Below, piece after piece: positions 1-64,000 of a stretch of DNA of 64,000 bases. The DNA is from an uncultured Lachnospiraceae bacterium (GTDB lineage: Bacteria > Bacillota > Clostridia > Lachnospirales > Lachnospiraceae). Location of the stretch: assembly GCA_949878435.1 (NCBI GenBank), contig CATLAK010000016.1, forward strand, positions 16,342-80,341. Reading direction: 5' to 3'. The notes beneath the pieces are model-generated. The model did no database searches, was not told where the DNA came from, and saw nothing but the letters and a program-made list of their open reading frames with translations. Positions within the stretch are counted from its first letter, which is position 1. Each line of letters begins with the position of its first letter. The translations under genes and the position numbers were made by a program.

Positions 1-3000
1 AGGCATTGTATTTGTTGATGGATGTGTGGGAAGAGGATGACGGATATCAGTACATAAGGTTTTACCCCGGTGATGGAACGGAATCCAAATGGAAGTTTGA
101 GATAAAGCCAGATGGAAAGGGATCAGGCAAGCGGACAGATTCTCATATCCCATGCAGCGGAAGTACTGGAAATACTAATGATGTACAGAATTTTGAAAAT
201 CAAATTGTCAGCGCAAGTATGCCTTTTGTCAGCGGAGAAGATTATTTGCAGGTTCCGCTTTCTATCAAGACCTTAAATATAGGTTTTGACGCCAGCGGCT
301 CTCTTGATGATGACTGGCGCTATGAGAATGTCAGAATATGCAGAAAGCCTCTGGACAATCAGGAGCCTAAGCTCATAGGTGTTGCAGATATGGCTTCCGG
401 TACCTATAAGCCGGGCGATACCGTTACAATTGCCCTGATCTTTAATGAAATTGTGGACAAGACGAATAGCGGAACGGGGCTTAACAGCGTACAGGCATCC
501 ACTACATGGGGCAATTTCAAATATGCCGGAGGAGCGGACACCAATGTGCTGTATTTTACAGGGACAGTACCGGAAAATGCCACCGGGACTTTAGCTGTAA
601 ACAGCATCACCAATGCGGCAAATATCAAGGACATGTGCAACATTAACGGAACAGGGACGAGCGGCAGCGGGAGCACGGCGGTTAGTGTGGATACGAAAAA
701 GCCCTCTGTTGCCATCTCCAATACTTCATTGGCAAGCGGAACAGCAAAAGCAGCCATTACAGGAACCAATGTAGATAAGCTTGAATATGCCTGGGCGCAG
801 AGTGATGTAATGCCTGTAAGCGGATGGCTGACGGCTTCTAATGGTCAGCAGGTTACCACCAGGCAGACTTCCGGAGTATGGTATCTGCATGTGCGGGGAA
901 CTTATCATACCACAGGCGCCATGGCTCATACGAGCACATCCTTCAACTTTGGCAGCGGCGGCGCGGGAGTCTTGCCGGACCTTACACTTTCGGCGGATAA
1001 CAGCAGCTGGGCGCAGAGCAGGGCGATCAGTTTGACACGTACGCCTCAAAATGCAGCCGTGGCAGTGAAGACACCGTCCGGCGTGACCACAACACTAGCA
1101 TCCGGCGCAGCGAGCTATACAGCGACAGAAAACGGCAATTATACGTTCACATTGACTTCGGGCGGAGAAACGGTAGTGAAGAGTATTTTTGTCAGCAAAG
1201 TCGACAGAATAAGACCCGATGTTATATTGAGCGGTCCCCAGTCGAAAACGCAGAATGAAAATGTGATGTTGAATATCATTCCTTCCGATGAAGGCGGCGC
1301 CGGGATAAAGACGGTGACAGGTACATGGACGGTGACACGGGGAGGCGTATCTCAAAGCAGCGTCAATGCAGTTTTGACGAGACAAAGCGACGGTACCTAT
1401 ACGGCAAAGACACCTGGGCAGAATGGGTATGATTACACATATATACTTAATGTAGTGGTGACGGACAATGCCGGAAATACTACGACAAAGCGTTCTGATA
1501 CCTACACGGTGCTGCTGAAAGCGCCTACCATTACGGTGCAAAAATTATCTAGCAGTGAGAAGGGGGACGTTTATTCTTATACAGTCAATGCCAACGGGAA
1601 TACGATAAGAGAGATACAGCTGCCGGACGGTACGGTGGTAAATGCATTGAGCGGCAGATTTACGCTTACGTCTCCCGGAACTTACTATGTAACCGTAAGC
1701 GATGAAGCTGGTCATCTGGTGAGAAGCAGCGCTATGACGGTAGCGGAAAATGTGGACGGCGACGCGCCGGAAGTACGTTTGTTCCAGGCAGTGGAGAACT
1801 GGACGAATCAAACGGTGGAAATAAATATAAGTATTTATGAAGTGGGCGGCATCGCCTCCGCTGTGTGGGTAAATGAAGCCGGCGAGTCAGGCAATGTGGC
1901 ATATCAGAGGGAAACGTCTTCCGCTTATGAAGGAAGTTTTCCGGTGAACAAGAACGGCAAAATTACCGTAACGGTAACTGATACAAAGGGCAATGTGGGG
2001 ACAGCGTCCATAACGGTATCGAATATCGATAAGACCGAGCCCTTGGCAGAAATGAATCTTGAAGGGGCACCCAATGCTGCTACAGGATGGTATTTGACCA
2101 GCATTCCGGTGACCATCTCCTTTAGGGATGATACAAACCAGGAAGAGGGCGGCAGTCCCAGCGGTATTAAGTCGGTACAGTATGGCTGGACCGGGAGCAA
2201 AGATATCGTTCCGTCAACGCTCAAAGAATTGACGCAAAACGAGGTTGCTGCAGGCAGCAAGCGTATCACTGTAACGGAAAACGGCATTGGATATATTTAC
2301 TGTAAAGTGGTGGATAACGCAGGAAATGAAAGGGAAGTATTTTCTCAGGAGATCAAGAAGGATGCTACCGTGCGGAGCCTTACGATTACAGGACCGGAGC
2401 AGGGCGTTCCTGCGCAGGATGGATTGACCTTGCATGTCAAGTCTGCATCCTTTGGTCCCTCCGGCGGTTATATTACCGTGAGGAAGAGTACAGAATCATC
2501 AGAAACCACACTTTTAGACAATCCTGGGAGCGGAAGTCTGGAGACAGATTATAAGATTACAAGTGACGGGGTATATTATATCAGCTGCTATACCTATGCA
2601 AATGATCAGCCTGCCGTTTATACCAAATATATCCGTAAGGTGACGTTTAACAGCCAGGGCGGAAGCAGTGTGGATTCCCAGTTTGTATGGACCAGATTGG
2701 GAAGCGATTCCACAAGCACGCAGGTCCAGTGCAAAGTTGCAAGACCCGCAGATCCGGTTTTGACCGGTCATACCTTTAGGGGATGGTATACAGATAAAGA
2801 ATGCACGGAGGCTTTTGATTTTAATAAACAGGTGAAAGCGAACACCACGCTTTACGCGAAATGGACGGCAGACACTTATCAAATATCTTATCATCTGGAT
2901 GGATATACGCCGGAGGCAGAATATCGAAGCTATACCTATGGAAAGGGTTTGACGCTGCCGGAGCTTACAAGGGATGGCTATGTCTTTGACGGATGGTATA

Positions 3001-6000
3001 AGGACAGTGGATATAGCGGAGATAAGCAGACAGCGATCGGCAAGACACAGACAGGAAATCAGGTATTTTATGCCCGCTGGAAAGATGTAGGTGCGCCATC
3101 CATTGAAGCTGTTTTGTCTGACGGTGCAGATGAAAGCAGCTGGTACCGGGCGGAAAATAAACCGACGATAGAATTGCAATATTCTGACAATGAAGGGGTT
3201 TCCCAGCTTCTGGTCTCAGTGGACGGAAAGGACTTTGAGGTCCTGCATGGGCTTACTACGGGAAGCGCCACGCAAAATGTGACGAAAGGGTCTTACAGCA
3301 CTCTTTTGGAGGGAGAACATACCTATACCTTTAAGGCAATGGATGAAGCAGGAAACGGGAGCACCAGCAGCACCCTTACGGTTAAGCTGGACACCATAAA
3401 GCCGGTAGTAGGAGTAATTACCTATGATGAAAAGGCGGTCCATTTCCTTGACTGGATTATTGGAAAGGAAAGTCTGGTCATTTCGATTCCGGTAACAGAA
3501 GAGGGAAGTGGAACAAAGGAAATTACCTGTCAAGTCACGCCGAAAGGCGGGCAGCCGGAAAATAGAACCGTGCAGCTTAGCGGATCTGCGCCCGCGCAGA
3601 AAGCGGAACTTATTTTTGACGCCGACTGGCAGGGAACCATAACGAATATTACATGTGTGGATGCAGCAGATAATCAGGCAGACAGCAAGAGCGTTGGAAG
3701 TGAAAACGGCGGTATCATTGTAGAAAATAAAGCGCCGCAGATCCGTATCTGTGAAGCAGATATGACAGACCCTCTCCATCCGCAGGCGGGAGATGTATTG
3801 TCCGATGATTACTATGAGGAAGGGGATATGCCAATCCTTTATGCGGAAGTGACAGATGATGCTTTTTTGGGCGTAACAGCGGGCATCAAAAAAATCAATT
3901 ATGCAATAAACGGCGTGCCCTGTGCCGTGCAGGGAGAATTCGACAAAGCATTACAGGGAGAGTATAGCTTTACCATATCCCTGCAGGGACATGCAGGAGT
4001 TGTAGGGGTAACTGTGACCGCAGAAGATCATGCAGGAAATATTGGACGGGAAACCGTGATGGTAAAGGTGAAAGGACAGGAGAGAAAGCCGGAGGCAGTC
4101 ATCGATTATCCAAAGGACAAGCTCACCAATCTGGTGCCTGGATGGACTTATGAAGTGAAGGTCAAGGATGGCGGGACAAAGATCTGTGTGGCGGATGAAG
4201 CGGGAGAGATTGCATTTGAAGATGAGTGGATGGGTCATACGATTCTGCTGGTCAAAAAGGGAGACGGTCAGCATACCCAGGACAGCGATGCCCAGGAACT
4301 TGCCATACAGTCCCGCCCGGATGCCTTAAATCCTAATACCGATATCAAGGTGACGCCCGAGGTAGTAAAGGGCGCCGAGGATGCTGAAATCAAGATCACG
4401 ATTGCCGTAGACCATGGCGATATGGAATACAGCACAGACGGAGGGATAACCTGGACGCCTGTGCCGGAGGATAATATTATTTCCGATTTAGGACCCGGTG
4501 ATGTGCTCATCAGAGACAAGGCAGCAGAAGATAAGCCTCACGGTGAGGAGACCTGCGTAACGATTTCCAGCAGCGATGTAACGATTACGGCAGTTTTTGA
4601 CTTAAATGATAAAGGCGTGGCAGACAGACCTGTGCCCCAGACAGGCAGGCAATATTCCGATTTATTGACGAAGCCTTTAGATCCTGTCAGAGACGGTTAT
4701 GTGTTTGAAGGCTGGTATACGGAGGCAGCATGTCAGAATCAGTGGAATTTTGAGACAGATGTGGTAGGAAAGATAATCGACAAGGGCGATTATAAGGTAG
4801 ATGAAAGCAGCAGGAATGTCACCGTCACTCTTTATGCAAAATGGCGGGATATAAAACCGCCTGTACTCAGTGCAGCATTAGCAGACCAAAAGGATCCCGA
4901 CAAGTGGCATCAGGAATTGTCGATGGTTTTGACATATTATGATAACGTGGGTGTGTCGGAACTTTATGTAAAAGTGGATGACGAAGAGGAAACGCAGATA
5001 ACGGGACTTACGACGGGAGATGCAACTACCGCCGAGACAACGGGAAGATATGAACTGACATTAGAGGGAAGCCATGTCTACCTCTTTAAGGCAAAGGATG
5101 CGGCAGGCAATGTGACCTATACAAAAGCAATTACCGGAAAAGTCGATAAGACAAAGCCGGCGCTTGGGGAACTGTCCTACAACGAAGGGTATACCAATAT
5201 CTGGAATTGGATCATACAAAAAGAAAGCCTGATTATTTCGATTCCGATTACGGAAACGGGAAGCGGTGTGAAACAGGTGGATTATATTCTGACGCCGGAG
5301 GGCAAGACTGCCCAGACAAAGCAGGCAAAACTGATTACAGGACCGGGTGGAAACGGTGTGACGGCACAAATCGCAGTGGATGCGGATTTTAAGGGTAAAA
5401 TCACAGATATTGTGGCAATGGATTATGCGGGAAATGTTTCCGACTCAAAAGACGTCAATGCAGGAGGCAACGGCGTTTTGGTGGAGACGAATAAGCCGGT
5501 GATCACAATTTTAGCAGACTGTTATCCTACAGATAAGACGGCGGCAACCCAGCTCCAGGGTGTAGCGCTTTCTGATGCGTATTATGAAACGGCGCCGAAC
5601 CTGATTGTAAAGGTGCAGGATGACAACGGCTCCTTATCTTCAGGGCTGAAATCCGTTTCATGGAAAGTGAATAACGGAGGCGAACAGCAGGAAGAAGGGC
5701 AATTCGATGCCGCAATGAAAACAGAATATCAATTTACCATGGGCAACCTGGGCGGTCGTACAGGCGCGGTATCGGTAACCATATATGCCAAGGATCAGGC
5801 GGGGAATACAATAGAAAATATGGTGATCATCCGAATCAAAGGGCAGGAGGAAACGCCCGAGATTACCGTGGATTATCTTGATAACAAGCTGATCGGACTG
5901 ATACCCGGAGACACTTATATGATCAACGATGGAGCTGCCGGATTAACGCCTTATGAAGCGGATTCGGAAGGAAAGCTCATCCTTCAGGATACTTGGGCTG

Positions 6001-8093
6001 GAAAAGAACTTCTGATTATCAAGAAGGGAGACGGCGTCAATACGTCAGACAGTGAGGCACAGATCCTTCAGATTGCCGCCCGTCCCAAGGCGCCGGATCT
6101 TGCGCCTGACGGAAAAAAGGATGAAACCATTAAAGGAAAGAAGGACGGATCCCTGACACTTGCCACTGACGGGACGGAATACAGCACAGATGGAGGCAGG
6201 ACATGGAATAAGACAGAAGATAACCAAATCAGAAATCTTTCAGCCGGAGAAGTCAGAATCCGTGTTGCAGCTTCTGAAACCAGTCCTTGGGGAGAGGAAT
6301 GCATTATAACCATAGCAGGGGGAAAATCAATTTTTGTCGCTTTTGCTTCAAGGGGAGGCAGTGCGGTTCCTTCTGTAACAGGAAAGGCATATCATGATAC
6401 AGTTGCAAGACCGGCAGATCCTGTGAAGGACGGCTATGTATTCGGCGGCTGGTATAAAGAAACGGATTATCAAAATAAATGGAAGTTTGAAACAGAGCAG
6501 GGAGCAGATAAACTGGAGGATGACACCGTTCTTTATGCAAAATGGATATCCAAAGAGACGGCGCCTCGTCCGGGAATTGACACGAACAAAGAAGTGCTGA
6601 CGAATCTTACACCGGGCGCATCCTATCTGATACAGGGGAAACTTGTGACTGCCACTTCAGAGGGTACGATTCCGATTCTGAGTGAATATTTCGGAAAGGA
6701 AATCGAAGTGATAAAAGCCGGCGACGGAAGCAGCTCTGCAGACAGCGATCCTTATGCATTTTTGATTCCACAGCGTCCTTCGGCGCCTGCAGACATCATT
6801 TCAGTAGATGAAAGTGGGAAAGGTGCAAAAGACGGAAAGCTGACAGGTGTTGATGGTGCAATGGAATACCGGAAAGCTGGAAACGAGGAATGGATTCGTA
6901 TTGACACAGATACATTGACGGGGTTAGAGCCGGGTGATTATGAAGTGCGTTATGCGCCGGCAGATGGTTCCTTTGCCTCTCCAAGTGTGATTAAGACGAT
7001 TAAGGCGTACAGTGAGGAAGAAAAGCCGGAAGTTCCGGAGCCGCCTAAGGAAGAAAATAAGCCTGACAGCGGAGAACGCCCCGGAAATCAGGGCAGTACA
7101 AGTACCGGCGGGGGTGATTCTTCAGAATCCGACGCTTTGCCTGTTGCAAGTATAAAGCCGCAGACGGACAAGGAATCCGATATGCCGGAGGTTTTGCCGG
7201 GCAATCGCCTGACAGAAGACGACAGAAAAGAAGAAAGCAGAACCGGAACCGACAGAAGAGCGGATGTAGAGGATGCAAAGGAAATTGACGCAAAATCAGA
7301 AACCAGTCTTACAAAAGAGGACAGTATGGAATACAGCGGGGATGACCAGGCAGCAGGAGAAGCAAGTCAGGTGATTCCTTATGAGGAGGCGGCAGGAAAA
7401 CCGGTTACCGAATCGATTCAGGTGGCTTATGGAGAGGGAACCATCCATATCATGGTGGAATCCTTAGATGAAAATAAGCAAACCACAGGAAATGTGATTA
7501 CAGGCGTCATTTTGACCAGTTTTGAGAATGTGCTGGATGCTGCGCTCACAGAAGAGGAGAAGCAAAGAGCAGATGCAGGTGAGGATGTGATTGTGCGCCT
7601 GGTGGTAACAAAACTGGAAACACAGGTTCCCGAGAAGGACAGAAAAGAAATGGAAAATGCAATCAATCTTCTTGGCAGGGAATATGATGGCATCATGATG
7701 GGCGCTTACATCGATATTTCTGTGGAGAAAAAGATAGGTGCGAGCGAATGGCTAAGGTTGAAGGAGTTGAATGAAGAGCTTGAGATTGCTCTTGATATTC
7801 CTAAAGAGATCTTAAACGAACAAGCCGTTTACTGGGTAATGAGAAACCATGAAGGAATCTGTGAACTTTTAGAAGACCTTGACAAGGAAAATGAGACGAT
7901 TACGATTCGCACGAAATTGTTCTCTACGTATGCCATTCTTTATACTTTAGAGGAGCAAAGTGAGGCAGCCGGATATATGTGGTATTGGCTGATCCTGCTG
8001 ATTTTGCTGGCATGCGCAGCCGGGGGAATCTTCTTTATCATTTTGAAACGCCAAAAGGATGAGGAGGAGGACGGGGATCTTAAGAAGTCATAA
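1..8093 (+). CDS. Giant Ig-like/InlB-repeat surface protein, 5' end outside window
   Basis: The reading frame is open to the left edge, so the N-terminus and any signal peptide lie outside the window; the TTG start in the ORF track is only the first start-like codon. About 2695 residues are visible. They hold many bacterial Ig-like segments with recurring DKTKP/AGN motifs. InlB B-type repeats follow (GHTFRGWYTD...LYAKW, GYVFDGWYKD, GYVFEGWYTE, GYVFGGWYKE). A large unit of about 590 residues is repeated (compare SWYRAENKPTIELQYSDN with KWHQELSMVLTYYDN). A charged E/K/D-rich linker leads to one C-terminal membrane helix (WYWLILLILLACAAGGIFFIIL) and a short acidic cytoplasmic tail. There is no LPxTG motif, so anchoring is probably by the helix. 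The likely role is surface adhesion or matrix binding, inferred from the repeat family only. Confidence 0.8.
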   Translation, partial: ALYLLMDVWEEDDGYQYIRFYPGDGTESKWKFEIKPDGKGSGKRTDSHIPCSGSTGNTNDVQNFENQIVSASMPFVSGEDYLQVPLSIKTLNIGFDASGSLDDDWRYENVRICRKPLDNQEPKLIGVADMASGTYKPGDTVTIALIFNEIVDKTNSGTGLNSVQASTTWGNFKYAGGADTNVLYFTGTVPENATGTLAVNSITNAANIKDMCNINGTGTSGSGSTAVSVDTKKPSVAISNTSLASGTAKAAITGTNVDKLEYAWAQSDVMPVSGWLTASNGQQVTTRQTSGVWYLHVRGTYHTTGAMAHTSTSFNFGSGGAGVLPDLTLSADNSSWAQSRAISLTRTPQNAAVAVKTPSGVTTTLASGAASYTATENGNYTFTLTSGGETVVKSIFVSKVDRIRPDVILSGPQSKTQNENVMLNIIPSDEGGAGIKTVTGTWTVTRGGVSQSSVNAVLTRQSDGTYTAKTPGQNGYDYTYILNVVVTDNAGNTTTKRSDTYTVLLKAPTITVQKLSSSEKGDVYSYTVNANGNTIREIQLPDGTVVNALSGRFTLTSPGTYYVTVSDEAGHLVRSSAMTVAENVDGDAPEVRLFQAVENWTNQTVEINISIYEVGGIASAVWVNEAGESGNVAYQRETSSAYEGSFPVNKNGKITVTVTDTKGNVGTASITVSNIDKTEPLAEMNLEGAPNAATGWYLTSIPVTISFRDDTNQEEGGSPSGIKSVQYGWTGSKDIVPSTLKELTQNEVAAGSKRITVTENGIGYIYCKVVDNAGNEREVFSQEIKKDATVRSLTITGPEQGVPAQDGLTLHVKSASFGPSGGYITVRKSTESSETTLLDNPGSGSLETDYKITSDGVYYISCYTYANDQPAVYTKYIRKVTFNSQGGSSVDSQFVWTRLGSDSTSTQVQCKVARPADPVLTGHTFRGWYTDKECTEAFDFNKQVKANTTLYAKWTADTYQISYHLDGYTPEAEYRSYTYGKGLTLPELTRDGYVFDGWYKDSGYSGDKQTAIGKTQTGNQVFYARWKDVGAPSIEAVLSDGADESSWYRAENKPTIELQYSDNEGVSQLLVSVDGKDFEVLHGLTTGSATQNVTKGSYSTLLEGEHTYTFKAMDEAGNGSTSSTLTVKLDTIKPVVGVITYDEKAVHFLDWIIGKESLVISIPVTEEGSGTKEITCQVTPKGGQPENRTVQLSGSAPAQKAELIFDADWQGTITNITCVDAADNQADSKSVGSENGGIIVENKAPQIRICEADMTDPLHPQAGDVLSDDYYEEGDMPILYAEVTDDAFLGVTAGIKKINYAINGVPCAVQGEFDKALQGEYSFTISLQGHAGVVGVTVTAEDHAGNIGRETVMVKVKGQERKPEAVIDYPKDKLTNLVPGWTYEVKVKDGGTKICVADEAGEIAFEDEWMGHTILLVKKGDGQHTQDSDAQELAIQSRPDALNPNTDIKVTPEVVKGAEDAEIKITIAVDHGDMEYSTDGGITWTPVPEDNIISDLGPGDVLIRDKAAEDKPHGEETCVTISSSDVTITAVFDLNDKGVADRPVPQTGRQYSDLLTKPLDPVRDGYVFEGWYTEAACQNQWNFETDVVGKIIDKGDYKVDESSRNVTVTLYAKWRDIKPPVLSAALADQKDPDKWHQELSMVLTYYDNVGVSELYVKVDDEEETQITGLTTGDATTAETTGRYELTLEGSHVYLFKAKDAAGNVTYTKAITGKVDKTKPALGELSYNEGYTNIWNWIIQKESLIISIPITETGSGVKQVDYILTPEGKTAQTKQAKLITGPGGNGVTAQIAVDADFKGKITDIVAMDYAGNVSDSKDVNAGGNGVLVETNKPVITILADCYPTDKTAATQLQGVALSDAYYETAPNLIVKVQDDNGSLSSGLKSVSWKVNNGGEQQEEGQFDAAMKTEYQFTMGNLGGRTGAVSVTIYAKDQAGNTIENMVIIRIKGQEETPEITVDYLDNKLIGLIPGDTYMINDGAAGLTPYEADSEGKLILQDTWAGKELLIIKKGDGVNTSDSEAQILQIAARPKAPDLAPDGKKDETIKGKKDGSLTLATDGTEYSTDGGRTWNKTEDNQIRNLSAGEVRIRVAASETSPWGEECIITIAGGKSIFVAFASRGGSAVPSVTGKAYHDTVARPADPVKDGYVFGGWYKETDYQNKWKFETEQGADKLEDDTVLYAKWISKETAPRPGIDTNKEVLTNLTPGASYLIQGKLVTATSEGTIPILSEYFGKEIEVIKAGDGSSSADSDPYAFLIPQRPSAPADIISVDESGKGAKDGKLTGVDGAMEYRKAGNEEWIRIDTDTLTGLEPGDYEVRYAPADGSFASPSVIKTIKAYSEEEKPEVPEPPKEENKPDSGERPGNQGSTSTGGGDSSESDALPVASIKPQTDKESDMPEVLPGNRLTEDDRKEESRTGTDRRADVEDAKEIDAKSETSLTKEDSMEYSGDDQAAGEASQVIPYEEAAGKPVTESIQVAYGEGTIHIMVESLDENKQTTGNVITGVILTSFENVLDAALTEEEKQRADAGEDVIVRLVVTKLETQVPEKDRKEMENAINLLGREYDGIMMGAYIDISVEKKIGASEWLRLKELNEELEIALDIPKEILNEQAVYWVMRNHEGICELLEDLDKENETITIRTKLFSTYAILYTLEEQSEAAGYMWYWLILLILLACAAGGIFFIILKRQKDEEEDGDLKKS

Positions 8094-8834
8094 GCCCTCG
8101 TTCCTTTCCGCCAGCCCCGCATGAATTTGTGCAAATGTATAATCAAGCCATGCCTGCTCAATCTGAGCATATTCCCGGACGCGGACCGGAAGGGATATGT
8201 CTCCGGTGAGCAGGCATATTTTATTTTCAAATTTCATAACGTGATCCATGTTTACAAGGATGCCCTTATTGATGAGCAGAAAACGGCTATCAGAGATTAG
8301 CGGCTTGATAAATTCGGAAAAAGAAGAATAAGGGGAAAGAGTGGTCCCGTAGCTGTCGGTGATGTCGGTATTGTGCCCGTTTGCCACCACACAGACAATA
8401 TCGGAATATAAAAGCCGGATGGTCTGCCGGCTGCAGCTGAACTTAAAGACCCGGGAGGTCTGGGGAAGAAACTGCAGTGCATCGTTTAAAACATGAAAAA
8501 CGCGTTCTTCAGTCGCAGGCTTCTGGATATATTCAAAGGCATGGCAGGAAAATGCTTCATGTAAAAACTCATTGCTGGAGGTAAGAAAAATAATTATACA
8601 GCTTTGATCTGTTTCGCGGATGCTTAATGCTGTTTCGATGCCGTTTTTATCTGCCATAAAAATATCCATAAAGATAATAGAATATTTATATTTTTCAAAA
8701 TTTTCAAGAAAAGAGCTGCCGCTATTGAAGCAGTCGATGGATAAAGGCAGCTTATTCTGCTTTTCAAAACTGCGGAGCAGATCTACTAGATGCCGGGTAT
8801 CTGTTTCGTTATCTTCAACTAAAGCAATGTTCAT
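8088..8834 (-). CDS. LytTR-family response regulator (orphan)
   Basis: The 248-residue protein has a receiver domain (NIALVEDNE start, IIFMDIFM around the phosphoacceptor Asp, QKPA late motif) followed by a LytTR DNA-binding domain (about residues 140-240, including FLLINKGILVNMDHV). I chose the start at 8834 over the track's 8936 because it begins MNIALVEDN and follows a GAGGAG ribosome site. No histidine kinase is adjacent. It ends 6 bp inside the stop region of the convergent surface-protein gene. On the other side it diverges from the NRPS operon across about 280 bp holding two direct repeats, which makes it a candidate regulator of that operon. That regulatory link is inferred. Confidence 0.88.
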   Translation of the reverse strand: MNIALVEDNETDTRHLVDLLRSFEKQNKLPLSIDCFNSGSSFLENFEKYKYSIIFMDIFMADKNGIETALSIRETDQSCIIIFLTSSNEFLHEAFSCHAFEYIQKPATEERVFHVLNDALQFLPQTSRVFKFSCSRQTIRLLYSDIVCVVANGHNTDITDSYGTTLSPYSSFSEFIKPLISDSRFLLINKGILVNMDHVMKFENKICLLTGDISLPVRVREYAQIEQAWLDYTFAQIHAGLAERNEGL

Positions 8835-9009
8835 AGTTCTCCTCATCTTTGCGCATATCAAGTTTGCGGATGCAGCGCAGACATCGTATCTGTTGTTTTT
8901 GGCATAAAGCGTCTGGCGAAGCCTGTAAGCAGTCAATTGGCTCGCTGCTTGCGGGAATAAAATAAATATAGCATAAAGAATTGGGATTCTCTAGCTTTAG
9001 GAAATGATG

Positions 9010-9041
9010 TTCGTGCTGTTTAATGTCACTTGGTGCTGTTT
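9010..9041 (+). promoter_or_regulatory. Candidate LytTR binding site: two 12-bp direct repeats
   Basis: TTCGTGCTGTTT (9010-9021) and TTGGTGCTGTTT (9030-9041) differ at one position and are spaced 20 bp start to start, close to two helical turns. They end 3 bp before the proposed -35 of the NRPS operon. Paired direct repeats about two turns apart are the usual architecture for LytTR activators, and a LytTR gene starts divergently next door. The exact consensus was not tested. Confidence 0.55.
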
Positions 9042-9044
9042 TCA

Positions 9045-9073
9045 TTGTTTGCAATAAACCGCATTGTTATAAT
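9045..9073 (+). promoter_or_regulatory. Candidate promoter of the MATE-NRPS operon
   Basis: A -35 TTGTTT (9045-9050), a 17-bp spacer and a perfect -10 TATAAT (9068-9073) lie 45 bp upstream of the first gene. The weak -35 abutting direct repeats suits an activator-dependent promoter. The rest of the 283-bp gap (8835-9117) shows no gene. Confidence 0.6.
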
Positions 9074-9117
9074 TAATAAATATGTTCTTTTTTAAGGCGA
9101 ATTGTGGGGAGGAAATA

Positions 9118-10890
9118 ATGCATCAGAGAAATGAACGTTTAATTAACGCGAAAATCAATCAATACCTTGTTCCAGGAATCATGATGGCGTTGTCGCTGCA
9201 GCTGGGAAATATCTTAGATACGATCATGGTGGGTAATTTCCTGGGGACCGATGCCATGACGGCGGTTGCTTTAAGCATTCCGGTGGAGACGATCATTCAG
9301 ATGCCGGGCTATTGTCTGGGAACAGGAGGCGCGCTTGCGGCGGGAGTAATGCTGGGAAGAAGAGAGCGGGAAAAAGCGTCCGGGGTATTTACCCTTACCT
9401 TTTTTACCGTATTGATTTCCAGCGTTCTATTCAGCGTGCTTGCCTTTTTCGTGACAGACCCCCTGGCGCAGATGCTGGCGGCAAAGGCGGGTGTGGCAGA
9501 GCTTACGGGAGATTATATCTTTGTAAGTATGCTTGGCGCCCCCTTTATTGGAATCGGTCTTCTGATGGTCAGCTATCTGGGGGCTGAAAATCATCCCGAA
9601 TTGTCTTCTGCTTATCTGATTATATCGAATGTTATCAATTTGTTTCTTGATTTTATCTTTTTAAAATATACGCCGCTTGGAACCAAGGGGGCGGCTTTAT
9701 CCACTATCTTGGGATATGCAGTGGGAATGGTGGTATTTCTCAAATATATCCATTCGCCAAAAAGGATGATCGGCTTTGTGAAGGCGCCGCCTTTTGCCCT
9801 GATGAAGGAGGCGGTGGTCATGGGTGCTCCGGTTTTTGTGTTTATGGCGATGAGCTTTGTAAAGGCGCTGGGGCTTAATACGATCATCGTAAGCCTGACG
9901 GGGCAGGATGGGATGGCAATCTATACGGTCTGCGACAATATCCTGATGATCGTGGAGATGCTCTCCGGCGGCATTATCGGCATCATTCCCAATATGGCGG
10001 GCATCTTGTACGGCGAAAAAGATTATTACGGTATCCGGGTGCTGTGCAAAAGAACCCTTCAGTACAGTTTTATCGTAGTCTTTGCCGCGGTGGTCTTTAT
10101 CATGATTTTTACGGTTCAGGTGACGAAGCTGTTTGGAATCACTGAGCCTGTGCTGCAGGGAGAGATGGTGGCGGCGCTGCGGATCTACATTTTTTCCCTG
10201 CCTTTTTATCTCTGGAATAAATTTTTGATCAGTTACTATGAATCCATCGAGGAGACGGCGCAGGCAAGTGTGATTACCTTTTTGCAGAACTGCCTTTACA
10301 TTCTCCCGGCGGCGCTTTTGGGTATCCTGCTGGGGCAGGCGCTTGGGGGAACCGGCGTGAACGGGCTTGCCCTTGCCTTTATCTGCGCGGAGGTTCTGAC
10401 TGCGGTATCTGCATATGTTTACCGGAAGATGAAATATAAAAAGTCTGACTTTTATATTCTTCCGGCGGAGAATGACGGCGTGAATTTGGACTTTTCCGTC
10501 GCCGCAAGCCTTGACGAGGCGGTGAAGGTTCCCAAAGAGATCATGGCGTTCTGCGAGGAGAACGGGGTCCTGCCTAATACGGCAAATTTAGCGGCAATGG
10601 CATCCGAGGAAATGACGGTCAACATCATCAAGTACGGCGGAAAGAGCGCCCAGTGGATTGATGTCAACTTATCCATCGAAGAGGAGGAAATGCGGCTCCG
10701 AATAAGGGATAACGGGAAACCTTTTAACCCTGCGGAGTATGCCTTTGACGGAGACGGGTATGAGATACACGGCATCGAACTTGTAAAGCGTATTTCGTCA
10801 AAAATAGATTATATGCGGACAATGGATATGAACAATACAGTAATTGCGTTTGCAAGACAGGAGGAAAAGAATGGAAGCAAAGAAGTATGA
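9118..10890 (+). CDS. MATE exporter fused to a C-terminal RsbW-like HATPase domain (MATE1)
   Basis: The 590-residue protein starts at ATG 9118 behind GGGGAGGAA rather than at the upstream TTG. Residues 1 to about 445 form a twelve-helix MATE-type transporter (NILDTIMVGNFLG, paired bundles). From about residue 460 there is a cytoplasmic HATPase_c domain of the anti-sigma/serine-kinase kind. Its N-box is ASEEMTVNIIKYGG with Asn502, its G1 box is RIRDNGKPFNP and its G2-like segment is HGIELVKR, so all ATP-binding elements are present. The last 20 bp overlap the NRPS start, implying translational coupling. It likely exports the peptide product, with transport gated by nucleotide state or by binding the downstream STAS protein (inference). 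Confidence 0.88.
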   Translation: MHQRNERLINAKINQYLVPGIMMALSLQLGNILDTIMVGNFLGTDAMTAVALSIPVETIIQMPGYCLGTGGALAAGVMLGRREREKASGVFTLTFFTVLISSVLFSVLAFFVTDPLAQMLAAKAGVAELTGDYIFVSMLGAPFIGIGLLMVSYLGAENHPELSSAYLIISNVINLFLDFIFLKYTPLGTKGAALSTILGYAVGMVVFLKYIHSPKRMIGFVKAPPFALMKEAVVMGAPVFVFMAMSFVKALGLNTIIVSLTGQDGMAIYTVCDNILMIVEMLSGGIIGIIPNMAGILYGEKDYYGIRVLCKRTLQYSFIVVFAAVVFIMIFTVQVTKLFGITEPVLQGEMVAALRIYIFSLPFYLWNKFLISYYESIEETAQASVITFLQNCLYILPAALLGILLGQALGGTGVNGLALAFICAEVLTAVSAYVYRKMKYKKSDFYILPAENDGVNLDFSVAASLDEAVKVPKEIMAFCEENGVLPNTANLAAMASEEMTVNIIKYGGKSAQWIDVNLSIEEEEMRLRIRDNGKPFNPAEYAFDGDGYEIHGIELVKRISSKIDYMRTMDMNNTVIAFARQEEKNGSKEV

Positions 10891-13800
10891 TGAAACAAGT
10901 TTTGAGTTTGAGTACCGCCCTGTGACGGAGCTGTTTGAGGAACAGGTCAGGATGCATCCGGAAAAGATGGCGGTAGCTGCCAGCGGCGAATGCCTTTCCT
11001 ATGAGGAATTAAACCGCAGGGCAAACAAGGTGGCGCACAGTCTGATTGCCCTTGGAGTGAAGGCGGAGTCCATCGTGGGCGTGCTGCTCGACCGGAAGAG
11101 CCATGTCTATGCGGCGCGGCAGGGAATCTTAAAATCCGGCGGTGCCTTTACTTCCATGGCGCCTGATTATCCTGACGACAGGATCCGGTATATCCTGGAG
11201 GATTCAGGGGCAGAGATTTTGATTACCACAGAAGAAATCAAAGCGCAGCATGAAGATTTGTGGGGCAGCCTTTCATGCAGGGTGCTGCTGATAGAAGATT
11301 TATTGAAGAGTGAAAAAGAGGATAATCCAAATCTTGCAATCGGAGAACATGATCTGTGCTACTGCATTTACACCTCCGGTTCTACAGGCAAGCCCAAAGG
11401 GGTTATGATCGAGCATGGAAACCTTGCTAATTTTGTAAACCCAAATGAGAAGAATTACGAGACCATTGGCATTACCCAGCGGGCGCATGTGTGCCTGGCG
11501 CTGGCGGCGATTACCTTTGATGTGTCTATTATGGAGGAATTTATTCCCCTTACCAGCGGTCTTAGCGTGGTGCTGGCAAATGAGGAGGAGATTTTAAATC
11601 CCCTCCTGCTTTCGGAGTTGATCTGTAAGTATGGCGTGGACTGTATGATTACAACCCCTTCCTTTTTATCAGGGCTTTTAGATCTGCCGCAGATGATGGA
11701 GGCACTGAAGCAGATTGCGGTATATGACCTGGGTGCAGAGGCATTTCCGGGAGGCTTATATAATAAAATCGTGGCAGTAAGACCGGACGCTTACATCATG
11801 AACGGGTACGGACCCACAGAGACGACGATCAGCTGTACCATGAAGGTTATTTTCGGCAGCGAAAATATTACCATTGGAATCCCCAATGCCAATGTGCAGG
11901 TTCATATCATCAATGAGAAGAATGAAGAAGTGCCTGACGGTGAAGTGGGCGAGATGCTGATCTGCGGCAAAGGCGTGGGACGCGGTTACATCAATCTGCC
12001 GGAGAAGACGAAGGAAACCTTTATTGATTTTGGTGGGCAGAGAGCTTATAAATCGGGAGATCTTGCCAGATGGAACGGGAAAGGGGAAATCGAATTCCAC
12101 GGAAGGTCCGATAACCAGATAAAGCTTCGGGGACTGCGCATCGAGCTGGGCGAAATCGAGGAAGTGATCAATCAATTTCCCGGCGTGAAGACCAGCGTGG
12201 TGATTCCTGTGGATGACGCTTATCTTTGTGGATATTTTACCGCAGACCGGGAAATCGATGTGGATGAGCTGCTTAAATATGCTTCCGGCTATCTGACTTA
12301 TTATATGGTTCCCGATGTGCTGATCCAGTTAGAGGAAATGCCCCTTACATCCAACATGAAGATCGATAAGAAAGCGCTTCCCAAGCCGGTATTTGAGCAG
12401 AAGGAAATAGAGATGCCGAAGACCCAGATGCAGCAGCGGATTCACGAGATTGTTTCCTCTGTTACGGGAAAAAGCAATTTCGGCATCAACACCAACCTTT
12501 ACAGGGCAGGTCTGACCTCTTTAGGCGCTATGAAGCTAAATCTCCTGCTGGCGGAGGAGTTTGACATTGCGGCAAAGACCAGCGATATTCATGAGAACAA
12601 TACCATTGTGCTGTTGGAGCAGTTCATTAAAAATGCGCCCCGCAAGTCGGTTCATGAGGAGAGGGAAAGCTATCCTCTGACCGGTTCCCAGAAGGGCATC
12701 TTTGTGGAATGCAGCAAGAATCCAGGCAGCACCATTTATAATATCCCCTTCCTGTTTGCCTTAGATGAAAAGATCGATGTGGAAAGGCTGAGAGAGGCAG
12801 TGGGGAAGGTGGTTTCTGCCCACAGCTATCTTTTGACCAGGATAGGCATGGATAAAAGCGGGGAGCTTTATCAAAAGCCTGGGAAAGAGGACTTCCTGCC
12901 GGAGTGCATCCGGATGACGGATGCAGAATTTGCACAGAAAAAGGCGGAGCTGGTAAAGCCCTTTGAGATACAGGAGGAAAGATTATTCCGCATGGAGATT
13001 TATGTGACGGAATCAAAGAAGTATCTATTTGTAGACTTCCACCATATCGTTGCGGACGGAAATTCCTATGATATTTTCTTTGAGGACCTGAATGAGGTTT
13101 ATCAGGGAAAAGAGATTGGAGCAGAAACTTACACAGGGTTCGATGCTGCCCTTGATGAAGAACAGGAAATAGAGAGCAGCAGATACAAAAAGGCAGCCCT
13201 TTATTATGATGGAATCTTCGCAGGGCTTGAGACGGAGTCTCTTCCCATTGCAGATAAGAAAGAACCGATTCCCACGAAAGGCATGACATCCAGAAAGATG
13301 ACGGTTCCAAAGGAAAAGATTTTGGCTTACTGTGAGAAGATGCAGGTGACGCCAAACACCCTCTTTACCGGACTGTTCGGTGTAGTCATGGCGCGATATG
13401 CAAATGCCCAGGATGCGCTTTTTGCCACCATCTATAACGGCAGGAATGATTCCAGACTGGAGAACACCATCTGTATGCTGGTGAAGACCCTGCCGGTTTA
13501 CTGCAGCTTTGACCCCAAAATGCCGGTGAATGCCTATATGATGGCGGTGCAGAAGCAGCTGATGGATTCCATGGCAAATGACATTTTTCCCTTCTCCGAT
13601 ATCGCGGCGAAGTACGGCATCACCTCCGATTTGATTTTTGCTTACCAAGCGGAGCTTACGGATGATTATCCGCTGGGAGACACCATTGCGGTGGGAGAAG
13701 ATTTGTCGCTGGATATGCCCAAGGAACCTTTGCTTGTACAGGTGAGGGACTACGAGGGAAGCTATGTCCTGACTGCAGAGTATCGGGCGGATATGTATGA

Positions 13801-16800
13801 GACTGTCAGCATCGACGGTATTTTGGAAGCCTATGATGCTGCCATGGATTCCATGTTAAAGAGCAGGTATATCTCCGAGATCTCTATTCTATCTGATGAC
13901 CAGAGGAAGATTCTGGATCAATTTAATGAGGTGGAAGTTCCATTTGACAGGAGCAAGACCGTGGTGGATCTGTTTAGGGAGGCGGCTTTCACCTACCCGG
14001 ACCATACGGCAGTGGTTTACCGTGACAAACGGATTTCTTACAAGGAACTGGACGAGATAACAGACCGTGTGGGCGGGTATCTGGCAGGAAAAGGATTAGG
14101 GGCAGAAGATCCGGTTGCGATCTTGATTTCCAGAAGAGAATACATGGCTGTGGCATCTTTGGGCGTTTTAAAGGCAGGGTGCGCTTACCAGCCCTTAGAC
14201 CCCACTTATCCTAAAGACAGGCTGAAATTCATGCTGGAGGATTCAGGCGCCCGTTTCCTGATTGCAGATGCGTCCATGCTGGAGCTGGTGCCGGATTTCG
14301 GAGGAGAGATTCTTCTGACAGAAAAGATCGGAGAATTGCCGAAAGCGAATGGGGAGCTGTCGAAAGCAAAGCCGGAAGATATGTTCGTGCTGCTGTATAC
14401 CTCCGGTTCTACCGGGGTTCCCAAAGGATGTATGCTGGAGTATGGTAATATCACTGCCTACTGCAGATGGTATCACCGTTATTATCAGCTGAATCAGGAC
14501 TGCCGTGTGGCAGCGTACGCGTCTTTTGGGTTTGACGCCAGCATGATGGATATTTTCTGTACCCTCACGGCGGGGGCGCAGCTCCATATCATTGAGGAGG
14601 ATATCCGTCTGGATTTCACGGAGCTGAACCGGTACTTTGAAGAAAACGGCATTACCAACAGCTTTATGACCACCCAGGTGGGACGGCAGTTTGCCATGAG
14701 CATGGAAAACAAGTCTTTGAAGCATCTGTCCGTGGGAGGAGAAAAGCTGGTGCCCTTAGAGCCCCCCAAAGATTATAAATTCTACAATATTTACGGACCT
14801 ACAGAGTGTACGGTAGCGGTTACTGCTTTATGGGTGGATAAGTTTTACGATAATATTCCTATTGGAAAGCCCATGGATAATCTGAAACTATACATTGCCG
14901 ACCAGCAGGGGCACAGGCTTCCTGTGGGCGCCTGCGGAGAGCTTCTGATTTCCGGTCTGCAGGTGGCAAGAGGATATTTGAATCGTCCGGAAAAGACAAA
15001 GGAGGTATTTATTGCCAATCCGTATACACAGGAGGCGGATTATCGGCGTATGTACCGTACAGGGGATATTGTCCGCTTCCTGCCCGACGGCATGATTCAG
15101 TTCGTGGGACGGAAGGATGCGCAGGTGAAGATCAGGGGCTTCCGTATCGAGCTTACCGAAGTAGAAGAGATCATCCGCAGATTCCCCGGCATCAAGGATG
15201 CCACCGTGGCAGCCTTTGATGAAACGGGGGGCGGCAAGTATATTGCAGCGTATGTGGTGTCGGATGAGACGGTGGACATAGAGGCGCTGAACGGATTTAT
15301 ATTGGAGACCAAACCGCCTTACATGGTTCCGGCAGTTACCATGCAGATTGATGAGATTCCCTTAAATCAGAATCAGAAGGTCAACAAGCGTGCGCTTCCT
15401 GAGCCGGTATTTGAGCAGAAGGAGATCGAGCTGCCGAAGACCCAGATGCAGCAGCGGATCTTTGAGATTGTTTCCTCCGTTACGGGAAACAGCAATTTCG
15501 GCATCAACACTGACCTCTACAAGGCAGGTCTGACTTCCCTGGTTGCCATGAAGCTGAATCTTTTGCTTGCGGAGGAGTTTGGGATTACGGCAAAGAGCAG
15601 CGATATCCATGAGAACAATACCGTTGCATTGTTGGAGCAGTTCATTAAAAAGGCGCCCCGCAATGTAGTTCATGAGGAGAGGGAAAGTTATCCTCTGACC
15701 GGTTCTCAGAAGGGTATCTTTGTGGAATGCAGCAAGAATCCCGACAGTACCATTTATAATATCCCCTTCCTGTTTACGCTGGATGCAAAGATCGATGTGG
15801 AAAAGCTGAAAGAAGCAGTGGGGAAGGTAGTCTGTGCCCACACCTATCTTTCCACAAGGATTGGCGTAGACGAAAGCGGGGAGCTTTATCAAAAGCCCGG
15901 GAAAGAAGATTTCCTGCCGGAGTGCATCCGGATGACGGATGCGGAGTTTGCGCAGAAGAAGGCGGAGCTGGTAAGGCCCTTTAAGATACAGGAGGAAAGG
16001 TTATTCCGCATGGAGATTTATGAGACGGAATCAAAGAATTACCTGTTTATAGATCTCCATCATATCATTGCGGACGGAAGTTCCTGTGATATTTTCTTTA
16101 AAGATTTGAATGATGCCTATCAGGGAAAAGGGGTTAAGGCGGAAACCTATACAGGATTTGATGCCGCCCTTGACGAAGAGCAGGAAATAGAAAACGGCAG
16201 ATACAAGAAAGCCGCCCTTTACTATGATGGAATCTTTGCAGGGCTTGAGACGGAGTCTCTTCCCATTGCAGATAAGAAGGAACCAGTTCCCGCAAAAGGC
16301 ATGACCTCCAGAAAGATGACGGTTCCCAAGGAAAAGATTCTTGCCTGCTGCGAGAAGATGCAGGTGACACCCAATACCCTGTTTACCGGGCTCTTCGGCG
16401 TGGTGATGGCGCGGTATGCGAACGCCCAGGATGCGCTTTTTGCCACCATCTATAACGGCAGGAATGATTCCAGGCTGGAGAAGACCATCTGTATGCTGGT
16501 AAAGACTTTGCCGGTTTACTGCAGTTTTGACAAAAACATGGCGGTGAATGACTACATGATGTCGGTGCAGAAACAGCTGATGGATTCCATGGCAAATGAC
16601 ATCTTCCCCTTCTCCGATATCGCGGCGAAGTACGGCATCACCTCCGATCTGATCTTTGCTTATCAGGCGGAGCTTTCAGACGATTATCCTTTAGGAGATA
16701 CCATAGCCGTTGGCGAAGACCTGTCGCTGGATATGCCCAAGGAACCCCTTCTGATACAGGTGATGGATTATGAGGGAAGCTATGTCCTGACCGCAGAGTA

Positions 16801-19800
16801 TCGGGCAGATCTATATGAGGCTGTCAGCATCAACGGCATTTTGGAAGCCTATGATGCAGCCATGGATTCCATGATAAAGAGCAGGTATGTTTCCGAGATT
16901 TCCATTCTCTCTGATGACCAGAAGAAGGTTCTGGATCGGTTCAATGAGACAGAAGTTCCTTTTGACAGGAGCAAAACGGTAGTTGACATGTTTAGGGAGG
17001 CAGCTTTCGCTTATCCGGATCACACGGCAGTGGTCTACCGCGATGTGCGGATTTCTTATAAAGAGCTGGATGAGCTTACAGACCGCATCGGCGGGTATCT
17101 GGCAGGAAAAGGATTAGGGGCAGAAGATCCGGTTGCGATTCTGATTCCCAGATGCGAATACATGGCTGTGGCATCTTTAGGCGTTTTAAAGGCGGGGTGC
17201 GCTTATCAGCCGTTAGACCCCACTTATCCCAAAGAGAGGCTGCAATTTATGCTGGAAGATTCAGGCGCCCGTCTTCTGATTGCGGATGCGTCTATGCTGG
17301 AACTGGTACCGGATTTTAAGGGAGAAATTCTGCTGACCAAAAAGATAAAGGAACTGCCCAAGACGGATATCCGGCTTCCCAAGGCAAAGCCGGAAGATAT
17401 GTTCGTGCTGCTGTACACCTCCGGTTCTACCGGAGTTCCCAAGGGGTGTATGCTGGAGTACGGCAACATCACTGCCTACTGCAGGTGGTATCACCGCTAT
17501 TATCAGCTGAACCAGGACTGCCGCATGGCGGCGTATGCGTCCTTTGGGTTTGATGCCAGCATGATGGATATTTTCTGCACTCTCACGGCGGGGGCGCAGC
17601 TCCATATCATCGGGGAGGATATCCGTCTGGATTTCATGGAATTGAACCGCTATTTTGAAGAAAACGGCATTACCAACAGCTTTATGACCACCCAGGTGGG
17701 ACGGCAGTTCGCCATGAGCATGGAGAACAAATCACTGAAACATTTGTCTGTAGGCGGGGAAAAGCTGGTGCCTTTAGAGCCGCCCAAGGATTATAAATTC
17801 TACAATATTTACGGACCTACAGAATGTACGGTAGCGGTCACTACCTTATGGGTGGATAAGTTTTACGATAATATTCCCATTGGGAAATCGCTGGATAATC
17901 TGAAATTATATATTGTGGACCAGCAGGGGCACAGGCTTCCTGTGGGTGCCTGCGGAGAACTGTTGATTTCCGGTCTGCAAGTGTCGAGGGGCTATTTGAA
18001 CCGTCCGGAAAAGACGGAGGAAGTATTCATCACCAATCCTTATACACAGGAAGCGGATTATCAGCGTATGTACCGCACAGGAGATATCGTCCGTTTCCTG
18101 CCTGACGGCATGATTCAGTTCGTGGGGCGGAAGGATGCCCAAGTAAAGATCAGAGGTTTCCGTATCGAGCTTACGGAAGTGGAAGAAATCATCCGCAGAT
18201 TTCCCGGCATCAAGGACGCCACCGTGGCAGCCTTTGATGAAAAGGGAGGCGGCAAATATATCGCGGCATACGTGGTGTCAGATCAGCCGGTGGATACAGA
18301 GGCGCTTGGCAGGTTCATATTGGAGACCAAGCCGCCTTACATGGTTCCGGCAGTTACCATGCAGATCGATGCGATTCCTTTAAATCAGAACCAGAAGGTC
18401 AACAAGCGTGCCCTTCCTAAGCCGGAAAAGAAACAGGAGGAATTGGTTGCACCTGAGACGGAAATCCAGAAACGCATTTTTGAATGTGTGGCGGAGGCAG
18501 TAGGACACAGGGAATTTGGCATTACCACGGATATTTATTTTGCAGGGCTTACTTCCATCAGCGCCATCCGGTTAAATGTGCTGCTCGCCAAAGAATTTGA
18601 TATTGTAATCAAGACGGCGGATTTAAAGAAGAATGCCACTATCCTGCAGTTAGAGAAATTTGTTTTGGGAAGCACGGCGGCAGGAAAGCATGAAGTGCAG
18701 GAGGTTTATCCCCTGACCAATACGCAGATGGGGGTATTCATCGACTGTACCGCCAACATGGGCACCACGGTTTACAATATCCCGTATCTGTTAAAATTAG
18801 GCGATAAGGTGGATATTGACCGGTTGAAGAGTGCCGCAGAGCAGGTAATCGATGCACATCCCTACTTAAAGGTACAGCTGTTCATGGATGAAGATGGGGA
18901 AATCAGGCAGAGAAGAAACGACACCCTGCCGTCTAAGGTGGAAATCATAAACGGCATGGACCAGACCAAGCTGGTGCGCCCTTATGGTTTGTTTGGTGAA
19001 CCATTGTGCCGGTTTGAGATTTACAGGACGATGGAGGGCAATTACCTGTTCATGGATCTTCATCACCTGATTGCCGATGGAACATCCTTAGAGATCCTTA
19101 TTGAACAGATCAACCTTGCCTACAGCGGAGAAAAGATTCATGCGGAAGTCTATACCAGCTATGATGCCGCGCTGGATCATGAGGCGGCGGTAAACTCGGA
19201 AGCCTACAAAGCGGCAGAGGCGTTCTACCTTGCAGAATTCGGGGAATGCGGCGGCGATACCAGCTTTTATCCTGATAAAAAGGATGAAAAGCCGGCAGTG
19301 GGCAATACAAGGTTTATAGATAAGGACTTGAACCCGGAACAGGTGAAGACGGTCTGTGAAAAGTATGGAATCACCGAGAATGTATTTTTCATCGGAGCTT
19401 TCGGCATGCTGCTTGGCAAGTATCATTTCAAGGATGAGGCAGTCTTTACTACCATCTACCATGGGCGCAATGACTCCCGCTTAGCAGAGACCGTGGGCAT
19501 GCTGGTGAAGACCCTTCCGGTGCGGTGCCGGATGAAGGAGGACTTAGGAAGCTATTTCGGTACCCTGCAAGATCAGCTGATGAATGCCATGGATTATGAT
19601 ATTTATCCGTTCTCGGAGATCAGCAGACGCTGCCATATTCAGCCGGACGCCATGCTGGTCTATCAGGGAGACAACTTTGTCTTTGACACCATCGGGGAGG
19701 AGAAGGCGGAGGAGATCCCCCTTGCCTTAAATGCGGCGAAGGAGCCCGTGTCCCTTTCCATCAGCTTAGAAGAAGGCAGGTTCGTCTACGATCTGGAATA

Positions 19801-22800
19801 CAGGAAAGACCTTTTTGAACCTGAGTCCATAGACTTTATATTGGAAAACTTCTCCAAAGTGACGCGGGGGCTTGCAAAGGAAAAGAACGCAGGACAGATT
19901 CAGCTGTTATTTGAAGAAGAAAAAGAAATGGTGAACGACCCGGCATATACCGGAAAGACCTTTGTGGATTTGTTTAAACGGGCAGCAGCTCTATACCCTG
20001 ACAGGGGAGCAGTGCGGGATGAAAACGGAACGATCACCTATGAGGAGCTGGACCGACTGTCTGATTATGTGGCAGCTAAGCTAACGGAAAACGGGTTCGG
20101 ACCTGAAAAAGTGGCGGGAATCCTTTCGGGAAGGACAAGAGAATTTGTAATTGGATACGTGGGCGTCATGAAAGCGGGCGGCGCTTATGTGCCCTTAGAC
20201 CCGGAATATCCGCAGGAACGGCTGGAATATATGCTCAGCGATTCCGGCGCGGATAACCTTCTTGCCGTGAGGGAATATGCCGGCCTGATGGATTTTTATA
20301 AAGGAAATGTGCTGTGGCTGGACGATATGGTGAAGGAAGGAGAAAATTATCGGCTGACTGCAGAACTTACACCCCCGAGCCCTGAAAATCTTGCCTATAT
20401 GATCTATACTTCCGGTTCTACCGGAAAGCCGAAGGGCGTTATGATTGAACAGAGAAATCTGGTGAACCTGATTATGTATATGGTTTCTGCCCTTAAGATG
20501 ATCCCTGAGGATATCTGCTCTGAGTTTGCAAGCTTCTGCTTCGATGCGTCCGTCCACGACCTGTTTGCCCCTCTTGCGGTGGGAGCGCTTTTGTACATCT
20601 TCCCGGAATCCATACGGAAGGATGCGCTTAAGGTGGCGGAGACCATTAAGAAGGAAAAGATTACTATGGTCACTTTCCCCACCCAGATGGGAGAACTTGT
20701 GGCGGAAGTGCTGACAGAGCCCTGCGCCCTGCGTTACATGACCCTTGGAGGTGAGAAATTCAAGCGCTATTATAATCGGAGTTATACCATGATCAACGGT
20801 TATGGTCCTACCGAAAATACGGTTTCTTCCACGGAGTTTGTGGTGGATAAGGACTATAAGAATATTCCTATAGGCAGATCCCAGATGAATGTGCGCAGCT
20901 ACATTCTGGATGAAAAGCAGAACCGCCTGCCGGTAGGAGCGCCCGGCGAACTGTGCCATGCGGGGCGGCAGATTGCAAGGGGATACCATAACCTGCCGGA
21001 AAAGACAGCCGCATCCTTTGTGGAGAATCCCTTTAAGACCTGCGCGGATGATGCCAGAATGTATCACACCGGCGACATGGTGCGCATGAAGGGCGACGGA
21101 AATATCGAGTATATCGGAAGAATCGATTCCCAGGTAAAGATCCGGGGATACAGAGTGGAGTTAAGCGAGATCGAGGGCGCTGTCCTGTCTTATGAAGGAA
21201 TACGGGAAGCGGCGGTTAATGTCGTTGAAAAGAGCGGAAACAAGTATATTGTGGCGTACTATACAGGGGCATCTCCGGATGTCCAGATTTGGCAGGAATT
21301 TTTAAAACCTCTGCTGCCGGAATATATGCTGCCTGCATTCTACATGCATCTTGACAGCATGCCGGTTACGCCGGGAGGAAAGATTGATAAGCGGGCTCTT
21401 CCTGCGCCTGATATGGGGACGGAAAGAGAAGGATACGAACCGCCGGTAAATGCCGCTCAGGCACAGCTTTGCGAGATATTTGAAAAAGCGCTGGGCATGG
21501 ATAGAGTTGGAATAGACGATAATTTCTTTGAACTTGGAGGAACCTCCCTGACCGCATCCAAGATTGCGGTGCTCTGTCTGGCGAAAAAGATACCTTTGGT
21601 GTACGCAGACATTTTCAAATATCCTACGGTAAGGCAGCTTTCCGCGTGGGTGAATCAGGACTCCGTGGAAGAAACCGAAGAAAAAGACGAAATCTCTTCT
21701 TATCCCTATGAGAAGATCAACCGCATTCTCTTCCCTAACAGGGCAAAGAATGCCGATCTGGTAAAGAAAGAAGAGCTGGGAGATATCCTTTTGACCGGCG
21801 CTACAGGGTTCCTTGGCATCCATGTGCTGAAGGCGTTCCTTGATTCTGGTCAGGGAAATGTATATGCGCTGGTGCGCAAAGGTAAGTACCCGTCCTGTGA
21901 AAAGCGGCTGATGAACATGCTGATGTACTATTTTGACGATCCTCACACAGAGCTTTTCGGAAAGAGAATCTTCTGTATAGATGGCGACATCACAGATCAG
22001 AAATCGTTGGAAGGGTTGAAAGAATATCCGTTTAGGACACTGATCAACTGTGCGGCGTGTGTAAAGCACTTTTCGTCGGACGATACCCTTCAAAGAATCA
22101 ATGTGGATGGAGTGAGAAATTTAATTGCCTTGTGCAGCGAGCTGGACAGGAGATTGATTCAGATATCCACGGTATCCGTGGCAGGAGAAGGAATGGGCGA
22201 TAAGCCCGGCATGGACAGAGATCTTTGCGAGCATGAGCTTTACATAGGACAGCGGATCACAAACGAGTATATCCGCACCAAATTCCTGGCAGAGCGTTAT
22301 CTGTTAGAAGCAGTCCAGAACGGACTGGATGCAAAAATCATCCGTGTGGGCAACCTGATGAGCCGTAATTCGGACGGAGAGTTCCAGATTAATTTCGTCA
22401 CCAATGGATTTTTACGGGGCGTGCGCGGGTATGTGGCGGTGGGAATGTTCCCCATAAGCGGCATGAACGAAAGCGCAGAATTTTCGCCCATCGATTCTAC
22501 GGCGGAAGCTATCTTGAAGCTGGCGGGAACAGATAAGAATTTCACCGTTTATCACGCATGCAACAGTCACCATATTTTTATGGGCGATTTGATTTATGCA
22601 ATGCGCAATCATGGATTTGAGATTCAGATTGTAAGCGATGAGACATTCCAGCAGGCGGTCAACGATTATGCGGCGTCCCACGAGGACAGCGAAGCGGTTT
22701 CGGGGCTGATTGCCTACGCTTCCAGGGATGAGGATCAGGTCTATACGGTGGGCTATAAAAATCAGTTTACCACCGAGGTCTTATACCGCCTTGACTATAA

Positions 22801-22873
22801 ATGGCCGATCACAGACGACAAATATCTGGAAAATGCCATCGATGCTCTTGACAAACTGGGATTTTTCGAGTAA
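10871..22873 (+). CDS. Four-module non-ribosomal peptide synthetase with terminal thioester reductase
   Basis: The 4000-residue synthetase starts at ATG 10871 behind ACAGGAGGAAAAG; the track start lacks a site. Domain order (approximate residues): A1 15-507, T1 517-590 (Ser550), C1 600-1030 (HHIVADG at 724), A2 1030-1515, T2 (Ser1556), C2 (HHIIADG at 1730), A3 2036-2521, T3 (Ser2562), C3 (HHLIADG at 2731), A4 3035-3510, T4 (Ser3559, canonical GGTSL), reductase 3635-4000. The reductase has the NAD(P)H motif GATGFLG and a Y3800-IRT-K3804 pair. No loading condensation, epimerase or thioesterase is present, so a free-amine L-tetrapeptide would be released reductively as an aldehyde or alcohol. 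Aligned by eye to PheA, the specificity positions read DVMIYLGISK (A1), DAMFLVIVAK (A2 and A3, identical) and DAHTMLGVSK (A4). I assign no substrates. T1-T3 use the unusual AGLTS(L/I) context. Confidence 0.95.
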   Translation: MEAKKYDETSFEFEYRPVTELFEEQVRMHPEKMAVAASGECLSYEELNRRANKVAHSLIALGVKAESIVGVLLDRKSHVYAARQGILKSGGAFTSMAPDYPDDRIRYILEDSGAEILITTEEIKAQHEDLWGSLSCRVLLIEDLLKSEKEDNPNLAIGEHDLCYCIYTSGSTGKPKGVMIEHGNLANFVNPNEKNYETIGITQRAHVCLALAAITFDVSIMEEFIPLTSGLSVVLANEEEILNPLLLSELICKYGVDCMITTPSFLSGLLDLPQMMEALKQIAVYDLGAEAFPGGLYNKIVAVRPDAYIMNGYGPTETTISCTMKVIFGSENITIGIPNANVQVHIINEKNEEVPDGEVGEMLICGKGVGRGYINLPEKTKETFIDFGGQRAYKSGDLARWNGKGEIEFHGRSDNQIKLRGLRIELGEIEEVINQFPGVKTSVVIPVDDAYLCGYFTADREIDVDELLKYASGYLTYYMVPDVLIQLEEMPLTSNMKIDKKALPKPVFEQKEIEMPKTQMQQRIHEIVSSVTGKSNFGINTNLYRAGLTSLGAMKLNLLLAEEFDIAAKTSDIHENNTIVLLEQFIKNAPRKSVHEERESYPLTGSQKGIFVECSKNPGSTIYNIPFLFALDEKIDVERLREAVGKVVSAHSYLLTRIGMDKSGELYQKPGKEDFLPECIRMTDAEFAQKKAELVKPFEIQEERLFRMEIYVTESKKYLFVDFHHIVADGNSYDIFFEDLNEVYQGKEIGAETYTGFDAALDEEQEIESSRYKKAALYYDGIFAGLETESLPIADKKEPIPTKGMTSRKMTVPKEKILAYCEKMQVTPNTLFTGLFGVVMARYANAQDALFATIYNGRNDSRLENTICMLVKTLPVYCSFDPKMPVNAYMMAVQKQLMDSMANDIFPFSDIAAKYGITSDLIFAYQAELTDDYPLGDTIAVGEDLSLDMPKEPLLVQVRDYEGSYVLTAEYRADMYETVSIDGILEAYDAAMDSMLKSRYISEISILSDDQRKILDQFNEVEVPFDRSKTVVDLFREAAFTYPDHTAVVYRDKRISYKELDEITDRVGGYLAGKGLGAEDPVAILISRREYMAVASLGVLKAGCAYQPLDPTYPKDRLKFMLEDSGARFLIADASMLELVPDFGGEILLTEKIGELPKANGELSKAKPEDMFVLLYTSGSTGVPKGCMLEYGNITAYCRWYHRYYQLNQDCRVAAYASFGFDASMMDIFCTLTAGAQLHIIEEDIRLDFTELNRYFEENGITNSFMTTQVGRQFAMSMENKSLKHLSVGGEKLVPLEPPKDYKFYNIYGPTECTVAVTALWVDKFYDNIPIGKPMDNLKLYIADQQGHRLPVGACGELLISGLQVARGYLNRPEKTKEVFIANPYTQEADYRRMYRTGDIVRFLPDGMIQFVGRKDAQVKIRGFRIELTEVEEIIRRFPGIKDATVAAFDETGGGKYIAAYVVSDETVDIEALNGFILETKPPYMVPAVTMQIDEIPLNQNQKVNKRALPEPVFEQKEIELPKTQMQQRIFEIVSSVTGNSNFGINTDLYKAGLTSLVAMKLNLLLAEEFGITAKSSDIHENNTVALLEQFIKKAPRNVVHEERESYPLTGSQKGIFVECSKNPDSTIYNIPFLFTLDAKIDVEKLKEAVGKVVCAHTYLSTRIGVDESGELYQKPGKEDFLPECIRMTDAEFAQKKAELVRPFKIQEERLFRMEIYETESKNYLFIDLHHIIADGSSCDIFFKDLNDAYQGKGVKAETYTGFDAALDEEQEIENGRYKKAALYYDGIFAGLETESLPIADKKEPVPAKGMTSRKMTVPKEKILACCEKMQVTPNTLFTGLFGVVMARYANAQDALFATIYNGRNDSRLEKTICMLVKTLPVYCSFDKNMAVNDYMMSVQKQLMDSMANDIFPFSDIAAKYGITSDLIFAYQAELSDDYPLGDTIAVGEDLSLDMPKEPLLIQVMDYEGSYVLTAEYRADLYEAVSINGILEAYDAAMDSMIKSRYVSEISILSDDQKKVLDRFNETEVPFDRSKTVVDMFREAAFAYPDHTAVVYRDVRISYKELDELTDRIGGYLAGKGLGAEDPVAILIPRCEYMAVASLGVLKAGCAYQPLDPTYPKERLQFMLEDSGARLLIADASMLELVPDFKGEILLTKKIKELPKTDIRLPKAKPEDMFVLLYTSGSTGVPKGCMLEYGNITAYCRWYHRYYQLNQDCRMAAYASFGFDASMMDIFCTLTAGAQLHIIGEDIRLDFMELNRYFEENGITNSFMTTQVGRQFAMSMENKSLKHLSVGGEKLVPLEPPKDYKFYNIYGPTECTVAVTTLWVDKFYDNIPIGKSLDNLKLYIVDQQGHRLPVGACGELLISGLQVSRGYLNRPEKTEEVFITNPYTQEADYQRMYRTGDIVRFLPDGMIQFVGRKDAQVKIRGFRIELTEVEEIIRRFPGIKDATVAAFDEKGGGKYIAAYVVSDQPVDTEALGRFILETKPPYMVPAVTMQIDAIPLNQNQKVNKRALPKPEKKQEELVAPETEIQKRIFECVAEAVGHREFGITTDIYFAGLTSISAIRLNVLLAKEFDIVIKTADLKKNATILQLEKFVLGSTAAGKHEVQEVYPLTNTQMGVFIDCTANMGTTVYNIPYLLKLGDKVDIDRLKSAAEQVIDAHPYLKVQLFMDEDGEIRQRRNDTLPSKVEIINGMDQTKLVRPYGLFGEPLCRFEIYRTMEGNYLFMDLHHLIADGTSLEILIEQINLAYSGEKIHAEVYTSYDAALDHEAAVNSEAYKAAEAFYLAEFGECGGDTSFYPDKKDEKPAVGNTRFIDKDLNPEQVKTVCEKYGITENVFFIGAFGMLLGKYHFKDEAVFTTIYHGRNDSRLAETVGMLVKTLPVRCRMKEDLGSYFGTLQDQLMNAMDYDIYPFSEISRRCHIQPDAMLVYQGDNFVFDTIGEEKAEEIPLALNAAKEPVSLSISLEEGRFVYDLEYRKDLFEPESIDFILENFSKVTRGLAKEKNAGQIQLLFEEEKEMVNDPAYTGKTFVDLFKRAAALYPDRGAVRDENGTITYEELDRLSDYVAAKLTENGFGPEKVAGILSGRTREFVIGYVGVMKAGGAYVPLDPEYPQERLEYMLSDSGADNLLAVREYAGLMDFYKGNVLWLDDMVKEGENYRLTAELTPPSPENLAYMIYTSGSTGKPKGVMIEQRNLVNLIMYMVSALKMIPEDICSEFASFCFDASVHDLFAPLAVGALLYIFPESIRKDALKVAETIKKEKITMVTFPTQMGELVAEVLTEPCALRYMTLGGEKFKRYYNRSYTMINGYGPTENTVSSTEFVVDKDYKNIPIGRSQMNVRSYILDEKQNRLPVGAPGELCHAGRQIARGYHNLPEKTAASFVENPFKTCADDARMYHTGDMVRMKGDGNIEYIGRIDSQVKIRGYRVELSEIEGAVLSYEGIREAAVNVVEKSGNKYIVAYYTGASPDVQIWQEFLKPLLPEYMLPAFYMHLDSMPVTPGGKIDKRALPAPDMGTEREGYEPPVNAAQAQLCEIFEKALGMDRVGIDDNFFELGGTSLTASKIAVLCLAKKIPLVYADIFKYPTVRQLSAWVNQDSVEETEEKDEISSYPYEKINRILFPNRAKNADLVKKEELGDILLTGATGFLGIHVLKAFLDSGQGNVYALVRKGKYPSCEKRLMNMLMYYFDDPHTELFGKRIFCIDGDITDQKSLEGLKEYPFRTLINCAACVKHFSSDDTLQRINVDGVRNLIALCSELDRRLIQISTVSVAGEGMGDKPGMDRDLCEHELYIGQRITNEYIRTKFLAERYLLEAVQNGLDAKIIRVGNLMSRNSDGEFQINFVTNGFLRGVRGYVAVGMFPISGMNESAEFSPIDSTAEAILKLAGTDKNFTVYHACNSHHIFMGDLIYAMRNHGFEIQIVSDETFQQAVNDYAASHEDSEAVSGLIAYASRDEDQVYTVGYKNQFTTEVLYRLDYKWPITDDKYLENAIDALDKLGFFE
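12385..15402 (+). repeat. Tandem duplication copy 1 inside the NRPS (T1-C1-A2 unit, 3018 bp)
   Basis: The unit begins at GCCGGTATTTGAGCAGAAGG after the A1 domain and covers T1, C1 and A2. The same string recurs exactly 3018 bp later. Active-site spacing confirms the period: carrier serines at residues 550, 1556 and 2562 are each 1006 codons apart. Copies differ at scattered, mostly silent positions, so they are not an assembly echo. Confidence 0.9.
15403..18420 (+). repeat. Tandem duplication copy 2 inside the NRPS (T2-C2-A3 unit, 3018 bp)
   Basis: This second copy runs in frame directly after the first and ends where sequence resembling the junction (GCCGG) recurs at 18421. Beyond that point the T3-C3-A4 region is only distantly related. 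The duplicated adenylation domains keep identical predicted pocket residues. Confidence 0.9.
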
Positions 22874-22935
22874 AGATTCGAGTAAGAGAATGGCGCAATG
22901 AAACGCGCTTGCCGGAAAACAGATGGGGGCGGGAT

Positions 22936-23583
22936 ATGGTACACGTATATGCAGCGGATATTGCAAATCTGCCGGACCCGAAAGGGGAGCCGCACATACT
23001 TGATACATTGACAGATGAGCGGATAGACAGAATCCAAAAATACTTAAAAGCGGAAGACCGCAAAAGGAGCCTTGGGGCGGGGCTTATGCTTAACAAAGTC
23101 CTGCCCCTTCACGGGGCTTTGCCCGGGAAGGTCTGCGTGGGTGCGGATGGGAAGCCTAGGGCGGAGGGGGTCTTTTTCAACCTATCCCATTCGGGAAATC
23201 TGGTCATCTGTGCGGCGGCGGAAACGGAAGTGGGATGTGATGTGGAAAAGATTGTGAGAGCGCCCGAAGGGGTGGCGGAGCGGTTCTTTCATAAGGACGA
23301 GGCGGCATATATCAAAGAAGGCACGGGACAGGAGCGGGATGAGCGGTTCTTTCGGATCTGGACGATGAAAGAGAGTTATATCAAGATGACCGGAGAGGGG
23401 ATGCGCCTATCCTTCGACAGATTTATATTTTTGATAGGGCAGGAAGGAGTGAAAGTGTGCCGGGATGGAAGAATCCTTTCCTGCCGCATTATGGAATATG
23501 ATATTCCCGGATACAAGGTTTCTGTGTGCGCCGGGGAGGAAAATTTTGCGGAATCCGTAGAATATTTTGACCTGGGCGCATAA
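22936..23583 (+). CDS. Sfp-type 4'-phosphopantetheinyl transferase
   Basis: The 215-residue protein carries the Sfp-family signatures in order: FFNLSHSGNLVICA, VGCDVEKI with the Mg-binding GxD, and FRIWTMKESYIKMTGEG matching WxxKE. It should transfer phosphopantetheine from CoA to the four carrier-domain serines of the upstream NRPS. The start is uncertain: ATG 22936 after GGGGGCGGG, or the upstream TTG at 22909 (224 residues). It sits about 60 bp behind the NRPS stop. In that gap a 12-bp segment carrying the NRPS stop codon is duplicated (TTCGAGTAAAGA then TTCGAGTAAGAG). Confidence 0.93.
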   Translation: MVHVYAADIANLPDPKGEPHILDTLTDERIDRIQKYLKAEDRKRSLGAGLMLNKVLPLHGALPGKVCVGADGKPRAEGVFFNLSHSGNLVICAAAETEVGCDVEKIVRAPEGVAERFFHKDEAAYIKEGTGQERDERFFRIWTMKESYIKMTGEGMRLSFDRFIFLIGQEGVKVCRDGRILSCRIMEYDIPGYKVSVCAGEENFAESVEYFDLGA

Positions 23584-23629
23584 TGCAGTTAGAATAAAAG
23601 TAGAGAGAAAAACAGGAGGCTTTAGAAAA

Positions 23630-23929
23630 ATGACAATTACAAAAAACGTAGAAAAGGAAGTGCTCACACTTGCGCTGGAGGGAAGGCTTGACACGAATAC
23701 GGCGCCGGAACTTGAAAACAAAATTGCGGAGGAGCTGACGGCTGACATACAGACTTTGATTCTGGATTTAAAAGAACTGGAATATATTTCATCCGCCGGT
23801 CTGCGTGTTCTTCTGTCAGCACAGAAAAAGATGAACAAGCAGGGCAGCATGGTCGTTAAAAATGCAAATGAAATGATCATGGATGTATTTCAAGTGACTG
23901 GGTTTGTGGATATTCTGACCATTGAGTAG
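23630..23929 (+). CDS. STAS-domain anti-anti-sigma-like protein
   Basis: The 99-residue single-domain protein belongs to the SpoIIAA/RsbV family. Its phosphorylation loop reads LEYISSAGLRVLLSAQ, with Ser54/Ser55 at the position where these proteins are phosphorylated by a HATPase serine kinase and dephosphorylated by a PP2C enzyme. ATG 23630 follows AGGAGG, so the longer track start is rejected. Kinase-like and phosphatase partners are in the same operon. No sigma factor is encoded in the window, so its binding target is probably one of the HATPase domains, two of which are fused to transporters. Confidence 0.92.
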   Translation: MTITKNVEKEVLTLALEGRLDTNTAPELENKIAEELTADIQTLILDLKELEYISSAGLRVLLSAQKKMNKQGSMVVKNANEMIMDVFQVTGFVDILTIE

Positions 23930-23932
23930 ACA

Positions 23933-25666
23933 ATGAGACGAAAAGAAGAAGATTATTTCAGTTCAAAAATGTTCCTTGGGCAGTTCTTTCCAGCTTTGAT
24001 CTCAGCGGCGGCGCTTGCCCTTGGGGATATGGCGGATGCTATCGTGATCGGCAACCGCATGGGCGTGACGGGACTGGCGGCAATCAGCCTGACGCTTCCG
24101 GTTTTTATGGTCATCAATCTGATCATGCATGGACTTGGCGCAGGCGGTGCGGTCCGGTTTTCGAGACAGCTTGCACAGGGGCAGGAGAAGGAAGCGCGCA
24201 GGGGATTTCAGGGAATCATGACGGCAGCTTTCCTTTTGGGCGTAATCCTCGCCTTACTTGGGAATCTGCTTATGGAACAACTCCTGGCAATTTTAGGGGC
24301 AGGCTCCTCTGAAGCGGAAGTTTATGCGGCGTGCCGCAGTTATGTGAAATTGATCGTCACGTTTATTCCTTTGTTCTTTGTCACTTATATTTTGAATTAT
24401 TACCTGCGCAATGATGACAAAGAAAAACTTGCCAGTTTTGGTTTTACGGCAGGGAATCTTACGGACATTGCGCTTAATATCGTGTTCGTCCTTTTTCTTC
24501 ACCAGGGAGTCGTGGGGGCGGCGTGGGCAACCATTATCGGTCTTATGGTCTCGCTGTGCATCTATCTTGCAGGAATGGTGAAAAAGAAGGGCGTGCTGTG
24601 TCTTTTTCCATGGAAACCGGATTTTCATGGAAGCTTAAAATGTTATCAAACGGGATTTTCCACTTCTTCCCAATATCTGCTTACGATGCTCTTTCTGCTG
24701 CTGGCAAACCGCACCTTGATGAAAATGGGCGGGAGTCTGATGGTGGGCGTGTTTGATATGATACAGAATGTGTCCTATTTTATTCTCTATTTATATGAAG
24801 GAACCGGGAAGGCAATGCAGCCGTTGGTGAGTACTTATTATGGGGAGAGGAACCGGAAAGAGTGCAGGAGAGTCTTGTACAAGAGCCTGCGCTTTGGGAC
24901 GGCGGCAGGAATCATGGTGGGGCTTTTATTGTTTATCTTTGCAGGGCAGGTCTGCGGCATTTTCGGTATTCATGACGAATCAAGTCTTAAAGTTGCCGTT
25001 TATGCACTGCAGGTCTATGTAAGCGGTACCCTTGCCGCAGGAATCAGTATTCTTCTGGAAACCTATTATCAATCTGCAGGCAGGGAAAAAAGTGCTTTTG
25101 TGCTTGTCCTTCTCAGGGGCACATTGGTTCTTTTGCCTTTGCTCTTTTTATTTTCCAAAATGGGAACTTATGGCTTCTGGTGGCTGTTTCCGGCGACGGA
25201 GGTATTGTCATTGATTTTGCTGTATCTCTGGCAGCGGCTGTGCCGTGAAAGGGAGACGGTTTTTGATGAAGAAAAGATTTACTACAGGATCATCAGAAAC
25301 AGCAGCGAGGATTTGACGCCGCTGCTTTCAGAGATTGGTATCTTCTGTGAAAAATGGGGAAGTACGGCGCAGCAACAATATTTCATGAATATGGCGGTGG
25401 AAGAACTGTGCGTGGCGATTATGAAACATGGGTTTAAGGACGAGCGCGGGTATATTCAGGTGACGTTGCTTTTAAAGGAAGATGGACTGTTTGAGCTCCA
25501 TATCCGTGATAATGCCGTTTCTTTCAATCCTTTTGCGCAAGAGGAGAAGGAGACGGAAGATCCCTTCGACTTCGACGTCCTTGGAATCAACGTCATTAAA
25601 AAGAAAGGAAAAGAATTTTATTACCGGCGGTATCAGGGATTTAATACGCTGGTGGTAAAAATTTAA
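23933..25666 (+). CDS. Second MATE exporter fused to a degenerate HATPase domain (MATE2)
   Basis: This 577-residue protein starts 3 bp after the STAS stop with no clear ribosome site, suggesting coupled translation. Residues 1 to about 440 form a MATE transporter (DMADAIVIGNRMGVTG, GVVGAAWATIIG). From about 455 there is a HATPase_c domain like MATE1. Its key ATP motifs are altered: the N-box reads MAVEELCVAIMKHG, with Ala495 where MATE1 has Asn, and the G1 box reads RDNAVSF in place of DNGKPF. It may bind partners without phosphorylating them. Alternatives are a heterodimer with MATE1 or a separate substrate. Identification of both domains is firm; the pseudokinase idea is inference from these substitutions. 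Confidence 0.88.
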   Translation: MRRKEEDYFSSKMFLGQFFPALISAAALALGDMADAIVIGNRMGVTGLAAISLTLPVFMVINLIMHGLGAGGAVRFSRQLAQGQEKEARRGFQGIMTAAFLLGVILALLGNLLMEQLLAILGAGSSEAEVYAACRSYVKLIVTFIPLFFVTYILNYYLRNDDKEKLASFGFTAGNLTDIALNIVFVLFLHQGVVGAAWATIIGLMVSLCIYLAGMVKKKGVLCLFPWKPDFHGSLKCYQTGFSTSSQYLLTMLFLLLANRTLMKMGGSLMVGVFDMIQNVSYFILYLYEGTGKAMQPLVSTYYGERNRKECRRVLYKSLRFGTAAGIMVGLLLFIFAGQVCGIFGIHDESSLKVAVYALQVYVSGTLAAGISILLETYYQSAGREKSAFVLVLLRGTLVLLPLLFLFSKMGTYGFWWLFPATEVLSLILLYLWQRLCRERETVFDEEKIYYRIIRNSSEDLTPLLSEIGIFCEKWGSTAQQQYFMNMAVEELCVAIMKHGFKDERGYIQVTLLLKEDGLFELHIRDNAVSFNPFAQEEKETEDPFDFDVLGINVIKKKGKEFYYRRYQGFNTLVVKI

Positions 25667-25676
25667 AGGTATCCAT

Positions 25677-27365
25677 ATGAAGAAGGTCCGATGTTCCCTA
25701 AGCAGGAAAGTAGCCATGATGATTCTGCTGTTTGCTTTTTTGCTGGCAGCGGCAGCCGCTTTTGTGAGTTATTATATTTTTTCAAATACGGTAGATAATT
25801 ATTATAGTCAGGTGACCATGAGTGTGGCAAAAACAGCGGCGGCTGTGGTGGACAAGGATCTGACGGCGTATTATACAGAAGCTTTTAAGGAAATCTATCT
25901 TGCAGATCCGGCGCCGGAATGGGAGAGCGAGGAAGAGCATGCCGCTTATTTAGCGGAGTATGACGCTTTAAAGGGAGAAGATTATCAGCGGCTTTTTGAC
26001 ACATTAAATAGGGTCAAGGAGGCAAATTCCGTATTATCGCTCTATATTGTCTATATGGACCAGCAGTCAAAGACCTGCGTTTATATTGTGGATGCAGATA
26101 CATCAAAATGGGCGTGCCCTGCCGGCACATGGGATATCGTGTACGAGCAGAATTATGAGGCGCTGGCGCACCCGGAAGGCGGATTCCCTGCCTATATCAC
26201 GGACACCGATGCGTTTGGCTGGCTCTGTTCCGCCGGTGCGCCGATTTTTGATGAGGGGGGAAATGTGATTGCCCATGCCATGGTAGATATTTCCATGGAA
26301 GCGGTGATGAAGGAGAGATATGCCTATCTTTTAAAACTGGTGGTACTGCTGGCTGTGCTCACCGTAATCCTGACCCTTTTTGTCATCTACTGGATGAACA
26401 GGGCGGTGGTGAGACCCATCGACATGCTTACTTTTTCGGCATCCCAGTACGTGCAGAAAAAAGCGGAAGGATCAAAGGAAGGAGAAATCCTTGTATTTGA
26501 CAAACTTAAGATACGGACGGGGGATGAAATAGAGAATCTTTTCGATGCGTTTCACCAGATGGAAGAGGATATCAATCAATACATTGAAGATATCACTTTT
26601 GTGACGGCGGAAAAAGAACGCATCGGCGCAGAACTGAACGTTGCCACCCAGATTCAGGCGGATATGCTGCCCCGGATCTTTCCGCCCTTCCCTGACAGAA
26701 AAGAATTCGATATCTTTGCCTCTATGCACCCGGCGAAGGAAGTGGGGGGAGACTTCTATGATTTCTTTCTGGTAGACGAGGACCATCTGGCACTGGTGAT
26801 CGCTGACGTGTCCGGTAAGGGCGTTCCTGCGGCACTGTTCATGGTTATAACAAAGACGCTGATCAAGAACCAGATGATGATGGGAACCTCGCCTAAGGCT
26901 GCTTTGGAGGCGGTCAACAATCAGCTGTGTGAAAACAATGAGGCGGAAATGTTCGTTACCGTGTGGCTGGGCGTATATGAAATTTCCACAGGCAAAGTGA
27001 GGGCGGCGAATGCCGGGCACGAATATCCTGCAATCAGGCGAAAGGGAGGCAGCTTTGAATTATTTAAGGAGCCTCATGGATTCGTACTGGCAGGGATGGA
27101 AAATGCCCGTTACAGGGAATATGAATTTGAACTGCATGCCGGGGATACACTATTTGTCTATACAGACGGCGTGCCGGAGGCGACGGATGCGGTTCAGACC
27201 TTGTTTGGCACAGGGCGTATGATGGAGGCGTTAAACAAAGCGCCGGATGCAAATCCTAAGAATCTGATCGAAGGGGTCAAGAACGACATCGACCGGTTTG
27301 TAGGAGAAGCAATGCAGTTTGACGATATCACCATGCTGGCGGTGCAGGTTTTGGATCAAGAATGA
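25677..27365 (+). CDS. Membrane-bound SpoIIE-family PP2C phosphatase with extracellular sensor
   Basis: The 562-residue protein has an N-terminal helix (VAMMILLFAFLLAAAAAFVSYYIF) and an extracellular region of about 170 residues resembling a Cache sensor. A second helix (LLKLVVLLAVLTVILTLFVIYWM) and a HAMP-like segment lead to a C-terminal PP2C phosphatase. Metal-binding motifs are intact: VGGDFYDFF, IADVSGKGVPAALFM, YTDGVPEATD and FDDITMLAV. By family it should dephosphorylate the phosphoserine of the STAS protein two genes upstream in response to an external signal. It lies 10 bp after MATE2. Confidence 0.92.
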   Translation: MKKVRCSLSRKVAMMILLFAFLLAAAAAFVSYYIFSNTVDNYYSQVTMSVAKTAAAVVDKDLTAYYTEAFKEIYLADPAPEWESEEEHAAYLAEYDALKGEDYQRLFDTLNRVKEANSVLSLYIVYMDQQSKTCVYIVDADTSKWACPAGTWDIVYEQNYEALAHPEGGFPAYITDTDAFGWLCSAGAPIFDEGGNVIAHAMVDISMEAVMKERYAYLLKLVVLLAVLTVILTLFVIYWMNRAVVRPIDMLTFSASQYVQKKAEGSKEGEILVFDKLKIRTGDEIENLFDAFHQMEEDINQYIEDITFVTAEKERIGAELNVATQIQADMLPRIFPPFPDRKEFDIFASMHPAKEVGGDFYDFFLVDEDHLALVIADVSGKGVPAALFMVITKTLIKNQMMMGTSPKAALEAVNNQLCENNEAEMFVTVWLGVYEISTGKVRAANAGHEYPAIRRKGGSFELFKEPHGFVLAGMENARYREYEFELHAGDTLFVYTDGVPEATDAVQTLFGTGRMMEALNKAPDANPKNLIEGVKNDIDRFVGEAMQFDDITMLAVQVLDQE

Positions 27366-27380
27366 AAGGCGCTGGAAAAT

Positions 27381-27788
27381 ATGAAAGAATTGAAATTACG
27401 GGCAGAGGCAAAGGAGCTTGAAAAGGTGCAGGCGTTTGTCCGCGGAGAGATGGAAGCTGCAAATTGCCCTCTTAAGGCGGTATCCCAAGTGGAAATCGCG
27501 GTGGAGGAAATTTATGTCAATATTGCTCATTATGCTTATCCTTCCAGTGATGGAGAGGTGACAATCCGCTGTGCGGTCAGCAGGGAAGAGGGGAAGGTCC
27601 TCATTCAGTTTCTGGATAAAGGGATCCCTTTTGATCCTCTTGCAAAGGAAGACGCAGACACATCGCTGCCTGCGAGGGAGCGTCCCATAGGGGGGTTAGG
27701 CATCCTGATGGTAAAGAAGATGATGGATGAAGTGACTTATCGCTGCGAAGACGGAAAAAATATACTTTCTATGGTCAAGAATTTGTGA
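27381..27788 (+). CDS. RsbW/SpoIIAB-like HATPase serine kinase
   Basis: The 135-residue stand-alone HATPase_c protein has an intact N-box (VEIAVEEIYVNIAHYAY, Asn47), G1 box (FLDKGIPFDPL) and glycine-rich G2 box (RPIGGLGILMVKK). It is of normal length for an anti-sigma serine kinase. With the STAS protein as substrate and the PP2C enzyme as antagonist, it completes a partner-switching set. No sigma factor gene accompanies it, which is unusual for RsbW-type proteins. It starts 15 bp after the phosphatase stop. Confidence 0.9.
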   Translation: MKELKLRAEAKELEKVQAFVRGEMEAANCPLKAVSQVEIAVEEIYVNIAHYAYPSSDGEVTIRCAVSREEGKVLIQFLDKGIPFDPLAKEDADTSLPARERPIGGLGILMVKKMMDEVTYRCEDGKNILSMVKNL

Positions 27789-27809
27789 CGCTTCGGAATG
27801 GAGGAAAAG

Positions 27810-28604
27810 ATGAAAAAGAGGATTGTGTATATTGGGATTGATCTTTTTTATCCGGCGCTTCTGGAATTGTCCAGGTTGTGTGAGGTGGGGCAGATTGTAA
27901 CATGCAGTACCGATAATGTGACGGAGTTCAACGTAAAAGTCTGTAGTTTTGCGTCGGAGCATAAGATCCCTTTAAAGATTGGGAAGATAAAAGAGAAGGA
28001 TTTGGATGATTGGAAAAAAGCAGGGTTTGACCTGGCTGTCTGCGGGGGATATTATCACCGCATTCCGGTAAGGAGCGGGGAGGAGTTTCCCATGGTCAAT
28101 ATCCATCCGTCCCTTCTGCCAAAGGGGCGGGGGGCATGGCCTATGCCCATAGCCATTTTAAAAGGCGAGACCAAAAGCGGCATCACCGTACATAAAGTTG
28201 CAAAGGGATTTGACGAAGGAGATATTTTACTGCAAAAGGAGGTTCCGGTATACGGAACAGACAATCTGGAAACACTTACTTTGCGGCTGCATCAGACGCT
28301 GCCGGAACTCATGGAACGTCTGGTACGGGATTTTGACCGGCTCTGGAATAAGGCGAAGGTGCAGGGGGAGGGAGAATACCTGAAGATGCCAGAAGAAAAG
28401 GACTATACAATCACTGACAGGATGAATTGTAAGGAAGCGGATCTGATTCTGCGCGCCTTTTGGGGATATGAATGTATTTATACAAATGGGCATGAAAAAG
28501 TTGAATTGATTTGTGGACAGATTCGCCGGGAAGGAACCTCCGGCATTTTTACTTTTCCGCTTAAAGACGGCGAAATTATAGCAGACAAGGTAAGAAAATT
28601 ATGA
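27810..28604 (+). CDS. Formyltransferase (Fmt-like) possibly acting on the peptide
   Basis: The 264-residue protein matches the formyltransferase fold. It contains VNIHPSLLPKGRGAWPM with the catalytic Asn and His and the SLLP loop, then GFDEGDIL with the catalytic Asp. It is shorter than a typical housekeeping methionyl-tRNA formyltransferase of about 315 residues. ATG 27810 is placed correctly behind GGAGG, so the track's start 12 bp upstream is less likely. Its position in the NRPS operon suggests it formylates an amine: the N-terminus of the peptide or its first aminoacyl unit, as formylation domains do in linear gramicidin synthesis. A sugar-amine substrate cannot be excluded. Confidence 0.8.
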   Translation: MKKRIVYIGIDLFYPALLELSRLCEVGQIVTCSTDNVTEFNVKVCSFASEHKIPLKIGKIKEKDLDDWKKAGFDLAVCGGYYHRIPVRSGEEFPMVNIHPSLLPKGRGAWPMPIAILKGETKSGITVHKVAKGFDEGDILLQKEVPVYGTDNLETLTLRLHQTLPELMERLVRDFDRLWNKAKVQGEGEYLKMPEEKDYTITDRMNCKEADLILRAFWGYECIYTNGHEKVELICGQIRREGTSGIFTFPLKDGEIIADKVRKL

Positions 28605-29476
28605 TACAGTTAAAGGAACCTGAGCTTACCATGAAACGCCAGGTGGACAAAATAAGAAAAGAATACGGGCACAAGGCGGCATCCCATGCATTTGCCTCTC
28701 TTTATATCTGGAAGAAGGAAATGGGGCTGCAAATTCATATGGATGAGCAGGCTTTCACGGTAAAATTCGGACTGCGGGGAGAACATGCCTGGTTTTTTCC
28801 GTGCGGAGAGACGAAGGCAGTTAAGCGTTTGGTAAAAGAGGTTCTTGCAGAAGATGAGGAAGCTGTGTTCTACTATATGAGGGAGCAGGACCGGGATCTC
28901 TTAGAGCAGGATTTCCCGGGGCAATTTTCAATCCGGGAATGTGAGAATGACACGGAATATCTGTATGACAGACGGCAGCAGCAGGAGCTTAAAGGAAAGA
29001 AATTTTCTGGTCAGCGGAATCATATCAACCGCATAAAGATCGATTACAGGCTGGACGCAAAGAAGCTGGATGCATATGTTTTGCGGGATGTATTGGAGGT
29101 GAACCGGTTTTGGGAAAGGCGTTCTAAAGAAGAAGCCGGACTTAAGGATGAACAGGCGGGACATCTTCTGCTTACCAATAGCGGACAATTGGATGTAACA
29201 GGTGTTCTGGTGAGGGTGGATGATGAACCTTTTGCCATCGCGGCAGGATATCCTTTGAGCGAAGATACGTTTGACCTTGCACTGGTAAAGCAGGTAAAGT
29301 GTCTGACAGGTTTATCTGTTTACACCAGAAATCAGCTGATCCAGTTATTGCCGCAGCAGTATAGGTGGCTCAATGCAGAAGAGGATTTAGGGGTGGAGGG
29401 GCTGCGTACCATGAAAAGGCAGATGCGTCCCGCAGATTATGTAAAGATGTATCAGGGATTTTTGAATAAAAATTAG
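28601..29476 (+). CDS. DUF2156 / phosphatidylglycerol lysyltransferase C-domain-like protein
   Basis: The 291-residue protein starts inside the formyltransferase stop (ATGA overlap), so the two are co-translated. It resembles the soluble GNAT-like DUF2156/LPG_synthase_C family (KGKKFSGQRNHINRIK, NAEEDLGVEGLRTMKRQMRP). There is no membrane flippase half and no signal peptide. In MprF-type enzymes this fold transfers an aminoacyl group from tRNA to a lipid. Here, next to a formyltransferase and an NRPS, it could acylate or aminoacylate the peptide or lipid. The function is open; the family call is moderate to good. Confidence 0.75.
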   Translation: MIQLKEPELTMKRQVDKIRKEYGHKAASHAFASLYIWKKEMGLQIHMDEQAFTVKFGLRGEHAWFFPCGETKAVKRLVKEVLAEDEEAVFYYMREQDRDLLEQDFPGQFSIRECENDTEYLYDRRQQQELKGKKFSGQRNHINRIKIDYRLDAKKLDAYVLRDVLEVNRFWERRSKEEAGLKDEQAGHLLLTNSGQLDVTGVLVRVDDEPFAIAAGYPLSEDTFDLALVKQVKCLTGLSVYTRNQLIQLLPQQYRWLNAEEDLGVEGLRTMKRQMRPADYVKMYQGFLNKN

Positions 29477-29492
29477 GAAAGAAGGCAGGGAA

Positions 29493-30056
29493 ATGGAAGA
29501 AACATTCTTAAGAGAAATTAAGGAACAAGCACGAGGGGCAGCCTGTGAATTGATTGGCAAGGCACATCTGGAGAAGGGAGATATCCTGGTGGTGGGGTGT
29601 TCTTCCAGCGAGGTGACGGGAGAGAGGATAGGGACTTCTTCCAGCTTAGAGACGGCGGAAGCGGTATTTGAGGGTATCTATGATGCCGTCAGGGAAAACG
29701 GTCTTTATCTTGCCGCGCAGTGCTGCGAACATTTAAACAGGGCGGTCATCATTGAAAAGGAGCTTGCCAAAAGAGAGCGGCTGCCTATCGTCAATGTGGT
29801 TCCTCAGCCCAAGGCAGGAGGATCTTTCGGGACTATGGCTTACAAGCGGTTTTCCCATCCTGCGGCAGTGGAGCATATCAGGGCGCAGGCGGGAATGGAT
29901 ATCGGCGATACGCTGATCGGCATGCACCTTGCGGAAGTGGCGGTTCCGGTCCGATTATCTGTCAAGGAGATTGGACAGGCGCATCTGGTTTGTGCCAGGA
30001 CAAGAGGGAAATTTATTGGCGGCGAGAGAGCCGTTTATGATCAGGAAATGTTGTAG
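29493..30056 (+). CDS. YwlG/TIGR01440 (DUF436) family protein
   Basis: This 187-residue protein matches the conserved YwlG-like family (GDILVVGCSSSEVTGERIGTSSS, AAQCCEHLNRAVIIE, PQPKAGGSFGTMAYKRF, GMHLAEVAVPVR). Its biochemical role is not established, and members usually sit in housekeeping contexts. It follows the DUF2156 gene by 16 bp with a GAAGGCAGGGAAATG start, so it is transcribed with the operon, perhaps only as a passenger. Two conserved-looking cysteines (CCEH) and the GCSSS loop are the notable residues. Confidence 0.8.
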   Translation: MEETFLREIKEQARGAACELIGKAHLEKGDILVVGCSSSEVTGERIGTSSSLETAEAVFEGIYDAVRENGLYLAAQCCEHLNRAVIIEKELAKRERLPIVNVVPQPKAGGSFGTMAYKRFSHPAAVEHIRAQAGMDIGDTLIGMHLAEVAVPVRLSVKEIGQAHLVCARTRGKFIGGERAVYDQEML

Positions 30057-30088
30057 AGACAGAAACCTGGGAGAAAAAGGAGGGGACC

Positions 30089-31219
30089 ATGGAAAACGAA
30101 AGTCAAAGCTATGGACAGGGAGATGGCGGGGAGAACCTGTATGGATATACGGGAAACCCCTTTGAGCAGATGGATTACGGTCTATGTAAGAGGTGCAGGC
30201 GCAGAACCATAGACAGGAGTGAGAATCCTGCTTCAGAATTATGTAAGGAGTGCAGGGAAGAACTGATTAAATTAAAGATACCGCCAGTGTTCTATTTATT
30301 TGCGGCGATTACCCTTTTCCTCATGGTGTTCACGATTCTGCCTTCTATGCGAGGATTTGTAAATGTCTTTTCCTACAAAAACGCGGAGGAGACCTCGGAG
30401 GAAGGGTTCGTAATAACAATCATGGATAATCTGGTCTCCATTCTGGATGAAAATCCTGACAATATAGATGTGGCGATAGAACTTACAGACGTGGCGATGC
30501 GGTACAGTTATTATGAATATGCCGCCTACGCCATAGAAAACTTTTTAGTAGGACAAGAAGTGCCTGATAAGGCATATTACCGGATCAACGGATACATAGA
30601 TGAACTCAATACCTATTATGACACCCTTGAGTTAAGCGACAGTATCTGGCAGGAGCTGGCTGACGAATGGGAAGATGAGGAGGATGTCTCCGTCATACTG
30701 AGTGCTTATCGGGAAAAGCTTTCGGCGTACTTAGGGGATGAGGACTATGACCAGGCATTGCTTTATTATTATCTGGGGAGTACCACAGAGGACGCAGAGA
30801 GCAGTATCGCATATCTGGAGGAATGTGTGGCGATTAATCCCTGTTATTATGAAGCCCAGGCGCAGATTGCCGTTTACCGCCGCAGGCAGGGAGATCTTGA
30901 TAAGGCAAGGGAAATCTTAGAGGCGGTCTATGCCACGAATAAAGAGGACTATTCCATCCTGCGGGCTTACGCCACGCTGGAACTTGCCCAGGGAAACGTA
31001 AAGGACAGCATGGATTATGCACGGAGGGCTTACGAGGCATACCCGGAGGGTAATTTCGTGGTGGATACCTACGCGGTCGCACTGGCGGCGAACGACAGGT
31101 TAGAGGAAGCGTGGGAGCTGGTGGAAGAATATGAAGACGAAGGATATGAATTTGACGACGACCTTTATGACTTCCTTGACGGAAAGATAACGCTGGAAGA
31201 CTATTATATAGGGGAATAG
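30089..31219 (+). CDS. Zinc-ribbon, single-helix, TPR-repeat membrane protein
   Basis: The 376-residue protein begins with a disordered segment and a four-cysteine knuckle pair (CKRCRRRT, CKECREEL), then one membrane helix (PPVFYLFAAITLFLMVFTIL). The remainder, about residues 110-376, is helical TPR-like repeats rich in Tyr, Asp and Glu (LLYYYLGSTTEDAESSIAYLEE, LAQGNVKDSMDYARRAYEAYP). The function is unknown and a scaffold or assembly role is plausible. It follows YwlG by 32 bp behind AAAGGAGG and is 12 bp before the HELAH membrane protein, so the two probably work together. Confidence 0.7.
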   Translation: MENESQSYGQGDGGENLYGYTGNPFEQMDYGLCKRCRRRTIDRSENPASELCKECREELIKLKIPPVFYLFAAITLFLMVFTILPSMRGFVNVFSYKNAEETSEEGFVITIMDNLVSILDENPDNIDVAIELTDVAMRYSYYEYAAYAIENFLVGQEVPDKAYYRINGYIDELNTYYDTLELSDSIWQELADEWEDEEDVSVILSAYREKLSAYLGDEDYDQALLYYYLGSTTEDAESSIAYLEECVAINPCYYEAQAQIAVYRRRQGDLDKAREILEAVYATNKEDYSILRAYATLELAQGNVKDSMDYARRAYEAYPEGNFVVDTYAVALAANDRLEEAWELVEEYEDEGYEFDDDLYDFLDGKITLEDYYIGE

Positions 31220-31231
31220 GAGGCGATAAAG

Positions 31232-31789
31232 ATGATTATACCGGGGATATTAATATCGATTGTAACTTTTCCGGGGGTTGCCGTGCATGAGCTGGCACAC
31301 CAGATCTGCTGCAGGATCTGCAGGATACCGGTCTATGAGGTGAAATACTTTCAGGTGAGCAATCCCTGCGGTTACGTCCTGCATGAAGCCACTTCCAACC
31401 CATGGAAAAATCTGCTTACAAGTTTAGGTCCGTTCTTTTTTAATACCATCCTTGGCATGCTGATCACGCTGCCTGCCTATGCCAATGTATTTGACTACAA
31501 CTATGTTGGCGGCACGCTGGGTCCTTATGTCACTGTAAGCAGCTGGCTGCTCTATTGGCTGGGCGTATCGATTCTGATGCATGCCTTTCCCAGCACAGGG
31601 GATGCCCAGGCGCTGGTGGCGAGCGTGCTTAAAAATAAAGAAGTCGGGGTGTTTGCGAAAATCGTGACGGCGCCCTTTATCGGTCTGATTTATTTAGGGG
31701 CAATCGGCTCTATGGTCTGGCTGGATTTGCTTTATGGTGTGGGAATGTCGGTGGTGCTTCCCAAGCTGCTTGGTGCGCTGTTATTTTAA
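31232..31789 (+). CDS. Polytopic membrane protein with HELAH metalloprotease-like motif
   Basis: The 185-residue protein has about four hydrophobic segments. The first carries AVHELAHQICC, an HExxH zinc-protease motif embedded in the membrane as in site-2/M50-like families. A later SILMHAFPSTGDAQAL resembles the second metal-ligand segment of DUF3267/M50 relatives. It may be an intramembrane protease or a family member that kept only the fold. It sits directly after the TPR protein and 13 bp before the truncated response regulator. Confidence 0.7.
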   Translation: MIIPGILISIVTFPGVAVHELAHQICCRICRIPVYEVKYFQVSNPCGYVLHEATSNPWKNLLTSLGPFFFNTILGMLITLPAYANVFDYNYVGGTLGPYVTVSSWLLYWLGVSILMHAFPSTGDAQALVASVLKNKEVGVFAKIVTAPFIGLIYLGAIGSMVWLDLLYGVGMSVVLPKLLGALLF

Positions 31790-31802
31790 GGAGAGGGACT
31801 TC

Positions 31803-32309
31803 ATGCTGAAGCTGATTTTGGTGGATGACGAGTGGATCATATTGAAGGGATTAGAGACAACCTATGATTGGGGAAGCATGGGGTGTGAGGTCGCGGGCAC
31901 TGCGACCAGTGCAGAGGCGGCTTTGGAATTGATTAAAGAAAAGCAGCCGGATGTGGTGATCACAGATATCCAGATGCAGGAGATGAGTGGATTGGCGCTT
32001 CTTGAGAAAGGGAAACAAATCAAGGAAGATCTCCAATTCATTATTATGAGCGCTTACAGGGATTTTGAATATGCGCGCATTGCCTGTGAAAGGGGAGCGT
32101 TCTCCTATCTGCTCAAGCCCATAGAGGAAGAAAAGCTGGAGCAGGTGATGGGGGAACTTCAAAAGAAGATAAGCAAAGAAACGGCGCTGCAAAAGGAACA
32201 TGAGAACTGGCGCCAGCTTTTGCTGGAGGAAAATATAGGATTGTCCGGCATCCTTTTGCAGAAGAAGAATCGGCAGTTGAAACATATAGCCTCTCCAGCA
32301 GAATTTTAA
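31803..32309 (+). pseudogene. YesN/AraC-type response regulator truncated to its receiver domain
   Basis: The 168-residue product has an intact receiver (LKLILVDDEWIILKGL, DVVITDIQMQEMSG with the phosphoacceptor Asp, LLKPIEEEKLEQVM) and the start of the coiled linker typical of AraC-family regulators. It then stops. The expected linker and C-terminal AraC helix-turn-helix, about 350 residues, are absent. Within 50-100 bp the sequence becomes the middle of the sensor domain of a partner kinase in another frame. I read this as an internal deletion that joined two adjacent genes. It cannot bind DNA as encoded. Confidence 0.8.
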
Positions 32310-33928
32310 ATAGCTATGTAGAGGAGGGTTTTTCTAAAATTGAATCAGAAACAGAGAGCTTTGTTTTTGATTCTGTCATTCAGCGTTCGCTGGAGCCCAC
32401 ACCGCTTACCTATCTGGAAGAGAGCCGGATGTCTAATGTGTGGAACCGTATCAGCAGTAAGTATGTGAAAAATGGCGTGTATCTGGACAATAAGGGACAT
32501 GCTTACATAAAAGGAAATCGCGGGCTTACCTTTTCATGGGATGCTTATGAGGCGAGCAAGCTGTTTTTAGCAACGCAGGAAAGCTATGGAAAATTGCAGT
32601 GGGTCTGGACGGAGGATACGATTTTCGGAACGGGAGAGACTGGTATTTTTTTGATCAGGAATGTGAGAAATGTGGACCGACCGGAACTTTCGGGTGTTCT
32701 GATTCTTCAGATGAATTCTTATTTGATGGAGGAGGCTATGAAGAAGGCAGATGCTTCCGAGCAGTTGTTTTATTATATCTTTGATGGAGAAGGGCAGCTT
32801 TGTTATGAAAAAGGCTGGGAAAAGGGAGACGAAGAAAAACAGCAGGAGCAGATCAAACGGATTGCAGAGGTATTGGATTTTTCTAAAAAATCAGAAATTG
32901 AGGTAAATCCGGTGCAGGGCGGAATTTTATTTTCCTGCTATGAACCTGGGTTTGGACTTACAGTGGTTACGGAGGTTCCTGACAATGTGATTTACGAGAT
33001 GACCAGGCTGGTAAATCTGACGTTACTTCTGATAGCTGCCGTGATGTTTCTGATAGCCGCCGCTGCCAGTTTGGGAATGGCATATCATTTTACGAAGCCT
33101 ATTTCAGAGATCAGCCAGACCATGGAGCATTTTGATGGAAGCAGCTTTGATGACAAAATTAAGATCAATACGAGGACGGAGCTTGATACGATAGGAAGCT
33201 CCTACAACAGCATGCTTTCCCGCATGGAACAGCTTGTGCTGAAGGTGAAGGAAAAGGAGAGGGAGGTCTGGTCGTTGGAGCTGGATTCTCTCTATTATCA
33301 ATTAAATCCTCACTTCCTCTATAATACACTTGATAATATTTATATGATGGCACGTATTGCAAAGCAGAAGGAAATCATGAATATGATCCATGCTTTGTCC
33401 AGGCTTTTGAAGATCAGCTTAAATAAGGGTGATGGAATGCTTACGGTGGAGGAAGAATTGGAGCATGTGGCGTCTTATCTGGAGATTCAGAAAATGCGTT
33501 TTGGGGATAAGTTCCGTTATCAGGTGAAATGTGAGGAGGACGTGAAGAACTATCAGACCATGAAACTTTTGTTACAGCCGATTGTGGAAAACAGCGTAAA
33601 GTACGGATTTGCAGGCATGCAGTCAGAAGGCGTTATTTTCATCAGCGCAGGGCTGCAGGAGGGAAGAATCTGCTTTTCCGTTTACAATAATGGGAAATCA
33701 ATTGAGAAGGAAAAGCAGCATCAGTTAAATCATCTTAAGCAGATGGCGCCGGATGGATTGAAGGAAAGTCTGGTTACGGAAAAAGGAGGATTCGGCATCT
33801 ATAATATTGTGACCAGAATGCGGATGAAGTATGGAGAGGCGTTTGATATCGTGTATTCCGTGCCGGAGGGCGGGGGAACCTTATGCACGCTCTATCTGCC
33901 TCTCATATCCCCGAAAAAAGCTGTTTGA
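32204..33928 (+). pseudogene. YesM-type sensor histidine kinase lacking its N-terminus
   Basis: The kinase frame is open from 32204, but the first standard start is ATG 32429, with a poor ribosome site. In-frame sequence before it (SSRILNSYVEEGFSKIESE, then FVFDSVIQRSL) is clearly sensor-domain protein. The first membrane helix and its start are missing. The rest is intact: a sensor region, one helix (LTLLLIAAVMFLIAAAASLGMAYHF), HAMP, the phospho-His motif QLNPHFLYNTLDNI, the N-box QPIVENSVKYGF and GGFGIYNIVTRM. With the truncated regulator upstream it marks the right side of a deletion. From ATG 32429 the product would be 499 residues. Confidence 0.8.
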
Positions 33929-33943
33929 CGAATAGGAAAAGAG

Positions 33944-33990
33944 AAATATCAAAAAATAAACTTTTGTAAATATCAAAAAGTATATTTACA
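33944..33990 (+). promoter_or_regulatory. Repeated AT-rich operator candidate upstream of the sugar ABC genes
   Basis: AAATATCAAAAA occurs at 33944 and again at 33968 (24-bp period). An inverted repeat TGTAAATA/TATTTACA spans 33965-33990. A possible -10 TATACT lies at 34052-34057 with no good -35, as in activator-dependent promoters. AraC-type regulators often bind such repeats, but the adjacent regulator has lost its DNA-binding domain. Confidence 0.4.
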
Positions 33991-34106
33991 GGAGTTTATT
34001 TTTTTATATTCTGCATTTTATTTTTGCTACAGGTAAAAAGAACAAAACTGTTATACTCTACCTATCAAGCGGAACAATAGGTAAACAACATAAAGGAGGA
34101 TAAGAG

Positions 34107-35482
34107 ATGAAGTTAAAAAACTGACAGCGCTTGTATTGGCGATGTCCATGATCGTTACTTTGAGTGCATGTGGAAGCGGGGCGCCGGCAGCGGAGGGCGG
34201 CACGGAGACAACACAGGAGAATGGAGGAACAGAGGATTCCGGCAATTCTGATGTGGGAGAAGGAGGAGAAATCACTTTTACTTATCTGGAATTAGGGGAT
34301 CAGGGAACAGGTCTGGAGGATTTTTATAGAGAGGTAGTGGATGATTTCAATAATAACAATAAAGGAACTTATGCGGTAGATGTGGAGTGGATGCAGGGAA
34401 GTTCCCCCGACTATAATAATAAGCTCAGAATGCTTAACGCAGCAGACCAGCTTCCCACAATTTTTGATGCAGGTGGAGAGATTTCTTTATATAACACCTT
34501 GAAAAATAATGGGCGTCTGGTAGATGTAAAGCCTTATATCGATGCAGACCCTGAGTGGAAGGCGCGTCTGGAGGATGATTGCACAGAGCAGTTTATAGAA
34601 GACGATGGAGCAATTTATATGGTGCCTGAGGCAGCCATGTGTCCGGTTGGAATTTTCTGGAATAAGGATTTGTTTGCAAAGGCAGGAATCGAGAGTTTTC
34701 CCGAAACATGGGATGAATTCTGGGAAGCGTGCGATACCCTGCAGGCAGCCGGGATCACGCCGTTAGCCCTGCAGACGGCAGGCTCTGCATGGACTAGTAT
34801 GATTATTGCAACCAGTTATATGTCTTCCAGTCAGGAAGGAATTGACTTTATGAATCTTAGCTTCCCGGAAACATATGATACGCCAGAATTTCGTGAAATG
34901 ATGGAGGTTTATGTAAAGTTGTTCCAGTATTGTAACCCTGATGCCATCGGAGGCGACTATTCACTGGCACAAAATCATTTTACCAATGAAGAAGCAGCCA
35001 TGATGATCAATGGCGCATGGATGATGGAGACGCTGCGCGACACAAATTATTCTCCGGAAGGGTTTGAGCAGCATGTGGGATTTACCACGCTGCCCGGTAA
35101 GACCGTGGTATATTCCTGGAACCAGGTAGGACGCGTAATCAGTGCCAGCGCTACAGAAGAGGAAATCGAGGCAGCGGTAGAATATATGAAGACTTTAAGC
35201 ACGCAGGAGCATGTAATCCGCTATTTTGAGCTTACCGGAGGCTATTCCAGCAAGGTTGAACTTCCGGAGGAAACTTATAATAACTTAATGCCCACGATGA
35301 AGGAATACGCAGATATGTTCAAGGATATCGATCATGTAATTCCCAACTATCAGACACAATGGAACTCGATTATCTTAAACGAAGTATTTACCACAGATCT
35401 GCCTGCGCTGGTACAGGGCTCTATTGATATGGACCAGTTCATTCAGATTATGGACGATGCAGTAAAACAGTACGAAGAATAA
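34107..35482 (+). pseudogene. Sugar ABC transporter solute-binding lipoprotein with frameshifted signal peptide
   Basis: A strong site (AAAGGAGGATAAGAG) precedes ATG 34107, which reads MKLKN then stop. One extra A in the six-A run at 34115-34120 would give MKLKKLTALVLAMSMIVTLS followed by the lipobox Cys, a textbook lipoprotein signal. The rest (448 residues in the track, from TTG 34136) is a complete family-1 extracellular sugar-binding protein (VEWMQGSSPDYNNKLRMLNA, EEAAMMINGAWMMETL). As sequenced the signal peptide is out of frame. It may be a sequencing error, a null mutation or slippage-prone expression. It is the first gene of the transporter operon. Confidence 0.8.
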
Positions 35483-35487
35483 AGGTT

Positions 35488-35520
35488 ACGGGGATTGTGC
35501 TTTTAGGGTACAACCCCCGT
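35488..35520 (+). terminator. Intercistronic hairpin between binding protein and permease
   Basis: ACGGGGATTGT (35488-35498) pairs with ACAACCCCCGT (35510-35520), an 11-bp stem with one mismatch and an 11-nt loop. No U-run follows, so it is more likely a partial attenuator or 3' stabiliser that raises binding-protein mRNA over the permeases than a full terminator. Confidence 0.65.
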
Positions 35521-35565
35521 TCTAATCAGAAAGCTATGCTTTAGGCATGTGGAACGGAGGCAGAT

Positions 35566-36444
35566 TTGAGAAAGAATAGTACAAGTACAAAAATATGGAT
35601 TATTTTATTTCTGATTCCGACGGCAGCCGTATTCTGCCTGCTGTTTGCAGTACCGCTTTTTACGACAGTCGTTTCCAGTTTTACGAAATGGAACGGAATG
35701 GAACCAATGAAGTTTGTGGGGCTGGATAACTATATTAAGATTTTTCAGTCCAAGGATTTTCTGACAGCGCTGAAAAACACCCTGATATGGGCAGCGGCAG
35801 CCGCCTTTATACATGTACCCTTTGGCGTCATCGTCTCTTTGGTGCTCTTTAGAAAGAGAAAAGGATGGAAATTCGTCCGCTCTTCCTTTATGATTCCCAA
35901 CATGATCTCAAAGACAGCGCTTGCCTTAATGTTTACCTTTATATTCAAGCCCGATGTGGGAATCTTAAATTCTTTCCTGCGGGGAATCGGTCTGGAAAAA
36001 TGGACTCACAACTGGCTGCAGGAAGAAGCTACAGCGCTTTTTTCTATCACGAATATTTGGCTTTGGTATGCGGCGCTGATTACGCTGATTACCTTTTCAG
36101 AACTTACCATGATTTCCTCAGGGCTGGCGGAATCCGCTAAGATTGACGGGGCAACGGATCTGCAGATCGATCTGCTCATTTATTTGCCGCTGCTAAAGAG
36201 AATCATTGGAACGGGGGTAGTGATTGCGGTAGTAGGGGTGTTCAAAGAGTTTGAGACTATCTTTATCACCACCAACGGAGGACCGGGCAATGCTACCATG
36301 AATCTGGCAATGATGATGTATAACAGAATCATGAATTCAAGTCAGTATGGGTATGCAAATGCGCTGGGCGTACTCTTGCTGCTACTGTCAATCGGCGTTC
36401 TGGTGATCTGTAATAAACTGTTTGCAATGGATAAAGAAGATTAG
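35566..36444 (+). CDS. Sugar ABC transporter permease (MalF/UgpA type)
   Basis: The 292-residue protein begins at TTG 35566 behind GGAGG. It has about six membrane helices and the permease signature ESAKIDGATDLQIDLLIYLPLL (EAAxxDGA loop that contacts the ATPase). It forms the inner-membrane channel with the next gene. As is common for family-1 carbohydrate importers, no ATPase gene is nearby, so a shared MsmK-like ATPase is presumably used. Confidence 0.93.
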   Translation: MRKNSTSTKIWIILFLIPTAAVFCLLFAVPLFTTVVSSFTKWNGMEPMKFVGLDNYIKIFQSKDFLTALKNTLIWAAAAAFIHVPFGVIVSLVLFRKRKGWKFVRSSFMIPNMISKTALALMFTFIFKPDVGILNSFLRGIGLEKWTHNWLQEEATALFSITNIWLWYAALITLITFSELTMISSGLAESAKIDGATDLQIDLLIYLPLLKRIIGTGVVIAVVGVFKEFETIFITTNGGPGNATMNLAMMMYNRIMNSSQYGYANALGVLLLLLSIGVLVICNKLFAMDKED

Positions 36445-36453
36445 GAGGCGTAT

Positions 36454-37287
36454 ATGAAAAAGAAGCATAAGGCAGGAAAAACCGTCTTTGAATATGCAGT
36501 CATGCTGATTGTTGTGTTTGTCGCTCTGCTGCCGGTCGTCTGGGTGCTTGTTTCCTCGTTTAAGACCAACAAGGAAATTCTTTCCTCATCCTTTTCTCTT
36601 CCCACCAGTCTGTATCTGGGAGGGTATAAGGAGGCATTAAGCAAAGTAAATATACCTGCGCGGTTTTTAAATTCACTCATTGTGACGTCTGTCAGCACTG
36701 TAATCGGAGTGACGATTTATGCGATGGCGGCGTATGTGCTTGCGAGAAAGAATTTTATTGGAAAAGGGATTATTTTTACCATATTCATCTCTTCTATGCT
36801 GATTCCCGGCAATGCACTTTTACAGCCCATCTTTTTGATGATGGTCCGCATGGGACTGTATGATACCAAGGCAGGGCTGATTCTGGTGTACATAGGATTT
36901 GGGATGCCCATTTCACTGTTTCTGTTAAGAAGCACCTTCCTTGGATGTCCGAAGGAGTTAGAAGAGGCAGCCGCGATCGAGGGAGCAGGTTTTTTGAGAA
37001 CCTTCTGGTCGGTCATGTTGCCCCTTGCGAAACCGGCATTGAGCAGCTCGGCAATTCTGATGTTTTTGGGAAATTGGAATGAACTGGTCTTTGCATTGCT
37101 TCTGACATCAAGCGAAAAGAACCGCACACTGCCGCTTACCATGAAGTTTTTTACCACTACCTTTGGATTCGATTATTCGGCAATGCTTGCAGCCTTAGTA
37201 CTCTGCATGTTGCCCACGATTATCGTGTATTTATTCTTACAGAGACAGATTATGGAAAGTATGATTGCCGGTGCGGTGAAAGGTTAA
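36454..37287 (+). CDS. Sugar ABC transporter permease (MalG/UgpE type)
   Basis: The 277-residue protein starts at ATG 36454 after TTAGGAGGCG. It has an N-terminal helix (FEYAVMLIVVFVALLPVVWVLVSSFK), the expected EAAAIEGAGFLRTFWSVMLPLAKPAL coupling-loop motif and about six helices. It pairs with the previous permease. Neighbouring GH65-like and beta-phosphoglucomutase genes suggest a glucose-containing di- or oligosaccharide as substrate. Confidence 0.93.
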   Translation: MKKKHKAGKTVFEYAVMLIVVFVALLPVVWVLVSSFKTNKEILSSSFSLPTSLYLGGYKEALSKVNIPARFLNSLIVTSVSTVIGVTIYAMAAYVLARKNFIGKGIIFTIFISSMLIPGNALLQPIFLMMVRMGLYDTKAGLILVYIGFGMPISLFLLRSTFLGCPKELEEAAAIEGAGFLRTFWSVMLPLAKPALSSSAILMFLGNWNELVFALLLTSSEKNRTLPLTMKFFTTTFGFDYSAMLAALVLCMLPTIIVYLFLQRQIMESMIAGAVKG

Positions 37288-37299
37288 AAGGAGGAGACT

Positions 37300-38100
37300 A
37301 TGGCATTATTTCAAATATCCTATCCGTCAAAAGTTCTCAGAAGAGAAGCCCTTTTAAGTGTCTGCCTTCCTAATGTACGTTTTAAGGACGCCGCAAAGGA
37401 AGTTTATGATTGGAAGAAAAAGTTTGCGGTCTTATATCTTTTACACGGCGCAGGCGGCAATCATTTGGACTGGATCCGTTATTCCTGCGTGGAGAGGCTG
37501 GCAGATGAATATCAGGTGGCGGTCGTGATGCCCGCTGCGGACTTGGGATTTTACACAGACATGAAGTATGGAAGCCCTTATTTTACGTATGTGGCGGAAG
37601 AACTGCCGCGATATATGGAAAAGGTATTTCCTATTTCCGACGATCCGAGGGAACGTTTTGCGGCAGGTCTTTCCATGGGAGGCTATGGGGCGATGAAGCT
37701 TGGACTGACTTATCCTGAGCGTTTTGCCGCTGTGGCAAGCATGTCAGGAGTTCTGGATGTGAAAGGGCTTATGAGAGAAGAGGAACTGGCAAGAGAGATA
37801 GAATTAGATCAGGTGCTTGGGTGGTGCTATGGCAATCTTGCCGGGGCTAAGACACAGGAAAATGACTTGTGTTCGCTGTTAGAGCGCGCAGCAGAGCGCC
37901 GGGCGAAACTTCCCAGGCTCTTTCAGTGTGTGGGGACGGAAGACTTTCTGTATGAGATTAATCAGACGTTTCTAAATAAGGCAAAAGAACTGAAAATAGA
38001 TCTGGTATATGAAGAAGAACCCGGCATTCATGAATGGGATTATTGGGAAAAAAAGCTGCCCCGTGTTTTTGAATGGATGTTTTCGGAAAGAAAGGGATAG
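37300..38100 (+). CDS. Esterase of the EstA/esterase-D-like alpha/beta hydrolase family
   Basis: The 266-residue cytoplasmic enzyme has the nucleophile elbow GLSMGGYGAMKLGL, the oxyanion segment LYLLHGAGGNHLDW, and a C-terminal HEWDYW in which His is the likely catalytic base. Such esterases remove acetyl or feruloyl groups from sugars. It follows the permease by 12 bp with an AAAGGAGG site, so it probably de-esterifies the imported carbohydrate. Confidence 0.82.
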   Translation: MALFQISYPSKVLRREALLSVCLPNVRFKDAAKEVYDWKKKFAVLYLLHGAGGNHLDWIRYSCVERLADEYQVAVVMPAADLGFYTDMKYGSPYFTYVAEELPRYMEKVFPISDDPRERFAAGLSMGGYGAMKLGLTYPERFAAVASMSGVLDVKGLMREEELAREIELDQVLGWCYGNLAGAKTQENDLCSLLERAAERRAKLPRLFQCVGTEDFLYEINQTFLNKAKELKIDLVYEEEPGIHEWDYWEKKLPRVFEWMFSERKG

Positions 38101-38105
38101 TAAGA

Positions 38106-39797
38106 ATGAGTGGGGGATGGAAGGATTATTACCAGTGCCGCATGATAGAAGACAGAACCTGGCTAATCAGAGATCTGTACGGTGATTGCAGTTATCTTTT
38201 AGAAGGAGAAAAATATGCGCTGCTGATTGATACAGGCATTGGTCTTCCGGGATTTGAGGAAGCGGTAAGGCAGTTGACGGATAAGCCGGTCAGGGTTTTA
38301 TTGACCCATGGACATCTGGACCATATTGGCGGATGCGGATACTGGCAGGAAGTCATGATTCATGAAAAGGAGATTTCCACTTTTGGCAGGCATCAAAATG
38401 CCGGTTACAGGCAGATTATACGAGGGCTTACCAAGGAAGTGGGATTAAAGTTAAAAGAGGAAGCAATCCGGAATTGCATTCACATCAAAATCCCCCGGGA
38501 GATAAATTTCATAAAAGAAAAAGACCATGGGCAGGCAATCGATCTGGGCGGACGCAGGCTCATCATAATGGAGACACCCGGGCACACAGGGGGAAGTGTT
38601 TGCCTGTGGGAGCCGGACAGGAAGGCACTCTACAGCGGAGATACCATCTGTGAAAACCGGGTCATGCTTTCTTTCCCGGAATCCTGCAGCCCGGCGTGTT
38701 ATGGCAGGAGTCTGAAAAAGCTGGCATCTATTCAGGACAAAATACAAAAAATATATGCAGGTCACAATAAGGTTCCGCTTCCTCCTGCATGGATAGGGCA
38801 CTTTATGGACTGCGCGGCAGCGCTTGCCGGGAATCGGCAGATGGGGAGCATCGAAGAGACACCCCGTCTTCCATATCCAGTTTTCTTTCAAAACTGGAAG
38901 GAAGACCGCTTTTGTATCAACTGTGTAACCGGACCGGATGAATATACCTGCATGGTGAACAACAATTATTATACCAACGCCTGTGCCAGGTACAACCTTG
39001 AATGGATCGGGCGGTTTACAGATAAATTTCAAAAAGAAGATGGGTGGAAATCTTTTGCAGATCAGATGGGATTAACGATCCGTGAGCTGGAAGAGATGGA
39101 TGGGGCAGCGAAAGGAATGTTCCTGCCATATGATGAAAAGCTGGGAATCAACCCGCAGGATGATTCCTTCTTATCAAAACCTGTCTGGGATATCAAGGGG
39201 ACACCTAAAGATAAATTCCCTCTTCTGCTGCATTATCATCCCCTTCACCTGTACCGCTATCAAGTGTGCAAACAGGCAGATACAATCCTGTCCTATTTTC
39301 TGTTTCCAGATTATCAGGATGAAGAAACGATGAAAAAATCTTTTTCCTACTATGAAGAAATTACGACCCATGATTCTTCTCTGTCCACCTGTGTATTCAG
39401 CATCATGGCATCCAGGCTGGGGATGAAGGAAAAGGCATACCGCTATTTGGGGGATTCCGCCAAGCTGGACCTTTTAAATACCCATAAAAATACAAAGGAC
39501 GGAATCCACGCCGCCAACATGGGCGGGTGCTATATGGCTATCGTGTTCGGATTTGCAATGATTAAGATAAAGGAAAACACCATCTCCCTTTCCCCTTGGC
39601 TGCCGGATGCATGGCACGCTTACCGTTTCCGGTTCCGATATCAGGGAAGACTCGTGGAAGTACAGGTAAACAGGGATGAAAGCAGGATTCATCTGCTAAA
39701 AGGAGAACCTGTGGAGACAGAATTTTATGGCGCAAAAAAACGTCTGGAAGAAAAACAAGGACTGAAATGGAATGGCAGGGAGGTTTGCTTTCTATGA
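38106..39797 (+). pseudogene. Chimera: metallo-beta-lactamase fold joined to C-terminal part of a GH65 phosphorylase
   Basis: The 563-residue frame joins two unrelated parts. Residues 1 to about 255 are a metallo-beta-lactamase-fold hydrolase (LLTHGHLDHIGG, ETPGHTGGSV, LYSGDT, YAGHNKVPLPPAW). From about residue 265 it is glycoside hydrolase family 65 (maltose/kojibiose/trehalose phosphorylase): NCVTGPDEYTCMVNNNYYTN carries the general-acid Glu, HYHPLHLYRYQVCKQADTIL follows, then the C-terminal beta domain. The GH65 N-terminal beta-sandwich and first half of the barrel are missing, so it should not be active. It looks like an in-frame deletion of roughly 1.2-1.5 kb between adjacent genes. A perfect hairpin lies at the junction. 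Confidence 0.78.
38877..38897 (+). repeat. Perfect inverted repeat at the MBL/GH65 junction
   Basis: CCAGTTTT-CTTTC-AAAACTGG is an 8-bp perfect stem with a 5-nt loop, inside the reading frame and at the point where similarity switches from the lactamase fold to GH65. It may be related to the deletion or may be coincidence. Confidence 0.7.
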
Positions 39798-40621
39798 TTC
39801 ATGAAAAAATAAAAATTTCCACCCTAAAAGAGACAAAGGCATATATGAAGACCTATCTGCTTGAAAATTATGAGGAGATCGATCCAAACAGAAGAAGACC
39901 GCTGGTGCTGATTTGTCCGGGGGGAGGATATGAGTTTACAACAGACAGAGAGGCGGAGGCGGTTGCCATGCAGTATCTGGCAAAAGGATATCACGCCTGT
40001 GTGCTGAGGTACAGCGTAAAGCCGGCGGAATTTCCCAAAGCGCTTGGCGAACTGGCATGGTGTGTTGCCTACTTAAAAGAGCACGCAGTAAAATATGGTA
40101 TTTGCGCAGAAAAGATTATCCTGGCAGGGTTTTCGGCAGGAGGACATCTGGCAGCCAGCCTTGGCGTATTTTGGGATAAAGAATGGCTTGCAAAAGAAAC
40201 AGGACTTTCCAAAGAGCAGATGCGGCCGGGGGGATTAATCTTGTCCTATCTCGTAATCACCTCCGGGCAATATGCGCACAGAGGAAGCTTTGACCAGCTT
40301 ATGGGAACTTCCACGAGTAAGGAATTACAGCAATTGCTGAGCCTGGAAGAACAGGTAAGCAAAAATGTACCGCCTGCCTTTATCTGGCACACCCTCACCG
40401 ATGAAGCAGTCCCCGTGGAAAACATGTTCCTGTTTGTAAGAAGCCTGCAAAAAGCCGGCGTCTTAGTGGAAGCACACCTATTCCCAAAGGGTCAGCACGG
40501 ACTTGCCCTTGCCAATGAGGAGACAATGATTAAGAACTTAGGATTCGGCGTTGAAAAGCACTGCCAGAAATGGATGGATCTTTCTATAGACTGGATTCAA
40601 AATATCATGGAGGAAAGCTGA
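39794..40621 (+). CDS. Alpha/beta hydrolase, acetyl-esterase-like
   Basis: The 275-residue enzyme starts at ATG 39794, overlapping the upstream stop as ATGA, behind GGGAGG. It has an oxyanion motif LICPGGGYEFTT, nucleophile elbow GFSAGGHLAAS, an Asp in TLTDEAVPVEN and a His in KGQHGLAL, in line with the Aes/BD-FAE esterase group. It likely deacylates a sugar or xylo-oligosaccharide. Its stop overlaps the next start by one base. Confidence 0.85.
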   Translation: MIHEKIKISTLKETKAYMKTYLLENYEEIDPNRRRPLVLICPGGGYEFTTDREAEAVAMQYLAKGYHACVLRYSVKPAEFPKALGELAWCVAYLKEHAVKYGICAEKIILAGFSAGGHLAASLGVFWDKEWLAKETGLSKEQMRPGGLILSYLVITSGQYAHRGSFDQLMGTSTSKELQQLLSLEEQVSKNVPPAFIWHTLTDEAVPVENMFLFVRSLQKAGVLVEAHLFPKGQHGLALANEETMIKNLGFGVEKHCQKWMDLSIDWIQNIMEES

Positions 40622-41247
40622 TGAGAGGAATTATCTTTGATTTAGACGGAGTCATCATATCTACCGACAAACTTCATTATAAGGCATGGAAAAAAATAGC
40701 AGACAAATTAAACATAGCATTCGACGAGACAATCAACAACCGCCTCCGCGGAGTCAGCAGAATGGACAGCTTAGAAATCATCCTGGAAGGCTATCAGGGA
40801 CCAGCCCTTAGCAAGATGGAGAAGGAAAAACTTGCAGACGAAAAAAACACCTTCTATGTAGAACTTTTAGGAACCCTTCATCCTAATCAGATGGATCCTC
40901 AAGTGCCAGATACATTGCAGTATCTCCGGAAAAAAGGACTAAAACTGGCAATTGGTTCCTCCAGCAAAAACACCAAATATATATTACATCAATTAGAAAT
41001 AGAAAATTTATTTGACGCAGTATCAGACGGAACCAACATTTCAAAATCAAAACCTGATCCGGAGGTGTTTATTAAAGCAGCCACATTTCTAAACCTTCCT
41101 CCAGAAGAATGCATTGTGGTGGAGGACGCTGTTGCAGGACTCGCTGCTTTAAAGGCTTTAAAGGTAATTTTTTTAAAATTCTTGAAAAAGGCGGGCTCTT
41201 TTGTTACACTAGGAACTGGGAAATATTGTGAAATATATTTTAGCTAA
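40621..41247 (+). pseudogene. Beta-phosphoglucomutase-type HAD enzyme with lost C-terminal end
   Basis: The 208-residue frame starts at ATG 40621 behind GGAGG. It has the HAD nucleophile motif GIIFDLDGVIIST, the mutase motif NNRLRGVSRMDSLEI, motif II IGSSSKN and motif IV CIVVEDAVAGLAALKAL. Normal enzymes continue with a glycine-rich beta strand and final helices. Here the frame changes after KALK into VIFLKFLKKAGSFVTLG, which is simply the pgi promoter read in frame. A tandem 9-mer GCTTTAAAG occurs at that point. The core catalytic residues remain, so weak activity is possible. It would convert beta-glucose-1-phosphate from a GH65 phosphorylase to glucose-6-phosphate. Confidence 0.75.
41182..41210 (+). 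promoter_or_regulatory. Promoter of pgi
   Basis: TTGAAA (41182-41187), a 17-bp spacer and TACACT (41205-41210) form a good sigma-A promoter 53 bp before pgi. It overlaps the 3' end of the damaged mutase frame. Confidence 0.75.
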
Positions 41248-41262
41248 AAGGAGCGAATATTT

Positions 41263-42609
41263 ATGAACAAAGTGACGTTTGATTATTCAAAAGCAGCTTC
41301 CTTTATAGGGGATCATGAAGTGGAATCTATGAAGAAGCTGGCTATGGATGCGAAGGATCTGCTGGTTTCTAAGACCGGGGCAGGAAATGATTTTCTTGGG
41401 TGGATCGATCTTCCTGTAGATTATGATAAGGAGGAGTTCGACAGGATTAAGAAGGCAGCGGCAAAGATTCAGAGTGATTCGGAAGTTCTGCTGGTAATCG
41501 GTATCGGCGGGTCTTATCTGGGTGCAAGGGCAGCTATTGAATTTTTGAGACACAGTTTTTACAATACGGTAAGTAAAGAGATTAGAAAGACGCCTGAGAT
41601 TTATTTTGTAGGAAATTCCATCAGTTCCACTTATATCAGGCATTTGATGGATGTGATTGGGGACAGGGACTTTTCTATTAATATGATCAGTAAGTCAGGA
41701 ACGACTACGGAGCCTGCGATTGCATTCCGTGTATTTAAGGAAATGATGGAAAAGAAGTATGGCAAGGAAGAGGCGGCAAAGAGAATTTATGCCACCACCG
41801 ATAAGGCAAGGGGGTCTCTTAAGAGTCTTGCCACAGAGGAAGGGTATGAGAGCTTTGTAGTGCCGGATGATGTGGGAGGACGTTTCTCCGTTCTCACAGC
41901 GGTTGGTCTGCTTCCCATCGCAGTAAGCGGCGCTGACATTGACAAGCTTATGGAGGGCGCACAGGCTGGACGCAAGGCAGCATTGGAAAATGCTTTTGAG
42001 GATAACGATGCAGTGAAGTATGCAGCGCTCCGCAACATCCTTCTCAGAAAAGGAAAAGGAATTGAGATCCTTGCAAATTATGAACCCAGCGTTCATTATG
42101 TTTCCGAGTGGTGGAAGCAGCTTTACGGAGAGAGCGAAGGCAAAGATCAGAAGGGTATTTTCCCTGCAAGCGTGGATCTTACCACAGACCTTCACTCTAT
42201 GGGTCAGTTCATTCAGGACGGTTCCAGAAATCTGTTTGAAACGGTCATCAATATTGAGACAAGCAGGGAAGAGATTATTTTGCAGGAAGAGCCGGTGGAT
42301 CTTGACGGATTGAATTATCTGGCAGGCAAGAGCGTTGATTTTGTAAACAAGAGCGCTATGAATGGTACCATTCTTGCCCATACAGACGGTCAGGTGCCCA
42401 ACTTTATGGTTACCGTTCCCGAAGTAAATGAGTTTTATTTAGGACAGTTATTCTACTTCTTTGAGTTTGCCTGCGGTGTCAGCGGATATCTGCTGGGGGT
42501 AAATCCTTTCAATCAGCCCGGTGTGGAAAGCTACAAGAAGAACATGTTCGCACTTCTCGGAAAGCCGGGATATGAGGCGCAGAGAGAGGAACTGCTTAAG
42601 AGATTATAA
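41263..42609 (+). CDS. pgi: Glucose-6-phosphate isomerase
   Basis: The 448-residue enzyme is full length for the Gram-positive family. It contains [20 protein letters not shown], the phosphate-binding [25 protein letters not shown] and the C-terminal [18 protein letters not shown] with the catalytic Lys region. It interconverts glucose-6-phosphate and fructose-6-phosphate in the cytoplasm. It has its own promoter and an AAAGGAGCG ribosome site, so it is independent of the damaged sugar operon. Confidence 0.97.
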
Positions 42610-42638
42610 TTAAATGATTGTATGAGGAATCAGTGACC

Positions 42639-42668
42639 AATACCCGGAGGAGCCATCTTCCGGGTATT
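42639..42668 (+). terminator. Hairpin terminator after pgi
   Basis: AATACCCGGAGG pairs with CTTCCGGGTATT (one G-U) around a 6-nt loop, 30 bp past the pgi stop. The U-tract is weak, so termination may be incomplete. Confidence 0.6.
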
Positions 42669-42738
42669 GCTGTATAAACAGGACTGCGCATAGGCAATAT
42701 GCCGCGGGGATGCTCGTTGAAAAAGGAAGGAAAGACGC

Positions 42739-43431
42739 ATGAATAGGATTTTGATTATAGACGATGATAAAGAGTTGTGTGCGCTGATTAAGCAAAGTAT
42801 TTTGGTGGAAAATATGGAAGCCGATGCCTGTTATTCGGGAAAAGAGGGTTTGATGAAATTACGGGAAAAGGACTACCAGACCGTTTTGCTGGACGTCATG
42901 ATGCCTGACATGGATGGGTTTGAGACTTTGGAGAAAATCAGGGCAGAAAGCAGGGTTCCCGTTTTGATGCTTACATCCAGAGGCGACAGCATATCTAAGA
43001 TACGAGGGTTGCGCGCGGGGGCGGATGATTATCTGGCAAAACCATTTTTGATGGATGAGCTGATTGCCCGTGTAGCCTCTCTAGTAAGGCGGTATACGCG
43101 CTTTAATTCCAAGGAAGGGGAAGCAAAGACCTTGGTTTTCGATGGGCTTTCCATTGACTTAGACGCTCGTTGTGTCACTACGGGAAACGGAATCTTTGAA
43201 CTGCCCAAAAAGGAATTTGACCTGCTTTTGTTCTGCGCTGAAAACCAAGGAAAGATTCTCACCAAGCAGCGGATTTATGAGGAGGTATGGGGGGAAGAAT
43301 ACTGTTTTGACGACAGCAATATTATGGCAGTAATCAGCCGATTGCGGAAAAAGCTGGAGAAAAATCCTGGAAATCCCAAGTATATCCAGACGGTAAAAGG
43401 AATTGGTTATCGTTTTAATAAGGAGGTATGA
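42739..43431 (+). CDS. OmpR-family response regulator
   Basis: The 230-residue protein has a receiver (RILIIDDDKELC, VLLDVMMPDMDGF with the phospho-Asp, AGADDYLAKPF) and a winged-helix output domain (ELPKKEFDLLLF, SNIMAVISRLRKKL, IQTVKGIGYRF). It is co-transcribed with the sensor kinase 3 bp downstream and precedes a bacitracin-type ABC transporter. It likely activates that transporter through the direct repeats at 44370-44413. Confidence 0.94.
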   Translation: MNRILIIDDDKELCALIKQSILVENMEADACYSGKEGLMKLREKDYQTVLLDVMMPDMDGFETLEKIRAESRVPVLMLTSRGDSISKIRGLRAGADDYLAKPFLMDELIARVASLVRRYTRFNSKEGEAKTLVFDGLSIDLDARCVTTGNGIFELPKKEFDLLLFCAENQGKILTKQRIYEEVWGEEYCFDDSNIMAVISRLRKKLEKNPGNPKYIQTVKGIGYRFNKEV

Positions 43432-43434
43432 CCA

Positions 43435-44358
43435 TTGTATATGGAACTTGTCGTTATCCTGTCCATAGTGATGGCAGCAGTTTCCGTTGCCGCCGCTTTT
43501 ATCATAATTGGGCGTGTGAAAAAGCAGATCATGAAAATGGAGGAAGTGCTCAGAGATGTAAAGGAGGGAAATGGAAACAGGCGTATTCTGGCAGCATCCC
43601 GGGAATTAACGGCGCCTCTTGCCTACCAAATCAACGAAATTATTGTATCCTATGAGGATAGGATTGTATCTCTCCGGCAGGAGGAGGAGACCAATAAGCA
43701 GTTGATGACAAGCCTTTCCCATGACGTGAGGACACCGCTTACCACGCTGATCGGCTATCTTGACGCGGTGCACAGAGGAGTGGTTACGGGAAAAGAACGT
43801 GAGGAATATATGGAGACTGCACGCCGGAAAGCCCATGATCTGAAGGCATACATTGATGTGCTCTTTGACTGGTTCAAGCTCAATTCAAATGAGTTTAATT
43901 TAAAGATGAATGTTGTTGAAGCGGCAGAACTGACCAGAAACATTTTGATCGACTGGATACCCATTTTTGAAGACAATCAAATGGAGTATATCATTGATAT
44001 TCCGCAACAGCCTTTTTTCGTCAAGGTGGACGTGGATGGTTATATGCGGGTTTTTAATAATCTCATATCAAATGTGATTTCCCATGCCCACGCAGATAAG
44101 ATTGAGATTACATTGGCAAAACAAGACAGGAAGGTAAAGATTCTTTTATTGGACAATGGGACAGGCATTGAAAAGGAAGATTTGAAGCATATTTTTGAGC
44201 GGCTTTACAAATGCGATAAGAGCAGAAGCGAAAAAGGCAGCGGTCTGGGATTGTCCATTGTATACCAGCTGGTTAAGAAAATGAATGGTGAAGTGACGGC
44301 GGAAAGCGAGCCGGGAAAAGGGACTGTTTTTATACTTATGTTTCCTTTGGCAGACTGA
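43435..44358 (+). CDS. Two-helix sensor histidine kinase
   Basis: The 307-residue kinase probably starts at TTG 43435, 8 nt behind AGGAGG; ATG 43441 is possible but far from the site. It has a short N-terminal membrane region, a HAMP-like linker, the phosphoacceptor motif SLSHDVRTPLTTLIGYLD, the N-box VFNNLISNVISHAHAD, the G1 box LLLDNGTGIEKED and G2 GSGLGLSIVYQLV. Little extracellular sequence exists, so the signal is probably sensed in the membrane or through a partner protein. Confidence 0.93.
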   Translation: MYMELVVILSIVMAAVSVAAAFIIIGRVKKQIMKMEEVLRDVKEGNGNRRILAASRELTAPLAYQINEIIVSYEDRIVSLRQEEETNKQLMTSLSHDVRTPLTTLIGYLDAVHRGVVTGKEREEYMETARRKAHDLKAYIDVLFDWFKLNSNEFNLKMNVVEAAELTRNILIDWIPIFEDNQMEYIIDIPQQPFFVKVDVDGYMRVFNNLISNVISHAHADKIEITLAKQDRKVKILLLDNGTGIEKEDLKHIFERLYKCDKSRSEKGSGLGLSIVYQLVKKMNGEVTAESEPGKGTVFILMFPLAD

Positions 44359-44369
44359 AATTTAAAATT

Positions 44370-44423
44370 GCAAGGTTCATGCAAGGTTGAGGCAAGGTTT
44401 ATGTAAGATTGGCATGATAGAAT
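44370..44423 (+). promoter_or_regulatory. Four 11-bp direct repeats plus -10: response-regulator-activated promoter
   Basis: GCAAGGTTCAT, GCAAGGTTGAG, GCAAGGTTTAT and the weaker GTAAGATTGGC lie head to tail from 44370 to 44413, followed by TGATAGAAT with -10 TAGAAT (44418-44423). There is no separate -35; the last repeat occupies it. The 7+4 bp periodic arrangement is like the Pho boxes bound by OmpR/PhoB-type regulators, and such a regulator is encoded just upstream. Confidence 0.75.
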
Positions 44424-44478
44424 AAAGCATGTAAAGCCGTCAAAGAAATGGAAGGCGGCAAAGCAAGGAGGTTTGAAT

Positions 44479-45402
44479 ATGCCGGAATATATCATTGAAA
44501 CAAAAAATCTTACAAAAAAATACGGCACACAAAAAAGCGTTGCAAGCTTAAATATCCATGTGCAGAAAGGAAGAATTTATGGTCTGCTTGGAAGAAACGG
44601 AGCGGGAAAGACCACCACTATGAAAATGCTTCTTGGATTGACCGCGCCTACGTCCGGTGAGATTAAGATCTGGGGGAAGTCTCTGCATGGAAATGAAAAA
44701 AAGACCCTGTCCAGGATAGGAAGTCTGATTGAGTCTCCCGGTTTTTATCCTAATTTGACGGGTACGGAGAATCTGCGCATCTTTGCAACGCTGCGGGGGG
44801 TGCCGAATAATCACGCCATTGAAGATGCGCTGAATCTGGTGGGTCTTCCTTACAAGGATAAGAAGCTGTTTTCCCAGTATTCTCTTGGCATGAAGCAGCG
44901 GCTGGCGATCGCGCTTGCGGTCATGCACGATCCGGAGCTTTTAATTTTAGACGAGCCTATCAATGGACTTGATCCAATCGGAATTGCGGAGGTGCGCTCC
45001 TTTATCCGGCAGTTATGTGATGAACGGGGAAAGACCATCCTGATTTCCAGTCATATTCTTTCGGAGATTTCTCTTTTGGCAGACGATATCGGTATTATCG
45101 ATCACGGAGCACTTCTGGATGAGGAAAGCCTTGCCCGATTGGAACAAAAAAGCAATAAGCACATTCACTTTACCCTTTCCAATACGGCGCAGGCGGCAAG
45201 AATCTTAGAGCTTCAGTTTAAGGAGAACCAGTTTTCCATATTGGACGACCATAATCTGCAGGTCCATAACCTTGCCATACCGGTGAGCGGGATGATTACG
45301 GCTTTTGTGGAAAACGGGCTGGAAGTATCGGAGGCACATACCTGCGAAGAAAGTCTGGAGGACTATTTCAAGCGGATTACGGGAGGTGAGGGAATTGCTT
45401 AG
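44479..45402 (+). CDS. ABC transporter ATP-binding protein, BcrA/bacitracin type
   Basis: The 307-residue ATPase starts at ATG 44479 after AAGGAGG. It has Walker A GRNGAGKTTTMKMLLG, signature YSLGMKQRLAIALA, Walker B LLILDEPINGLDP and the H-loop SSHILSEIS. The two following membrane proteins make it a three-gene exporter of the peptide-antibiotic resistance/immunity kind. The upstream two-component system and operator suggest induction by cell-envelope stress or a peptide. Confidence 0.94.
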   Translation: MPEYIIETKNLTKKYGTQKSVASLNIHVQKGRIYGLLGRNGAGKTTTMKMLLGLTAPTSGEIKIWGKSLHGNEKKTLSRIGSLIESPGFYPNLTGTENLRIFATLRGVPNNHAIEDALNLVGLPYKDKKLFSQYSLGMKQRLAIALAVMHDPELLILDEPINGLDPIGIAEVRSFIRQLCDERGKTILISSHILSEISLLADDIGIIDHGALLDEESLARLEQKSNKHIHFTLSNTAQAARILELQFKENQFSILDDHNLQVHNLAIPVSGMITAFVENGLEVSEAHTCEESLEDYFKRITGGEGIA

Positions 45403-46174
45403 ACTGATTATCTGTGAATTTTGGAAATTAAAACGAAGAAGATTATTTCAGGCGGCGTTTCTAACAACCTTTATCATACCCCTGCTCTATACTCTTATTT
45501 TATCGGATGCAAATCTTGACAATATGATGTCGGTTGTAAGGGAAGAAAATGGCTTTTTGATTCTGATGCCTTTGTCCGTTGTGTTAGCTGCCAATCTTTT
45601 TTTTGAAGAACATGACCATGATACATTAAAAAATCTGATGTGTATTCCGGTTTCAAAGAACAGGCTTGCTTTGGCTAAATTTGCGGTGATTTTTCTCTTC
45701 GATGTGGGTTACATGTTCGTCGGTTATGGAACTGCGATTTTACTTTCGGTTTTGACAGGTGTTCCGCTTGGCGGTTTAGTGCTGCAGCTTTTTCTTACCC
45801 TTGGAACCGGTGCTCTGCTCTTTGCGGCAGCAATGCCATGTATCTTTTTGGTGGTGTGGTGCAATAAGTCTTATATTATTTCTGTCATTATTGCATTTGC
45901 GTATACGGTGTTTAATTATATCCTGCGTATCAACGATAGCTTTATGATGGTCCCTTTGGGGCTCAATGTTGCCACCTTTCTTCCGGTTCCTGTTATCTTT
46001 CGATGGCTGTATCAGTTTCATTCACTGGAAGACGCCGGGGAAATCATGCGTGAGTTTTATCATCGGTTCAGTCCTTATTTTGTTTCAACTCCGGCAGTCT
46101 TTGGGATACTGTTTGGGGAAGGGGTGGTCTTTATGGTGCTCATGATGAAGGTCTACCGAAAACAAAGTGTATAA
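45395..46174 (+). CDS. ABC transporter permease subunit (lantibiotic/bacitracin type)
   Basis: The 259-residue protein uses TTG 45395, which lies behind GGGAGGTGA and overlaps the ATPase stop by 8 bp; the longer track start is internal to the ATPase. It has six predicted helices and the typical FFEEHDHDTLKNLMCIPVSK motif of ABC-2-like permeases. It pairs with the next gene. Confidence 0.88.
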   Translation: MLRLIICEFWKLKRRRLFQAAFLTTFIIPLLYTLILSDANLDNMMSVVREENGFLILMPLSVVLAANLFFEEHDHDTLKNLMCIPVSKNRLALAKFAVIFLFDVGYMFVGYGTAILLSVLTGVPLGGLVLQLFLTLGTGALLFAAAMPCIFLVVWCNKSYIISVIIAFAYTVFNYILRINDSFMMVPLGLNVATFLPVPVIFRWLYQFHSLEDAGEIMREFYHRFSPYFVSTPAVFGILFGEGVVFMVLMMKVYRKQSV

Positions 46175-46188
46175 GGAGGTGAAGAAGG

Positions 46189-47001
46189 ATGTTGCGTATA
46201 ATTAAAACGGAGTTTATGAAAATAAAAAGGTACCATATTCTGCTGATTGGCTTGATCGGCATGCTGTGTTCGCCGCTGCTCCAGCTTTTTTCGCAAATGG
46301 TGGTGAATGAGGAATATAAAACACCGAATTTTGATTTTGCCGCGCTGGCGGAGATGACCGTCTGGGGAAGTGCGCAGGTCTTTATGCCGGCGCTGTTTAC
46401 CTTGATCGGGGGTTATCTAATCAGCAGGGAATATTCGGACGATACCTTGAAAAATATTCTGACCGTTCCTGTCTCTTTTCGCAAGTTCCTGGCAGGAAAG
46501 CTGGTCGCAATCGGGCTGCTGGCGATGCTCTTCGGTGTATACTGCTTTGGTGTGACGACAGCGGTGGGAATCGCAGCGGGGCTGCCTGATATCAAGGTTT
46601 CTGTTCTGGCAATTGCCCTGCTGCAGATGACGGGGCTTGCTTTCTGGGTTTATATTGTGGTTGTGCCGATTATCGTTATCTGCAGCAAAAGACCGGGTAC
46701 GTTCATGGGCGGTTCCATTATGGCATTTCTTGCAGGATATGCTATTTTATTTTTCAAGCAAGGGCTGCTTCGGCAGATTTATCCCTTTTCCGCAGCACTG
46801 ACAATGATTGGATTTGATACCTCTTCCTATTCCGGGACGTCGGATAAGGGCAGCGTTTTGCTGGCGGCTGTGTCATTGGGGAGTATGCTTCTCATTGCAG
46901 TGGTGCTGGTTTGCATCTCCAAAGCGCCGGAGGATGCGCATAAAAAGAAGAAAGCAAAGGGCAGGGGCGGGTCTTCGCGCCGTGGGCAGCAGCAAAGATA
47001 A
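46189..47001 (+). CDS. ABC transporter permease subunit (lantibiotic/bacitracin type)
   Basis: The 270-residue protein is related to the preceding permease (ISREYSDDTLKNILTVPVSFRKF). It has six helices and a basic C-terminal tail (KKKKAKGRGGSSRRGQQQR). It starts at ATG 46189 after GGAGGTG, 14 bp behind its partner. No clear terminator follows before the next promoter. Confidence 0.88.
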   Translation: MLRIIKTEFMKIKRYHILLIGLIGMLCSPLLQLFSQMVVNEEYKTPNFDFAALAEMTVWGSAQVFMPALFTLIGGYLISREYSDDTLKNILTVPVSFRKFLAGKLVAIGLLAMLFGVYCFGVTTAVGIAAGLPDIKVSVLAIALLQMTGLAFWVYIVVVPIIVICSKRPGTFMGGSIMAFLAGYAILFFKQGLLRQIYPFSAALTMIGFDTSSYSGTSDKGSVLLAAVSLGSMLLIAVVLVCISKAPEDAHKKKKAKGRGGSSRRGQQQR

Positions 47002-47012
47002 AGGAGCGTGAA

Positions 47013-47095
47013 GTTTCCACCTGAAAAATGCAATGAAAGAATTATTTTCCACATTAAAAATGTAGTAATATAATAATTTTCCGCATTAAAAGTGT
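47013..47095 (+). promoter_or_regulatory. Three 19-bp direct repeats with exact 32-bp period upstream of the DUF4143 ATPase
   Basis: GTTTCCACCTGAAAAATGC (47013), TTTTCCACATTAAAAATGT (47045) and TTTTCCGCATTAAAAGTGT (47077) are spaced exactly 32 bp, three helical turns. The last touches the -35 of the promoter at 47095. They look like operator iterons. A related pair lies upstream of the second, deleted DUF4143 gene at 51292. Confidence 0.7.
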
Positions 47096-47123
47096 TTAAA
47101 ATAAAAAGAAAATGGGGTATAAT
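47095..47123 (+). promoter_or_regulatory. Promoter of the DUF4143 ATPase gene
   Basis: -35 TTTAAA (47095-47100), 17-bp spacer, perfect -10 TATAAT (47118-47123), 30 bp before the start codon. Confidence 0.75.
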
Positions 47124-47153
47124 AGCATAAAGTACATTTTACGGGGGAGTAAT

Positions 47154-48452
47154 ATGGAACGTCTGATTATGGATCAGTTGAAAGCATGGAAAAACAGAAA
47201 GCATAGAAAGCCCTTAATTATTCGAGGCGCACGGCAGGTGGGGAAAACCTGGCTGATGAAGGAGTTCGGAAGAAGAGAGTTTGAAAATGTGGTGTACATT
47301 AGTTTTGACAATAACGAGCATATGAAAAATACTTTCCAACTTGATTTTGATATCAAGAGAATTATTTCTGCGCTGAAGATTGAGCACGGAAGTGATTTTA
47401 GGGCAGAAAATACGCTTTTGATTTTTGATGAGATTCAAGAGGTTCCTAAAGCGCTGACTTCGCTGAAGTATTTTTGCGAGAATGCGCCTGAGTATGCAAT
47501 TGTTGCAGCAGGTTCTCTTTTGGGAGTCGCCTTGCACTCAGGGACCTCTTTCCCGGTAGGAAAAGTAGAGTTCCTTCAATTATATCCATTGAATTTTCAA
47601 GAGTTTTTGATGGCGGCAGGACAGGAGGGACTGGCGGAATTATTAGATACGAAAGAGTATGGATTGATAAATTCCTTTGCAGGGAAGTATATTGATTTGC
47701 TGAAAAAGTACTATTATGTGGGCGGAATGCCGGAGGCAGTACAGACATATATAGAAACGGATGACCTGCAGGAGGTAAGACGGATTCAAAAAGGATTACT
47801 GTCTTATTACGAAAACGATTTTTCTAAACATGTACCGAAGGAGACGATCCCACGCATTCAAATGGTATGGAATTCTATTCCGGCTCAGTTGGCAAAAGAG
47901 AACCGCAAATTCATATACGGCTTGCTGCGTGAAGGTGCCAGGGCAAGAGAATTTGAACTGGCGATACAGTGGCTTTTGGATTGTGGGCTCGTTCACAAAA
48001 GCCTTCGGGTAAAGAAGCCGGGAATGCCGCTTATTGCATATGTGGAAATGAGTTCTTTTAAAATGTTCATGCTGGATGTAGGGTTGTTGGCGGCGAAGGG
48101 TGATTTAGAGCCTGCCGTTTTGCTGGAAGGAGCTGCGATATTTGAAGAATTTAAAGGTTCCTTGACGGAGCAATTTGTTGCACAGGAACTGGTAACTGCA
48201 GGATATGAACTATATTATTATTCCACAGAAAATTCTTCTGGAGAGATTGATTTCATGATTCAGCATGATTCTGACTGTATACCTATTGAGGTAAAGGCGG
48301 AAGAAAATTTGAAAGCAAAAAGTCTGAAAGCTTTTTGCGGAAAGTACCATCCCCGCAAGGCGGTGCGATCATCTATGTCAAATTACAGAGAACAGGACTG
48401 GATGATAAATGTGCCTTTGTATGCAATAGCCCAGTATTTTAAAAATACATGA
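47154..48452 (+). CDS. AAA ATPase with DUF4143 domain
   Basis: The 432-residue protein starts at ATG 47154 after GGGGGAG. It has Walker A RGARQVGKTW, Walker B TLLIFDEIQEVP, a sensor-like AAGSLLGVAL segment and the C-terminal DUF4143 region with FLTEQFVAQ-like and SSGEIDFMIQ...PIEVKAEENLKAK motifs (a PD-(D/E)xK-like fold). Members are common accessory ATPases in Firmicutes and Bacteroidetes with no assigned role. It stands alone with its own promoter, iteron-like repeats and terminator, in AT-richer DNA than its left neighbours. Confidence 0.88.
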   Translation: MERLIMDQLKAWKNRKHRKPLIIRGARQVGKTWLMKEFGRREFENVVYISFDNNEHMKNTFQLDFDIKRIISALKIEHGSDFRAENTLLIFDEIQEVPKALTSLKYFCENAPEYAIVAAGSLLGVALHSGTSFPVGKVEFLQLYPLNFQEFLMAAGQEGLAELLDTKEYGLINSFAGKYIDLLKKYYYVGGMPEAVQTYIETDDLQEVRRIQKGLLSYYENDFSKHVPKETIPRIQMVWNSIPAQLAKENRKFIYGLLREGARAREFELAIQWLLDCGLVHKSLRVKKPGMPLIAYVEMSSFKMFMLDVGLLAAKGDLEPAVLLEGAAIFEEFKGSLTEQFVAQELVTAGYELYYYSTENSSGEIDFMIQHDSDCIPIEVKAEENLKAKSLKAFCGKYHPRKAVRSSMSNYREQDWMINVPLYAIAQYFKNT

Positions 48453-48481
48453 AAAGAGAGACGTATGTGCAATATACATGT

Positions 48482-48511
48482 AATCCCGAGTTTGGACTCG
48501 GGATTTTTTTG
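48482..48511 (+). terminator. Rho-independent terminator after the ATPase
   Basis: AATCCCGAG-TTTGGA-CTCGGGATT is a perfect 9-bp stem followed by a run of T, 30 bp past the stop codon. Confidence 0.9.
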
Positions 48512-48564
48512 AAGAGGAATTGTTTTTATTAAAGATTTGGATGTTAAAAATGGCAGGGATGTTG

Positions 48565-48593
48565 TTGACTCATAGGTGCATAAGTGTTATTCT
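48565..48593 (+). promoter_or_regulatory. Promoter of the BlaI-like regulator operon
   Basis: TTGACT (48565-48570), a 17-bp spacer and TATTCT (48588-48593) lie 42 bp before the regulator start. The expected BlaI dyad (TACA/TGTA) is not obvious here. Confidence 0.65.
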
Positions 48594-48635
48594 TACGTTG
48601 GTATTACAATAAATAGTACAAAAGGAGTGGATAAT

Positions 48636-49019
48636 ATGAAGTTTACAGAGTTATCAGATTCTGAATTAGAGGTTATGGAAGTGTTATGGGAAAAGGGAGA
48701 GCCCATGTCGTTTGGGGAGTTACTGGATTATTTTAATGTCCATACAAAAAAGGAATGGAAGAAACAGACGCTGAATACCTTTTTATTCCGAATGCAGCAA
48801 AAGAATTTATTGCAGATTACAATGGACGGAAGATATAAACAATACATTCCGGCGCTGACTAGAGAGGAATACCTGTTGGCGGAATCGAAAGCTTTTCTAA
48901 ATAAAAATTATCAAGGATCAATTGTAAAAATGTTTGCAGCTTTTAATGGCGGCGAAGCATTAGGAAAAGAGGAAATTGACCAACTGAAGCAATTATTGGA
49001 GGAATGGGAAAAGGGATGA
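48636..49019 (+). CDS. BlaI/MecI-family transcriptional repressor
   Basis: The 127-residue winged-helix protein (LSDSELEVMEVLWEKGEPMSFGELLDYF; TLNTFLFRMQQKNLLQI) starts at ATG 48636 after AAAGGAGTGG. It overlaps the M56 peptidase by an ATGA junction, the usual blaI-blaR1 arrangement. It should repress its own operon and perhaps the next promoter at 50382 until cleaved by the membrane peptidase. No beta-lactamase or penicillin-binding protein gene is adjacent. Confidence 0.92.
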   Translation: MKFTELSDSELEVMEVLWEKGEPMSFGELLDYFNVHTKKEWKKQTLNTFLFRMQQKNLLQITMDGRYKQYIPALTREEYLLAESKAFLNKNYQGSIVKMFAAFNGGEALGKEEIDQLKQLLEEWEKG

Positions 49020-50368
49020 GATTATACGTATATATGGTCTTAGGTGGAAGCATCTGTACACTCTTGTATATTTTTTTTAATAGTATATTGCCGTGTGAGC
49101 TTTCTTTAAAATGGAAGAATATATTTTTAAGAATCAATGTCATTTTATATTTGTTTCCTTTCCCATGGATAGCAGCAGAGGTAAAAGGGGCTTTGAAAGA
49201 GTTATTGGGAATGGCAGGTGTTGTTTTTCCCAAAATCAGCAGGGAGTATAGCGTGCACTCTGATTGCATGTGGGAAAGTATGATTGTTAGAAATAACAAT
49301 AAGGAGATTTTGTATATTACGGGATATCAAAAATGGTTCCCTGCTATTTTGACTGGGTGTGTTGCGTTTGGTGTATTGCTGGTGGGATGGATGATGGTTT
49401 GTCAGATAACAGGGCGTATCTATAAAAAGAACATGATAAATCTTGATGTGGGCAAATACTTAAAAGGTAGCGGAGATAAAAAAATAAGGGTACGAATAGG
49501 CATTTCTCCCAATGTTGATTCACCGGTCACAATAGGAATGGTGAAACCCGTTATTTTATTACCTATGGATAACGAGAAGTATTCTGCTTCGGAAATAGGA
49601 ATAATACGTCATGAATTGCACCATATAACCAATATTGATGGTTTATTCCGGTTTTTAACCTTTATAATTATTGCGATGGAGTGGTACAATCCTCTGGCAT
49701 ATTATTTATTCAAAGAAAATATAGCTGTAAGTGAAATGTTCTGTGATGAGGCAGCTGTTAAGAGTATGAATAAAGAAGAAAAGGCTGATTATATGCGGTG
49801 TATCATTGCAGCGGCTGAACAGCCCCATAATGCAAAAAAAGTAATAATGACTCTGGGAGCAACAAAAGGATTATCAAAGGAAAGGATGATGAGAATTATG
49901 GGAAAGAATAGGAAGAAGGTATGGAAAAGAGGGCTTGCTATAGGGATTATGACATTCTGTTTTGTATTCAGCAGTATTCCGGCGCTGGCTTATAAAGAAC
50001 CAATGGAGATAGAAATTATGGATGCAGGTACGATAGATAAATGGAAGGGGACATATATTTTTAGAAATGGTTCAGAAACAAGAATCAGTTATTTTGAATC
50101 GGTTGAATTTAGTCAAAACGGTTATACATTCATTAATGAAGCAGGGGAAGTTTTTTTTGACGAAACGATTGAATTAAATAGCGAAAATCAGGCACGGGTA
50201 ATATGTGCACATAGTTACGAATCGGGGGATGCCTCTACGCATGATGTGAATAGCGATGGAAGCTGTACGGTTATAGTATACAGTGCTCAGAGATGTTCTA
50301 AATGTGGACATTTAAAGATTGGTTCAAGGATATCAACCATTACATACGATGTTTGTCCTCATAAATAG
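49016..50368 (+). CDS. BlaR1/MecR1-like M56 membrane metallopeptidase with atypical sensor tail
   Basis: The 450-residue protein has several N-terminal helices, the zinc motif IRHELHHITNIDGLFRF and a distal Glu region (VSEMFCDEAAV), then a last helix (GLAIGIMTFCFVFSSIPALAY). In BlaR1 the extracellular sensor is a penicillin-binding domain of about 250 residues. Here it is about 120 residues of unrelated sequence ending in a Cys/His-rich patch (CSKCGHLK and VCPHK). It probably senses something other than beta-lactams, possibly a metal or a peptide. It is translated with the repressor. Confidence 0.85.
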   Translation: MRLYVYMVLGGSICTLLYIFFNSILPCELSLKWKNIFLRINVILYLFPFPWIAAEVKGALKELLGMAGVVFPKISREYSVHSDCMWESMIVRNNNKEILYITGYQKWFPAILTGCVAFGVLLVGWMMVCQITGRIYKKNMINLDVGKYLKGSGDKKIRVRIGISPNVDSPVTIGMVKPVILLPMDNEKYSASEIGIIRHELHHITNIDGLFRFLTFIIIAMEWYNPLAYYLFKENIAVSEMFCDEAAVKSMNKEEKADYMRCIIAAAEQPHNAKKVIMTLGATKGLSKERMMRIMGKNRKKVWKRGLAIGIMTFCFVFSSIPALAYKEPMEIEIMDAGTIDKWKGTYIFRNGSETRISYFESVEFSQNGYTFINEAGEVFFDETIELNSENQARVICAHSYESGDASTHDVNSDGSCTVIVYSAQRCSKCGHLKIGSRISTITYDVCPHK

Positions 50369-50381
50369 TTTTTTATAAGCG

Positions 50382-50410
50382 TTGACATTGGTGACATCAT
50401 ATAATATACT
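50382..50410 (+). promoter_or_regulatory. Promoter of the exported-protein genes
   Basis: A consensus TTGACA (50382-50387), 17-bp spacer and TATACT (50405-50410) precede the gene at 50467. Confidence 0.8.
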
Positions 50411-50429
50411 AAATGTATTACATGATGTA
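50394..50429 (+). promoter_or_regulatory. Operator dyad over the -10, BlaI-like half sites
   Basis: ACATCAT(a)TAATA...TATTA(c)ATGATGT is a long interrupted palindrome centred on the -10 region. Its right arm contains TACATGATGTA (50419-50429), resembling the TACA/TGTA half sites bound by BlaI-type repressors. It is a likely target of the adjacent repressor. Confidence 0.6.
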
Positions 50430-50466
50430 GTGCAATGAGAAACACGAAAGTTGAAAGGAGAATTTT

Positions 50467-51015
50467 ATGATTAGAAAACAAAGTGGAAAAATTAGGAACT
50501 TTACAAAAAAATTTGCACTGATTTCCGCATGTGCACTAAGTGTTTTCATTTTCAATGGTCAAGAAGCAAATGCGCAGGAAACTAATGTGGAAGAAAAAAT
50601 TAATCCGGAAACAGTCGTTAAAGACGAAGGAACAGTTGAGTTTCTTGATGAAAATGGAAATGTAATGGCAATTTATACGCCCTATTCCGAAACAAACCCG
50701 GCTCCAAGCATACAGCCTAGATACTCAGGCTCGGTTGACTGGACTGTAGGCTGGGGATGGTATAGTGGATCAAGCCGGTTTGAATTGAATAGCAACAATA
50801 AAATTGATCTCAACATTTCAATTTCACCAAGTGCATCAAGTAATATTGGATTGTATGATGTGAATAACCATACGTATGGCTGGCCGTCGGATGGCGGAAG
50901 TTCAACAGGATGGTATGGAACAATACAGCCTGGTTATACAGGAAATTTTTCGATTGCAATAGCCAACAACACTGAAAAGACAGTTCATTATGACGGAACC
51001 TTTACAGTGAGATAA
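50467..51015 (+). CDS. Small exported protein controlled by the BlaI-like switch
   Basis: The 182-residue protein has a signal peptide (KKFALISACALSVFIFNGQEANA, cleavage near AQA/QE). The mature part is rich in Ser, Gly, Trp and Tyr and probably all-beta (SVDWTVGWGWYSGSSRFEL, GLYDVNNHTYGWPSDGG). I do not recognise the family. It follows a dedicated promoter and AAAGGAG site and lies between the peptidase sensor and a tiny exported peptide, so it is likely the effector output of that switch. Confidence 0.75.
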   Translation: MIRKQSGKIRNFTKKFALISACALSVFIFNGQEANAQETNVEEKINPETVVKDEGTVEFLDENGNVMAIYTPYSETNPAPSIQPRYSGSVDWTVGWGWYSGSSRFELNSNNKIDLNISISPSASSNIGLYDVNNHTYGWPSDGGSSTGWYGTIQPGYTGNFSIAIANNTEKTVHYDGTFTVR

Positions 51016-51038
51016 TTACATATTAATGGGAGGAGTTA

Positions 51039-51227
51039 ATGAAAAAAGGAATAGCGATAATACTGGCAGCAGGGTTGTTATTATGCGCTGCTGTAATAAT
51101 CCAAAATAGTAAAGATAAAGCAAACTTACCTGACAGCAGTTCAGAAGAACAGAATTATCCAGAAGAAAAAATTGAAATGCGCGCAACACCCGGAGAAATG
51201 ATAATTGAGCATGAGTACATTGAATAG
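51039..51227 (+). CDS. Short exported or membrane-anchored peptide (62 aa)
   Basis: MKKGIAIILAAGLLLCAAVII is an N-terminal hydrophobic segment. The LLLCAA context could be a weak lipobox, and an acidic mature part follows. It starts 23 bp after the previous gene behind GGGAGG and is followed by a strong terminator, so it is the last gene of this unit. Its function is unknown. Confidence 0.65.
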   Translation: MKKGIAIILAAGLLLCAAVIIQNSKDKANLPDSSSEEQNYPEEKIEMRATPGEMIIEHEYIE

Positions 51228-51255
51228 GATGTTTTGTGGGTGTGAGAACTAAAAT

Positions 51256-51297
51256 AAAGTGTGTAAGCTATCCGTAATAGGCTTACACACTTTTTCG
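51256..51297 (+). terminator. Rho-independent terminator
   Basis: AAAGTGTGTAAGC (51256-51268) and GCTTACACACTTT (51281-51293) form a perfect 13-bp stem with a 12-nt loop, flanked by A and T runs. It ends the exported-peptide operon. Confidence 0.92.
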
Positions 51298-51343
51298 CTT
51301 TAAAAAATGTATTAAAAATACATATTTTCGTCGTAAATTTTGT
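51292..51343 (+). promoter_or_regulatory. Pair of TTTTCG direct repeats resembling the iterons at 47013
   Basis: TTTTCGCTTTAAAAAATGT (51292) and TTTTCGTCGTAAATTTTGT (51325) are 33 bp apart and end just before TTGACA (51345-51350). The promoter is completed by TATTAG near 51367. Position, length and spacing match the repeats before the intact DUF4143 ATPase. Confidence 0.5.
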
Positions 51344-51389
51344 ATTGACATGATATGCTATATGGGTATTAGCCAATGGAGGTGCGCTT

Positions 51390-51605
51390 ATGTATAGAAT
51401 GGAAATAGAAAAGCCCTATAAGTGGAAAGAAAGCAAACGCCGTAAGCCGCTGATAATCGAGGGGGCAAGGCAGGTTGGGAAGACTTACCGTGAAAAATTC
51501 AATCCAGAAATTTCTATTCACACCTCGACGGCAGATTATAGAGAAGAGAGCTGGCTCATCGATCTTCCGCTATATGCTGTGGAAGGGATTTATAAGTGTG
51601 TATAA
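51390..51605 (+). pseudogene. Remnant of a second DUF4143 AAA ATPase (large internal deletion)
   Basis: The 71-residue frame starts normally (ATG after GGAGG) and reads RRKPLIIEGARQVGKT, the Walker A segment. It then jumps directly to NPEISIHTSTADYREESWLI, which aligns with the extreme C-terminus of the intact ATPase at 47154 (SSMSNYREQDWMINVPLYA). About 350 internal residues are missing, in frame. It cannot be functional. Confidence 0.85.
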
Positions 51606-51652
51606 TTTGACTTTTTTTCTTCTTTTGAAGTACAATGTAAAAAATAATACAA

Positions 51653-51913
51653 ATGTATATTTTGGAAGAACTGGACGAGGAGGTAGGTGGTCTTAAAAAA
51701 GCGGGTACCGTTTATCATCAAGAGGTGATGTATTGGGCCGGTTATCTCTATCGTTACTGGCATTATTACACCAACGAAAGCAGCCGGGAAATCTATCAGA
51801 CGGCACCGGCCAAAACAATGAACGAATGCTGGCTGGGGTTCCATACGCTCAGCGTTGAGATGGCGATTGATGATTTAAAGGAAATCTACAGGCAGCAAAA
51901 GGATATACATTAA
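51653..51913 (+). CDS. Hypothetical protein, possibly N-terminally truncated (86 aa)
   Basis: The frame encodes a Tyr/Trp-rich helical protein (EVMYWAGYLYRYWHYYTNESS, LSVEMAIDDLKEIYRQQ). It lacks a ribosome-binding site, and ATG 51653 falls inside what may be the middle of a longer family, so it may be a fragment. It sits next to the deleted ATPase in a degraded stretch. No function is assigned. Confidence 0.45.
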   Translation: MYILEELDEEVGGLKKAGTVYHQEVMYWAGYLYRYWHYYTNESSREIYQTAPAKTMNECWLGFHTLSVEMAIDDLKEIYRQQKDIH

Positions 51914-51965
51914 AGCGGCGGGGGCTGTCCGGCAAGTGGAATGGTCATATTGCACAAAAAAACAA

Positions 51966-51981
51966 GTTAGCATTACCTAAC
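51966..51981 (+). promoter_or_regulatory. Feo operator-like box A
   Basis: GTTAG-CATTAC-CTAAC, a perfect 5-bp dyad with a 6-bp spacer, 45 bp upstream of the feo -35. It matches boxes at 52064, 52098, 52680 and 55850. Confidence 0.7.
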
Positions 51982-52026
51982 GAGTTGGTCAGTATGATGA
52001 AACTGCGATAAGTTGCAAATATTGCA

Positions 52027-52055
52027 TTGACAAAGAACTCTCGCCGTCCTATTAT
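52027..52055 (+). promoter_or_regulatory. Promoter of the feo operon
   Basis: TTGACA (52027-52032), 17-bp spacer, TATTAT (52050-52055; an overlapping TATAAT starts at 52053). It is followed at once by two operator-like boxes, as expected for repression by a metal-loaded regulator. Confidence 0.8.
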
Positions 52056-52063
52056 AATATGTG

Positions 52064-52079
52064 GTTAGTAAATGCTAAC
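52064..52079 (+). promoter_or_regulatory. Feo operator-like box B
   Basis: GTTAG-TAAATG-CTAAC lies directly downstream of the -10, around the expected transcription start, so bound regulator would block RNA polymerase. Confidence 0.75.
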
Positions 52080-52097
52080 TCATATTGAACGTATGGG

Positions 52098-52113
52098 GTT
52101 AGTGAAAGCTAAT
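52098..52113 (+). promoter_or_regulatory. Feo operator-like box C
   Basis: GTTAG-TGAAAG-CTAAT, 34 bp after box B, in the 5' leader of feoA. Confidence 0.7.
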
Positions 52114-52166
52114 ACATATTCCAAAGAAGGTGAAACGCAAAACGTTTCGGAATGGAGGAATGCGTG

Positions 52167-52376
52167 ATGCCGCTTACATTGGCAGAAGTCGGAGAGGAAA
52201 ACATCATCAGGAAGATCGGGGGAAAACAGGAAGTAAAGACACATCTGGAGAACCTTGGTTTTGTCGTGGGAGGAGCAGTTACGATTGTCAGCGCCATTGG
52301 AGGTAATGTCATCGTGAACGTGAAGGATTCCCGCATTGCCGTCAGCAAAGAAATGGCGCAGAAGATTATGGTATGA
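52167..52376 (+). CDS. feoA: FeoA-domain protein, first copy
   Basis: The 69-residue SH3-like FeoA protein (PLTLAEVGEENIIRKIGG, LENLGFVVGGAVTIVSAIGGN, AVSKEMAQKIMV) starts at ATG 52167, 7 nt behind GGAGG; the track's ATG 52152 overlaps the site. FeoA helps FeoB import ferrous iron at the membrane. Its stop overlaps a potential start of the second feoA. Confidence 0.92.
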   Translation: MPLTLAEVGEENIIRKIGGKQEVKTHLENLGFVVGGAVTIVSAIGGNVIVNVKDSRIAVSKEMAQKIMV

Positions 52377-52390
52377 GGAGGACAAAGAGA

Positions 52391-52618
52391 ATGAAAACAT
52401 TGAAAGAATCAAAAGTAGGCGATACTGTTCGGGTCGTGAAGCTGCATGGCGAGGGAGCGGTCAAACGCCGGATCATGGACATGGGGCTGACGAAGGGCGT
52501 GGATGTACAGATCCGCAAGGTGGCGCCTCTGGGTGATCCAATTGAGGTGACTGTCCGGGGCTATGAGCTTTCCATCAGGAAGGCGGATGCGGAAATGATT
52601 GAGGTCGAAAGCGCATAA
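52391..52618 (+). CDS. feoA: FeoA-domain protein, second copy
   Basis: The 75-residue FeoA paralogue (SKVGDTVRVVKLHGEGAVKRRIMDMGLTKG, PIEVTVRGYELSIRKADAEMI) starts at ATG 52391 after GAGGAGG; the earlier ATG 52373 is less well placed. Two adjacent feoA genes before feoB are common in Clostridia. The two copies are quite different in sequence and probably not interchangeable. Confidence 0.92.
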   Translation: MKTLKESKVGDTVRVVKLHGEGAVKRRIMDMGLTKGVDVQIRKVAPLGDPIEVTVRGYELSIRKADAEMIEVESA

Positions 52619-52679
52619 AGAGTTTCTAAGGTATTTGTGTGACTGCAGGGGAGAAATCTCCTTTTATTTCAAATCAATA

Positions 52680-52695
52680 GTTAGCTTAGACTAAT
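52680..52695 (+). promoter_or_regulatory. Feo operator-like box D, upstream of feoB
   Basis: GTTAG-CTTAGA-CTAAT lies between the second feoA and feoB, 21 bp before the feoB start. It suggests a second control point or a separate feoB transcript. Confidence 0.65.
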
Positions 52696-52716
52696 CAAAA
52701 GAAAGTGAGGAAAACT

Positions 52717-55119
52717 ATGAATATGCGAATTGCCCTTGCGGGTAACCCGAACTGCGGAAAGACAACGCTGTTCAATGCTTTGACCGGCTCCAATCAGTTT
52801 GTCGGCAACTGGCCGGGCGTTACGGTAGAAAAGAAGGAAGGAAAGCTGAAAAAGCATGACGGTGTGACCATCACCGACCTTCCCGGCATTTATTCCCTTT
52901 CCCCCTATACACTGGAGGAAGTGGTGGCAAGAAATTATCTGATCAGTGAGCGTCCCGATGCAATTTTGAATATCATTGACGGTACAAATCTTGAGAGAAA
53001 TCTGTATTTGACCACCCAGCTCACGGAGCTTGGTATTCCTGTTGTTGTTGCCATCAACATGATGGATGTGGTGGAAAAGAACGGCGACAAGATTAACACC
53101 GACGAATTGTCCAAGGCTCTAGGATGCAAGGTAATTGAGATTTCCGCTCTAAAAGGGAATGGAATCATGGAAGCTGCGGAGGCAGCAATCGACGCGGCAA
53201 AGAACGAAAAGACCGTTCCCATGCACACCTTTTCGGGAACAGTGGAGCACGCCCTTGCCCATATCGAGGAGGCAGCGGTACACGGGCTGCCAGAGGAACA
53301 GCAGCGGTGGTATGCCATCAAGCTGTTTGAGCGGGATGACAAGGTTTTAGAACAGTTAAAGCTCGGAGAGTCTGTTCTTTCCCATATTGAAGCGGACATC
53401 AAGGCAGCGGAGGAAGAGATGGACGACGATGCGGAATCCATCATTACCAACGAACGGTACATTTATATCGGAAGCATCATGAAAGGATGTTTAAAGAAAA
53501 AATCCGCAGGCAGGCTGACCAGTTCTGACAAGATTGACAGGATTGTCACAAACCGTTTTCTGGGGCTTCCAATCTTTGCAGCAATCATGTTCCTGGTGTA
53601 TTATATATCTATGGTAACGGTAGGAACGGCTGCCACGGACTGGGCAAATGATGGGCTGTTTGGGGATGGCTATCATCTGTTTGGCATCGGCTCTGCCGCT
53701 TACGGGGAGGCTTCCGAGGAATACGGAGAGGCGGCGCTCATTGTGGATGGCTATGATGCTTATATGGAAGAAAACGGCGCAGCTCCCACAGGCGACTTCC
53801 CTTATGAGGCAGCAGATGACGAAACGCTGGAGGTGACGGTGGAAACGGCGTCCCTTGTAGATTACGAGAACGCGCTTGCGGTGATGGAGCAGTATGGAGA
53901 TGAGCCTGACCCGGCGGCTTACGGGGTGTGGGTTCCCGGTATTCCGGTTCTGGTAGGGAACGCGCTTGAGGCAGCGGGTGCAGCAGACTGGCTGGCAGGA
54001 CTGATTAATGACGGTATTGTAGCCGGTGTGGGCGCAGTCTTAGGCTTTGTACCGCAGATGCTTGTTCTGTTCCTGCTTCTTGCCTTCCTGGAGGCATGCG
54101 GTTATATGGCGCGTATTGCATTCGTGCTTGACCGCATCTTTCGTAAGTTTGGATTGTCCGGCAAGTCCTTTATCCCGATGCTCATCGGTACCGGCTGCGG
54201 CATTCCAGGAATTATGGCATCAAGGACGATTGAAAATGAGCGTGACCGACGTATGACGATCATGACCACGACTTTTATTCCATGCGGTGCAAAGGTGCCA
54301 TTTATTTCCATGGTTGCGGGAGCGATTTTCGGCGGCTCTGCGTGGGTGGCAACCAGCGCATATTTCGTAGGCATGGCAGCGATTATTATTTCCGGTATCA
54401 TGTTAAAGAAGACCAAAATGTTCTCCGGCGATCCGGCTCCTTTCGTCATGGAACTTCCGGCTTATCATATGCCCACAGTGGGCAATGTGCTGCGTTCTAT
54501 GTGGGAACGGGGATGGTCCTTCATTAAAAAGGCAGGCACGATTATCCTGCTTTCCACGATTGTTATCTGGTTTACGACTTATTTTGGATTTACTTCAGAA
54601 GGCTTTCGGATGCTTGCCGAGGAGGAGATGGACCAGTCGCTCCTTGCGGCAGTCGGCAGTGCAATTGCATGGCTCTTCATACCTCTTGGCTGGGGGAATT
54701 GGCAGTCGGCAGTGGCTTCCATCACCGGTCTTGTGGCGAAGGAAAATATTGTCGGCACGATGGGAATCCTATATCCCGGCGGATGGTCTGAGATTGGTGC
54801 GAACTTTAGTCAGATAGCGGGATACTCCTTTCTTGTGTTCAATCTTCTGTGCGCGCCCTGCTTTGCGGCAATCGGCGCTATCAAGCGGGAGATGAACAAT
54901 ACGAAATGGACGTGGTTCGCCATTGGCTATCAGTGCGGGTTAGCTTATGCGGTGGCGCTGATGGTTTACCAGATCGGTTCGGCATTTACAGGAAGCCTGA
55001 ATGTTGTCGGTCTGCTTGCAGCCCTCGTTATTCTCGGCGGTATAATCTATATGCTTTTCAGACCGTATAAAGAAGCGACAAAGCTGACGAGAAATGTGAA
55101 GGTAAAAATGGCAAGATAA
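52717..55119 (+). CDS. feoB: Ferrous iron transporter FeoB with long acidic extracellular insertion
   Basis: The 800-residue protein starts at ATG 52717. The N-terminal G domain has GNPNCGKTTLFNALTG, ITDLPGIYSL and VVAINMMDVVEKNG, followed by the helical GDI region. The transmembrane part has the paired gate motifs (LFLLLAFLEACGYMARIAFV, GTGCGIPGIMASRTIENERDRR, ENIVGTMGILYP). It imports Fe2+ across the cytoplasmic membrane. Unusually, between the first helix (LPIFAAIMFLVYYISM) and the conserved LINDGIVAGVG there is an acidic, Tyr/Ala-rich stretch of about 100 residues (EASEEYGEAALIVDGYDAYM, DFPYEAADDETLEV) that is longer than in classic FeoB. Confidence 0.96.
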   Translation: MNMRIALAGNPNCGKTTLFNALTGSNQFVGNWPGVTVEKKEGKLKKHDGVTITDLPGIYSLSPYTLEEVVARNYLISERPDAILNIIDGTNLERNLYLTTQLTELGIPVVVAINMMDVVEKNGDKINTDELSKALGCKVIEISALKGNGIMEAAEAAIDAAKNEKTVPMHTFSGTVEHALAHIEEAAVHGLPEEQQRWYAIKLFERDDKVLEQLKLGESVLSHIEADIKAAEEEMDDDAESIITNERYIYIGSIMKGCLKKKSAGRLTSSDKIDRIVTNRFLGLPIFAAIMFLVYYISMVTVGTAATDWANDGLFGDGYHLFGIGSAAYGEASEEYGEAALIVDGYDAYMEENGAAPTGDFPYEAADDETLEVTVETASLVDYENALAVMEQYGDEPDPAAYGVWVPGIPVLVGNALEAAGAADWLAGLINDGIVAGVGAVLGFVPQMLVLFLLLAFLEACGYMARIAFVLDRIFRKFGLSGKSFIPMLIGTGCGIPGIMASRTIENERDRRMTIMTTTFIPCGAKVPFISMVAGAIFGGSAWVATSAYFVGMAAIIISGIMLKKTKMFSGDPAPFVMELPAYHMPTVGNVLRSMWERGWSFIKKAGTIILLSTIVIWFTTYFGFTSEGFRMLAEEEMDQSLLAAVGSAIAWLFIPLGWGNWQSAVASITGLVAKENIVGTMGILYPGGWSEIGANFSQIAGYSFLVFNLLCAPCFAAIGAIKREMNNTKWTWFAIGYQCGLAYAVALMVYQIGSAFTGSLNVVGLLAALVILGGIIYMLFRPYKEATKLTRNVKVKMAR

Positions 55120-55127
55120 GAAATATA

Positions 55128-55154
55128 TGGCAGCCCGAACCAAACGGGCTGCCA
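55128..55154 (+). terminator. Strong intra-operon hairpin after feoB
   Basis: TGGCAGCCCG-AACCAAA-CGGGCTGCCA is a perfect 10-bp stem 8 bp after the feoB stop and without a U-tract. It may protect the feoB message end or cause partial termination before the Cys-rich gene. Confidence 0.7.
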
Positions 55155-55190
55155 TGCAATATAGGAATTATGAGGATAGGAGGGAATTCA

Positions 55191-55382
55191 ATGCTTACAT
55201 GGATTATGGAGAATATGGCGACAATCATAATCAGTGTAATTCTAATGATTGTGGTTGCAGCTATCATCGCAAGTATGGTGCGAAATAAAAGAAAAGGGAA
55301 ATCCTCATGCGGCTGCGGGTGTGCAGGCTGCGCCATGAATGGCACCTGCCATCAGGGAAAGCCGGAAAACATGGGAAAATAG
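55191..55382 (+). CDS. FeoB-associated Cys-rich membrane protein
   Basis: The 63-residue protein has one membrane helix (TIIISVILMIVVAAIIASMV), a basic stretch and a cysteine cluster (CGCGCAGCAMNGTCH). This matches the small FeoB-associated Cys-rich family found at the end of clostridial feo operons, thought to take the place of FeoC or handle iron at the cytoplasmic face. ATG 55191 follows AGGAGGG; the longer track start is rejected. Confidence 0.92.
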   Translation: MLTWIMENMATIIISVILMIVVAAIIASMVRNKRKGKSSCGCGCAGCAMNGTCHQGKPENMGK

Positions 55383-55394
55383 GAAAAGGACAAA

Positions 55395-55416
55395 GGCAGT
55401 CGGCAAAAAAACTGCC
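55395..55416. terminator. Short hairpin between convergent feo operon and regulator
   Basis: GGCAGT and ACTGCC flank a 10-nt A-rich loop. It is a weak, possibly bidirectional terminator in a 39-bp gap. Confidence 0.4.
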
Positions 55417-55421
55417 CCTAT

Positions 55422-55814
55422 TCAATCACGCCCTAAAATAGTCAGAATACATTTCTTCATTGCTTCATAGCTTTCAGGAGTGATGTCATGTTCCATCTTG
55501 CATGCGTCCCTTGAGGCAACCGCGGGGTCAACACCGAGATGGACCAGCCAGTCTGTCAGCAGGGTATGGCGTTCATAGACGCTCTCCGCAATTCTTCTTC
55601 CTTCGTCTGTCAGACGGAGATATCCTTCTTCCGAAACGGTAATATATTCACGGTTTCTTAAGTTCTTCATGGCAATGCTCACGCTGGGCTTTGAATAACT
55701 CAATTCCGTCGCCACATCGATGGAGCGCACCACAGAAAGGCGTTTGCTCAGGATCAGTATTGTTTCAAGGTAATCTTCCAAAGATTCCTCAGATTTGTGT
55801 TGGATGTAACTCAT
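55422..55814 (-). CDS. DtxR/MntR-family metal-dependent regulator
   Basis: The 130-residue protein has the N-terminal helix-turn-helix (EESLEDYLETILIL, VATELSYSKPSVSIAMKNL) and the metal-binding dimerisation domain (ERHTLLTDWLVHLGVD, ACKMEHDITPESYEAM) with the Cys/Glu/His ligands of this family. It lacks the C-terminal SH3 domain, like MntR. It converges on the feo operon, and the five GTTAG-N6-CTAAC-like boxes, one in its own promoter region, make it the probable Fe- or Mn-dependent repressor. Confidence 0.92.
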   Translation of the reverse strand: MSYIQHKSEESLEDYLETILILSKRLSVVRSIDVATELSYSKPSVSIAMKNLRNREYITVSEEGYLRLTDEGRRIAESVYERHTLLTDWLVHLGVDPAVASRDACKMEHDITPESYEAMKKCILTILGRD

Positions 55815-55849
55815 GATATTAATGTGCTCCTTTCAAGGGCAAAGCCGCC

Positions 55850-55865
55850 GTAAGATTATCCTAAC
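55850..55865 (-). promoter_or_regulatory. Feo operator-like box E at the regulator's own promoter
   Basis: Plus-strand GTAAG-ATTATC-CTAAC departs from the box consensus at one base and lies 36 bp upstream of the DtxR-family start, suggesting autoregulation. Confidence 0.55.
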
Positions 55866-55902
55866 ACTTTAGGAAAAGGGGTGCAAGTATTGGAGAAATT
55901 AT

Positions 55903-55946
55903 TTCACTCCGACAAAATGTGTTTTTGCACATTTTGTCGGAGTGAA
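55903..55946. terminator. Terminator of the trp operon
   Basis: TTCACTCCGACAAAATGTG pairs perfectly with CACATTTTGTCGGAGTGAA, a 19-bp stem with a 6-nt loop, 8 bp past the trpA stop. It also separates trp from the DtxR-family promoter. Confidence 0.9.
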
Positions 55947-55953
55947 TATTGGT

Positions 55954-56733
55954 TTATATTGCATCTTTCATTTTTCTGACATATTCCCCAACCGGTCCGG
56001 CGGCATCCTTTCCATATTGTGCCACCAGTTTTATGATAGCTGAGCCCACGATGGCGCCGTCCGAGATTCCCGCCATTTTCGCTGCCTGTGCAGGGGTGGA
56101 GATGCCGAACCCTACGGCACAGGGAACAGAAGTGTTTTCACGTACCAGCTTAACAAGGGAGGGAATATCGGTTTTTATTTCACTGCGGACGCCGGTGACG
56201 CCCAGGCTGGAAACAATGTAGATAAAGCCTCGGGCTTTTTTGGCAATCATTGCCACGCGGTTTTCGGAGGTAGGTGCAATCAGGGAGATAAGATCCACAT
56301 CATATTTTTCACAGATAGCATCAAATTCCCCTTTTTCCTCAAAAGGCAGATCGGGAAGGATAAGCCCGTCGATGCCGATTTCCCGGCAAGTGCGGATGAA
56401 CTTTTCTGCATCATAAGAAAATACCACGTTAGCGTAAGTCATGAACACCATGGGAAGGCGTATGGGATGAACGGCATCTGTGCGCAGCTCCCGCACCATG
56501 TCAAAAATCTTATCGGTGGTCACTCCCTGCTTCAATGCCCGCAGGTTTGCGTTTTGAATGACGGGACCTTCAGCGGTAGGGTCGGAAAAAGGAATGCCCA
56601 GTTCGATCAGGTCGGCTCCGTTTGCAGCCATGCTGCATATGATTTCTTTGGTGGTGGCAAGATCCGGATCACCGCAGGTGATAAATGGAATAAAGGCTTT
56701 GCCGTTGGCAAAAGCGTCAGCAATTTTACTCAT
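55954..56733 (-). CDS. trpA: Tryptophan synthase alpha subunit
   Basis: The 259-residue subunit is full length: [12 protein letters not shown], the catalytic Glu in [20 protein letters not shown], the catalytic Asp region [12 protein letters not shown], and the phosphate-binding [10 protein letters not shown] and [10 protein letters not shown]. It cleaves indole-glycerol phosphate and channels indole to TrpB. ATG 56733 overlaps the trpB stop by 8 bp, so the track's longer start is internal to trpB. Confidence 0.97.
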
Positions 56734-57916
56734 GGATATCCTCCCCTCTGTAACGCGCGATGGCAGCGCAGTCTTTGTCGCCGCGCCCCGAAATGGTGAT
56801 GACGATGATTTTATCTTTGTCATAGGCGGGTGCGATTTTCATGGCGTGGGCAACGGCATGGGCACTTTCAATGGCAGGAATAATCCCCTCTGTGCGGGAA
56901 AGGTATTCAAAGGCGTTTACCGCCTCTTCATCTGTGACAGGCACATAGCTGGCTCTGCCTGTGTCGTGTAGCCATGCATGCTCCGGTCCGATGCCGGGAT
57001 AATCAAGACCCGCGGAGATGGAATAGACAGGGGCAATCTGCCCATATTTGTCTTGGCAGAAGTAGGATTTCATTCCGTGGAAGATACCAAGGCGCCCGGT
57101 GTTGATGGTGGCGGCTGTCTCAAAGGTGTCGATTCCCCGTCCTGCAGCTTCGCATCCAATCAGCGCAACTTCCTTATCTTCGATAAAATGATAAAAGGTT
57201 CCCATGGCATTGCTTCCGCCGCCTACACATGCCATGACGATATCGGGAAGACGCCCTTCCTTTTCCAGGATCTGCTGTTTGATCTCCCGGGAAATGACTG
57301 CCTGAAAGTCTCTCACAATGGTAGGGAAAGGGTGAGGTCCCATGACCGATCCCAGGCAGTAATGGGTGTCGTCGATCCGGCTGGTCCATTCCCGCATAGC
57401 CTCGGAGACGGCATCTTTTAAGGTGGCAGTTCCGGTGGTCACGGGAATGACCGAGGCGCCTAAAAGCTGCATCCGGTAAACATTGAGCGCCTGCCGCTTA
57501 GTGTCCTCCTCGCCCATGAAGACCACGCATTCCATGCCAAGGAGCGCGGCGGCAGTGGCAGTGGCAACACCGTGCTGTCCCGCGCCGGTTTCGGCGATCA
57601 GACGGGTCTTTCCCATTTTTTTGGCTAAAAGTGCCTGACCCAGCACATTGTTGATCTTGTGGGAGCCGGTGTGGTTTAAATCTTCTCTTTTCAAATAAAT
57701 CTTAGCGCCGCCTAAATCTTTTGTCATTTTTTCTGCATAATACAGACGGCTGGGACGATTGGCATATTCATCAAAAAGATCGGTGAGCTCTTTGTTGAAT
57801 GCAGGGTCGTCCTTATAATGATTGTATGCTTCTTCCAGTTCGATGACGGCATTCATGAGTGTCTCGGGAATGTATTGTCCGCCGTGGACTCCGAAGCGTC
57901 CTTTAGAATCTGACAT
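56726..57916 (-). CDS. trpB: Tryptophan synthase beta subunit
   Basis: The 396-residue PLP enzyme begins [15 protein letters not shown] at 57916 behind GGAGGAAC; the track's extra 171 residues come from the trpF region. It has the PLP lysine in [27 protein letters not shown] and the phosphate loop [10 protein letters not shown]. It condenses indole with serine. It lies 74 bp after trpF, the widest gap in the operon. Confidence 0.97.
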
Positions 57917-57990
57917 GTTGTTCCTCCTTGTATTTTGTCTGCAGAAAGCCTGAAAGGGCTGTCTGGCTATAAGAATGTAATGTAATATTT

Positions 57991-58593
57991 TTATGGCATG
58001 CTGCGCACGGCGTGGATAAAGGCTTTCATTTTCGTGTAGTCTTTGCATCCGTCTGTTTCCACGCCGGAGCTGGCGTCCACGCCGTAGGGGTGGGTCTTTA
58101 ATATGGCATCCTTCACATTTCCGGGGTTCAGCCCGCCTGCCAGGAAAAAGGGCCTGTCGATGCCGTGTATCAAGGACCAGTCGAAAGACTCTCCGGTTCC
58201 CATACCGTTGTCTAAAAGCAGATAGTCGCAGGGGTATGCAAGGGCTGTTTCCAAGTCTTCTTCGGTTTTGATGATAAAAGCTTTGATGACAGGTTTTCGG
58301 CACAGAAGCTGCAGTTTCTGTGCATAAGAGGCATCTTCCTGTCCGTGCAGCTGGGCGCACTGTATGGTTCCGCTTTGCAAAAGAGCAGCCACATGTTCTA
58401 TGGGTTCGTTTACAAAAACGCCTGCACATTGGATGGAGGGATGCAGAAGGCTCCGCAATCGAGCTGCCTTTTCGGGAGAGACATAGCGGGCTCTTCCCTT
58501 CAAAAAAACAAATCCAATATAGTCCGGCTTCAGATCATTTGCGTAGGAAATGTCTTCCTCTGATTTTAGTCCGCAGATTTTGATTTTCGTCAT
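57991..58593 (-). CDS. trpF: Phosphoribosylanthranilate isomerase
   Basis: The 200-residue TIM-barrel enzyme has the catalytic Cys in [13 protein letters not shown], the Asp region [17 protein letters not shown] and the phosphate-binding [10 protein letters not shown] and GVDASSGVE. Its start overlaps the trpC stop by 4 bp. Confidence 0.96.
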
Positions 58594-59387
58594 GATGCGT
58601 CTTCTTTTCCTTTCAATTCGTCCAGCATGGCTTTTTTGTTGGGCGAGCGCATGAGGGTTTCGCCAACCAGTACGGCATCCACTCCGGCTTTTTCAAGGGA
58701 AGATACATCTTCCCGGCTGCGGATACCGCTTTCCGCAACAAACAGAATAGATTTAGGGACCAGATCCCGCAGGCGGGCGCTGTTCGTTACATCTACTGAA
58801 AAATTCTTAAGGTTCCGGTTGTTTACGCCGATGATGCGGGCGCCTGCTTCTATGGCGGAAGCAATCTCTGCTTCATCATGGGCTTCTACCAGGGCGGAAA
58901 GCCCAAGCTGGTCACAGATTTCCAGATAGGATTTCAAAGTCTCCGTGGGGAGCAGGGAGCAGATCAGGAGTACTGCGCCTGCCCCTAGCAGTTTTGCCTC
59001 GTAGATCATGTATTCATCCACAGTGAAATCCTTGCGGATACAGGGGATAGAGACGGCTTTAGCAATTTCCTTCAAATATTCATTTCTGCCCAGGAACCAT
59101 TTAGGCTCTGTCAGTACGGAGATGCAGGAGGCGCCTGCCGCTTCATACTCCTTTGCGATGGTGAGGTAAGGAAAGTCTTCCGCAATGATTCCCTTGGAGG
59201 GAGAAGCTTTTTTACACTCACAGATAAAGCTGATTCCTTCGCCGGATAATGCTTTTTCAAAAGGAAATCCGGTCTCGCAATCCATGGAAAGGGCAAGTCT
59301 TTCTATTTCTTCAAGCGGACGGAGCGCGCTTGCCTGTGCCACCCGCTTTTTGGCGTAATCGGCTATGGTTTCTAATAAGGATGCCAT
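58590..59387 (-). CDS. trpC: Indole-3-glycerol phosphate synthase
   Basis: The 265-residue TIM-barrel enzyme has the catalytic Lys and Glu (FICECKKASPSKGII), CIRKDFTVDEYMIYEA, IIGVNNRNLKNFSVD, and VAESGIRSREDV. It closes the indole ring from CdRP. It is stand-alone and not fused to TrpF. Confidence 0.97.
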   Translation of the reverse strand: MASLLETIADYAKKRVAQASALRPLEEIERLALSMDCETGFPFEKALSGEGISFICECKKASPSKGIIAEDFPYLTIAKEYEAAGASCISVLTEPKWFLGRNEYLKEIAKAVSIPCIRKDFTVDEYMIYEAKLLGAGAVLLICSLLPTETLKSYLEICDQLGLSALVEAHDEAEIASAIEAGARIIGVNNRNLKNFSVDVTNSARLRDLVPKSILFVAESGIRSREDVSSLEKAGVDAVLVGETLMRSPNKKAMLDELKGKEDAS

Positions 59388-59430
59388 TTTACATTAAACC
59401 TTTCTGCAATATTTAAGATGAAGAGTAAAT

Positions 59431-60447
59431 TTAGGATCGGCTTTCCGCTGCAAACGTATCCAGCACGGAAAGAGCGCTGCCGTTATCGATCAGTTCAGCG
59501 GCAAGGGTGATGCCGTCTTTAAAGGATGCTGCCTTGCCGCCGATGTAGAGGGCAGCTCCGGCGTTTAAGAGCACGGCATTGCGCTTAGGTCCCTTTTCCC
59601 CTTTTAAAATAGAGCGGGTAATCTCTGCGTTTTGGGCAGGAGTACCGCCGACCAGCTCTTCCTTTTTGCAGGAAGAAAGACCGAAGTCTTCGGGGGAGAT
59701 GGTATAGGTCCGGTATTCGCCTTCGTGGAATTCACAAACCTTCGTGGGGGCGCTGGCGGATATTTCATCCATTTTATCGGTTCCGTAGACCACCATTCCA
59801 TGTTTGACGCCCAGGCTGGTAAGGACTCTGGCAAGAGGCTCCACCAGGGATTCGTCATAGACGCCCAGGAGCTGTCTGGCGGGGGAGGCGGGATTGGTCA
59901 GGGGTCCTAAAATGTTGAAGACAGTCCGGATACCCAGCTCCTTCCTGATAGAACCCACGTACTTCATGGAAGTGTGGTACTTTTGAGCAAAAAAGAAACA
60001 GATTCCGGCTTTTTCAAGGAGCTGTGTGCATTTTTCCGGGGACTGGTCAATGTTGACACCCAAGGCTTCCAGACAGTCAGCAGTGCCGCATTGGGAGGAA
60101 GCAGCGCGGTTCCCGTGTTTGGCGATTTTCACGCCGCCGGCAGCCGCTACCAGGGCGGAGGTGGTTGAAATATTAAAGCTTTGGGCGCCGTCGCCGCCGG
60201 TTCCCACGATTTCCATGACCTCCATGCCGGGAAAAACCTTTGTGGCGTGGTCCCGCATGGCGGCAGCACAGCCTGCAATCTCATCAGTGGTTTCCGCCTT
60301 GGTGCTTTTGGTGGATAGAGCCGCCAGAAAAGCCGCGTTTTGTGTAGGGGAGGTTTCGCCGCTCATGATTTCATTGATGACAGCGTAAGCCTCGTCATAG
60401 GTTAAGTCCTGTTTGTCTACGATTTTTACAATTGCTTCTTTGATCAT
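59431..60447 (-). CDS. trpD: Anthranilate phosphoribosyltransferase
   Basis: The 338-residue enzyme has the PRPP-binding [36 protein letters not shown] and [25 protein letters not shown] segments. It transfers phosphoribose to anthranilate. It is separate from trpG, unlike the fused TrpGD of enterobacteria. Confidence 0.97.
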
Positions 60448-60471
60448 TTCTGTTGTCTTCCTTTCTGCTAT

Positions 60472-61062
60472 TTATGATATAGGGTTTTGCTGCAGCGTCT
60501 GTGCAAGAAAATTACTTACAATGTTTTTTCCGTCCGGCGTGAGGATGGATTCCGGGTGGAACTGCAATCCGTAGATAGGGTAATCCTTGTGCTTTACCGC
60601 CATCACTTCGCCGTCCTGCGTCCGGGCGGTTACGGACAGGCACTGGGGGAGGGTGTCTTCAAGCAGCGCCAGGGAATGGTATCGGGCAACCGGAATAAAC
60701 TCGGGAAGATGCTGGAAAATCGGACAGCTTCTATCGAGCTTTGCCTGGGATTGTTTTCCGTGCATCAGTTCCTTCGCGTAAGATACGGTTCCTCCGAAAG
60801 CGGCGCAGATAGCTTGATGTCCCAGGCATACGCCTAAAATTGGAAATTCACTTCCGGCTTCTTTTACCACATCCATACATACGCCCGCGTCCTCCGGTCT
60901 TCCGGGACCGGGAGAAAGGATAATGGCATCGGGGGCTGATGCTTTTATTTCCTTTACAGAAAGAGCGTCATTGCGGATGACCTTTATATCCGGCGTTAGT
61001 GAGCCCACCAGCTGAAACAGATTGTAGGAAAAGCTGTCATAATTATCGATTAATAAAATCAT
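60472..61062 (-). CDS. trpG: Anthranilate synthase glutamine amidotransferase subunit
   Basis: The 196-residue class-I amidotransferase starts at 61062 (MILLIDNYDSFSYN), overlapping the trpE stop as ATGA; the longer track start is rejected. It has the oxyanion segment LSPGPGRPEDAG, nucleophile elbow GVCLGHQAI and catalytic His/Glu in GLQFHPESILT. It supplies ammonia to TrpE. Confidence 0.97.
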   Translation of the reverse strand: MILLIDNYDSFSYNLFQLVGSLTPDIKVIRNDALSVKEIKASAPDAIILSPGPGRPEDAGVCMDVVKEAGSEFPILGVCLGHQAICAAFGGTVSYAKELMHGKQSQAKLDRSCPIFQHLPEFIPVARYHSLALLEDTLPQCLSVTARTQDGEVMAVKHKDYPIYGLQFHPESILTPDGKNIVSNFLAQTLQQNPIS

Positions 61063-62522
61063 GGGTCTATCTCCTTCGCAGTTTTTAGTGCATTTACAAC
61101 CGCAGCCGCTTTGTTTAGGCATTCCTGATATTCCTTTTCGGGGACAGAGTCTGCTACGATGCCGGCACCGCTTCTTACAAATACTTTGCCGTTCTTTTTG
61201 TAGGCGATTCTGATGGCAATGCAGGTATCCAGATTGCCTGTAAAGTCCAGATATCCGATGGCGCCTCCGTAGATGCCGCGTTTATTGTTTTCCAGGTCAT
61301 TGATTAACTGACAGGCTTTGATCTTCGGCGCCCCCGAAAGGGTTCCAGCGGGGAGGATGGCATCTATGGCGGAAAGGGCGTCCTTATCTTCCCGTATTTC
61401 TCCCCGGACGGTGGAGCCGATGTGCATGACGTGGGAATATTTTTCGACGCAGAGGTATTTTTCCACTTCCACGGTTCCGAATTTACTGATTTTTCCAATG
61501 TCATTCCTGCCTAAGTCCACCAGCATATTATGCTCCGCCAGTTCTTTCGGGTCGGCAAGGAGCTCCTCTTCCAGCGCCTGATCCTCTTCCGGCGTCTTTC
61601 CCCTTGGTCTCGTTCCCGCCAGAGGGAAGGTGTGGAGGACACCGTTTTCCAGTTTGACCAAGGTCTCGGGGGAAGCGCCCGCTACCTCCATGTCGCTGCT
61701 GGAAAAATAGAACATGTAAGGGGAGGGGTTTAAGGTGCGCAGCACCCGGTAGGTATTTAAAAGGCTTCCCTCGAATCCTGCTTCCAGGCGATTGGAAAGG
61801 ACGATCTGAAATATATCGCCTTCCTTAATGTGGTGCTTGGCTTTTTCCACCATGGCGCAATAGTCTTCCTTTTGAAATAAGGGTTGGAGATCGGTAGTGC
61901 ATCTGCCGGGCGCTTCCTGTATGGGGACGCCCTGCTTTATCAGATCGGAAAGCTGATTTAGTTCCAGCACCGCCCGGTTGTATTCCGTGTCCACGCGGGC
62001 AAGGTCAATATTTACAATTAAAATGATTTTTTGCCTGAAGTTGTCAAAGGCAATCACTTTGTCAAAGAGCATTAAGTCTACATCCCGGAACCCTTCTGTA
62101 TCGGCGGCATCCAGTTTTAGCGAAGGTTCCGCGTATTTCAGGTAATCATAAGAAAAGTATCCCACCAGACCGCCTGTAAAAGGGGGAAGGTAAGAAAAAT
62201 GAGGACTTTTGTGTTCTTCGATTACCTGTTTGATATAGTTTCCTGGGTCTGAGGTTTCAAAGGAGAGCGCGCCGACTTTCATCTGCCCGTTCTGACAGGT
62301 GATCTCAAGGCTTGGATCATATCCTAAAAAGGTGTAGCGCCCCCACTTTTCATGATCGGAAATGGACTCCAGCAGATAGCAATGGCTGGAAACATTTTTC
62401 AGGATTTTCAAGACTTCAATGGGAGTCCTTATGTCGGACAGGATTTCCATGCTGACAGGAGCCGACTTATATTTATTTTCTTGTTGAAGCTCTTTTAAGG
62501 TTTTAAGTTCTGGTTGAATCAT
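61059..62522 (-). CDS. trpE: Anthranilate synthase component I
   Basis: The 487-residue enzyme starts at 62522 (MIQPELKTLKEL) behind AAAGGAG; the track's extra 29 residues are the T-box terminator read through. It has the N-terminal LLESISDHEKWGRYTFLG region with the feedback-inhibitor-binding element and the chorismate-binding core (FPLAGTRPRGKTPEED, LVDLGRNDIGKI, IDAILPAGTLSGAPKI, RSGAGIVADSVPEKEYQE). First gene of the operon. Confidence 0.97.
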   Translation of the reverse strand: MIQPELKTLKELQQENKYKSAPVSMEILSDIRTPIEVLKILKNVSSHCYLLESISDHEKWGRYTFLGYDPSLEITCQNGQMKVGALSFETSDPGNYIKQVIEEHKSPHFSYLPPFTGGLVGYFSYDYLKYAEPSLKLDAADTEGFRDVDLMLFDKVIAFDNFRQKIILIVNIDLARVDTEYNRAVLELNQLSDLIKQGVPIQEAPGRCTTDLQPLFQKEDYCAMVEKAKHHIKEGDIFQIVLSNRLEAGFEGSLLNTYRVLRTLNPSPYMFYFSSSDMEVAGASPETLVKLENGVLHTFPLAGTRPRGKTPEEDQALEEELLADPKELAEHNMLVDLGRNDIGKISKFGTVEVEKYLCVEKYSHVMHIGSTVRGEIREDKDALSAIDAILPAGTLSGAPKIKACQLINDLENNKRGIYGGAIGYLDFTGNLDTCIAIRIAYKKNGKVFVRSGAGIVADSVPEKEYQECLNKAAAVVNALKTAKEIDP

Positions 62523-62544
62523 ATTGCTCCTTTCTTTTGGCGAA

Positions 62545-62831
62545 AATAAAAACGCCCTCGACAGAAATTGCTTCTGCCAAGGACGAATAAAAACTATCCG
62601 CGGTGCCACCTTGATTTACAGCCTGCGCTGTACGCTTAACAGGATACCAACATATCCCTGACAACTGACGTATGCCTCACGTTGCAGAATACTAGACGGA
62701 TTATATCCATTTTTCACTGCACCCTCTGCGGTCCATTTGATGATTTGTTTTCCGCCCGTTCTCAGCAATCCGGGCTCTCTGTGGGAGCATCGTCACCGTT
62801 ATCTCCGCATCAACGGTTTAGATTTTAAATT
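62545..62831 (-). promoter_or_regulatory. Trp T-box leader riboswitch with terminator/antiterminator
   Basis: On the minus strand the conserved T-box sequence AAGGTGGCACCGCGGAT maps to 62596-62612. A terminator follows at 62553-62585 with a T-rich tail. Stem I is upstream, and a likely specifier codon UGG (Trp) lies within AAATGGACCGCAG at 62733-62735. Uncharged tRNA-Trp should pair with UGG and the T-box bulge to prevent termination and turn on trpEGDCFBA. Confidence 0.95.
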
Positions 62832-62837
62832 TTCTTT

Positions 62838-62866
62838 ATCATAGCGCAGTGTTAAAGGATTGTCAA
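62838..62866 (-). promoter_or_regulatory. Promoter of the trp operon
   Basis: On the minus strand a consensus TTGACA (62861-62866), 17-bp spacer and TATGAT (62838-62843). Confidence 0.88.
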
Positions 62867-62874
62867 CCCCTGTG

Positions 62875-62903
62875 TTGACAGATCAGTAAAATATATTTAT
62901 AAT
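62875..62903 (+). promoter_or_regulatory. Divergent promoter of marR
   Basis: TTGACA (62875-62880), 17-bp spacer, perfect TATAAT (62898-62903). Its -35 is only 8 bp from the trp -35 on the other strand, so the two promoters are back to back. Confidence 0.88.
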
Positions 62904-62905
62904 TA

Positions 62906-62932
62906 TTCTATATAGAAATGTTCTAATAAGAA
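62906..62932 (+). promoter_or_regulatory. Two TTCTNNNNAGAA dyads, candidate MarR operator
   Basis: TTCTATATAGAA (62906-62917) and TTCTAATAAGAA (62921-62932) are 15 bp apart, just after the -10 and before the marR ribosome site. They are suited to autorepression. Confidence 0.6.
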
Positions 62933-62946
62933 TTAAGGAGATTAAT

Positions 62947-63375
62947 TTGGAATCAAAAGGCGGATTTTACATTACACAGATAAAGCAGCTCCAGGATAGA
63001 ATTTTTGAAAGGCTGCTGCTTGAAAATGGTATCGAGATTAGCAGCGGGCAGGGGAGGATTTTGTTTATCCTGTGGAAAACGGATCATCTATCTGTCAGTG
63101 AGATAAGCGAGAGGACTTCTCTTGCCAAGAATACGGTATCGATTGTAATTGACGGAATGGTTCATAAAGGGATTGTGGAAAGAGAGATCAATCCGCAGAA
63201 CCGCCGTCAAACCATCATATCGCTTACAGATTATGCAAAATCACTGCGAGAAGAATATGAGGCGGTATCGGAGCAAATGAATGCATTATTCTATCAAGGG
63301 TTCTCTGAGGAGGAACAGATACAGTTTGAACGGTATCTTGCCCGCATACTGGAAACATTGACGAGGAATTTATAA
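62947..63375 (+). CDS. MarR-family transcriptional regulator
   Basis: The 142-residue winged-helix protein (QGRILFILWKTDHLSVSEISERTSLAKNTVSIVIDGMVHKGIVERE) uses TTG 62947 behind AAGGAG. MarR proteins repress their own and adjacent genes until a small-molecule ligand binds. It likely controls the flavoprotein gene 27 bp downstream. Confidence 0.92.
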   Translation: MESKGGFYITQIKQLQDRIFERLLLENGIEISSGQGRILFILWKTDHLSVSEISERTSLAKNTVSIVIDGMVHKGIVEREINPQNRRQTIISLTDYAKSLREEYEAVSEQMNALFYQGFSEEEQIQFERYLARILETLTRNL

Positions 63376-63402
63376 AAGCTATTACAAGAAGGAGGAGTTT
63401 CG

Positions 63403-63831
63403 ATGAAAACAAGAGAGCAGATGACAGATTTTATTGAAAAGCAGAAGGTGGCTTTTATCGCATCCGTAGATGAAGACGGCTTTCCTAATGTGAAGGCAAT
63501 GTTTGCGCCCCGCAAAAGGGAGGGGAATTGCTTTTATTTTACGACAAATACATCTTCTATGCGCGCACAGCAGTTTATGAAAAACCCAAAAGCAAGCATT
63601 TACTTTTACAACAAAGGACGCTTCAAATATGAGGGCATCATGCTGACCGGCACGATGGAAGTGCTGCAGGATGAGGAAATAAAGAAAGAAATATGGCAAA
63701 TCGGTGACACCATGTTTTACAAGAAAGGTGTTACCGACCCCGATTATTGTGTGCTGAAATTTACGGCAGCGAGGGGAAGGTACTACTGTGATTTGAAAAC
63801 AGAAAATTTTTCCGTGGAAGATTTGCTATAA
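63403..63831 (+). CDS. Pyridoxamine 5'-phosphate oxidase-like FMN-binding protein
   Basis: The 142-residue split-barrel protein (VAFIASVDEDGFPNVKAMFAPRKREGNCFYFTTNTSS, ASIYFYNKGRFKYEGIMLTGTMEVL) belongs to the general PNPOx-like family. It probably binds FMN or a related cofactor. Its substrate is unknown. Co-transcription with the MarR gene suggests a redox or detoxification role. Confidence 0.88.
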   Translation: MKTREQMTDFIEKQKVAFIASVDEDGFPNVKAMFAPRKREGNCFYFTTNTSSMRAQQFMKNPKASIYFYNKGRFKYEGIMLTGTMEVLQDEEIKKEIWQIGDTMFYKKGVTDPDYCVLKFTAARGRYYCDLKTENFSVEDLL

Positions 63832-64000
63832 AATGATTTTTTTCTTGCACGTTTGGGTTTTTATGTTAAAATAAGAATGATGTTGGGGTCGAAACCATAA
63901 ATAAATTTGCCCCTATTCCTATAGTACCTTGAAAAATTCATATTTTGTAGTATATCGCCGAACTTTTGAGCATATATGCCGGGTATTCCCTGCCTTGTTT
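63832..64000. other. Right-edge stretch without a recognised gene
   Basis: The last 169 bp are AT-rich with T-runs. No convincing reading frame, RNA or clear hairpin was seen before the window ends. Confidence 0.5.

Follow-up and report, generated by a model that had tools for sequence, protein, structure and literature searches.

To our knowledge, partner switching is known mostly from sigma factor control, with a few cases in which signalling enzymes are controlled. In the RsbV/RsbW/RsbU system of SigB and the SpoIIAA/SpoIIAB/SpoIIE system of SigF, a STAS protein with a phosphorylatable serine, an RsbW-type kinase and a SpoIIE-type PP2C phosphatase are brought together in one gene run. A non-sigma target is used by the SiaABCD system of Pseudomonas aeruginosa, in which a PP2C phosphatase and a kinase operate with SiaC, a phospho-switched protein that acts on the diguanylate cyclase SiaD (PMC7647112, PMC8457831). 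Several RsbW homologues coexist in M. smegmatis, where SigF is bound by RsbW1, RsfB has RsbW2 as its kinase, and RsbW3 interacts with RsbW1 (PMC7693655). In Vibrio fischeri, the STAS protein SypA is under the serine kinase SypE, with biofilm as the output (PMC10120452, PMC4517449). For a published fusion of a MATE transporter with an anti-sigma domain, a search of the literature available without subscription returned nothing relevant.

Such fusions occur in the window, which is the whole 64,000-nucleotide stretch of DNA analyzed here, from contig C16 of an uncultured Lachnospiraceae bacterium. Two of its genes, MATE1 and MATE2, encode MATE transporters with C-terminal HATPase domains, and the second stands among genes for partner-switching components:

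9082 to 10890, plus strand: MATE1, an Asn-intact MATE-HATPase (Pfam MatE and HATPase_c_2; orthologues L144, L145 and L159 precede NRPS genes)
23630 to 23929, plus strand: STAS protein of the anti-sigma antagonist type with an ISSAGL phosphosite (Pfam STAS; TIGR00377 above cut-off)
23933 to 25666, plus strand: MATE2, a MATE transporter with a C-terminal degenerate HATPase (Pfam MatE and HATPase_c_2; AF2; Foldseek)
25265 to 25663, plus strand: pseudo-HATPase domain of MATE2, residues 445-577 (SpoIIAB structures by profile; column table)
25415 to 25417, plus strand: codon of Ala495 (gcg), at the position of the N-box Asn (Asn absent from 79 of 79 readable relatives)
25508 to 25516, plus strand: Asp526-Asn527-Ala528 (gat aat gcc) of the G1 box, with Gly replaced by Ala (relatives: A 75, S 3, V 1)
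25677 to 27365, plus strand: SpoIIE-type PP2C phosphatase with an N-terminal membrane region (Pfam SpoIIE, 164.6 bits)
27381 to 27788, plus strand: free RsbW-like kinase with intact N, G1 and G2 boxes (PDB RsbW 6m36)
27798 to 28604, plus strand: formyltransferase, a conserved partner gene (Pfam Formyl_trans_N)
28601 to 29476, plus strand: stand-alone LPG_synthase_C protein, a conserved partner (domain match)

The genes from PPTase through LPG_synthase_C all lie on the same strand, and no gap between them exceeds about 50 bases. The STAS reading frame is open from a TTG at 23567, and the ATG at 23630 is its likely start. The last two genes of the run (27798-29476) may hint at an exported compound.

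As in the SigB and SigF systems, a STAS protein with a phosphorylatable Ser, a PP2C phosphatase and an RsbW-like kinase occur together here, and the MATE2 domain profile also matches SpoIIAB structures. The locus differs from those systems in two respects: an exporter carries a fused, degenerate version of the anti-sigma domain, and the contig lacks a sigma factor. No Sigma70_r2 match was found on C16, while the genome, at 86% completeness, holds 16 such matches. Three STAS proteins were found in this genome: that of MATE2, one on contig C19, and one adjoining a third MATE-HATPase on contig C28. The C19 protein adjoins a free HATPase and a sigma factor, which is the SpoIIAA-SpoIIAB-sigma arrangement. 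The third MATE-HATPase (L156, G000:C28:7864-21603; also L003) is Asn-intact, with the STAS gene directly 3' and an APH/choline-kinase-like gene 5', and has neither SpoIIE nor RsbW nearby.

The remaining systems resemble the MATE2 locus in part. The best NCBIfam match of its SpoIIE protein is the SiaABCD PP2C phosphatase, although far below cut-off; unlike the diguanylate cyclase targeted there, the target here would be a transporter with a fused pseudo-HATPase. Labor divided among RsbW homologues is a feature shared with M. smegmatis, where, in contrast, all of the homologues are soluble and sigma-directed, and none is fused to a transporter. SypE also carries a phosphatase domain, in which respect it resembles the SpoIIE-RsbW fusions found at many MATE2-type loci, but the Syp system has no MATE and its output protein bears no pseudo domain. 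MATE2 shares its fold and Pfam MatE match with other MATE/MOP exporters, whose ordinary members lack a C-terminal HATPase.

MATE2 is a MATE transporter of the MOP superfamily, with MatE repeats (101.7 bits, in two stretches) and the 12-TM MOP fold, and is predicted to function in export. Its TIGR00797 score of 152.2 bits exceeds the cut-off of 147.4. The AF2 model (mean pLDDT 86.6) consists of a transmembrane helical bundle followed by an alpha/beta C-terminal domain, and the top solved structures in Foldseek were MATE transporters (6fhz, TMt 0.86). Transporters alone filled the best 50 rows of that whole-model search, and the kinship of the C-terminal domain with SpoIIAB comes instead from a profile search with the domain, which retrieved SpoIIAB structures (E 0.0019-0.0024) and aligned the Asn-less N box of the family against the N box of SpoIIAB. 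With Pfam HATPase_c_2 (cut-off 27.4 bits), MATE1, MATE2 and the free HATPase score 35.8, 35.1 and 87.7 bits, respectively, all above gathering.

In SpoIIAB and other GHKL proteins, the N-box Asn coordinates Mg2+, and the Glu just before it presumably acts as the catalytic base. An RsbW/SpoIIAB kinase is expected to have this Asn together with the G1 Gly, and the MATE2 domain has neither. Its N box, VEELCVAIMKHG, contains Ala495, and its G1 box, RDNAVSF, contains Ala528; the G2-box Gly-Gly (columns 548/549 of the column table) is absent as well. The presumed base is retained as E491. MATE1 keeps both the Asn and the G1 Gly (SEEMTVNIIKYG; RDNGKPF), as does the free HATPase (EEIYVN, with Asn47; LDKGIPF). 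These residues are as described in the earlier note, whose statement that the three domains differ in predicted catalytic state is supported. Two refinements are needed. The Asn that the note called catalytic was correctly located, but it is the metal ligand rather than the base. Similarly, the label of intact HATPase applies to the N and G1 boxes of MATE1 only. The G2 Gly-Gly occurs in free RsbW copies but in none of the MATE-linked HATPases, MATE1 included, so that the MATE1 domain, judged by its motifs, is not fully kinase-like, and the free HATPase alone among the three matches the full kinase consensus.

Loss of the ATP-site residues is a property of the whole MATE2 clade. In an initial seven-member alignment, the Asn position was A, T, A, S, A, A and A, and the G1 Gly was A in six members and N in one. 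Since the labels "degenerate" and "intact" are defined by the motif itself, the unbiased figure is that from a scan, in one genome per species, for a C-terminal motif outside the N box (YRRYxGF). The scan yielded 80 loci, and in the 79 readable ones, which come from genomes other than that of the window, Asn and G1 Gly were both gone without exception. The Asn position is occupied by A (49), V (19), S (4), L (3), T (2) or I (2), and the G1 position by A, S or V as listed above. Both residues are kept in 59 of 59 readable neighboring kinase domains, free or SpoIIE-fused. A second search covered 392 genomes of the order and found strong matches in eight, including the window's own and one already sampled. 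Among the six others were three close members without Asn (T, A and S), the distant L194 with A at this position, L198 with an unrecognizable tail, and the distant L193 (7515-9293), which stands beside SpoIIE and keeps Asn but has Leu in place of the G1 Gly. L193 is a possible intermediate. No close homologue of MATE2 with an intact motif was found among the 79 readable loci, and an isolated mutation or sequencing error in MATE2 is rejected, as the loss is clade-wide.

The degenerate domain is nonetheless well conserved. Pairwise identity averages 43.4% in the pseudo-HATPase vs. 38.3% in the transmembrane part, and the domain has the higher value in 2253 of 2701 pairs. Identity to the nearest relative, L057, in which NRPS and PPTase genes also lie 5' of the MATE2 module, reaches 90% in the pseudo-HATPase, compared with 79% in the transmembrane part and 71% in the free RsbW; dS in this comparison is saturated in the pseudo-HATPase. 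Conservation above that of the transporter part argues against decay, and neutral decay of the domain is rejected. Residues invariant in a 74-row alignment are Glu491, Asp526 and the C-terminal Y564, Y567, G569, F570 and N571, with exceptions for Asp526 in two loci found later (Tyr in L195, Asn in L194). The invariant Glu491 and nearly invariant Asp526 would fit a domain that retains some non-canonical, Mg-independent binding of ATP or a different nucleotide and serves in energy or nucleotide sensing on the exporter. Such a role is improbable, given that the Mg-ligand Asn, the G1 Gly and the G2 Gly-Gly have all been lost and that the G1 Gly has become Ala almost always, not a variety of residues.

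In a tree of HATPase domains, all MATE-linked domains form one clade (support 100), and the free or SpoIIE-fused kinases form the other (100). The MATE2-type domains are monophyletic (98). A second degenerate type, with the motifs ELYG/EING, groups with Asn-intact domains (86-90). The tree of transporter parts has the same split, with support of 99 for the MATE2 type and 96 for the second type, which is nested among Asn-intact members. Rooting on the kinases makes Asn the ancestral state, and the simplest history then has two or more losses, of which the ELYG/EING type apparently represents a second one outside the MATE2 clade.

Neighboring genes were counted if they lay on the same strand and no more than 6 kb away. 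Of 75 MATE2-clade members, 74 have SpoIIE nearby, 53 RsbW, 43 STAS, 45 LPG_synthase_C, 43 formyltransferase, and three an NRPS-type adenylation domain. The STAS phosphosite near degenerate MATEs is Ser in 51 of 52 cases and Thr in the other. In the second degenerate type (seven entries, some of which are overlapping loci of one genome), SpoIIE is present in six, and the seventh is cut by the locus end. Both clades that lost the Asn stand beside SpoIIE and RsbW genes. Two clusters of the second type that were scanned (L177 and L179, ELYG) have a GH3-family amido-synthetase adjacent to the MATE in addition to SpoIIE, RsbW and STAS. Among 31 Asn-intact MATE-HATPases, the counts are 20 for NRPS-type adenylation domains, nine for STAS and five for SpoIIE. 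Of these five, L131, G225, G286 and G057 share a cluster with a degenerate MATE, and G278 lies near a contig start. In the mixed clusters, including that of the window, SpoIIE accompanies the degenerate MATE and not the Asn-intact one. At the level of loci, Asn loss goes together with SpoIIE at a Fisher p of 2e-18, a value that ignores relatedness and overstates the strength; because the Asn state changes just twice on the tree, a tree-aware test cannot reach significance.

Asn-intact MATE-HATPases often adjoin NRPS or adenylating enzymes, usually without STAS, SpoIIE or RsbW, and the three MATE1 orthologues each lie immediately 5' of an NRPS gene with none of the three nearby. For these reasons, MATE1 most likely serves the window's NRPS cluster as its exporter and is separate from MATE2, which belongs to a portable signalling module situated beside that cluster. 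The proposal that MATE1, MATE2 and the free HATPase form one working set (a kinase, a sensor and a docking module) is rejected on gene company: MATE2 orthologues are nearly always with SpoIIE and usually without NRPS. What survives of it is docking as the role of MATE2, which suits a retained domain with clade-wide loss of the ATP site. Nothing marks MATE1 out as a sensor, and the likely signal input is not any of the three domains but the membrane SpoIIE phosphatase.

The completeness of the module varies. RsbW is absent within 6 kb of 22 of the 75 MATE2-clade members (some in Butyrivibrio, some on truncated contigs), and STAS of 32 of the 75. These absences are due in part to contig ends and perhaps in part to action in trans; in one of these genomes, a free HATPase is encoded elsewhere. 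SpoIIE and RsbW are fused in proteins of ~690 aa 3' of the degenerate MATE in L066, L067, L068, L072, L080, L082, L089, L197 and others. Large proteins (974-1245 aa) with no Pfam matches adjoin the module in L058 (4267-7959), L061 (13471-20689) and L064 (4233-7154 and 11747-14689). In L194, a short contig with no SpoIIE nearby, the interval 1654-8101 contains an NRPS-like gene, the gene of a 539 aa protein that matches a STAS profile and, directly following these, a degenerate MATE. A third degenerate group (L161, L164, L182 and L198) has an even more degraded tail and no SpoIIE; in L161 (5992-9475) and L164 (5995-9478), an Asn-intact MATE-HATPase is in tandem with a MATE whose HATPase tail (RDNLNH) is nearly unrecognizable.

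This third group, and the frequent absence of local STAS or RsbW, would be compatible with a domain that merely stabilizes or anchors the transporter, with the signalling genes acting elsewhere in trans. A purely structural remnant is improbable, however, for a domain that is more conserved than the transmembrane part, that has SpoIIE adjacent in nearly every member of its clade, and that lies on a contig without a sigma factor or other obvious target. A different possibility stems from the fact that RsbW and SpoIIAB proteins are dimers: the pseudo-HATPase might pair with the free RsbW encoded in the same gene run and so recruit it to the membrane or modulate it, rather than bind STAS directly. 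RsbW3 of M. smegmatis is thought to inactivate RsbW1 as a heterodimer (PMC7693655). We regard this pairing as doubtful, since the MATE-linked HATPase clade is far from the kinases, many loci keep the domain without a local RsbW, and in many others the kinase is fused to SpoIIE.

Domain anatomy and gene company together make partner switching onto an exporter the likeliest mechanism. On balance, we think it probable that STAS, MATE2, SpoIIE and RsbW constitute a partner-switching circuit that acts on an exporter rather than on a sigma factor, and we infer the docking of STAS, the direction of the switch and the gating of transport. Against this reading weigh the loci without a nearby RsbW or STAS, the limit of two changes in the Asn state, the third degenerate group and L194. 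The membrane SpoIIE phosphatase would act as the input and dephosphorylate STAS upon a signal, and the soluble RsbW-like kinase would phosphorylate STAS at the Ser of ISSAGL. The pseudo anti-sigma domain of MATE2, having lost Mg-ATP chemistry, would present a surface on which STAS docks in one of its two phospho-states, most likely when dephosphorylated, and docking would couple the signal to transport. The kinase work would have been handed over to the separate RsbW protein.

Taken more broadly, and with greater reserve, gut Clostridia may possess a class of exporters gated post-translationally, in which STAS targets a fused pseudo anti-sigma domain, SpoIIE and a separate RsbW control STAS, and the ATP site was lost as the kinase job passed to another protein, apparently in two lineages. 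With an anti-sigma-type domain that is built into an exporter, and whose ATP site has been lost clade-wide, gut bacteria allow a test of whether small-molecule export is controlled directly and after translation. The same domain shows how an anti-sigma-type kinase can turn into a pseudokinase in nature, and its Asn-intact and degenerate relatives can be compared biochemically side by side.
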